A stretch of 21,213 nt of DNA from a virus. The stretch lies in the IMG/VR virus record IMGVR_UViG_3300024255_000193, positions 1 through 21,213 of that record. One strand, written 5' to 3'. The notes beneath the pieces are model-generated. The model was not told the origin of the DNA and searched no databases. It saw nothing but the letters and a program-made list of their open reading frames with translations. Both the position numbers and the translations under genes were made by a program. Below, piece after piece: positions 1 through 21,213 of this stretch (within the stretch, counting starts at the first letter, position 1; each line of letters starts with the position of its first letter).

Positions 1-174
1 ATCTCCACTGTTTCTTTTATTGTCCTGAGCCTCTCTCTTATTTCTTCTCTGTTCTATCTTCGCCATCTTCTGATCATTCAGAAGCATTTTTTGCAGCGTA
101 CTATCAATTGAAGTGAGACTCTCTTTGGTCTCCTTCCCACTTCCAACTAACTTTGACAGTACGCTATCTATCAT
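1..174 (-). CDS. Partial N-terminus of tail gene (possible tape measure)
   Basis: Only the first 58 residues lie in the window; the gene continues beyond base 1. It starts with ATG at 174-172, shortly after the gp51-like stop. The visible part is charged and helix-forming (MIDSVLSKLVGSGKETKESL at the start, then a run rich in K, R, E and Q), compatible with a coiled coil. I do not recognise it with certainty. Its place directly after two genes that look like frameshifted tail assembly chaperones is where long-tailed phages keep the tape measure protein, so that is the leading inference; a baseplate hub protein is the alternative. A late-type box (GATAAATA, 188-195) lies 14 bases upstream. Confidence 0.55.
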   Translation of the reverse strand, partial: MIDSVLSKLVGSGKETKESLTSIDSTLQKMLLNDQKMAKIEQRRNKREAQDNKRNSGD

Positions 175-187
175 ATCGTTTTATTTT

Positions 188-195
188 TATTTATC
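188..195 (-). promoter_or_regulatory. Late promoter box GATAAATA
   Basis: The minus strand reads GATAAATA, seven of eight bases of the T4 late consensus TATAAATA and a match to the NATAAATA form used by cyanomyoviruses. It overlaps the stop codon of the gp51-like ORF and would serve the gene starting at 174, leaving only a very short leader. Confidence 0.5.
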
Positions 196-385
196 TGTTA
201 GATTGGAGGGCTTGTTGCTTCTTCCTTAACTCTACTGTCTCTAGATATCCAGACAACATTGACATCATAACTTCAAATTCCCAGGGAATCATGTCATAAA
301 TTTCACTGATGCTCCAGTTATGATATTGTTTAAAGGCGAAGATACATTCATAGTGTTTAATGAGGCTTGTATGCATCATCGCCAC
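191..385 (-). CDS. 51: gp51-like baseplate hub assembly / tail assembly chaperone ORF
   Basis: A 64-residue ORF opening with GTG at 385-383, whose first base shares the last base of the gp26 TAG. It is acidic to neutral with a hydrophobic centre (DMIPWEFEVMMSMLSGYLET). Position after gp26 matches T4 gene 51, needed for hub assembly but not part of the virion. T4 gp51 is much longer, so the name rests on synteny. No good ribosome binding site serves the GTG or the two ATGs at 379 and 376: the nearest GGAGG is 19 or more bases away. The frame is exactly -1 relative to gp26, and a slippery heptamer sits on the gp26 stop, so it is probably made mainly as the C-terminal part of a gp26-gp51 fusion of about 304 residues. 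Confidence 0.6.
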   Translation of the reverse strand: MAMMHTSLIKHYECIFAFKQYHNWSISEIYDMIPWEFEVMMSMLSGYLETVELRKKQQALQSNR

Positions 386-1101
386 TAGAAAAAATCCCGT
401 AACCCCTCCAGTTTTACACTAAAGTTCTTGCCAGTTTTCTTATTCTTTAGTGTGATAGTGTGCGACAACTTGGGCATTGTCACAAAAAAATTAGTAATTT
501 TTTGGAATTGTGACTGAGTTAGTCCTTCCACCCATTCCAAAATCTCACTTTCAGACATGTCACTTCTGTTAAACACCTCTTCTCCAGACACAATTGATGA
601 TACACACTTAGAAATTATGTTGATACTACTTGTGAGGTTATTAAGATCATAACCTTCATTAAAGTATGTGATGTCAGGGTACTTCATCTTGACGCTCATC
701 TCTTCGTCAAGTTTTATGAGATCTGTGTGGTCGTCACTCCTCACCACTTTGATTTTATCGATATCTACTTCATGGTCCACAGTGTATGTGGAATCATTTG
801 GGTCAGTAATAACCAGACTAATCTTCTCACCTACTGATTTGGATCTTGCCTTTAGAAACAAGTACTCTACATCATATAATGCTAACTCCTCTACATTAAA
901 ATCATTGGGAGAAGACACACAATTCTGAATGATGTTAGTGATTGCATTAGTAATCTCGTCATTATCTTCTGTCTCTGCTGCAAGAATAAGAATCTTCTCT
1001 TCCTTAACACTGAAGGGTTGATACTTAATTTTTTGTCCAGTGGAGGGAATTGTTGTTGAATATTCAGGTCTTATAGATTTTGGCAGTGCCATAACAAACA
1101 T
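385..1101 (-). CDS. 26: gp26-like baseplate hub protein / tail assembly chaperone
   Basis: A 238-residue protein recognised as the cyanophage form of T4 gp26 (T4_baseplate family). The conserved family opening, MALPKSIRPEYSTTIPSTGQ, starts at the second ATG (1092), so the true start is probably 1092 rather than 1101; neither has a clear Shine-Dalgarno. The C-terminus reads KLEGLRDFF and ends in TAG. In T4, gp26 is required for building the central hub and is thought to act with gp51 as an assembly factor. Here the last three codons form a -1 slippery site that leads into the gp51-like ORF, the arrangement used by lambda gpG/gpGT. A late box (AATAAATA, 1115-1122) lies just upstream and overlaps the end of gp4. 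Confidence 0.8.
   Translation of the reverse strand: MFVMALPKSIRPEYSTTIPSTGQKIKYQPFSVKEEKILILAAETEDNDEITNAITNIIQNCVSSPNDFNVEELALYDVEYLFLKARSKSVGEKISLVITDPNDSTYTVDHEVDIDKIKVVRSDDHTDLIKLDEEMSVKMKYPDITYFNEGYDLNNLTSSINIISKCVSSIVSGEEVFNRSDMSESEILEWVEGLTQSQFQKITNFFVTMPKLSHTITLKNKKTGKNFSVKLEGLRDFF
388..409 (-). promoter_or_regulatory. Programmed -1 ribosomal frameshift signal (gp26 to gp51)
   Basis: On the minus strand the gp26 codons GAT TTT TTC TAG contain the heptamer T TTT TTC (394-388), a canonical X XXY YYZ slippery site in the correct phase, followed immediately by the TAG. A shift of -1 reads TTT TTT CTA GTG GCG ATG and enters the gp51-like frame. GGAGGGG (409-403) lies upstream with ten bases between the GGAGG core and the heptamer, the spacing at which an internal Shine-Dalgarno stimulates -1 shifting in E. 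coli dnaX. It is too far from any start codon to be an ordinary ribosome binding site. That shifting occurs is inference. Confidence 0.75.
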
Positions 1102-1114
1102 AATGTGGTAGAAG

Positions 1115-1122
1115 TATTTATT
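1115..1122 (-). promoter_or_regulatory. Late promoter box AATAAATA
   Basis: The minus strand reads AATAAATAC directly after the gp4 stop codon (TAG) and 14 to 23 bases before the two candidate gp26 starts. It differs from T4 TATAAATA only at the first base. It fits late expression of the gp26/gp51 tail assembly genes. Confidence 0.6.
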
Positions 1123-1602
1123 CTAGATTCCCAACTCCTTCTCGGTCACAATCCTGAAGGACCACCCTCTGTCCTCACAGTATTCTGTTGCTGCTGCCCA
1201 CTTTGCCTGGTTAACCATCCATGTTTTCACTTGGTACATCCATGACTTAGTTCTTCTCTTTGGATTCTTTGGTGGCATCTTCACCTGACTGGCAGGTTTC
1301 ACTTCAATCATTTCAGTCACCATGATGCCATCTTTCCTCTCATACTTGATGATAAAGTCAGGAAAGTATCTGTGTTTCCTTTTATCTACAGGTGATGTAT
1401 ACCATACGCACTTCTCTTCTGACTGCCACTCCTGTATATTCTCATTCAGATCACAATATCGCATAAATTTTAGTTCCCATGATGATCTGTACTCGATCAT
1501 CATTGGGTTGCCCTTATATTTCTTTGGGTTCTCAGGTCTATACTTGCCTGAAAGTGTCTTATTCACAGGATAAATACCTCTAAAGATATTTAGATATGTC
1601 AT
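1123..1602 (-). CDS. 4: gp4 head completion protein
   Basis: T4 gp4 (also called gp50) family head completion protein, needed before tails can join DNA-filled heads. The sequence has the family core: EYRSSWELKFMRYCD near residue 37, then HRYFPDFIIKYE and EMIEVKP, a PD-(D/E)xK-like nuclease fold signature also seen in TnsA-type endonucleases. The ORF can open at ATG 1602, giving 159 residues, but other family members begin close to the KYRPENPKKYKGNP segment. A GTG at 1566-1564, preceded by AGAGG at about ten bases, is a better supported start (147 residues) and would remove the overlap with the divergent plus-strand gene at 1596. It ends in TAG just before the gp26 late box. Confidence 0.85.
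   Translation of the reverse strand: MTYLNIFRGIYPVNKTLSGKYRPENPKKYKGNPMMIEYRSSWELKFMRYCDLNENIQEWQSEEKCVWYTSPVDKRKHRYFPDFIIKYERKDGIMVTEMIEVKPASQVKMPPKNPKRRTKSWMYQVKTWMVNQAKWAAATEYCEDRGWSFRIVTEKELGI
1569..1576 (+). promoter_or_regulatory. Late promoter box GATAAATA for the plus-strand baseplate genes
   Basis: GATAAATAC lies 19 bases before the ATG of the gp54-like gene, the right distance for a T4-type late promoter. It is the only evident promoter for the plus-strand block and lies inside the longer reading of divergent gp4. Confidence 0.65.
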
Positions 1603-2261
1603 ACGAATCAGCCAAGGCGTTGATGTCTAAGAGTGTATCTCGCCCCACTCTTTATAAAATCACTCTTCCAGAAAGTCTTGGTGTTGGCGTTTTAAATTTT
1701 AAGTCTGGTGTTAAATCAGAAATTAGTGAGTACTTAAGTTTCTTTGCTAACAGAATTGTTTTACCTGAAACAAGACTGGACACAGTGATTGCACTGGGGC
1801 AAGAGAACATGGGCATCGCTCGCGAGCAACCTGCCAATATGATATTTGGTAAACCAATGGCAGTTACCGTCATTGAGAACAGTGATTTCAGTACTTACAC
1901 AGCACTGAGAGATTGGATGATGCAAACCACTGTGGGTGGCAGACAAAGACAGGGTGCACAAACTCAACGAATGAATTATTACCACAGTTTTGTGGGTAAC
2001 ATTGAAATTGTTAAGTTAGAACAACCAGACTTTCCAACTAATGAAGAGAACAAATATAAAGAACCACTGAAGTGGACATTTTATAATGCATATCCTATCT
2101 CAATTGGCGAAATTACATTGGCGTCTGATGCTTATGACACAGCAACCACCTTCGATGTCAATTTCACTTATGAAAGTTATAATGTTTTGGGGGATGATGA
2201 TTACCTTAGACAGAAACAAAAGACCATTGCTGACAGGGTGATTGATTCACTGCTGTTATGA
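1596..2261 (+). CDS. 54: gp54-like baseplate tail tube initiator
   Basis: A 221-residue protein of the T4 gp19/gp48/gp54 tail tube fold. Features matching gp54 are the segment FANRIVLPETRLDTVIALGQ, then MAVTVIENSDFSTYTALRDW (residues about 89-108), comparable to the T4 stretch around RAMQDWVNAVEDP, and the closing strand TTFDVNFTYESYNVLG, comparable to TTFNVTFAYRVMSVG. gp54 sits on top of the baseplate and seeds tail tube polymerisation. The alternative is the tail tube protein gp19 itself, but in these phages gp19 lies beside gp18 and gp20, and here the neighbours are baseplate genes. The ATG follows the late box at 1569 and lacks a strong Shine-Dalgarno. The stop overlaps the next ATG (ATGA). 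Confidence 0.7.
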   Translation: MSYESAKALMSKSVSRPTLYKITLPESLGVGVLNFKSGVKSEISEYLSFFANRIVLPETRLDTVIALGQENMGIAREQPANMIFGKPMAVTVIENSDFSTYTALRDWMMQTTVGGRQRQGAQTQRMNYYHSFVGNIEIVKLEQPDFPTNEENKYKEPLKWTFYNAYPISIGEITLASDAYDTATTFDVNFTYESYNVLGDDDYLRQKQKTIADRVIDSLLL

Positions 2262-2596
2262 GTAGAGTTGCTGACCTGTTGCCACGTGCAGGTGGAAGTT
2301 CAGAGTACAATATGAAACTTCTGCTGCCTCGAATGGGCAAGGGGGAGATTGTCCCACGACCAGATAAATACTATGTGTTTATCTATAAGGCAAAGACAAA
2401 AGGTATTCAGTATGACCAACACCCTTTTATTATATGTACTGGTGTGTATAAGTGGGGGTTTACTGGGTTCAACTATCATTGGAATAACTACAGAAGGTAT
2501 ACCTGGCGAGAGGTGTTCAGTAACATCTACGAAGTTTATGAAAATGAGGTTGAAGACATGCAGAATTACAAGATAGCGAGGTTTAAAGTTGCTTAA
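2258..2596 (+). CDS. Conserved T4-like phage protein between gp54 and gp48
   Basis: A 112-residue protein with no function I can name. It carries the run YDQHPFIICTGVYKWGFTGF followed by NYHWNNYRRYTW. This aromatic pattern (a short Y-x-x-HP-hydrophobic block, then GF-x-GFNYHW) is a recurrent small-protein family in T4-like and jumbo phages, probably a virion or tail assembly protein by context. It starts in an ATGA overlap with the gp54-like gene, and its last eight bases overlap the TTG start of the gp48-like gene, so the three are translationally linked. The codons for DKYY contain a near-perfect late promoter sequence (2363-2370). Confidence 0.7.
   Translation: MSRVADLLPRAGGSSEYNMKLLLPRMGKGEIVPRPDKYYVFIYKAKTKGIQYDQHPFIICTGVYKWGFTGFNYHWNNYRRYTWREVFSNIYEVYENEVEDMQNYKIARFKVA
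2363..2370 (+). promoter_or_regulatory. Possible internal late promoter GATAAATA
   Basis: GATAAATACTAT inside the 112-aa gene matches the extended T4 late consensus (TATAAATACTATT) in eleven of twelve aligned bases. It would direct a transcript for the gp48-like and gp53 genes about 220 bases downstream. It is also dictated by codons for D, K, Y and Y, so it may be chance. Confidence 0.35.
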
Positions 2597-3434
2597 GTAT
2601 CCACTAGAAATACAATCAGGACAAGATTATGTTTTGATTACTCACCAAAGATATAGGACAAATCAGGCAATCGCTGGTCAACAACAGGATACTGCACCAG
2701 ATGCAACTGCGCCATCAGACGGTAATCCTATTGTTTTATACATGCCTAACTCTACTCCTCCTGTTAACAATAGTAACAGTTGGAGTCAGCAGAATTCTGT
2801 GGGCCCACTTGGTGACATCACCAGAGCCCTCGGTGTTGGTGCTACAGGTGGCGTTTTGGGAGTGGGTAAATCTAATCCTCTTGACCTTGCTAAGGGAGTT
2901 GGCGACCAAATTGGAAACCTACTCAAAGACTTTAAAGGTGTGGATGCCGTAAGGCAAATTGCCATCGGTGACATTGCTAAGCAATTTGGACTGAATGGAG
3001 CAGGTGCACTGACACAATTACAGAGAGGTAAAGTTTATAACCCTAATGTGGAATTGTTATATGACTCTCCATCTCTTAGAGGATTCACATTAGATTTCTT
3101 ATTCGTCCCCAAGAATTCAGTTGAGGCAGCAATGATGAATCAGATTATTCTTGAACTGAAGATGTTCTCTGCACCCTCAGATGAAGGGACGATGTTTGAG
3201 GTGCCCCACCTATGGAATGTTACATACAAGAGTGGTGTCGGTAATGATACGTTTATGAATAAGTTTAAGAAGTGTGCTCTAACCAATATCCAAATTGCCC
3301 ATAACCCAGGCACTGACATGCACTCCACTTACGCAGATGGTACTCCACTTGTTACTGCTATGAGTTTAGGATTTATGGAGGTAGATATTATTACTCGCCA
3401 AGACCATTCCGACGTTGGAGGACAAGGATACTAA
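2589..3434 (+). CDS. 48: gp48-like baseplate tail tube cap protein
   Basis: A 281-residue protein placed as T4 gp48, the second tube-fold protein that caps the baseplate and binds the tail tube. The N-terminal third is low complexity (P, N, S, Q and G rich, residues about 30-95). The C-terminal half holds the tube-like domain, including LRGFTLDFLFVPKNSVEAAM, then MFEVPHLWNVTYKSG and a closing strand ending MEVDIITRQDHSD. T4 gp48 is 364 residues, so this is a shorter form. The start is TTG, supported by GAGG seven bases upstream and by the overlap with the preceding stop; no in-frame ATG lies near the N-terminus. The stop shares a base with the gp53 ATG (TAATG). Confidence 0.65.
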   Translation: MLKYPLEIQSGQDYVLITHQRYRTNQAIAGQQQDTAPDATAPSDGNPIVLYMPNSTPPVNNSNSWSQQNSVGPLGDITRALGVGATGGVLGVGKSNPLDLAKGVGDQIGNLLKDFKGVDAVRQIAIGDIAKQFGLNGAGALTQLQRGKVYNPNVELLYDSPSLRGFTLDFLFVPKNSVEAAMMNQIILELKMFSAPSDEGTMFEVPHLWNVTYKSGVGNDTFMNKFKKCALTNIQIAHNPGTDMHSTYADGTPLVTAMSLGFMEVDIITRQDHSDVGGQGY

Positions 3435-4075
3435 TGTCAACACCAAAATATTTCAAGCCTTATCCAAACCTAAAGTGGCCAATCAAAGTTAACAAGGCAG
3501 GTCAGGCCACTTACATTCAAATTAAAGATTACTTTCATCTGCTTAGAATTAGAGATGACATCTTTAAGAAGGACACATTGTATTATAAACATGTTGTCAG
3601 TAATGGCCAGAGACCTGACCAAATTGCTTATGATATCTACGGTAATGAATCCTGGTACTGGGTTGTACTTTTAGCTAATGATATTGTTGATTATTATAAC
3701 GAGTGGCCTCTATCATTCCAGGAGTTAGAGAAGTACATCCTCAAGAAGTATGGTAGTTATGAGAAGGCAGGTGAAGTTAGGCATTATGAGACTGTAGATG
3801 AGTATGATGGTGAAGGTAACCTAGTCATGCATGGTGGACTTATTGTCTCTAAGGATTTTTATTATGAATACCCAGTAACACCAGGTGGCACCCTCACTAA
3901 AACATCATTCCCTGTAGGGATTTCTCACAGAGATTATGAGGAGAGAATCAATATTAATAAGTCTCATATTAATTTAATCCATAAAAAACACGTCCCTGAT
4001 ATTATCAGAGACGTAAACAATTATGCTACTTCTATTAAGATGTCCACAAGGGAGGCTTTCATCCCCTCCTATTGA
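3434..4075 (+). CDS. 53: gp53 baseplate wedge protein
   Basis: A 213-residue protein with the hallmarks of T4 gp53, the wedge subunit that closes the baseplate around the hub. The family segment is QRPDQIAYDIYGNESWYWVV followed by LLANDIVDYYNEWPLS, a LysM-like motif found in gp53 and its relatives. The N-terminus (MSTPKYFKPYPNLKWPI) resembles other cyanophage gp53 proteins. Translation is coupled to gp48 by TAATG, with GGAGG and AAGGA just upstream. The stop codon TGA abuts the stop of gp32 on the other strand: together they form TGATCA with no intergenic base, and no terminator hairpin is visible. Confidence 0.88.
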   Translation: MSTPKYFKPYPNLKWPIKVNKAGQATYIQIKDYFHLLRIRDDIFKKDTLYYKHVVSNGQRPDQIAYDIYGNESWYWVVLLANDIVDYYNEWPLSFQELEKYILKKYGSYEKAGEVRHYETVDEYDGEGNLVMHGGLIVSKDFYYEYPVTPGGTLTKTSFPVGISHRDYEERININKSHINLIHKKHVPDIIRDVNNYATSIKMSTREAFIPSY

Positions 4076-4972
4076 TCAGGACTCAGATAAACGCTTGAAG
4101 TAATCAAGAACGTCCTCTTCCTGTTCATCAGATTCAACCACAGGTGTTGGTGTTACCTCCTCAGTCTTGGTAAAGGTGGGAGTTGCTGCCACATTTACTT
4201 TGGGTTCAGGAGGAGCAACTGCTGGTGCTGATTCACTCTTCAGGTTCAGTGCAGTGTTCAGACGAGTTTTCAGTGCCTCATAGGACTTGAACTGGTCAGG
4301 TGCCACCATTGACTGTAACTTGTGCTGACGATTCCAGATGGACTCCAGTTGTGGGTCATCCAGTTCATCCAGAGTCGCTGGTGTGGAGAACTCAGAGGAG
4401 TCGTAGTTAGGATAACCAGCAACCTTCTTCATGCGAAGCTTGAAGTCAGCTCCAGACCAGAAGTCGAAGGGATTGATACCTTCACGTCCTTCCAGTGCAT
4501 CACCATTCACAGCATCCATGATCTTGTCATGGATCTTTTTACCATACTTGAAGAGGAATACTTTACCCTCTGCGTCAGGGTTAGATGGATCCTTCACAAC
4601 ATAGATGTTGGAATAGTACTGAAGCTTACGCTTCTGTTTACGAACCTGTTCCTTAAGGGACTCATCACCTGAGTTCCACAACTCACGATTGTACTCACCC
4701 AGTGGATCTTGTTGACCCAAAGTGGTAAGAGAGTTCTCGATGTACCAACCTCCTGGACCCTGGAAGGCGTGGCTGTAGAGTTTGACGAATGGCATGTCCT
4801 CACCATCACTGGCAGGAAGGAATCGAATGACTGCGAAGGCGTTACCTGCCTTGTCTTGAGTAGGTTTCCAGAACCTCTCGTCAACAGTACCAACTTTAGT
4901 GGTCTGTTCTAGTTGCTTCTGCAACTGACTGAATACTGATGCTTTATTTTGCTTGAGACTATTGAAACTCAT
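4076..4972 (-). CDS. 32: gp32 single-stranded DNA-binding protein
   Basis: T4 gp32 homologue, 298 residues from MSFNSLKQNK. gp32 coats ssDNA in replication, recombination and repair and recruits gp59. Core signatures are FAVIRFLPASDGEDMPFVKL, SHAFQGPGGWYIEN, YYSNIYVVKDPSNPDAEGKV and FKYGKKIHDKI, matching the T4 OB-fold core. The end is acidic (ESDEQEEDVLDYF), like the T4 A domain that binds partner proteins. The zinc ligands of T4 gp32 appear lost: His68 aligns with T4 His64, but the cysteine cluster is replaced by SLTTLGQQDPLGEY. An in-frame ATG at 5017 would add 15 residues encoded by a triplet repeat (NPINPTNPI), but it would lie only a few bases from the predicted transcript start, so 4972 is preferred; it has no Shine-Dalgarno. 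Confidence 0.9.
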   Translation of the reverse strand: MSFNSLKQNKASVFSQLQKQLEQTTKVGTVDERFWKPTQDKAGNAFAVIRFLPASDGEDMPFVKLYSHAFQGPGGWYIENSLTTLGQQDPLGEYNRELWNSGDESLKEQVRKQKRKLQYYSNIYVVKDPSNPDAEGKVFLFKYGKKIHDKIMDAVNGDALEGREGINPFDFWSGADFKLRMKKVAGYPNYDSSEFSTPATLDELDDPQLESIWNRQHKLQSMVAPDQFKSYEALKTRLNTALNLKSESAPAVAPPEPKVNVAATPTFTKTEEVTPTPVVESDEQEEDVLDYFKRLSES

Positions 4973-4999
4973 GATTGGATTCGTTGGATTGATTGGATT
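4973..4999 (-). repeat. Triple 9-nt A/C-rich repeat in the gp32 leader
   Basis: Immediately before the preferred gp32 ATG the minus strand has three tandem copies of a nonamer: AATCCAATC, AATCCAACG, AATCCAATC. The stretch lacks G except one and should be unstructured. T4 gp32 represses its own translation by binding an unstructured region plus a pseudoknot in its leader, so this may be an autogenous operator. That function is inference. Confidence 0.5.
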
Positions 5000-5027
5000 T
5001 GCCGAGTTTAAAGACATCCAGGGTCTT

Positions 5028-5056
5028 ATTTTAACCTAGATCAACTGGTAAGTCAA
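5028..5056 (-). promoter_or_regulatory. Sigma70-type promoter for gp32
   Basis: The minus strand reads TTGACT (5056-5051), a 17-base spacer and TAAAAT (5033-5028); each hexamer matches five of six consensus bases. The -10 overlaps the stop codon of the 124-aa gene. Predicted start of transcription near 5021 leaves a leader of about 50 bases before ATG 4972 and allows extra gp32 independent of the long operon. Confidence 0.65.
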
Positions 5057-5405
5057 GGTCTTCACCAGTGATGTCAATGATGTGTTGTCTGATATCACTC
5101 TTTGATTCCTCAAGGAATTGTATCACACTCTGTGATTCTAACATACCTTGCAGTTGAAGTTCAGAGTTGATTGTTCTCTTGAGTTGATCAGCCTCTGGGC
5201 TGTCCCCTTCACCTGCAATCAAACATATTCTCTGGTAAATTATTTGTTGTTTATCATACAACGCATAGAGAGTGTGGTAATATTCAACTGCAATATTCTC
5301 ATCACCACTGCTGGTTGCAACAGCCTCCAGTTCAGTACTCAACTCTCTCAGGTAAGAGCATTCTTCTACTTCCTTTTGGACAATTTCTGAGCTTAGGAAA
5401 CTCAT
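5031..5405 (-). CDS. DUF1825-like conserved cyanophage protein
   Basis: A 124-residue acidic, helical protein. Its opening, MSFLSSEIVQKEVEECSYLR, resembles the cyanobacterial DUF1825 family (F-x-SEIVQ-x-E pattern), homologues of which occur in T4-like cyanophages near gp59 and gp32. No biochemical function is known to me. It is locked between gp59 (ATGA overlap at its start) and gp32 (its stop overlaps the gp32 -10 box), which suggests a role linked to replication or transcription. An AATAAATA box lies about 30 bases upstream inside gp59, so it may also be expressed late. The family assignment is tentative; existence of the gene is well supported by frame length and coupling. Confidence 0.75.
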   Translation of the reverse strand: MSFLSSEIVQKEVEECSYLRELSTELEAVATSSGDENIAVEYYHTLYALYDKQQIIYQRICLIAGEGDSPEADQLKRTINSELQLQGMLESQSVIQFLEESKSDIRQHIIDITGEDLDLPVDLG

Positions 5406-6007
5406 ATGAATGCCTCTCTAATGATTCCTTTGTATTTATTTTTGTTGATTGAAAGGAAAGGTTTATACTTTTTGATTTTCATACTGAGTGATTCCCACAA
5501 TGGATCATGTAATTTCTTGTCCCATTGTACCATAAAACCTAATACAATGTCAAGTGTGATGAGCGATTCAAGTGATATTCGTCGTTTGATGTAGAGTCTA
5601 AGGAGTTCTGGATGAGTCGATCCCATTGTCTCAAAAAGATCGTTAAAGGAACACGCCTTGGTCTCCATATGTTCAACCACTCTGTTGAGATCTTGCTTAA
5701 CAACATAGGCGAGACTTTCATGTAGTTTTGTCCATACCAACCAATTAGCCTTTCCATGCTTCTGCACGTTGCCAATCCAGACCTTCGCTGGATCGTCCGC
5801 CGATATAAAAGTCGCAAGGAAGAACTCTTTAATCTCTTGGTCGTTGTGTTTACGCGCAAGCGTTTCAAAGAAGTAGAAGTCTTTTCTGTCATGATAGGTA
5901 GATTCTTTGGCCTTTACCTTCCCTTCATACTGAAAGAAGTCAAAGTTAGGATTGGAAAAGTGTTGTTTAAAAGCGAGGTATGTTCTGTATACGTCAAACC
6001 CTTGCAT
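5402..6007 (-). CDS. 59: gp59 loader of the gp41 DNA helicase
   Basis: A 201-residue protein recognised as gp59, which binds fork DNA and gp32 and loads the replicative helicase gp41 (T4 gp59 is 217 residues). Typical segments are MQGFDVYRTYLAFKQHFSNP at the N-terminus, HDRKDFYFFETLARKHNDQE, FLATFISADDPAKVWIGN, and PELLRLYIKRRISLESLITL followed by LGFMVQWDKKLHDPLW. The start ATG overlaps the gp33 stop (TGATG) and the stop overlaps the next gene (ATGA). The order gp33, gp59, gp32 on one strand matches T4, with one extra gene between gp59 and gp32. Confidence 0.92.
   Translation of the reverse strand: MQGFDVYRTYLAFKQHFSNPNFDFFQYEGKVKAKESTYHDRKDFYFFETLARKHNDQEIKEFFLATFISADDPAKVWIGNVQKHGKANWLVWTKLHESLAYVVKQDLNRVVEHMETKACSFNDLFETMGSTHPELLRLYIKRRISLESLITLDIVLGFMVQWDKKLHDPLWESLSMKIKKYKPFLSINKNKYKGIIREAFI
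5433..5440 (-). promoter_or_regulatory. Possible late promoter AATAAATA inside gp59
   Basis: The minus strand reads AATAAATAC within codons for N, K and Y near the gp59 C-terminus, about 28 bases before the start of the DUF1825-like gene. Distance and sequence fit a late promoter, but it lies in coding sequence and may be chance. Confidence 0.35.
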
Positions 6008-6294
6008 CAGAATGGTAGTTTCCCTCTCGACGTACGCTTTAGGTAGTTGAGTTCTGTTGCTTGGTACCTAATCTTTTCTTTCAGTGGTTTAGAAATGAGT
6101 TTGCTAACTGATTCTACTTCAATGCCTTTACGCTCGCAGTATTCTACGATGGCATCAATGTAGTTGAGTTCTGTGGTGAGCACCAGATCCTCAATGTCTT
6201 TAGTGAAGATTTCCTTAGTTAGGAACTTGTCACTGATGGCCTTATCAATTTCTTTAGAGTCAGGCATCTCGATGTTGAATAAATTTACTAACAT
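6007..6294 (-). CDS. 33: gp33 late transcription co-activator
   Basis: A 95-residue protein placed as gp33, which bridges host RNA polymerase and the sliding clamp gp45 to activate late promoters together with gp55. The body (DLVLTTELNYIDAIVEYCER, then SKLISKPLKEKIRYQATELN) matches the cyanophage gp33 pattern, and the protein ends in a hydrophobic tail, RGKLPF, as expected for a clamp-binding C-terminus. Synteny with gp59 and gp32 is as in T4. The ATG at 6294 overlaps the upstream nuclease by 35 bases; an internal ATG at 6267 would shorten the overlap to 8 and give 86 residues. It is the gene most directly tied to the NATAAATA boxes seen elsewhere here. Confidence 0.82.
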   Translation of the reverse strand: MLVNLFNIEMPDSKEIDKAISDKFLTKEIFTKDIEDLVLTTELNYIDAIVEYCERKGIEVESVSKLISKPLKEKIRYQATELNYLKRTSRGKLPF

Positions 6295-6940
6295 AATCTT
6301 GTAAGGTGGTCAAATACTTCATAATGTTTCGACGTTCTACAATTTGAACGTCACCGTTCTCTCCTACCAGGAAGACAACGAGTTTCTTAGGGACAACACC
6401 AGTCTTTTCAGAGAACATTGCCCAGTAAGCTGAGAGTTGGACGAAGTAATCTTCCAACCATTCTTCTGGTTTCTCTTTAGCTGATGTCTTGAAGTCAACG
6501 ATGGCTAGTTCACCATCTACTTCACAGATAAGGTCAACTGTGCCAGCAAGGCAGAGCCTGTTAGAGTACATTGGTGTTTCTTGCTGGTAAATGTTATCGA
6601 GTCTGGTGTCCAAGTAGAACTTGGCAGCTTTAAACATCAGTTGAATAAGGGGGACTTGGTATTCATCAAGTGATTCGTAGTCTTCATTGTTAATGTAGTG
6701 TTCAAACACTGAATGAAGTCTGGTGCCACGTGTTGTGGCGTGTTTAGTAATACGATTCGCTTCTTCATTACCTACTTTGGCGCGCCAATCAGCAAACTTT
6801 TTCCCGCTGATAAAGGAAATCACAGAGGTGACTGAAGGATATAAGGTTTGATCGTCCACTTCATAGAAGCGAACGCCCTCATTCATCATGCGATTGAGAT
6901 CGCCAAACATGCACCTGTAATCATTACAATGTGTAAACAT
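6260..6940 (-). CDS. PD-(D/E)xK nuclease, RecB/MGME1-like exonuclease
   Basis: A 226-residue nuclease of the RecB/Cas4/MGME1 group. Visible motifs in order are TRGTRLHSVFE (His76), a glutamate at QQETPMY (Glu121), AGTVDLICE (Asp136), IVDFKTS (Asp149 and Lys151) and VQLSAYW (Gln168). These are the metal-binding and catalytic residues of the fold, so it should be an active ssDNA exonuclease or structure-specific nuclease. Cyanophages commonly carry this gene between phoH and gp33. The first ATG (6940) shares a base with the phoH stop region; ATGs at residues 11 and 18 are alternatives, since the family typically opens near MMNEGVRFYEV. Its role is likely in recombination or host DNA breakdown. 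Confidence 0.82.
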   Translation of the reverse strand: MFTHCNDYRCMFGDLNRMMNEGVRFYEVDDQTLYPSVTSVISFISGKKFADWRAKVGNEEANRITKHATTRGTRLHSVFEHYINNEDYESLDEYQVPLIQLMFKAAKFYLDTRLDNIYQQETPMYSNRLCLAGTVDLICEVDGELAIVDFKTSAKEKPEEWLEDYFVQLSAYWAMFSEKTGVVPKKLVVFLVGENGDVQIVERRNIMKYLTTLQDYVSKFIQHRDA

Positions 6941-7662
6941 TAGAAACCTGCAGTGTTCTTAGCGATGAGATAATTTCTCACTGTACCAGAACGACAGATG
7001 TCATCAAGGCCCATTTCAATCATCTCGATGTCATCGGGCATTAGTTCAAGGATTCTCATAAAGTCGTGGATGCCATTCTTTTCATTGCTGCGAGTAAGAT
7101 CAGACTGCATCGCGTCTCCACAGAAGACAATCCTTGTGTTCTCACCTACCCTAGTAATTATACTATCAAGTTCGTGAAAATTCAAGTTCTGCATTTCATC
7201 AATGATGATGACTGCATTATCAAGAGTCACACCACGAAGGAATGAGGTGGACCAGAACTTGATGGTCTCCTGGTTCTTAAGGGCTCCATAGAGATTCTCA
7301 AAGTCTCCATCACTTGGCATCTCAAACATGTGTTTCACCATGTTTTTGTAAGGAATCTGATAAAGAGATGACTTGTCATCATGGTCTCCAGGAAGGAAAC
7401 CGATCTCCCTGGTTGCCACAAGGGACCTGACCAGATAAACACTGTCGTAACTGGGAGTCATCTTAAGACAGTCGTACAACCCCTTGTAGAGGGCACAGAA
7501 GGTCTTACCTGTACCAGCAGCCCCATAGATAAACAGGTGTTTGCCTTGGTCCCACGCACTGAAAATCTTTTTCTGATTCTCTGTGAGTGGTTCGACCTTA
7601 ACCATCTGGGAAGTGTTGATGGGCTGACGCTTGGTTGTTTTCTTTCTAGTTTTAACAGCCAT
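6940..7662 (-). CDS. phoH: PhoH-like ATPase
   Basis: PhoH family P-loop ATPase, 240 residues. The Walker A motif GAAGTGKT is at residues 47-54, Walker B is VIIIDEMQN (151-159), and a sensor-type motif IVFCGDAMQSDLTR follows. The family is related to the ATPase part of superfamily 1 helicases; in bacteria some members are phosphate-starvation induced, and in phages the gene is so common that it is a marker, though its function is unsettled. The N-terminus is basic (VKTRKKTTKRQ). It starts in a TAATG overlap with the preceding FmdB-like gene. No Pho box is visible upstream, in keeping with expression as part of the replication operon. Confidence 0.93.
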   Translation of the reverse strand: MAVKTRKKTTKRQPINTSQMVKVEPLTENQKKIFSAWDQGKHLFIYGAAGTGKTFCALYKGLYDCLKMTPSYDSVYLVRSLVATREIGFLPGDHDDKSSLYQIPYKNMVKHMFEMPSDGDFENLYGALKNQETIKFWSTSFLRGVTLDNAVIIIDEMQNLNFHELDSIITRVGENTRIVFCGDAMQSDLTRSNEKNGIHDFMRILELMPDDIEMIEMGLDDICRSGTVRNYLIAKNTAGF

Positions 7663-7922
7663 TAGTATTGTTGTGTGATACTTGGGTTTCGTTTTCCAGC
7701 TTTCTTTACTTTGTTCATGACATGCTTCCAGCCGGGCTTGGAGCTCATCAGTTTTTGTCTCCAGTCACCAACTTCAACACCCATTCCAGGGACTGTAGTT
7801 GGGTCTGACCAATCACGGGACCAGTCTGGGTTGTCTTTAACCCATTGGTCCCACTCACTGATACTCATTGAGACTTCTTTTTGTTCACCTGTTTCTTTGT
7901 GAACCACAGGATATGTTGCCAT
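7662..7922 (-). CDS. FmdB-like small conserved cyanophage protein
   Basis: An 86-residue protein starting at ATG 7922, chosen because it forms TAATG with the thyX stop and has GGAG five bases upstream; an upstream in-frame GTG at 7928 is less likely. The N-terminus MATYPVVHKETGEQKEVSMS resembles the first strands of FmdB-type regulators but has no cysteine, so the usual zinc ribbon is gone. The middle is tryptophan rich (EWDQWVKDNPDWSRDWSDP), the end is basic with GWKHVMNKVKKAGKRNP. This protein is common beside thyX and phoH in cyanomyoviruses; its function is unknown. Confidence 0.8.
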   Translation of the reverse strand: MATYPVVHKETGEQKEVSMSISEWDQWVKDNPDWSRDWSDPTTVPGMGVEVGDWRQKLMSSKPGWKHVMNKVKKAGKRNPSITQQY

Positions 7923-8584
7923 TACCACTCCAGGGCTTGTGATACATCAGGAAACACTTGTTTGAAAACTTCTTTACAGTTTTCTGCCAACTCCATGTGC
8001 TCTGCCTGAGTTCCATTAGCAGTGCGAAGATTAATATAATGTATCCATGAGCGACATGATCCTGTCATGTAGATACGAGTTGGTGTTGCTAATGGTAGCA
8101 CAAAACGTGCACATTCTTTAGCAACACCATTGTCAAGAAGGTTATTGTAGAGGTTCATACCATCTTCAAAGTACTTCTCAATCTTGTTTTGATAATCATC
8201 AACCATTCCTGGTGGAAGATCATTGGTAGAGTTCTGCCTGTTCTTTGTGTCCTGCTTCCTTAGGTCTGGAAGAGGAATAGTTTGATCTAACAGTTTAGTG
8301 TCAGCATAACGCTGAGAGAACTCTTGGAAGCAGAAGGATCTGTGTCGTAGAACCTGAGCAGCAATACCTCTGTTGGTATTCAACTCTAGTGTCATTGATG
8401 CAGTTTCAAAGATACTCCAGTGTGCATGTTGGATGCAATACTTAAGAAGCCCTGATGCAGTACGAAAGTTTTCTTGGTTATGAGGGTTACTCACACGAGC
8501 CACGAAAGATATGACCTCCTGTGGTCCTTTACCTTCCATCTCACCTGCACCTTGGGTACATGAAATCAATTTCACGTTACTCAT
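7922..8584 (-). CDS. thyX: ThyX flavin-dependent thymidylate synthase
   Basis: ThyX makes dTMP from dUMP using methylene-tetrahydrofolate, FAD and NADPH. The start chosen is ATG 8584 (MSNVKLISCT), which forms ATGAGTAA with the preceding small ORF and has AGGA upstream; 42 bases of open frame further upstream are probably not translated in this frame. The protein is 220 residues. The signature RHRSFCFQEFSQRY (residues 80-93) matches the ThyX motif RHRxxSxxxxSxRY except that the first serine is cysteine. The nucleotide-binding half contains ARFVLPLATPTRIYMTGSCR and the closing region has GTQAEHMELAE. It supplies thymidylate for phage DNA synthesis, in line with the replication genes around it. 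Confidence 0.93.
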   Translation of the reverse strand: MSNVKLISCTQGAGEMEGKGPQEVISFVARVSNPHNQENFRTASGLLKYCIQHAHWSIFETASMTLELNTNRGIAAQVLRHRSFCFQEFSQRYADTKLLDQTIPLPDLRKQDTKNRQNSTNDLPPGMVDDYQNKIEKYFEDGMNLYNNLLDNGVAKECARFVLPLATPTRIYMTGSCRSWIHYINLRTANGTQAEHMELAENCKEVFKQVFPDVSQALEW

Positions 8585-8756
8585 TACTAAATCCTTTCTC
8601 CTTTTTGCGTTGTTGTTTACGTGCACGTCGTTCCTTCTTTAGAAGTACAACTTGCTTTTCCATGTACAAGAGTTCTTCATCAGAATAAAACTTTCGTTTG
8701 TTACTGTCATGAATAATCTTGTTTACTAATTTGATTGTCTGTTTCTTGAGTCCCAT
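8577..8756 (-). CDS. Small basic conserved ORF upstream of thyX
   Basis: A 59-residue ORF from ATG 8756 to TAA 8577. It reads MGLKKQTIKLVNKIIHDSNK at the start and ends in a very basic run with KKERRARKQQRKKEKG, so a nucleic-acid binding role is possible but unproven. Its stop overlaps the thyX start by eight bases, and its own start lies 31 bases inside the preceding ORF, which argues that both are translated in a coupled chain. I recall similar short proteins in other cyanomyoviruses at this position. Confidence 0.6.
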   Translation of the reverse strand: MGLKKQTIKLVNKIIHDSNKRKFYSDEELLYMEKQVVLLKKERRARKQQRKKEKGFSNE

Positions 8757-8881
8757 TTATAATAAGTGATTACTTCGGAGTAGTCAAGATCCAAAGTGTA
8801 AGTGTCTAGAAGGAGATCTTCTAACTCACTTACTGTCTTCTTTAGATTTTGGAGTTTCGCTTTGAGTTTTACGTGGTTCAT
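8726..8881 (-). CDS. Small helical ORF (ELEDLLLDTY protein)
   Basis: A 51-residue ORF starting at ATG 8881 inside the end of the preceding gene (56-base overlap) and stopping at 8726. The protein is a probable short helix, MNHVKLKAKLQNLKKTVSEL, followed by EDLLLDTYTLDLDYSEVITY and a short polar tail. The ELEDLLLDTY motif and its tyrosine-rich tail recur in small proteins of other T4-like cyanophages, from memory. There is no strong Shine-Dalgarno, so it may depend on translation of the upstream gene. Function unknown. Confidence 0.55.
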   Translation of the reverse strand: MNHVKLKAKLQNLKKTVSELEDLLLDTYTLDLDYSEVITYYKWDSRNRQSN

Positions 8882-9380
8882 CTTTGTCAAGTTGCAATTC
8901 TGGGAAGGCATCAATAACGTTTTGTTTAGTAATTTTATAACGGTCAGTAAGTTTACCGTCTTTAACCAGGTCAATCATGTCAGCTTCTTCAGGATGCAAT
9001 CCTTCAAGTAACTGAACCCACATCTGTTCCTTCTTTAGTTGTTGGATGCGAGGTTTAGGACTTCCAGAGCAACCATAATACACCACACCATTCACTCTTT
9101 TCTTGATGAACTTATCAATGAACCTGTGTTCAGTGAAGAGTCTCTGGTGATCAACACCTTTTGGTTTGGTTGTTCTGGCGTAAGGTGTCTTACCAGGTGG
9201 GAACATAAACCTGATGTTGGTGGCGAAGTTACATAGTAGAACTTTGGTAAGTGCAGGTGACTTATACTCCCTCAGGATGGATACTTTTTCTGCTTTTGTT
9301 TTAGCGTTAGACACTCTCTGAAGCACTTCAGAGATGAGTGTCTTATTAACTGGTAGTTTTGGTGTTGCTGGTCTTGCCAT
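8826..9380 (-). CDS. Conserved cyanophage protein (DUF6433-like)
   Basis: A 184-residue protein that sits directly after RNase H (TAATG overlap). The N-terminal part is helical and basic (NKTLISEVLQRVSNAKTKAE), followed by a conserved block with LLCNFATNIRFMFPPGKTPY. The C-terminal 25 residues are hydrophilic and probably disordered (KDEPRKTQSETPKSKEDSK). I believe this corresponds to the family labelled DUF6433 in other cyanomyoviruses, with no known function; its constant neighbourhood suggests a role in DNA replication. No catalytic motif is visible. Confidence 0.7.
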   Translation of the reverse strand: MARPATPKLPVNKTLISEVLQRVSNAKTKAEKVSILREYKSPALTKVLLCNFATNIRFMFPPGKTPYARTTKPKGVDHQRLFTEHRFIDKFIKKRVNGVVYYGCSGSPKPRIQQLKKEQMWVQLLEGLHPEEADMIDLVKDGKLTDRYKITKQNVIDAFPELQLDKDEPRKTQSETPKSKEDSK

Positions 9381-10222
9381 TAAGAAAATTCCTCAATCAA
9401 ATCTTGAATGTTGTTGTCAATGAAGTACTGAATTTGCAGTGATTGCTTTGGTTTACTTCTGGTAAAGAACGAAATGATCCTTTCCACCACTGGAGTTGGA
9501 ATCTTTGTGAAGTCAATCAGTTCAGAGTTCCTTTTCCAGTTACGAAGACGAATAAAATTTGTGAATTCTTGTGGGTCCATGCTCGCCAGAGAAGCAATCT
9601 TCTCTTTACTCATCTTCTTCTGTGGTTTGCCAGTGACAATTGCGTCATCACAGGTAAGGATGTTTGGGATACCATCAGATCTATCACCACGAATGATGTG
9701 TTCCTGTAAGTATGCAACTGGATTATCGTTCTCAATCCATCGGTTACGGATGGGATCATACTGTTTCACAAGAGGGTACCTGTGAAGCTGAATAAAATCT
9801 TTATCCGCGGACAAAATCAAAACAGGTTCGGGTTTATTCTGACGAAGGTTCAGTCTCACCAGTGAGGCGATCACATCATCAGCTTCTGCACCCTGAACTT
9901 GAATGACATGATAAGGAAAGTTACTCCTTATCTCATCCCTGATCTTATTTAGTACGGAAAACACCTTATCCCAATCGTATTTGGAGTTAGCTCTCTCCTT
10001 CTTACGGTTTTGCTTGTAGAAAGGAAAGACCTGGCGTCTCCAGTAGTCCTTGTCATCATAACAAAGAACCATTTTTCCATACTCAAGTCCATACTTCTTC
10101 TCAATTCGAGCAAGGACACGAACAATGGATCTCCTCACTGTCTCAACATTGATTCCATCTTCAATCTTGTGTCGCACCATCAAGTGACTGATGGCAATCT
10201 GGTTTGCATCTACTAGTATCAT
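9380..10222 (-). CDS. rnh: RNase H / FEN-type 5' nuclease
   Basis: T4 RNase H homologue, which removes RNA primers and adjacent DNA from lagging-strand fragments. The preferred start is ATG 10222 (MILVDANQIA), giving 280 residues; the open frame extends 12 codons upstream but across the promoter. The metal-binding acids of the FEN family are visible: Asp5 in LVDANQ, Asp56-57 in LCYDDKDYW, Glu113, Asp115 and Asp116 in GAEADDVIASL, Asp140 and Asp142 in SADKDF, and Asp180 and Asp183 in RGDRSDGIPNIL. Basic YKQNRKKERA would contact the DNA bridge. It is the first gene of the long replication operon and lies behind a terminator-promoter element at 10249-10284. Confidence 0.9.
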   Translation of the reverse strand: MILVDANQIAISHLMVRHKIEDGINVETVRRSIVRVLARIEKKYGLEYGKMVLCYDDKDYWRRQVFPFYKQNRKKERANSKYDWDKVFSVLNKIRDEIRSNFPYHVIQVQGAEADDVIASLVRLNLRQNKPEPVLILSADKDFIQLHRYPLVKQYDPIRNRWIENDNPVAYLQEHIIRGDRSDGIPNILTCDDAIVTGKPQKKMSKEKIASLASMDPQEFTNFIRLRNWKRNSELIDFTKIPTPVVERIISFFTRSKPKQSLQIQYFIDNNIQDLIEEFS

Positions 10223-10248
10223 TGGGGATACCCTTTGTTTACTCCTAT

Positions 10249-10277
10249 ATTTTAGCACAAAAAAGGAGGGGCGTCAA
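10249..10277 (-). promoter_or_regulatory. Sigma70-type promoter for rnh, -35 in the terminator loop
   Basis: The minus strand reads TTGACG (10277-10272), 17 bases, TAAAAT (10254-10249). The -35 hexamer is precisely the six-base loop of the terminator, and the spacer consists of the 3' stem arm, the T-tract and four more bases. A purine-rich AGGAG follows the -10. It should start the replication operon at rnh. Confidence 0.7.
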
Positions 10278-10284
10278 CCCCTCC
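10259..10284 (-). terminator. Rho-independent terminator after the 84-aa gene
   Basis: The minus strand has GGAGGGG, loop TTGACG, CCCCTCC and six T. The stem is a perfect seven base pairs, six of them G-C. It lies eleven bases past the stop of the 84-aa gene and ends the glutaredoxin operon. Confidence 0.9.
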
Positions 10285-10295
10285 CGTGTGTAGAT

Positions 10296-10550
10296 TTACA
10301 ACTCTTGAAGGTCCTCTGGATCAAACTGGTCAGGGTCATACCCAGGATCAAAATTGATAACCATGTAGTCTCCTCTGTCCAGCTCTCCGTCCTCGTCATA
10401 GAGTTCAGGGTGAGGGTTCTTCTCGAAGAGCTCTTCGTAATGGTGTCTGGTTTTTTCCATGAAGTCATGGAACCTTTCAGCTGATAACCAGCCTACGATT
10501 ACCCCAAGGATCAGGGCGACTTCTGTGAATAGGATTGTTTCGTTGGACAT
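10296..10550 (-). CDS. Single-span membrane protein with acidic tail
   Basis: An 84-residue protein with an N-terminal membrane segment (VALILGVIVGWLSAERF region, residues about 11-27) and a long acidic cytoplasmic or periplasmic tail ending DYMVINFDPGYDPDQFDPED and LQEL. It is a conserved cyanomyovirus type with no known function. The ATG is well supported by GGAG with six bases to the start. Its start overlaps the preceding small ORF by 40 bases, and a strong terminator follows. Confidence 0.75.
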   Translation of the reverse strand: MSNETILFTEVALILGVIVGWLSAERFHDFMEKTRHHYEELFEKNPHPELYDEDGELDRGDYMVINFDPGYDPDQFDPEDLQEL

Positions 10551-10699
10551 TCTCGTCTCCCTTTAGAGGTTATCTGAAACATTAGTCTAACTTCTTTATC
10601 GAAGATTGTAAAGCTTATTCTGTGACCAAATACTACCTCGTTAGTTGATTCTTTTTTGTCTGGGATCATTGCTCTGAACCCTCTGTTGATTCCAATCAT
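10511..10699 (-). CDS. Small ORF coupled to glutaredoxin
   Basis: A 62-residue ORF whose ATG overlaps the glutaredoxin stop (ATGA). It reads MIGINRGFRAMIPDKKESTN, then a stretch of alternating hydrophobic residues (FGHRISFTIFDKEVRLMFQI) that could form a small beta structure. The last 13 codons overlap the 84-aa gene and its ribosome binding site. I do not recognise a family. The ATGA coupling and lack of any other use for the interval favour a real gene. Confidence 0.55.
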   Translation of the reverse strand: MIGINRGFRAMIPDKKESTNEVVFGHRISFTIFDKEVRLMFQITSKGRRECPTKQSYSQKSP

Positions 10700-10938
10700 A
10701 CCATTTTATTCTCCACCATGTATCGAACCGCGTCCTTCATTCCTCCAATACTTTTATTATTTAACAAGACTTGAGGGAAGGATGAGTTACACCCAAATTT
10801 GTCAATGAAATCATCTTTACTGAAGTCCTCATTCAATGTGAACTTTTCATAAACAATTGACTTAGAGTCCATGAACTCTGTAAGTCTGTCACAAAATCCA
10901 CAACCATTCTTGGAGTAGACGTAGAACTTTTCTGACAT
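10696..10938 (-). CDS. Glutaredoxin
   Basis: An 80-residue glutaredoxin with the redox motif CGFC at residues 13-16 (the usual form is CPYC or CPFC), the cis-proline region SSFPQVLLNNKSIGG and the C-terminal helix MKDAVRYMVEN. Such phage proteins (T4 NrdC is the model) reduce ribonucleotide reductase or other disulfides. The start ATG directly abuts the T-tract of a terminator hairpin, leaving no room for a normal ribosome binding site. A TATAAT lies immediately upstream of that hairpin. Expression may therefore come from a promoter whose transcript starts within the hairpin. Confidence 0.9.
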   Translation of the reverse strand: MSEKFYVYSKNGCGFCDRLTEFMDSKSIVYEKFTLNEDFSKDDFIDKFGCNSSFPQVLLNNKSIGGMKDAVRYMVENKMV

Positions 10939-10962
10939 AAAAAAAGGGGTATTCCTACCCCT
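10939..10962 (-). terminator. Terminator hairpin abutting the glutaredoxin start codon
   Basis: The minus strand has AGGGGTA, loop GGAA, TACCCCT and six further T, then ATG. The seven-pair stem with a U-tract is a good intrinsic terminator for the hli operon. There is no gap between the T-tract and the glutaredoxin start. Confidence 0.8.
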
Positions 10963-10963
10963 A

Positions 10964-10992
10964 ATTATAACCTATTCAATTGTGTGTGTTTA
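10964..10992 (-). promoter_or_regulatory. Possible promoter for glutaredoxin
   Basis: A perfect TATAAT (10969-10964) lies one or two bases before the terminator hairpin. With a 17-base spacer the -35 would be TAAACA (10992-10987), four of six consensus bases. The transcript would begin inside the hairpin, so its own RNA would lack part of the 5' arm. Confidence 0.45.
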
Positions 10993-11004
10993 TCTACTAG
11001 GTAA

Positions 11005-11085
11005 CTACTCGTTACCTTCTTGTGTAAACAAAGCTGCTGCGATCACGGTACAAACTAATAGTGCTCCTGTACCTAGTAACCACAT
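11005..11085 (-). CDS. 26-aa membrane micro-ORF after hli
   Basis: A 26-residue ORF starting at an ATG that shares the last base of the short hli stop (TGATG). The peptide is MWLLGTGALLVCTVIAAALF followed by the acidic end TQEGNE, so it is one hydrophobic helix with a charged tail. The size and shape resemble the single-helix subunits of photosystem II or cytochrome b6f, but I cannot identify it as one. The stop lies in a small inverted repeat (GGTAAC, GTTACC). Confidence 0.45.
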   Translation of the reverse strand: MWLLGTGALLVCTVIAAALFTQEGNE

Positions 11086-11192
11086 CACCAGATACCAGGG
11101 ATGACCTGACCAGTCGTGGCGTATGCACCGAGTGCTGCCATGATGCCGAGCATTGCTGCCCAACCATTAATGCGTTCTGCGTTTTCGTTCAT
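11085..11192 (-). CDS. hli: Short high-light inducible protein (Hli)
   Basis: A 35-residue Hli protein too short to meet usual gene cut-offs. The chlorophyll-binding helix reads ERINGWAAMLGIMAALGAYA and is followed by TTGQVIPGIW. In the family motif (ExxNGRxAMxG) the arginine after NG is replaced by tryptophan, while the glutamate and asparagine remain. Hli proteins bind chlorophyll and carotenoid in the thylakoid and protect or help assemble photosystem II. The ATG overlaps the stop of the preceding 49-aa ORF (ATGA) and has GGAG eight to nine bases upstream. Confidence 0.88.
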   Translation of the reverse strand: MNENAERINGWAAMLGIMAALGAYATTGQVIPGIW

Positions 11193-11338
11193 TGGTTTTT
11201 CTCCTGTGTTTTGTTGTAGATAATTACTCTGCCGTTGTCATGTGTGAACACAAGTTCATCATCGTGACCCCAACAGAGTTCTTCGTAGAGGGTATTCAGT
11301 CTCTCCATGTCTTCATAGAGAGCGTTAGGGTTGGTCAA
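11189..11338 (-). CDS. 49-aa conserved ORF between two hli genes
   Basis: A 49-residue ORF opening with TTG at 11338, which overlaps the TGA of the first hli gene. It reads TNPNALYEDMERLNTLYEEL then CWGHDDELVFTHDNGRVIIY and ends NKTQEKNQ. GGGA precedes the TTG by six bases. An internal ATG eleven codons in is the alternative start. The protein type occurs in other cyanophages, from memory, without known function. Its stop overlaps the second hli start, placing it firmly in the hli operon. Confidence 0.65.
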   Translation of the reverse strand: MTNPNALYEDMERLNTLYEELCWGHDDELVFTHDNGRVIIYNKTQEKNQ

Positions 11339-11544
11339 ATAATCCCAAAGATAAAGTTGCCAGTTGTTGCGTATGAAATAAGACCCGCAACGATACCCAA
11401 CATTGCCAGTCTACCGTTGAGTTTCTCTGCTCTTTCGTTATGGTTTTCGATGCCATAGCGCTCAAGGGCCTCGTCAGTCATGTACATTGAGGGCTCTTTA
11501 GCCCACATGTTTTGTTGGCCACGGTCGTTAGTTGTTACGGTCAT
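11335..11544 (-). CDS. hli: High-light inducible protein (Hli)
   Basis: A 69-residue Hli protein. The single membrane helix carries the full family motif: ERAEKLNGRLAMLGIVAGLI (residues about 38-57) with Glu, Asn, Arg and Met in place, followed by SYATTG. The N-terminal half is polar (MTVTTNDRGQQNMWAKEPSM). These proteins are produced during infection to sustain photosynthesis under excess light. A dedicated promoter lies 36 to 64 bases upstream and includes both a sigma70 -10 and a late-type box. The ATG has no clear Shine-Dalgarno. It heads a four-ORF operon ending at the terminator at 10939. Confidence 0.93.
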   Translation of the reverse strand: MTVTTNDRGQQNMWAKEPSMYMTDEALERYGIENHNERAEKLNGRLAMLGIVAGLISYATTGNFIFGII

Positions 11545-11728
11545 TTGAGGTTTGTAAAGTTATGTAACTGAACTTATTTATTATAACTGTTTCTTTAGAA
11601 TTAGTAAAGTTATCTGTGGATGATAACACAGATACAATGGGTACAGTTATTGTTACTAGTGAAATTGCGCTGCCCATTAACCAGTTTCGTAGGTCAATGA
11701 GCAGCTTACTATGGCTACCGTCGTTCAT
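11528..11728 (-). CDS. Small membrane ORF upstream of hli
   Basis: A 66-residue ORF whose ATG overlaps the stop of the preceding gene (ATGA). After MNDGSHSKLLIDLRNWLMGS comes a membrane helix, AISLVTITVPIVSVLSS, and a polar tail. Its end overlaps the hli start by 17 bases and its 3' half contains the hli promoter, so codon choice there may be constrained. No family recognised; the hydrophobic segment and coupling favour a real gene. Confidence 0.55.
   Translation of the reverse strand: MNDGSHSKLLIDLRNWLMGSAISLVTITVPIVSVLSSTDNFTNSKETVIINKFSYITLQTSNDRNN
11575..11608 (-). promoter_or_regulatory. hli promoter: sigma70 boxes with overlapping late box
   Basis: The minus strand reads TTTACT (11608-11603), 17 bases, TATAAT (11585-11580); the -10 runs into AATAAATA (11582-11575), a cyanophage late box. 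The hli operon could therefore be transcribed both early and late. Confidence 0.6.
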
Positions 11729-11919
11729 CTTGGATTAAAGAATTCTACTGTTTCAATCAGTTCTCTATACTCACTGCGAATAGGGTAGTACGTCAGACAA
11801 TGTTTAGCCTGAGCACGAACTTCTGCAGGGATCCTTGGAGTCTTTTGTGGATCAATGATCATACACAGCAACTTGTAGGTCTCTTTGAGAGAATGATACT
11901 CTGATTCTTTATCAGTCAT
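11725..11919 (-). CDS. 64-aa conserved small protein
   Basis: A 64-residue protein starting at ATG 11919, chosen because it overlaps the cp12 stop by eight bases; upstream open frame is part of cp12. It reads MTDKESEYHSLKETYKLLCM then IIDPQKTPRIPAEVRAQAKH and CLTYYPIRSEYRELIETVEF. The pattern of a helical N-terminus, a P-R-I-P turn and VRAQAKHCLTYYP resembles the small BPSL0761-type phage family (x-R-x-x-A-x-x-x-LRHYP). Function unknown. It lies in the nusG-cp12 operon. Confidence 0.7.
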   Translation of the reverse strand: MTDKESEYHSLKETYKLLCMIIDPQKTPRIPAEVRAQAKHCLTYYPIRSEYRELIETVEFFNPR

Positions 11920-12115
11920 CGAATACTTTGCATTGTGGTGCACCAGGATGATCATCACAGAAGCTGTCAAGGAGCTTGTCCTTGTGTCGCTCTGTTGGAT
12001 CAGCAATCTTACCTTCTGTCAAGGGATCCCACTCGTCAGATGGGTGGGTTTCATTACAGTGGAGATCCACTTTGTACTTTGAGTACTTGTCGTTGGGGTC
12101 CTTTTGTACAGTCAT
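11912..12115 (-). CDS. cp12: CP12-like Calvin cycle regulator
   Basis: A 67-residue acidic protein whose C-terminus is diagnostic of CP12: CDDHPGAPQCKVFDD (residues 53-67), with the C-x8-C pair and the closing aromatic-DD that enters the GAPDH active site. CP12 shuts down GAPDH and phosphoribulokinase when oxidised; cyanophages carry it to divert carbon from the Calvin cycle to the pentose phosphate pathway and nucleotides. The N-terminal half is atypical: there is one cysteine (Cys20) rather than a pair, and the AWDxVEEL motif is reduced to SDEWDPLTEG. It may therefore bind GAPDH but regulate PRK differently. The start forms ATGA with the nusG stop. Confidence 0.82.
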   Translation of the reverse strand: MTVQKDPNDKYSKYKVDLHCNETHPSDEWDPLTEGKIADPTERHKDKLLDSFCDDHPGAPQCKVFDD

Positions 12116-12699
12116 TTTTTGTAAACCTGTTCCTTAGAAAACTCTGCTGGTACAACTCTACCAAACATGTCAAGTTGTCCAAGGATCTTATTGCCCTGGA
12201 CACTGACCACTTCACATTTGTATCCTGCAAATGGTCCATCAATAACATCTAAGATGTCACCAACTTCATAATCATTTAGCACATTTTGTTTAACCTCAAG
12301 GTGTGCATCGTCACACATATCAAACAGACGTTTGATTTCTCTTGGTTTGAATGCAATGGGTTTCTTTTGATTGCAATTCACAAAGAACTTGACGCCTGGT
12401 GTACCTAGGATAAGGTCAAAGGTTTCTGCTGGGAATGATTCTTTTATGTTCCCAAGTTCGTCCTCATCAAGGGAGGGTTTTACCTTTACCAAAAGGTAAC
12501 CAGACATGAGAAGTTTGTTCTTGACCTTACGTTTGCCTCCTTTGTCAACAACGAGTTCCTTCTTTTGTAGATACTCTACATCCAAAAGGTTCTTATCATT
12601 GAACAGTGCTCGTCTGGAAATAAGTTCTGCTTTGGTTGCCTTCTCCTTGTTCATGTTGATGGAGACTGCGTACCAGTGTTTGAAGTCTTGAAGTGACAT
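12112..12699 (-). CDS. nusG: NusG-type transcription elongation factor
   Basis: A 195-residue protein with the two-domain layout of NusG. The NGN domain runs from about residue 7 (FKHWYAVSINMNKEKATKAE) through LLMSGYLLVKVKP (63-75), the usual FPGYVLV strand, to TPGVKFF and KPIAFKPREIKRLF. The KOW domain is near 142-195: YEVGDILDVIDGPFAGYKCE and LDMFGRVVPAEFSKEQV match bacterial NusG closely. NusG binds the polymerase clamp and affects pausing, Rho termination and translation coupling. A phage copy could modify host polymerase for phage operons. The start ATG 12699 overlaps the preceding stop (TGATG). Confidence 0.88.
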   Translation of the reverse strand: MSLQDFKHWYAVSINMNKEKATKAELISRRALFNDKNLLDVEYLQKKELVVDKGGKRKVKNKLLMSGYLLVKVKPSLDEDELGNIKESFPAETFDLILGTPGVKFFVNCNQKKPIAFKPREIKRLFDMCDDAHLEVKQNVLNDYEVGDILDVIDGPFAGYKCEVVSVQGNKILGQLDMFGRVVPAEFSKEQVYKK

Positions 12700-12902
12700 C
12701 AATAAACATCCTCATAAAGGTAGTCGAGAACTGTATCATAATCTATATTGCTGTCACCTGTAAAGATAACACCAAGATTTTTATAATATTTGTAGATCTT
12801 CTTGTAAAGTTTTTGGTTGGTGCGAAGATCTGTGTCTCCAGAGATTGCCTCACGAATGGTTGGGAGGTGATCACTGAACTTGTGAAGTATTTGGGTTGCC
12901 AT
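12699..12902 (-). CDS. Hypothetical 67-aa protein
   Basis: A 67-residue protein from ATG 12902, which forms TAATG with the upstream stop. It is helical and tyrosine rich: MATQILHKFSDHLPTIREAI, then KLYKKIYKYYKNLGVIFTGD and a closing DYDTVLDYLYEDVY. No family is recognised. Its stop overlaps the nusG start, so the two are translationally coupled. Confidence 0.65.
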   Translation of the reverse strand: MATQILHKFSDHLPTIREAISGDTDLRTNQKLYKKIYKYYKNLGVIFTGDSNIDYDTVLDYLYEDVY

Positions 12903-13444
12903 TATTCTGTAGGTTGTACAAGCCAACCAGGTCGACGATCTGGTAGCTTAAGATAATTATAATAACACCACTCTTTGGTGTTAAGGTATTGACGATAAGC
13001 ATCTACATCACTGATGGATGTATCAAACTTAAGGTTCTCGGGCATTGCACGTGCAAATGAAGTTACATTGTAACAATCGAGGATGGACGACTGGGTCTTA
13101 TCCTGAAACAAGTCTACCACATCAAGGATAGAATCATTGAGACCATGAGCTGAATCATAACGTTCGTGAAACTCATCACATAAACCAACAGCGTGCATGA
13201 TTAACCATGCACAATTGCTGTAAGATTGTGCCACCCATTGAGTGCAGGGGTGGTTCTTGAAGGCACCCTTTGCTGTGAGGAAAGGGTTACCATCAACCTT
13301 CTTGACCTGACCAATGTCCCAGTAGTGACTGGAGAACACCACAGACAACATCTGTGCTGACTCTAGAATCATTTTGGTGACATGCCTATCAGGTAGAAGT
13401 TTTGCTGACGTGATGGGGTTGGTATCAACAACAAAGATGTTCAT
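12902..13444 (-). CDS. Conserved phage protein, HPC-W motif family
   Basis: A 180-residue protein of a family widespread in phages that I recognise by pattern but cannot name. The N-terminus MNIFVVDTNPITSAKLLPDR is followed by HVTKMILESAQMLSVVF; then come NHPCTQWVAQSYSNCAWL, SFARAMPENLK, a YRQYL helix and the end YLKLPDRRPGWL. The conserved D, H, K, E, Q, HPC and W positions suggest an enzyme, perhaps acting on nucleic acid; a pyrimidine-dimer glycosylase relation has crossed my mind but is not supported by visible motifs. It is the first gene after the promoter at 13468-13496 and leads the nusG-cp12 operon. Confidence 0.7.
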   Translation of the reverse strand: MNIFVVDTNPITSAKLLPDRHVTKMILESAQMLSVVFSSHYWDIGQVKKVDGNPFLTAKGAFKNHPCTQWVAQSYSNCAWLIMHAVGLCDEFHERYDSAHGLNDSILDVVDLFQDKTQSSILDCYNVTSFARAMPENLKFDTSISDVDAYRQYLNTKEWCYYNYLKLPDRRPGWLVQPTE

Positions 13445-13446
13445 AG

Positions 13447-13470
13447 AATAAGGGGGTCTTACCTCTTATT
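13447..13470 (-). other. Hairpin between promoter and start codon of the nusG-cp12 operon
   Basis: The minus strand has AATAAGAGG and CCCCCTTATT around TAAGA, an imperfect inverted repeat that overlaps the end of the -10 box and the stop of the 63-aa ORF and ends three bases before the ATG at 13444. It has no T-tract, so it is a leader or weak termination hairpin. Confidence 0.45.
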
Positions 13471-13657
13471 GTAACGCATCATCGTTGTTCTGACAAGCGA
13501 GACCCATATGGTAGATATCGTTGTGGTTGTTCATCCCCATTCGATATGGAAACATCTGCTCTGCTCTAGCCTTTATCTCATCCCTGGTGAGGTTAGGTGC
13601 CTCAAAGCAAATCCTCCCCAGGTAATAAGACATTGACATTGCCAGGATACTAATCAC
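13466..13657 (-). CDS. Hypothetical small protein after the 54-aa ORF
   Basis: A 63-residue ORF with GTG 13657 as the first start, overlapping the preceding stop by eight bases. An ATG at 13639 gives 57 residues and may be the real start. The body is hydrophilic: SYYLGRICFEAPNLTRDEIK, then RAEQMFPYRMGMNNHNDIYH and a polar end. No family recognised. Its stop lies in the -10 region of the next operon's promoter. Confidence 0.5.
   Translation of the reverse strand: MISILAMSMSYYLGRICFEAPNLTRDEIKARAEQMFPYRMGMNNHNDIYHMGLACQNNDDALQ
13468..13496 (-). promoter_or_regulatory. Sigma70-type promoter of the nusG-cp12 operon
   Basis: The minus strand reads TTGTCA (13496-13491), 17 bases, TACAAT (13473-13468); each hexamer matches five of six. 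It lies in the 3' end of the 63-aa ORF, 24 bases before the ATG at 13444. It should express the conserved protein, NusG and CP12. Confidence 0.6.
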
Positions 13658-13814
13658 TCTTAGGGAAGATGTTAGACTTGATAAGTTCTACTGCTGCATC
13701 GTCAATTGTATTGTCAGTACTCTTAGCATACGCTTCGAGCAAGTCAATTACCAACTGCCTCACTCCTCTACTCTTAAGGAATGAGAAAAGGATGGGTTTG
13801 ATTAGGAGGATCAT
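13650..13814 (-). CDS. 54-aa conserved protein after the tail fibres
   Basis: A 54-residue ORF from ATG 13814 to TAG 13650. It has a hydrophobic N-terminal helix (MILLIKPILFSFLKSRGVRQ) and a polar helical C-terminus (LVIDLLEAYAKSTDNTIDDA, then AVELIKSNIFPKSD). I recall very similar short proteins in cyanophages next to tail fibre genes. The hydrophobic start invites comparison with a holin, but there is only one possible membrane segment and no further support. A short inverted repeat (ATCTTAGC, GCTAAAGAT) covers the start codon. Confidence 0.6.
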   Translation of the reverse strand: MILLIKPILFSFLKSRGVRQLVIDLLEAYAKSTDNTIDDAAVELIKSNIFPKSD

Positions 13815-13838
13815 CTTTAGCTTAGTGGCTAAGATTAT

Positions 13839-14981
<1,143 letters not shown>

Positions 14982-15001
14982 ATCCTTGGATACTTTCTAG
15001 G

Positions 15002-15009
15002 TATTTATG
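15002..15009 (-). promoter_or_regulatory. Late promoter box CATAAATA
   Basis: The minus strand reads CATAAATAC in the short gap between the two fibre genes, 20 bases before the ATG at 14981. It matches TATAAATA in seven of eight bases and is well placed to start the collagen-like fibre transcript. Confidence 0.65.
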
Positions 15010-15012
15010 GGG

Positions 15013-18000
15013 TCAGACTAGTGCTGGAAGCTCACTGAAGTCATAAGGAAGACTCTCCTTCCAAGAATTCTGTGTTTTATTATACCCAAATGGGTGTTTG
15101 CCAGGTGAACTATCTGTTACCAACTTGTCGAGAGCCGCCTTATCACCAAATGTCATCAAACCATTAAGGTCTGAGGCATTTGCCTTAGGAATGATTGTGT
15201 AATTATTACCAGGGGATAACTTCAGGGAATCCTTATTGGCGGTTTGTTTGGTGTCAATCCATGTGGCTGTTGTGTCTACGTTTACAGTAGCACCAGGTGC
15301 AATGCCATCCAGTTTTGTTTTATCCGCAGAATCGAAAAGACCAATGTTGGATGCTGTAGCCAAAGGAATGTAAGTTACACTTGTATCTAGAACTTGGGCC
15401 CCATCTACTTTGTGTGAGAGTGTAACCACACCATGCTTGATGCCGCCACTATTTGGTACATCCGCCACATCATAGTCAATCTTGAACTCAGTTAGAGAAG
15501 AAGGGATAGTTGGGACACCTGAAAGATTAGAGTAATCCAACTGTTTGTTGATCCAACCAGTGGCGTCCTTATAAAGGACGTTACCAGCTGCTTCACTAGC
15601 GAGGGTTACATCACTGAGCTGACCGAGTGACTCAACAAGAGTTGGTTTGTTGAGGATGAAGGCGTCAGAAGTTAGTACAGTCTCAGTCCAGTTAGATTGA
15701 ACGTTACCTGTAACAGGATTATCAATTAGATTTTTGAGTGCATCTTTGTCAGCTACTGACATCAAACCATCAATACCTCCACCAATTGAAGTAGAAATAG
15801 TAGCAACGGGAATGGTGGTGACATTAGCGGGACCCACTCCAGGTGAGAAGATCAGGGAGTTTGGATTGGTGTTTTCTTTGGAGTTACTCCAATCAGCTGT
15901 TGTGTTTACATTCTTTTCTGCACCAGATGCAATGCCATCCAGTTTAGCTTTATCACCGAATGACATCAAACCATTAAGGTCTGAGGCATTTGCTGTAGGA
16001 ATGTTTGTGGTGCCACTACCAGGTGAGAAGATCAGGGAATCCTTATCGCTGGCTTGTTTGGTGTCACTCCATGTGGCTGTTGTGTCTACGTTTACAGTAG
16101 CACCAGGTGCAATGCCATCCAGTTTATCTTTGTCAGCTGATAACATCAAACCATCAATACCACCAACACCTTTAGTAACAAGAGGAATGTTAGTGGCATT
16201 AGTGAGACCATCACCAGGTGAGAATATCAGGGAGTTCTTATTGGTGGTTTTTGTGGTGTCACTCCATGTGGCTGTTGTGTTCTTATGCTTTTCTGCTCCT
16301 GCCTCAATATTATTAAGTTTGGTCCAGCTATCTGGGTGCATCAAACCAGCTACCAATGAAGTAGCTGCTGGAATTGTTGCAGAGTTGCCTCCAGTAGAAA
16401 TATCAATATCTCCACTTCCAATTACCGTACCATCTTGAGCTGTATTGGCTGAATAACTCAGGTCAGCGACAGGAATCTCACCCATGCTAGCAAAGAGGAA
16501 GTAGGTATCAACACCATTACCTTCATTGAAGATTCTATCTCCAGGTCTAATCACTGCAGCATTCAACCCAGGCCAGGTTGCAATACCATCTACACTGATA
16601 GTATTACTTTGGATGTATATGGTTGGTACTGTTGGTAGTGGACTTGGTTTGGTAGCATTATCAGTACCGTCGACGACTCCACCATACTCAAGAACACCAC
16701 TCAGACCAGTGTTTACCCACTTAGTACCATTATAACTTAAGAACTCTCCTGTTACAAGACTACTAAATTCAACATTAGTAAGGTCTTGAATGTTAACTGG
16801 AATAGACGGTCTGTTGAGGATGTGGGCGTCTGAACCAATATCGTCTTCGCCCCAATCAGATTGAACGTTTGCGTCAGCACCATCTGCAATGCCATCCAGT
16901 TTTGTTTTGTCAGCCGCGGTCATCAAACCTGCGTTGTCGACTACACCATTACTGTCTGTTATAGTACCAGCACCAGCCAAGGGAATGATTGAGGTGGTAT
17001 CAGTAGTGCCATAAGTGATTTTCACTTGGCCCTTATCAGTACCCTCTTCATAAGTTTGTGACAAACCAAGATTAACTTCTGCACCATCTGCAATGCCATC
17101 CAGCTTAGTTTTGTCTGAAGGTGACATCAAACCTGCATTACCAAGTAGACTACCTGGTGCAGGAGATTCAACTAAAGGAACAATAGCACTAGTGCCTGAT
17201 ACACCATTTGTTTTGGTTGTTACGAGACCATTGATGGGATTCTTTGTGTATGCCAGGTCAGATGGAATAACGTTAGTAATTAATCCATTCCCATTAACGT
17301 TTACTATTGGTGCGTCTACTACCTCATCATAACTTAATTCAAAGTCACCAGTGAGGGAGTTAGTTGGAAGTGAATCAAGAAGATTTTTATCACCATAGTA
17401 CATCAATCCAGACTGAGATTTAAATGTATCAACAAGGGGGATTTCAACTTCACTGCCATCACCTGCAGTTAATGTACCAACATCTTTGCTTGGTGTATAT
17501 TCCAGATCAATGATGACGTTCTTAATGCTACCATTAGCATACACAGATGTGTCAGTGTCATCAAAAACAATCTCAGGTTGATTCAGAATTTCAGAATCTG
17601 TACCATTACCTCTTTCACTCCAATCACTTTGAATATTACTAACAGTACCAGACAGAGAATCCAGCTCCAGTTTCTGGGCTGGTGTCATCAAACCAGCAGC
17701 CACATCAGTAACTGCTGTGATTCTAGCGTTAGAACCTTTATTGTTTATGACAGTACCAAACAGAGCGCTCGCTCCGTATGAAAGATCAACTGATACATTA
17801 TCAATTTCATTGAAATTGTTATAAACAATGAGAGGTTTGTTCTTGATGTAGCTTGAGACTGCAGTGTTTGTTTCTGTAAAGTCAGATTGAGGAACAGAAA
17901 ACTCCTCAGTCAGGTAACCTGCATCAGCGTGGTTACCCCAACTCCATGCCTCATTCCAATAGTCAATGGAAAGTTGGCTGATTGTAATCCCTGGCCACTT

Positions 18001-18222
18001 TATTAAGTTTTCTTGAGAGAAGAACAACTCACCAGTTAGGTGAGTGTTACTTTTAAAATTAACACTACCTTTGAAGGTAAGATTCGTAGAAGTGAATGTG
18101 TCCACCACACCCTTCCAAGAGATGTGCGTTGTTGTCAGGTCCTCATCGTTGAGGATGAAATAATCGTTAGTGGTTGCCCTATTAACGATTGGTAGTTGAC
18201 TGATCCTTACTTTATTCGACAT
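15013..18222 (-). CDS. Giant repetitive tail fibre / adhesin protein
   Basis: A 1069-residue protein from ATG 18222 (MSNKVRISQLPIVNRATTND); three codons upstream open with TTG and are probably not used, because the second fibre aligns from this methionine. After the shared anchor domain (about residues 1-95) the protein is built of repeats whose core is ADKTKLDGIADGA followed by N-V-x-T-T-A-T-W-S-D-T and SLIFSPG; I count at least six KLDGIA cores. Such repeats occur in long fibres of many phages and give an extended trimeric shaft. The last 30 residues (KHPFGYNKTQNSWKESLPYD onward) are unique and may form the tip. There is no obvious chaperone domain. It is the likely host recognition fibre. 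Confidence 0.85.
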   Translation of the reverse strand: MSNKVRISQLPIVNRATTNDYFILNDEDLTTTHISWKGVVDTFTSTNLTFKGSVNFKSNTHLTGELFFSQENLIKWPGITISQLSIDYWNEAWSWGNHADAGYLTEEFSVPQSDFTETNTAVSSYIKNKPLIVYNNFNEIDNVSVDLSYGASALFGTVINNKGSNARITAVTDVAAGLMTPAQKLELDSLSGTVSNIQSDWSERGNGTDSEILNQPEIVFDDTDTSVYANGSIKNVIIDLEYTPSKDVGTLTAGDGSEVEIPLVDTFKSQSGLMYYGDKNLLDSLPTNSLTGDFELSYDEVVDAPIVNVNGNGLITNVIPSDLAYTKNPINGLVTTKTNGVSGTSAIVPLVESPAPGSLLGNAGLMSPSDKTKLDGIADGAEVNLGLSQTYEEGTDKGQVKITYGTTDTTSIIPLAGAGTITDSNGVVDNAGLMTAADKTKLDGIADGADANVQSDWGEDDIGSDAHILNRPSIPVNIQDLTNVEFSSLVTGEFLSYNGTKWVNTGLSGVLEYGGVVDGTDNATKPSPLPTVPTIYIQSNTISVDGIATWPGLNAAVIRPGDRIFNEGNGVDTYFLFASMGEIPVADLSYSANTAQDGTVIGSGDIDISTGGNSATIPAATSLVAGLMHPDSWTKLNNIEAGAEKHKNTTATWSDTTKTTNKNSLIFSPGDGLTNATNIPLVTKGVGGIDGLMLSADKDKLDGIAPGATVNVDTTATWSDTKQASDKDSLIFSPGSGTTNIPTANASDLNGLMSFGDKAKLDGIASGAEKNVNTTADWSNSKENTNPNSLIFSPGVGPANVTTIPVATISTSIGGGIDGLMSVADKDALKNLIDNPVTGNVQSNWTETVLTSDAFILNKPTLVESLGQLSDVTLASEAAGNVLYKDATGWINKQLDYSNLSGVPTIPSSLTEFKIDYDVADVPNSGGIKHGVVTLSHKVDGAQVLDTSVTYIPLATASNIGLFDSADKTKLDGIAPGATVNVDTTATWIDTKQTANKDSLKLSPGNNYTIIPKANASDLNGLMTFGDKAALDKLVTDSSPGKHPFGYNKTQNSWKESLPYDFSELPALV
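15244..15315 (-). repeat. 72-bp near-identical repeat, copy A (fibre gene)
   Basis: This 72-base stretch is repeated at 16054-16125 with one visible mismatch (tcaatcc against tcactcc). It encodes T-A-T-W-(I/S)-D-T-K-Q and neighbouring KLDGIAPGATVNVD. Flanking blocks near 15140-15185 and 15957-15998 are also nearly alike, so a longer unit was duplicated or converted recently. Confidence 0.85.
16054..16125 (-). repeat. 72-bp near-identical repeat, copy B (fibre gene)
   Basis: Second copy of the repeat at 15244-15315. The shorter core gcaatgccatccagttt recurs further near 15938, 16889 and 17090, at more divergent repeat units of the same fibre gene. Confidence 0.85.
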
Positions 18223-18252
18223 GGGTGCCAAGTAGTTTAATTTTATTTAGTT

Positions 18253-18927
18253 TTATCTGATGTAACCCATGTTAACCAACCATTCTCTTGTCATGGGGGT
18301 GGGGTCAATCTCTTTCCATGGTTTATTGTTAGTTCTGTTTATAATTTGAAGGACTTCAACAGTCATGTTCTCTGTGTAACCTGCCCACTTAGCTTCCCTC
18401 TCCCAAGGAATGATGGGGTTATCCTCTCCATAAGCAAGATTGGCGGCAACCACAATACCACGTGGTACATCCTCTTCTGAGTAAATGATAGCAAGTTGAT
18501 TGTTATCGATGGTTCCTGCCATTGCATCCTGTGCAGCATGCCAACCCTCATGTCTTAAGGTCTCAAGGAACTGAATTGGATCATCAACATAAGATTCATT
18601 GAGGAACATATTATTTCCTACTGTGTAATAGATTCCTGCAGTTGAACGAATGAAGTACTTGTCATCGGCAAGGTATACACCTACACCCATCTGTTGTAGT
18701 TCAGAGATGATGATGTCTGCTTCTTCTCTAACGTTTGTGTAATTAGAATAAGTGAGGATATTAGCTAAGTCTTCTACACTTTTTATCTGTACTACTTCAT
18801 CTGCACACTCACGCATCATCATACACCCTTGTGAGTCTGGCGTCTTCCATCCTTTCACTGCAGGATCGGCAAGAGCAGGGGCAATCATGGTAGATGATGC
18901 AATCAATGCTAATAATAATTTTTTCAT
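18253..18927 (-). CDS. Secreted HExxH zinc metalloprotease-like protein
   Basis: A 224-residue protein with a signal peptide (MKKLLLALIASSTMIAPALA, probable cut after residue 20) and a zincin motif RHEGWHAAQD, in which HEGWH at 126-130 supplies two histidine ligands and the catalytic glutamate. Glu176 or Glu178 in PWEREAKWAG is a candidate third ligand, as in gluzincins. Cys35 and Cys41 could form a disulfide after export. Similar proteins occur in other cyanomyoviruses; the substrate is unknown. It could cut cell-surface proteins or peptidoglycan-linked material in the periplasm. The ATG follows a terminator hairpin, with its own promoter just upstream of that. Confidence 0.78.
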   Translation of the reverse strand: MKKLLLALIASSTMIAPALADPAVKGWKTPDSQGCMMMRECADEVVQIKSVEDLANILTYSNYTNVREEADIIISELQQMGVGVYLADDKYFIRSTAGIYYTVGNNMFLNESYVDDPIQFLETLRHEGWHAAQDAMAGTIDNNQLAIIYSEEDVPRGIVVAANLAYGEDNPIIPWEREAKWAGYTENMTVEVLQIINRTNNKPWKEIDPTPMTREWLVNMGYIR

Positions 18928-18932
18928 AAGGC

Positions 18933-18957
18933 AAAATAAAAGGAGGTTATAACCTCC
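18933..18957 (-). terminator. Terminator with perfect 16-nt palindrome before the protease gene
   Basis: The minus strand has the palindrome GGAGGTTATAACCTCC (18957-18942) followed by TTTTATTTT. It ends the pilin operon, 37 bases after the 61-aa gene, and stands six bases before the protease start codon. Confidence 0.8.
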
Positions 18958-18961
18958 CTTA

Positions 18962-18990
18962 ATTATAATAGTTTTGGTTGTTAATGTTAA
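18962..18990 (-). promoter_or_regulatory. Sigma70-type promoter for the protease gene
   Basis: The minus strand reads TTAACA (18990-18985), 17 bases, TATAAT (18967-18962). The terminator palindrome begins four bases after the -10, in the discriminator region, so new transcripts would start within its 5' arm. Confidence 0.6.
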
Positions 18991-18993
18991 GGT

Positions 18994-19179
18994 TTATCTT
19001 CTCTTGTCCCACTCATCCTCATGAAGGTAAGGACTCCAACGAGTTTCATTACGCATGTACTTCCTGTGACCTTCAAGGCGTTCGACTGCAAACTCACGTC
19101 GTTCTGGTGAGTTATTGTAAGAGATGTCTCTGAGTTCACTGAGCATCTCTTGGAAGAACTCTTTGATGTTATCAATCAT
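18994..19179 (-). CDS. 61-aa conserved cyanophage protein
   Basis: A 61-residue hydrophilic protein, starting in an ATGA overlap with the pilin-like gene. It reads MIDNIKEFFQEMLSELRDIS, then NNSPERREFAVERLEGHRKY and RWSPYLHEDEWDKRR. The SPERREFAVERLEGHRKYM block is one I recall from small proteins of several cyanomyoviruses. It is probably helical; function unknown. A terminator follows, so it closes the pilin operon. Confidence 0.75.
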   Translation of the reverse strand: MIDNIKEFFQEMLSELRDISYNNSPERREFAVERLEGHRKYMRNETRWSPYLHEDEWDKRR

Positions 19180-19748
19180 GTGTCATAATCAGGGTGATCG
19201 CCGTATCCTTTGATGTTGTTGATGTCATAGAGCCAAGCATTAGGGTCAGAGAATTGGTAGTTTGTCTGATTCCAGGCATCTTGTGGCATACAAGCTCCAT
19301 TCAAAGCTGTATAATACTGGTCATTGTAACCATAAACACCCCAAGGATCATGCATGGGACATTGATGACCTGAGTATCGTGTAGGAGTTTCGAATGCGAA
19401 CTCTCGTCCTCCAGTACCACCACTTGATCCATCTAATCCTTGATCAGGAACTGCTAGTCGAAAAGCACGAGTAACAGATTGAACATACTTACCAGATCCA
19501 TAGGTACAGGTAACACTGTATGCGTTCTCAGTATTTTCTCTCGACTCTGAAGTACAGGGACCATCAACTGTCGGTGGAAGGTCAAGTTTGCCTTCGTAAG
19601 TAGCAGCGAAGACCGTTGCTGATGTTTCAGCCACACCTAAGTTCTGTGCCCTCTTAGCTGCTTCAGCTGGTGCGAGGGACATTGTCATCAAGGCGGGGGC
19701 CATAGCCCCGCCAATTGACATAGTCACCATGGTGGAGATTATGTTCAT
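19176..19748 (-). CDS. Pilin-like companion protein
   Basis: A 190-residue protein starting two bases after the pilin stop. It has an N-terminal hydrophobic helix (STMVTMSIGGAMAPALMTMS, residues 5-24) without a basic leader, then AKRAQNLGVAETSATVFAAT, which parallels the AKDSVAIATLTNAAKE part of the pilin, and a cysteine pair (Cys65, Cys81) like the pilin's own. The C-terminal half is different, rich in G, Y, W and N, with Cys130 and Cys153. I infer a second pilin-like or pilus-associated subunit of the kind seen beside pilA in picocyanobacteria; it lacks the GFTLIE processing site, so a different membrane protein is possible. Confidence 0.6.
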   Translation of the reverse strand: MNIISTMVTMSIGGAMAPALMTMSLAPAEAAKRAQNLGVAETSATVFAATYEGKLDLPPTVDGPCTSESRENTENAYSVTCTYGSGKYVQSVTRAFRLAVPDQGLDGSSGGTGGREFAFETPTRYSGHQCPMHDPWGVYGYNDQYYTALNGACMPQDAWNQTNYQFSDPNAWLYDINNIKGYGDHPDYDT

Positions 19749-19750
19749 GA

Positions 19751-20173
19751 TCAGATAACTTCAGGTTCTTCTTCAGGGAATGCCGCGATTCCGGGGATTC
19801 CTCCATCGTCAAAGGTGACGGTTGCTGTTCTAGCGTCAGCTGCTTCACTTACAATAGTGAGCGACCCAGAGCTTACTGCACAGGTTCCGGTAACTACCTC
19901 GTCTCCTGCTTCGTACTTCGACAGGTCCAGTCCAGTGTCATCTCCTTGAGTAACAAGAAGGAGACTACATTCTTTAGCAGCGTTGGTGAGAGTAGCAATA
20001 GCGACTGAGTCCTTTGCCTTATCTTGAGCTTTCAAGAGTTGTGGAAGACCAACACCAGATAGAATACCAACGATTGCAACAACAACCATCAGTTCAATCA
20101 AGGTGAATCCGTTTGCCTTCTTGCCTTTCTGTGAGAGACGACGGAGGAGAGTAGACTTGAGTGAGGTGTTCAT
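19751..20173 (-). CDS. Type IV pilin (prepilin with class III signal)
   Basis: A 140-residue prepilin. The start is ATG 20173 (MNTSLKSTLLRRLSQKGKKA), giving a 22-residue basic leader that ends in glycine. The prepilin peptidase site is G22/F23, followed by FTLIELMVVVAIVGILSGVG with the required glutamate at mature position 5. Cys69 and Cys98 probably make the pilin disulfide. The rest is short, with an acidic proline-rich end (FPEEEPEVI). Host pili of marine picocyanobacteria have pilins of this look, so the gene was probably acquired from the host. Processing would need the host peptidase PilD, as none is encoded here. The leader RNA can fold into a hairpin and no Shine-Dalgarno is seen. Confidence 0.88.
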   Translation of the reverse strand: MNTSLKSTLLRRLSQKGKKANGFTLIELMVVVAIVGILSGVGLPQLLKAQDKAKDSVAIATLTNAAKECSLLLVTQGDDTGLDLSKYEAGDEVVTGTCAVSSGSLTIVSEAADARTATVTFDDGGIPGIAAFPEEEPEVI

Positions 20174-20181
20174 TTTATTAT

Positions 20182-20215
20182 GATAGTGGAGGTTCTCCCT
20201 CCTTACCATACTATC
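20182..20215 (-). other. Hairpin in the pilin mRNA leader
   Basis: The minus strand has GATAGT, then GGAGG, loop GAGAA, CCTCC and ACTATC, with a seven-base bulge on one side. It has no T-tract, so it is unlikely to be a terminator. It lies nine bases before the pilin start and could affect translation or stability. The rest of the 100-base gap to the 93-aa gene shows no convincing promoter. Confidence 0.45.
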
Positions 20216-20273
20216 TTATCAGAACAGAACACCAAAATTCATTAGTGGTTGGTGAGAATGTCCTTAGTTTCTC

Positions 20274-20555
20274 TCAGTCCATGACTTCATCCATGGAATA
20301 TGTCTCCACCTTACCTAGTTCAATGTCCTCAACCATTTGCATCAGATACTCCAGGAACTCTTTGGGATACACATCATCTTCATTCAACGAAACCCAGAAC
20401 CATTCTTTACACTCTTCCTCTGGGTCGTCATCGCTCATCAGCGCGTACCCATCATACCGTGATGACGTGAGATCACACCAAATGCGGAAAGTAGAGCGAA
20501 TGCTCTTCCATCCTGTCATCCAGGCGTGTCCAATCCAATACTCATACCAGTTCAT
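20274..20555 (-). CDS. Conserved acidic 93-aa cyanophage protein
   Basis: A 93-residue protein rich in tryptophan and acidic residues: MNWYEYWIGHAWMTGWKSIR at the start, TFRIWCDLTSSRYDGYAL, then DDDPEEECKEWFWVSLNEDD and the end METYSMDEVMD-like (KVETYSMDEVMD). I do not know its function; the form is one seen in other cyanomyoviruses near psbD. It has its own strong promoter in the preceding terminator (20584-20612) and no terminator follows, so the pilin genes downstream are probably on the same transcript. Confidence 0.75.
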   Translation of the reverse strand: MNWYEYWIGHAWMTGWKSIRSTFRIWCDLTSSRYDGYALMSDDDPEEECKEWFWVSLNEDDVYPKEFLEYLMQMVEDIELGKVETYSMDEVMD

Positions 20556-20583
20556 ACTTCATGGGTCTGATGTCTATGGAGTC

Positions 20584-20612
20584 ATTATACAATAAAAAAC
20601 CACCCCAGTCAA
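20584..20612 (-). promoter_or_regulatory. Strong sigma70-type promoter, -35 in the terminator loop
   Basis: The minus strand reads TTGACT (20612-20607), 17 bases, TATAAT (20589-20584): eleven of twelve consensus bases with ideal spacing. The -35 lies in the loop of the psbD-operon terminator and the spacer is the 3' stem arm plus T-tract. It should drive the 93-aa gene and probably the pilin genes. Confidence 0.78.
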
Positions 20613-20621
20613 TGAGGTGGT
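20594..20621 (-). terminator. Rho-independent terminator after the psbD operon
   Basis: The minus strand has ACCACCTC, loop ATTGACT, GGGGTGGT and then TTTTT. The eight-pair stem has one G-T pair. It follows the 69-aa gene by about 20 bases. Confidence 0.88.
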
Positions 20622-20643
20622 GGGAAGCAAGAACCCAAATGAT

Positions 20644-20853
20644 TTAATCATTGTAAAGTTTTTCTAGTTTGTCTCTTGTGAAGTCCACATACATCACTTC
20701 TTCTCCTGCTTCAGGAGCCTCAGGGTGACGAGGTTTAGGTGGTGCTGGTGGAGTGTTCCAGATAGACTGGATGTTTGCGTACATCATAGCTGCAGCTCCT
20801 CCTGCTATGAGACAGAAGGAGACCAGATAGATGACGATGAAGAATGTGTTCAT
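20644..20853 (-). CDS. Small membrane protein downstream of psbD
   Basis: A 69-residue protein with an N-terminal membrane helix (FFIVIYLVSFCLIAGGAAAM, residues 4-23) and a proline-rich, then acidic tail (NTPPAPPKPRHPEAPEAGEE, ending DKLEKLYND). Proteins of this shape follow psbD or psbA in several cyanomyoviruses, from memory. It may sit in the thylakoid or plasma membrane; role unknown. It is 13 bases after the 40-aa ORF and precedes the terminator, so it belongs to the psbD operon. Confidence 0.7.
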   Translation of the reverse strand: MNTFFIVIYLVSFCLIAGGAAAMMYANIQSIWNTPPAPPKPRHPEAPEAGEEVMYVDFTRDKLEKLYND

Positions 20854-20866
20854 GTCGTGTTGGATG

Positions 20867-20989
20867 TTAGTTGCGTTGATAAGATGGAATCATCATTCCA
20901 CCATCCCTGTCGTCATCGTCATCAGTATCCTGAAAGACTAAGAATAATATTAAGAGGATTGTCCACCCCAGAATGTATTCAAAGTGCAT
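20867..20989 (-). CDS. 40-aa membrane micro-ORF overlapping the psbD end
   Basis: A 40-residue ORF whose ATG (20989) lies 11 bases inside the 3' end of psbD. It has a single hydrophobic helix ([15 protein letters not shown], residues about 5-19), an acidic run ([11 protein letters not shown]) and a polar end (MMIPSYQRN). The overlap suggests coupled translation with D2. It resembles small photosystem-associated membrane peptides in form only; I recall DDxDGG-type short ORFs after phage psbD. Confidence 0.6.
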
Positions 20990-21213
20990 TTCCGCGAGGC
21001 AATACTTCTTCAGGGAATACGAAGTTCTCATGTGGTTGGTCAGCAGGTGCCATCCAAGCACGGAGTCCTTCATTCAATAGAATGTTCTTCGTGTAGAAGG
21101 TCTCGAACTCAGGGTCTTCTGCTGCACGAATCTCTTGACTTACAAAATCGTAAGCACGAAGATTGAGAGCAAGCCCAATAATGCCAATAGAGGAGACCCA
21201 AAGACCCATAACA
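20979..21213 (-). CDS. psbD: Photosystem II D2 protein, C-terminal part
   Basis: The last 78 codons of psbD; the gene continues beyond the window. The sequence contains the fully conserved D2 ending: [20 protein letters not shown], then [20 protein letters not shown] and [19 protein letters not shown]2 pairs with D1 in the photosystem II reaction centre. Cyanophages carry psbD with or without psbA to keep photosynthesis running while the host proteins decay. No frameshift or odd residue is visible in this part. It heads a short operon with two small membrane ORFs that ends at the terminator at 20594. Confidence 0.97.

Follow-up and report, generated by a model that had tools for sequence, protein, structure and literature searches.

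Does the gp26/gp51 junction of a T4-like cyanophage carry a programmed -1 ribosomal frameshift, when a 2016 review describes frameshifting of the G-T type as widely conserved in long-tailed phages "except T4" (PMC5009743)? We examined this junction in a 21-kb contig from an uncultivated virus (21,213 nt, hereafter the window), whose best matches were cyanophages, and compared it with the corresponding junction of its relatives. On the comparative evidence below, it is very probably such a frameshift site.

The gp26/gp51 junction in the window

The features of the junction are collected in Table 1. The gp26 homologue, encoded on the minus strand, matched the Pfam T4_baseplate family (PF12322) with a score of 202.4 for a cut-off of 24.5, and comparison with homologues suggests that its true start is the ATG at position 1092 (MALP...). 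Its 3' end reads CTG GAG GGG TTA CGG GAT TTT TTC TAG and includes the heptamer T TTT TTC, which occurs nowhere else on this strand. A reading of this DNA made from the sequence alone had placed the heptamer in the gp26 frame, as we found, and one codon before the TAG, which needs correction since TTC abuts the stop. That reading's distance of ten bases to the upstream GGAGGGG is right when counted from the GGAGG core (10 nt), the spacing from GGAGGGG itself being 8 nt. Past the slip, the downstream ORF reads CTA GTG GCG ATG ATG (FFLVAMMH...) and is open exactly in the -1 frame, as had been claimed; the fusion expected from it, put earlier at about 304 residues, has a predicted length of 303. 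The extension matched the phrog_634 family, annotated as "baseplate hub assembly catalyst". We agree that this ORF lacks a ribosome-binding site of its own, as none could be placed for the GTG and ATG starts and the GGAGG core lies 19 nt upstream of the GTG. The window thus carries the elements of bacterial -1 frameshift signals, namely an in-frame X XXY YYZ heptamer with an open -1 ORF, a Shine-Dalgarno-like (SD-like) stimulator at about 10 nt upstream, and an RNA structure a few nucleotides 3' of the heptamer, the latter by prediction and covariation and in a register that varies between lineages.

Table 1. Coordinates of the junction features in the window and, in the last line, in three relatives
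Feature	Position	Strand	Evidence
gp26 homologue, 0-frame ORF, 238 aa (short form, TAC-N)	385..1101	-	PF12322 E 9.9e-60; phrog_150 E 8.8e-66; alignment A1
SD-like GGAGGGG	403..409	-	sequence; anti-SD duplex energy in relatives
Slippery heptamer T TTT TTC (0-frame TTT TTC, -1 frame TTT TTT)	388..394	-	sequence; conserved in 159/161 clusters
0-frame gp26 stop TAG, abutting the heptamer	385..387	-	sequence
gp51-like -1-frame extension (TAC-C), 65 codons past the slip, TAA at 193-191	191..388	-	phrog_634 E 3.8e-17
Predicted stimulatory hairpin, 16 bp, -16.3 kcal/mol, beginning 4 nt past the heptamer	335..383	-	folding; also in centroid structure
Next gene, beginning only (truncated at the contig end)	1..174	-	ORF list; weak phrog_7 match E 0.008
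-1 extensions affected by annotation	L015 3268-3390; L106 4361-4480; L185 2741-3248		

Elsewhere on the minus strand of the window, we noted a pilin-like protein with an N-terminal methylation motif (19754-20209; Pfam N_methyl, E 7.8e-9), whose relatives in Synechococcus phages S-CAM7 and ACG-2014f carry the annotation "pilin"; a possible phage transcription factor matching NusG (E 8e-11) and KOW (12115-12702); a match to pyrimidine dimer DNA glycosylase (12905-13444; E 3.6e-11); and a short protein resembling high-light-inducible proteins (11338-11544), with a weak chlorophyll-binding match below cut-off (E 0.0093).

Conservation of the proposed recoding signal among relatives

Relatives were gathered from viral contigs and named phages, one contig scan using search patterns located away from the junction, yielding a set of 161 non-redundant clusters (98% identity) in which gp51 adjoins gp26. 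The motif T TTT TT(C/T/G) was present in the gp26 frame in 159 of these 161 clusters, and in 65 of 66 clusters formed at 70% identity. RHph_I34 carries T TTT TTG. The same in-frame heptamer occurred only 9 times in the 36,225 other codon positions of the 161 homologous genes, which excludes chance as the origin of its near-constant presence at the gp26 3' end. In all complete relatives the -1 ORF was open for 56-77 codons, and the +1 frame was always closed within 29 codons. The heptamer, the -1 phase and the GGAGG-type element were all conserved across distant relatives, so the check that the sequence-only reading had proposed came out in its favour. Intact genes with a broken heptamer or altered phase, which it had held to speak against a frameshift, were not encountered in T4-like phages, a degenerate heptamer being found only in the more distant Ackermannviridae. 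We give little weight to the jumbo phage Phosso, where T TTT TTC follows a very distant gp26-like match (E 9). A search for relatives of SRB7757 among viral contigs found none.

We considered that the heptamer might be a by-product of a conserved x-Phe-Phe end combined with codon bias, with no recoding involved, since gp26 retains FF at its end and Phe is more often encoded by TTT (68%). This explanation, to which we accord next to no probability, is already contradicted by codon choice. The base preceding TTT was T in 159/159 sequences although the residue that it encodes varied (S, D, A, N, G or H), and a second conserved Phe-Phe pair of the same gene (n=92) was mostly encoded TTC TTT (56), followed by TTT TTT (20), TTC TTC (12) and TTT TTC (4). 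The invariant wobble T, set beside these control codons, points to selection at the nucleotide level. Given background codon use, the wobble T had a log10 P of -33.9 (159 sequences) or -12.8 (65 clusters at 70%), values that assume independent clusters and, with residual relatedness uncorrected, overstate significance. T4-type gp26 genes, which have no need to shift, also lack the heptamer (the T4 site is GAG TTC TTT).

The upstream element was assessed by its predicted pairing with the 16S anti-SD sequence, whose energy in the region 6-20 nt upstream of the heptamer averaged -7.96 kcal/mol in relatives vs -1.55 kcal/mol in control windows, with 78% of sites vs 5% of controls reaching -6 or below. 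At this element, the Glu codon preceding the Gly was GAG rather than GAA at a ratio of 113:28, compared with 988:2509 elsewhere (P 1e-35, treating genomes as independent). Where the Glu codon was GAA, the following Gly was GGG in 17/28 cases, as if the SD-like element were being kept.

Extending the comparison downstream, we found a hairpin in most genomes, which the sequence-only reading had not seen. Segments of 60 nt starting 6 or 11 nt past the first base of the heptamer had mean folding z-scores of -1.66 and -1.82, compared with -0.06 to -0.35 at six other offsets, and closed hairpins of -8 kcal/mol or below were predicted downstream in 65% of genomes vs 6-21% at control positions. For the commonest stem, in a cyanophage clade of 109 sequences, 44 double-change cells were counted vs 26.5 from shuffles (0/500 shuffles), counts that ignore shared ancestry. 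Its register was fully paired in only part of the sequences (alignment A6), other lineages having other stems and some none; similar or alternative stems were present in L002, L006, L007, L009 and L019. We rejected a single hairpin common to all lineages, as RNAalifold found no shared fold for the 109 sequences and the register of one helix was bimodal.

These stimulators also bear on transcriptional slippage, by which altered mRNAs made on the T run would encode the fusion. The run comprises six T, or seven in some relatives, and slippage of this kind usually requires longer runs; T6C rather than a longer run is kept by 136/161 clusters, and an SD-like element and a hairpin at ribosomal spacing would be left unexplained. 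We regard this route as very improbable.

Another reading is that gp51 is translated separately, by termination-reinitiation at overlapping stop and start codons (TAGTGGCGATGATG), the frame relation following from this coupling. It would account for the GTG and ATG that come straight after the gp26 stop in the window, for the ATG at extension codon 3 in 89/159 relatives, and for the TAATG of some Ackermannviridae. However, ATG, GTG and TTG were all absent from the first 8 codons past the slip in 27/159 relatives, leaving them with no usable start near the junction. Among named phages, a nearby start is missing in phiWae14, in SRB7757 (which lacks any start), in Aeromonas phage 65, in BUCT-ZZ01 and in Kuttervirus PM10, and in several start-less relatives the first start lies about 18 codons in, within the conserved part. 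Where the ATG exists, its position is interchangeable with Leu codons among relatives, and the distance of the SD-like element suits the heptamer rather than the ATG. Coupling would moreover leave the invariant T TTT TTY and its wobble T unexplained, and L048 keeps the heptamer and the -1 frame though its 0-frame stop is 8 codons further downstream. Reinitiation as the sole explanation is thus improbable in our view. A free gp51-like piece could nonetheless also arise in this way next to the frameshift product, given the codon-3 ATG of relatives and the GTG/ATG of the window. We consider it rather unlikely, if somewhat less so, that one locus gives three proteins, adding to the short form and the fusion a free piece reinitiated at the ATG/GTG after the stop, in a balance varying among lineages that keep or lose that start.

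In a sample of annotated records, public cyanophage entries split the gp26/gp51 protein or truncate it, and none of the sample joins both pieces. The records of phiWae14 and 1.081.O begin the -1 extension at an internal start, which shortens it to about 40 aa, and that of PM10 leaves it unannotated.

Degenerate sites in Ackermannviridae and two genes in T-even phages

We rejected the idea that all PF12322 phages share the slippery site, because the junctions of Ackermannviridae are N NTT TTY-like. The -1 ORF is kept and the full heptamer absent in K469, K393, 207E48.1, VAP7 and PM10, among whose junctions are G CTT TTT, C GTT TTT and G ATT TTC; K469 and K393 are tentatively placed in this family by their likeness to 207E48.1. 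The combination of a -1 extension with a degenerate slippery site was observed in the Ackermannviridae-type loci L013, L100, L185, L187 and L188. Those members with TAATG could reinitiate, while PM10 has no start near the junction.

The T-even gp26 homologues, all without the heptamer, were handled as a contrast rather than as exceptions. T4 genes 26 and 51 are divergent. The T4 gp51 protein carries PF12322 at residues 1-201 and phrog_634 at residues 147-246 (E 1.2e-23), so that its C-terminus shares the latter family with the -1 ORF of the window. By these domain matches, T4 gp51 is a gp26 paralogue with a gp51-type tail, in the same architecture as the frameshift fusion; T4, which lacks the slippery site, thus makes the short and long forms from two genes. 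The T4-like arrangement was also found in phiAS4, Acinetobacter PhT2 and Krischvirus FL15, and RB43 has the long and short genes in tandem. Copy number followed the same division, with a single PF12322 gene in 14/14 phages of the frameshift or adjacent type and two in 5/5 T-even types (19/19 fit). A quick tree placed the 26 and 51 groups of T-even phages together on long branches, so a single duplication behind both is likely, though unproven. Among Straboviridae, the frameshift form is retained by KVP40-like phages and Aeromonas phage 65.

Proposed mechanism and relation to known systems

Under the frameshift reading, most ribosomes would read gp26 to its TAG and release TAC-N, the short protein of about 235-238 aa. 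A fraction would be held over T TTT TTC by the pairing of GGAGGGG behind and the hairpin ahead, and would slip back by one base as the two Phe tRNAs pair anew with UUU. These ribosomes would then enter the gp51 frame and yield TAC-NC, a minor fusion product about 300 aa long. In the window phage, slippage and its frequency are inferred.

Hub assembly chaperones as listed in PMC3004832 include T4 gp26 and gp51, the latter needed for assembly yet absent from the particle, which fits the model of lambda G and G-T. The parallel drawn by the sequence-only reading with the lambda proteins is therefore reasonable. By T4 homology and lambda analogy, both forms probably serve as tail-assembly chaperones for the tape measure and the hub, a role that we extend to the window phage on the same grounds. 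The gene following gp51 in relatives encodes a large protein (roughly 570-1170 aa), and weak tape-measure profile matches were obtained for the downstream proteins of ValKK3 (1.6e-6) and phiM7 (1.8e-5), as in the window (phrog_7, E 0.008), making the next gene a candidate tape measure. The AlphaFold model of gp26 (pLDDT 92.9) gave nothing significant in a fold search against the PDB, where the HK97 tail assembly chaperone 2OB9 had one of the two highest listed probabilities (0.33) with a non-significant E-value of 1.3; a sequence search of the PDB with the gp26 profile returned nothing.

The E. coli dnaX cassette consists of an SD-like element about 10 nt upstream, a heptamer, and a hairpin a few nucleotides downstream. 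The window shares this layout, with T TTT TTC where dnaX has A AAA AAG, in another gene and for another purpose. In lambda G/G-T, a low-level -1 shift likewise occurs near the 3' end of a chaperone gene and adds a minor C-terminal extension (PMC5009743); the heptamer differs, and the stimulators of the window (SD and hairpin) resemble those of dnaX. The tail-assembly chaperone frameshift of Vandenendeviridae and Andersonviridae also lies in a myophage TAC-N gene, where a poly-T slippery site precedes a conserved -1 ORF, and its motif GTTTTT, unlike the TTTTTTC of the window, resembles the degenerate Ackermannviridae site (PMC12846349).

The closest system is that of T4-like gp26/gp51, which involves the same protein family with short and long forms. 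In their 2022 abstract, Vladimirov, Gautam and Davidson reportedly describe frameshifting as conserved in several T4-like groups, T4 being said to use genes 26 and 51. According to two papers that cite this study (Virology 566:9-15, PMID 34826709), it identified the T4-like tail-assembly chaperone genes (PMC10885494, PMC12846349), including, for some T4-like phages, a short and a fused long form encoded by separate genes (PMC10885494), and poly-T slippery sites in T4-like TAC-N genes (PMC12846349). Going by these citing papers, the earlier supposition that such frameshifting was undescribed in T4-like phages has to be dropped; the kind is already known, and the window phage, an uncultivated cyanophage, is a well-supported further case. 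The SD-like element, the hairpin, the start-less cases and the copy-number test were measured in the present analysis.

The recoding signal (SD-like element, T6C and hairpin) is now defined well enough for testing in Synechococcus or E. coli. For frameshifted tail-chaperone genes, T4 has long been the exception named in the literature (PMC5009743). Our data provide clean comparative support for the 2022 solution, as relayed by the papers citing it: related phages frameshift, and the T-even group swapped the shift for a second gene.

Follow-up and report, generated by a model that had tools for sequence, protein, structure and literature searches.

Terminator-Promoter Cassettes in T4-Type Phages

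The closest described systems are the terminator/promoter cassettes called PeSL (promoter-early stem-loop), reportedly described by Arbiol et al. in 2010 and by Comeau et al. in 2014 in the T4-type phages RB49, phi1, T4/PST and KVP40/nt-1. PMC4503421 cites these cassettes of T4-type phages; its authors noted no PeSL-dense region near the S-PM2 ORFan block. The cyanophage element described here resembles the PeSL cassettes in being a short intergenic cassette, where an intrinsic terminator is combined with what appears to be a strong sigma70-type early promoter, and in being repeated many times among small variable genes. The arrangement of the two signals is different. Direct scanning of RB49 and T4 showed that the promoter mostly comes after the terminator, with the -35 box starting about 17-35 nt past the stem. 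In the cyanophages, by contrast, the tandem order of RB49 and T4 was not found: the -35 box is the hairpin loop, the T-tract lies inside the promoter spacer and the -10 box is extended. Direct scanning of KVP40 revealed six overlapping cases. In five of them (NC_005083.2, about 59692, 85852, 100187, 121370 and 150217), TTGAC is located in the 5' stem arm, according to the pattern GGGTTGAC-loop-GTCARCCC followed by TTT and a TATTAT-like -10 box, with a spacer of 18. KVP40 therefore shares with the cyanophage module the overlap of promoter and terminator and a T-tract within the spacer, but its TTGAC is paired in the 5' arm, its spacer is mostly 18 and no TG precedes the -10 box in the cases given above. 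Since the -35 box lies in the loop and the RB49/T4 layout is tandem, the cyanophage form would be a variant rather than a plain PeSL. The loop placement thus looks like a distinct variant of the PeSL-type cassette. The original PeSL papers may already show this placement; our literature search, partial in its coverage, returned no description of a -35 box in a terminator loop.

Hairpins are also part of the promoters of the phage N4 virion RNA polymerase and of Frpo of the F plasmid, where they are recognised as structures. In N4-type promoters, a single-subunit RNA polymerase recognises an essential hairpin whose loop has 3 nt. The likeness is limited to the hairpin being part of the promoter. 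In N4 and Frpo the hairpin itself is recognised, whereas the cyanophage element has an ordinary double-stranded sigma70 layout, which is kept even where no hairpin is detected.

The Module Upstream of rnh

The window, that is the whole stretch of 21,213 nt analysed here, comes from a T4-like cyanophage and belongs to an IMG/VR record. On its minus strand, a glutaredoxin gene, a 62-aa ORF and a phrog_275 ORF (10296-10550, the last gene of the glutaredoxin operon) precede the module. The downstream operon starts with rnh (9380-10222, minus strand), coding for the T4-type RNase H (PF02739, PF09293; phrog_107), and continues with genes for a phrog_461 protein, ThyX, PhoH and a DexA-like exonuclease. 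An earlier sequence-only reading of this DNA had described, between the two operons, a 7-bp stem with the loop TTGACG and 17 bases leading to TAAAAT; this description is exact on the minus strand (10284-10249).

The terminator hairpin (10265-10284) is built from the 5' arm GGAGGGG (10284-10278) and the 3' arm CCCCTCC (10271-10265), and is supported by the scan, by RNAfold and by paired stems of different letters in relatives. Its loop TTGACG (10272-10277) is at the same time a -35 box matching TTGACA at 5/6 positions. The 3' arm is followed by the T-tract TTTTTT (10259-10264), which belongs to the terminator and lies within the promoter spacer, a layout that recurs in the rnh relatives, then by GTGC (10258-10255) and by TAAAAT (10254-10249; 5/6 match to a -10 box). 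The extended -10 box thus reads TGC-TAAAAT (10249-10257), and exactly 17 bp separate TTGACG from TAAAAT. The hairpin is supported by RNAfold (MFE -19.1 kcal/mol and z = -2.4 for a 61-nt region), which draws it with 9 pairs and a 4-nt loop UGAC because one extra G.U pair is possible at each stem end. At the sequence level, both PeSL signals are therefore present: a sigma70-like early promoter (-35 box at 5/6, spacer of 17, extended -10 box at 5/6, conserved) and a stem-loop terminator (GC hairpin with T6, whose stems vary but pair). A T4 middle or late promoter was considered and rejected, since TTGACG and TAAAAT are present, with no MotA box near -30 and no TATAAATA at -10.

This module is very likely a composite element by which T4-like cyanophages mark operon boundaries, namely an intrinsic terminator whose DNA also holds a sigma70-type promoter. 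At the RNA level, the GC hairpin and U6 would stop the transcripts of the upstream operon, as its anatomy and conservation suggest. At the DNA level, the host RNA polymerase holoenzyme, with a sigma70-type factor, would read the letters of the loop as a -35 box together with the extended -10 box, the 17-bp spacer being filled by the 3' arm, the T-tract and RTGN. On the same grounds and from promoter geometry, transcription of the rnh operon would begin about 7 nt past the -10 box, at 10242 on the minus strand. The benefit would most likely be that adjacent operons are insulated from each other by an intergenic stretch of some 70 nt.

Immediately before the rnh start codon, an AGGG...CCC sequence is observed (10235-10220, minus strand), which recurs in many rnh relatives and in S-B68 genes. 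The GGG ahead of the start could pair with the CCC across the ribosome site.

Conservation of the Module at rnh

Relatives of rnh were gathered from viral contigs (51 loci) and from named phages, and 43 non-redundant upstream regions were compared. The terminator is kept in 35 of these 43 regions, a -35 box of at least 4/6 in 41, a -10 box of at least 5/6 in 39 and the extended TG in 36. A terminator carrying a -35-like hexamer in its loop is found in 32 of the 43, that is in 32 of the 35 terminators. The -10 and -35 boxes were picked jointly in these regions, and a 4/6 match to the -35 box is expected by chance in about one region out of ten, by our estimate. At S-CRM01 and L027, the hairpin and the extended -10 box are kept and the loop -35 is absent; the S-CRM01 record annotates a Rho-independent terminator at the corresponding position.

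The letters of the stems are highly variable, with 23 distinct 5' arms among 24 curated rnh relatives, each of them self-complementary. When arms were swapped between loci, pairing fell from 0.93 to 0.47, and none of 10,000 permutations reached the observed value. As the stems vary yet still pair, and as the promoter is kept, selection at rnh appears to maintain the hairpin in the RNA as well as the promoter in the DNA.

In 8 rnh relatives no terminator was detected and all 8 retain the -35 box, which makes the promoter the more constant part of the module. These loci bear on two further explanations. An N4-type hairpin promoter was rejected, because the loop of 4-6 nt carries a sigma70 hexamer and because the promoter stands without a detected hairpin in these 8 relatives. 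Regulation of the promoter by extrusion of a DNA cruciform or hairpin is suggested by the perfect inverted repeat around the -35 box, but it is extremely unlikely: extrusion would make the -35 box single-stranded, the arms are only 6-10 bp long, the T-tract is conserved though a cruciform needs none, and the promoter persists in the eight loci where no hairpin was detected. The sequence-only reading had further imagined that cruciform formation or read-through could couple transcription end and transcription start; no support was obtained for this idea, for the first and last of these reasons.

A NusG-like protein (PF02357; phrog_6386 antiterminator), encoded on the minus strand at 12112-12702, ahead of the glutaredoxin genes, could affect read-through at the module upstream of rnh.

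A Second Copy in the Window

A scan of the whole window, in which a module was defined as a terminator with a -10 box of at least 5/6 and a -35 box of at least 5/6 in the loop, at a spacer of 16-18, detected two copies and no more. By comparison, 400 dinucleotide-shuffled versions of the window contained one module between them. The second copy, independent of the first and missed by the earlier reading, is located at 20620-20584 on the minus strand and reads CCACCTCA-TTGAC-TGGGGTGG, T6, ATTG and TATAAT, with TTGACT as the -35 box and a spacer of 17. It precedes a 93-aa phrog_31449 ORF (20274-20555). An identical module is present in L529, the only relative of the 93-aa gene to keep one; the relatives mostly occur in other contexts, without a module. 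Since most of them lack it, the second locus adds nothing to the conservation result obtained at rnh.

In the same part of the window, a type IV prepilin-like protein (PF07963; phrog_3433 'pilin') is encoded at 19751-20209 on the minus strand and adjoins a phrog_3415 protein, and the end of psbD (phrog_182) lies at 20979-21212. In marine cyanophages, a '-35' TTGCCA upstream of the psbD-end hairpin was dismissed, because it falls within the psbD coding sequence.

Spacing of Terminators and Promoters in Cyanophage Genomes

The relative positions of the two signals were studied at 205 terminators in nine cyanophage genomes, where the counts are not fully independent, homologous modules being common to related genomes. 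Extended -10 boxes cluster at 10 bp (25 cases) and 11 bp (9 cases) past the last G-C pair of the stem; at other distances there are mostly 0-2. Among the 53 terminators with a -10 box at 8-13 bp, agreement with TTGACA shows a sharp maximum at a spacer of 17, inside the loop. When their loops were swapped with those of terminators lacking such a -10 box, the matches of at least 4/6 fell from 32 to 6.8 +/- 2.3. TTGAC loops followed by a -10 box at the proper distance, for which the earlier reading had proposed to scan, are therefore enriched.

The signal for spacing and -35 box is strongest in S-B68, S-CREM2 and MA10, the marine phages having fewer modules. Syn9 has no module by the criteria used, and no module of this type was found in T4 in the genome-wide spacing test. 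The S-CRM01 genome shows the standard distance from stem to -10 box without a -35 box. For instance, at 78828, 82943, 97109 and 105711 of HQ615693.1, a terminator is followed by an extended -10 box at the standard distance, with no TTGAC in the loop. The S-CRM01 lineage seems to rely solely on promoters of the extended -10 type. Searching complete named genomes for exact TTGAC...TGNTATAAT was too strict to be informative.

The fixed distance of 10-11 bp is also an argument for a coupled hand-over as the reason why the overlap is selected. On releasing its RNA at the T-tract, the polymerase would already be placed on the next promoter and would re-initiate with sigma, so that termination upstream would feed rnh transcription. 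In vitro, the E. coli polymerase remains on the DNA after intrinsic termination and, by diffusion, reaches promoters nearby, where it re-initiates (PMC6978380). However, the elements used in that study were not overlapping, and re-initiation is said there not to be seen in vivo (PMC6978380). Furthermore, once the -35 box is in the loop, compactness alone explains the fixed distance, and promoters persist in the rnh relatives where no terminator was detected. We therefore regard such a hand-over as rather unlikely. A family-wide version, in which the loop -35 would physically couple the end of each unit to the next start, giving a sequential hand-over along the early genome, is in our opinion similarly doubtful. 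The modules are natural substrates for testing the reuse of a terminated RNA polymerase at an overlapping promoter.

Gene Setting in S-B68 and S-CREM2

In S-B68, the genes of one region (54.6-78 kb) are very small and lie about 66-78 nt apart, and most of the gaps hold a hairpin and a promoter. The repetition of PeSL cassettes in hyperplastic small-gene regions thus has a counterpart in S-B68; the window itself has two copies. These compact gaps, together with the conservation at rnh and the spacing statistics in cyanophages, support the proposal of the earlier reading that terminator and promoter form one module. One S-B68 ORF lies between two nearly identical copies, at 77259 and 77610; such copies would allow PeSL-like recombination and gene shuffling.

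Genes annotated downstream of modules in both S-B68 and S-CREM2 include rnh and a clamp-loader gene and, in S-CREM2, also those for a DNA adenine methylase and a pyrimidine dimer glycosylase. In S-B68, none of the 14 terminators with a -10 box is located in the structural block, versus 6 of the 20 without one (Fisher p = 0.03). This setting fits early or replication-class sigma70 promoters.

Some S-B68 gaps have copies without a T-tract and, in some, the -35 box is in the 5' arm. At 55398-55467, 59909-59981, 62534-62600 and 65938-66012 of MK016664.1, the hairpin encloses the -35 box in its 5' arm and the -10 box comes directly past the 3' arm, with no T-tract. These four elements would be promoter-hairpins and are not obvious terminators. 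It may be argued from such copies, formed by a hairpin around a promoter, that the hairpin is no terminator and chiefly protects the 3' end of the upstream mRNA or signals its processing, the overlap merely saving space. In most copies, including both of the window, the stem is nevertheless immediately followed by five or more T, and this explanation is quite improbable.

Breadth across Viral Contigs and Bacterial Genomes

A broader scan used the pattern TTGAC, T6, TGNTATAAT only, without demanding a hairpin. Among the matches listed for viral contigs, a GC-rich hairpin surrounds TTGAC in 42 of 116 distinct ones, for an expectation of 1.0 with a shuffled 5' arm. In bacterial genomes the same pattern comes with a hairpin in 3 of 117 matches listed. 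A pattern with a wrong spacer (22-24) gave 1 hairpin out of 18, and this one is a module containing a short internal duplication. When the cutoff was loosened slightly, 50 contigs among the matches listed have a hairpin; at least two cyanomyovirus-like proteins are encoded by 42 of these 50, versus 26 of the 70 without a hairpin, again among the matches listed. In these matches, cyanophage-like contigs are thus enriched in the loop -35 pattern, which hardly occurs in bacterial genomes.

The gaps between cyanophage genes are short, and the overlap of the two signals might have been imposed by chance in so little space. This can hardly be sustained, being contradicted by the loop-swap, spacing, shuffled-arm and bacterial-genome controls, as well as by the conservation at the rnh locus. 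Rather, many cyanophages would build their operon boundaries by a strict formula: a hairpin with a -35 loop, a T-tract and an extended -10 box. Terminator and promoter predictors would give such a module as two unrelated calls, and the module offers an easy way to delimit transcription units on contigs of uncultured cyanophages.

In contigs L170, L183, L188, L194, L204, L225, L254 and L279, a hairpin ACTGG-CAAAA(A/T)-CCAGT ends on the TT of the -35 box. The contigs bearing it are cyanophage-like.

Another hairpin is found in the leader of the glutaredoxin gene of the window (10992-10939, minus strand). A promoter-like TATAAT is followed after 1-3 nt by the start of the hairpin, which coincides with the expected start site, and the T-rich sequence after the hairpin directly abuts the ATG, with no Shine-Dalgarno sequence. 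In more than 20 relatives, the letters of this hairpin vary and its pairing stays, with AAGGTAGATTGAAA upstream. It is possibly a stabiliser of the mRNA 5' end or an attenuator.

Follow-up and report, generated by a model that had tools for sequence, protein, structure and literature searches.

Putative fusion of an intrinsic terminator and a sigma70-type promoter at the end of a psbD operon in a T4-like marine cyanophage

A 38-base stretch on the minus strand (20621-20584) behind the psbD operon of a marine cyanophage was found to carry a terminator-like hairpin and a T6 run interlocked with TTGACT-N17-TATAAT. Judged from its sequence, this element is probably (about 80%) an intrinsic terminator fused with a sigma70-type promoter, forming the border of two tandem operons.

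The DNA analysed, referred to as the window, is an IMG/VR record of 21,213 bases and represents a fragment of a T4-like marine cyanophage genome. It contains genes for gp32, RNase H, PhoH and tail fibres, as well as a pilin-like gene and psbD. The psbD end matched 425 phage records at 60-90% identity, nearly all of them from Synechococcus or Prochlorococcus phages; psbD of the window was 94-97% identical to that of six cyanomyoviruses and 84% identical to that of S-SKS1. The initial annotation had placed the element at the end of the psbD operon, and this was borne out, as the upstream gene is the psbD C-terminus (21212-20979, minus), followed by two small ORFs between psbD and the element. 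The pilin-like gene (20209-19751, minus), which has a type IV N-methylation motif (PF07963, phrog_3433), is situated close downstream of the psbD operon; a pilin is annotated near psbD in ACG-2014f as well. The features of the region are as follows.

20979..21212, minus strand: psbD, C-terminal part, upstream operon (phrog_182; protein comparison)
20644..20853, minus strand: small ORF of 69 amino acids, final gene ahead of the element (homologue after psbD in other cyanophages)
20599..20621, minus strand: putative terminator hairpin of 9 pairs (sequence, RNA folding, stem covariation)
20621-20613, minus strand: 5′ arm, ACCACCTCA (sequence)
20612-20608, minus strand: loop, TTGAC (sequence)
20607-20599, minus strand: 3′ arm, TGGGGTGGT (sequence)
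20607..20612, minus strand: putative -35 hexamer TTGACT, made up of the loop and the first base of the 3′ arm (sequence)
20594..20599, minus strand: T6 tract, predicted U-tract of the terminator, within the promoter spacer (sequence)
20584..20589, minus strand: putative -10 hexamer TATAAT, spacer of 17 from the -35 (sequence; start expected at about 20577)
20274..20555, minus strand: ORF of 93 amino acids, phrog_31449, function not assigned, opening the unit past the element

Read on the minus strand, the order is ACCACCTCA-TTGAC-TGGGGTGGT-TTTTT-ATTG-TATAAT. The anatomy of an intrinsic terminator is present, with a hairpin of 9 pairs followed at once by T6, and so is that of a sigma70-type promoter, with -35 and -10 hexamers separated by a spacer of 17 (16-18 required). 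The near-consensus promoter proposed in the initial annotation, using the 3′ arm and the T-tract as its spacer, holds with 11 of 12 matching positions, a score tied with the highest for that half of the window. The loop given there as ATTGACT is the same loop as TTGAC, counted without the closing A-T pair. RNA folding predicted the hairpin within a 74-nt stretch at -16.8 kcal/mol, with z = -1.26 versus shuffles; with z no further from zero than this, the fold energy by itself is no proof of the hairpin. In an alignment of 14 copies, the hairpin, T-tract and hexamers were kept, and 3 of 8 stem pairs showed two-sided changes.

A second element of the same kind directly precedes the T4-type RNase H gene (ORF 10258-9380; PF02739/PF09293).

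10264..10285, minus strand: putative terminator hairpin, loop TGAC inside TTGACG (sequence)
10249..10277, minus strand: putative fused promoter TTGACG-N17-TAAAAT, with extended -10 TG (sequence)

From 10285 to 10249 on the minus strand, it reads GGGAGGGG-TTGAC-GCCCCTCC, T6, GTGC and TAAAAT. Its stem had been described as unrelated to that of the psbD-end element, and the two sequences do differ; the possibility that the elements are copies of one repeat was ruled out on these unrelated stems. Among eleven genomes examined, homologues of the RNase H junction were found only in S-CRM01, S-PM2 and HTVC008M. Other composite sites were seen in the window. At 12984-12956 (minus), the spacer of TTAACA-N17-TATAAT is filled by a hairpin (12983-12963), which is an RB49-type layout. 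At 18990-18939 and 10992-10945 (both minus), promoter-like sites matching 11 and 10 of 12 positions have TATAAT directly followed by a terminator-like hairpin, so that transcripts begun there would end almost at once.

Fused elements were counted under a rule calling for a match of 4/6 or better at the -35 and 5/6 or better at the -10, a spacer of 16-18, a stem of at least 6 pairs with 3 G-C, a loop overlapping the -35 by at least 3, and TTTT ahead of the -10. Two were observed in the window, versus a mean of 0.005 and a maximum of 1 in 200 dinucleotide-preserving shuffles, in agreement with the earlier view that two cases in 21 kb are not due to chance. Ten cyanomyovirus genomes contained 25 fused elements versus a summed shuffle mean of approximately 1.1 (per-genome means 0 to 0.25; 20 shuffles each): S-CAM8, 3; S-SM2, 2; Syn9, 0; S-PM2, 1; ACG-2014f, 4; S-CRM01, 1; P-SSM2, 3; ACG-2014g, 1; S-CAM7, 4; and S-SKS1, 6. 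Outside this group, the counts were 7 in phage K (two being terminal-repeat copies), 6 in PSU4 and 2, both poor-looking, in RB49. None was found under the rule in T4, Syn9 or the related pelagiphage HTVC008M. A search of relatives had been proposed with the initial annotation, and the pattern was indeed present in them, though lacking in Syn9 and HTVC008M, indicating that the design is not used by every relative; the phage's own genome is represented by the 21-kb fragment.

The spacing between hairpin and -10 was highly regular. The window and the ten cyanomyovirus genomes together gave 13 terminators with a TTGAC loop, of which 12 had a -10 (at least 4/6) at a spacer of exactly 17 and the 13th had TATAAT at spacer 16; for 9 of the same 13, the -10 at spacer 17 reached at least 5/6, compared with 0-2 at other spacers. 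All 7 TTGAC-loop terminators of the Staphylococcus phages K and PSU4 (two being terminal-repeat copies) likewise had a -10 at spacer 17; matches of 5/6 also occurred at spacers 12 and 28, in 5 of 7 each, making the spacing less telling in this AT-rich DNA. The 47 terminators examined in T4 and RB49 included none with a TTGAC loop. Among 139 terminators of nine cyanomyovirus genomes, -10s clustered 10-11 bases past the start of the T-tract (15 and 12, with a background of about 2). Thirty-five -10s in these nine genomes were located 8-12 bases past the T-tract start, and in 17 of them a -35 matching 4/6 or better lay 16-18 bases away, compared with 0, 0 and 2 of 35 at control spacings. A chance origin was ruled out by the shuffles, the spacing profile and the recurrence of the element.

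T-tracts were enriched at sites with a hairpin at the -35, yet they were not required. Of the 80 sites at which a hairpin loop held a -35-like box, 23 had a run of T6 or longer ahead of the -10, versus 48 of 3196 promoter-like sites (1.5%). Of the 80 hairpins, 53 lacked a T run of 4, many of them having weak stems or lying inside genes; therefore, a hairpin at the -35 is not necessarily a terminator. In S-CAM7 and ACG-2014f, strong hairpins with a -35-like loop (e.g. AGGCA) and a -10 are repeated without a T-tract, so a T-less class also exists; these hairpins are perhaps operators or T-less terminators.

An 81-base query taken from the psbD-end element matched 52 places in 41 phage records, 40 of which were cyanophages and one the Staphylococcus phage vB_SurM-PSU4. 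Thirteen of the 52 places were inspected. The element was at the end of the psbD operon in S-SKS1, S-CAM9, two S-CAM8 isolates, S-RIM12, Syn1 and S-RIM44, followed by differing genes, and at locations other than psbD in S-CAM7 (two places), ACG-2014h, ACG-2014i and S-SSM5; the S-SSM5 copy failed the hairpin-plus-T rule. In S-CAM8 (counterpart of the element at KU686203, 159733-159779), a 44-base stretch after psbD was identical over the hairpin, T-tract and -10. Not all phages had a fused element at this position: psbD is followed by ordinary terminators in S-PM2 and Syn9, and ACG-2014f has plain ones further on.

Homology between relatives tended to break at the edges of the element. S-CAM8 isolates BI06 and PA29 aligned over 746 bases with 95.6% identity, the match beginning exactly where the PA29 hairpin begins; just upstream, the two were unrelated. 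Between S-CAM8 and S-RIM12, homology ended 3-4 bases past the -10 and resumed at the next gene, the two blocks being separated in S-RIM12 by an insertion of approximately 600 bases with two genes. S-CAM9 and S-CAM8 also diverged just past the -10, and the two S-CAM7 copies had only about 75 bases in common, consisting of the element and a start codon. Such breaks are suggestive of the pattern that PeSL-mediated exchange would leave (PeSLs are described below). The loci were picked by similarity of the element, which favours shared elements with differing flanks; thus, the breakpoints are suggestive and do not constitute a test.

The element was also searched for in IMG/VR. A gapped scan gave at least 127 sites, and among the matches listed a hairpin on TTGAC was present in 12 of 47 at spacer 17 and 1 of 80 elsewhere. 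In a tight promoter/T-tract scan, a hairpin was present at 52 of 122 contig sites among the matches listed (the window being extra), and in 2.3% when the upstream arm of these 122 sites was shuffled as a control. Many contigs carried a fused element, with stems unrelated to each other. The reusable design suggested in the initial annotation is supported by these unrelated stems, the S-CAM8 copy and the excess in the ten cyanomyoviruses. Proteins of the contigs with a hairpin were mostly cyanomyovirus-like. With the same tight pattern, a hairpin was found at 5 of 120 bacterial and archaeal loci versus 51 of 120 viral loci among the matches listed, which disfavours an origin in host genomes, in a genome sample that was mostly gut Clostridia and in which cyanobacterial hosts were absent among 80 listed bacterial/archaeal matches. 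Pattern search alone was applied to P-HM2, P-SSP7 and SPO1, and gave no match in the latter two.

Two variants were noted among the contigs. In 16 cyanophage contigs, a bulged fused element had a variable outer stem and a nearly invariant inner hairpin, e.g. AACTGG-CAAAAT-CCAGTT, in the order inner hairpin, -35, T-tract and -10; this inner hairpin may serve as an RNA operator to which a protein binds. The top match in 10 of these 16 contigs was a cyanophage protein of approximately 830 amino acids, taken as gp43 DNA polymerase by its size. Fused elements of several (8) contigs shared a leader right after the -10, like ACCTTTGTYGAGGT, with a possible small 5′ hairpin.

Regarding gene context, the nearest upstream ORF was on the same strand for 36 of 38 elements in isolates, and 26 of 38 remained under a stricter rule (same-strand gene within 60 bases, element outside ORFs). 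In contigs, a stop on the same strand, no more than 60 bases upstream, was found for 30 of 49 sites with a hairpin versus 29 of 65 without, a difference that was not significant (p = 0.09).

Based on this anatomy, the element would work as follows. A polymerase coming from psbD would transcribe the hairpin and U-tract and free the psbD-operon RNA near 20594. Host RNA polymerase with a sigma70-type factor would bind the same DNA, with the -35 in the loop and the 3′ arm plus T-tract as the 17-bp spacer, and RNA would begin near 20577, serving the 93-aa ORF and the genes beyond. Since this start is past the hairpin, the hairpin would appear in RNA only from the upstream polymerase, as is needed of a terminator between tandem units, and one compact block would insulate the two units. 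Being short and portable, the block may also mark borders of gene-module exchange among relatives, as the homology breakpoints suggest. A more speculative scheme, which we regard as improbable, is that the polymerase dropping its RNA at the U-tract stays in the promoter spacer and restarts by recycling, so that the output of a psbD-type operon feeds the next unit, and that cyanomyoviruses and staphylococcal Herelleviridae reached this layout independently.

Three other explanations were weighed. The element might only be a terminator ending the psbD operon, with the loop sequence and TATAAT being fortuitous or vestigial. Its strong hairpin, T-tract and site at an operon end agree with this, and AT-rich DNA past T-tracts can look like a -10. 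It is nevertheless quite unlikely, as the cyanophage -10 matches are confined to one spacing, the preference for a -35 is gone at control spacings, and -10s are not in excess at the tested position of T4/RB49 terminators (3 versus 2 in the control). Alternatively, it might be a promoter with a palindromic operator, in which the repeat around the -35 is a regulator site or cruciform and termination is incidental. Palindromes around the -35 are typical of operators, and the repeated T-less hairpins of ACG-2014f and S-CAM7 are in line with this. However, stems differ between copies even within one genome, unlike the operators of one regulator; the enrichment of T6 or longer runs (23/80 versus 1.5%) also argues against it, and the G-U pairs and compensatory changes are in keeping with an RNA structure, so we consider this very unlikely.

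A further explanation is that the element is mainly a recombination cassette, a repeated block kept for the swapping of gene modules, with secondary roles in transcription. In its favour are the identity of PA29 and BI06 beginning at the hairpin's first base, the S-CAM8/S-RIM12 homology that halts just past the -10 and is back after two inserted genes, and the two S-CAM7 copies that share only the element. Against it, the two elements of the window are not homologous, which indicates that the layout arises without copying; the layout is also found in Staphylococcus phages, and the way the loci were gathered biases toward shared elements with differing flanks. This explanation appears unlikely, and the fused terminator and promoter remains the preferred reading.

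If the fused element works as read, approximately 40 bases serve as two signals, and annotation that treats terminators and promoters separately would miss it. It would also provide cyanophages with a portable operon border tolerating changing neighbours, in this case at the psbD operon, which matters in ocean photosynthesis. The layout turns up in two phage families that are unrelated, which points to a general solution among large phages relying on a host-type polymerase.

Several known systems resemble the element in part. In post-termination recycling, RNA polymerase reinitiates at a promoter near the terminator, reportedly dependent on terminator-promoter distance (PMC6978380, PMC11347151). 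As presented there, recycling was demonstrated in vitro for E. coli polymerase, on a terminator and promoter that were separate, and is not a sequence element. By analogy, recycling may occur at the present element, and the element would offer a natural test of the model, the distance on which reinitiation is predicted to depend (PMC6978380) being cut here to overlap. In Kayvirus vB_SauM-515A1, RNA-seq gave an early consensus TTGACW-17-TATANT with a TRTGN extension, 42 hairpin-polyT terminators, and an early promoter, p98, directly after terminator t97, which late transcription largely reads through (PMC7698491); such a border may therefore leak late in infection. This early consensus is very similar to the promoter considered here, and 7 fused elements were counted in the related phage K, whereas sections 3.3-3.4 of PMC7698491 describe no base sharing between terminator and promoter. 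The gene junction of the second element, at RNase H, also carries an annotated terminator in S-CRM01; this resembles the second element in its hairpin, T-tract and TAGAAT, and differs in its loop, CCTA, with no -35 in it.

In kind, the element is like the PeSLs (promoter early stem-loops), composite promoter-terminator motifs of T4-like phages reportedly described by Arbiol et al. in 2010 and Comeau in 2014. By sequence, both combine a sigma70-like promoter and a stem-loop terminator in one small cassette, and both occur repeatedly in T4-like phages at the edges of variable gene modules (seen here in relatives, the window being a fragment). PeSLs are also characterised by a high density in hyperplastic regions. 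Strict fused elements numbered 0-6 per cyanomyovirus genome. For S-PM2, a low density of PeSLs is noted by Puxty 2015 (PMC4503421). In RB49 and T4, the hairpins are located about 27 bases before the -35, in the spacer or around the -10, and three regions of T4 were seen to have hairpins with a -10 hexamer in or near the loop. The present element differs from the RB49/T4 layout, its terminator loop serving as the putative -35 and its T-tract falling within the spacer. No description of a terminator loop that holds a -35 box was recognised in the literature searched, which was mostly open papers, with the PeSL work covered by title and by a passage in PMC4503421. With its -35 in the loop, unlike the RB49/T4 layouts, the element appears PeSL-like in working and new in form: composite promoter-terminators are already known in T4-like phages, so that it would represent not a new category but a new layout.
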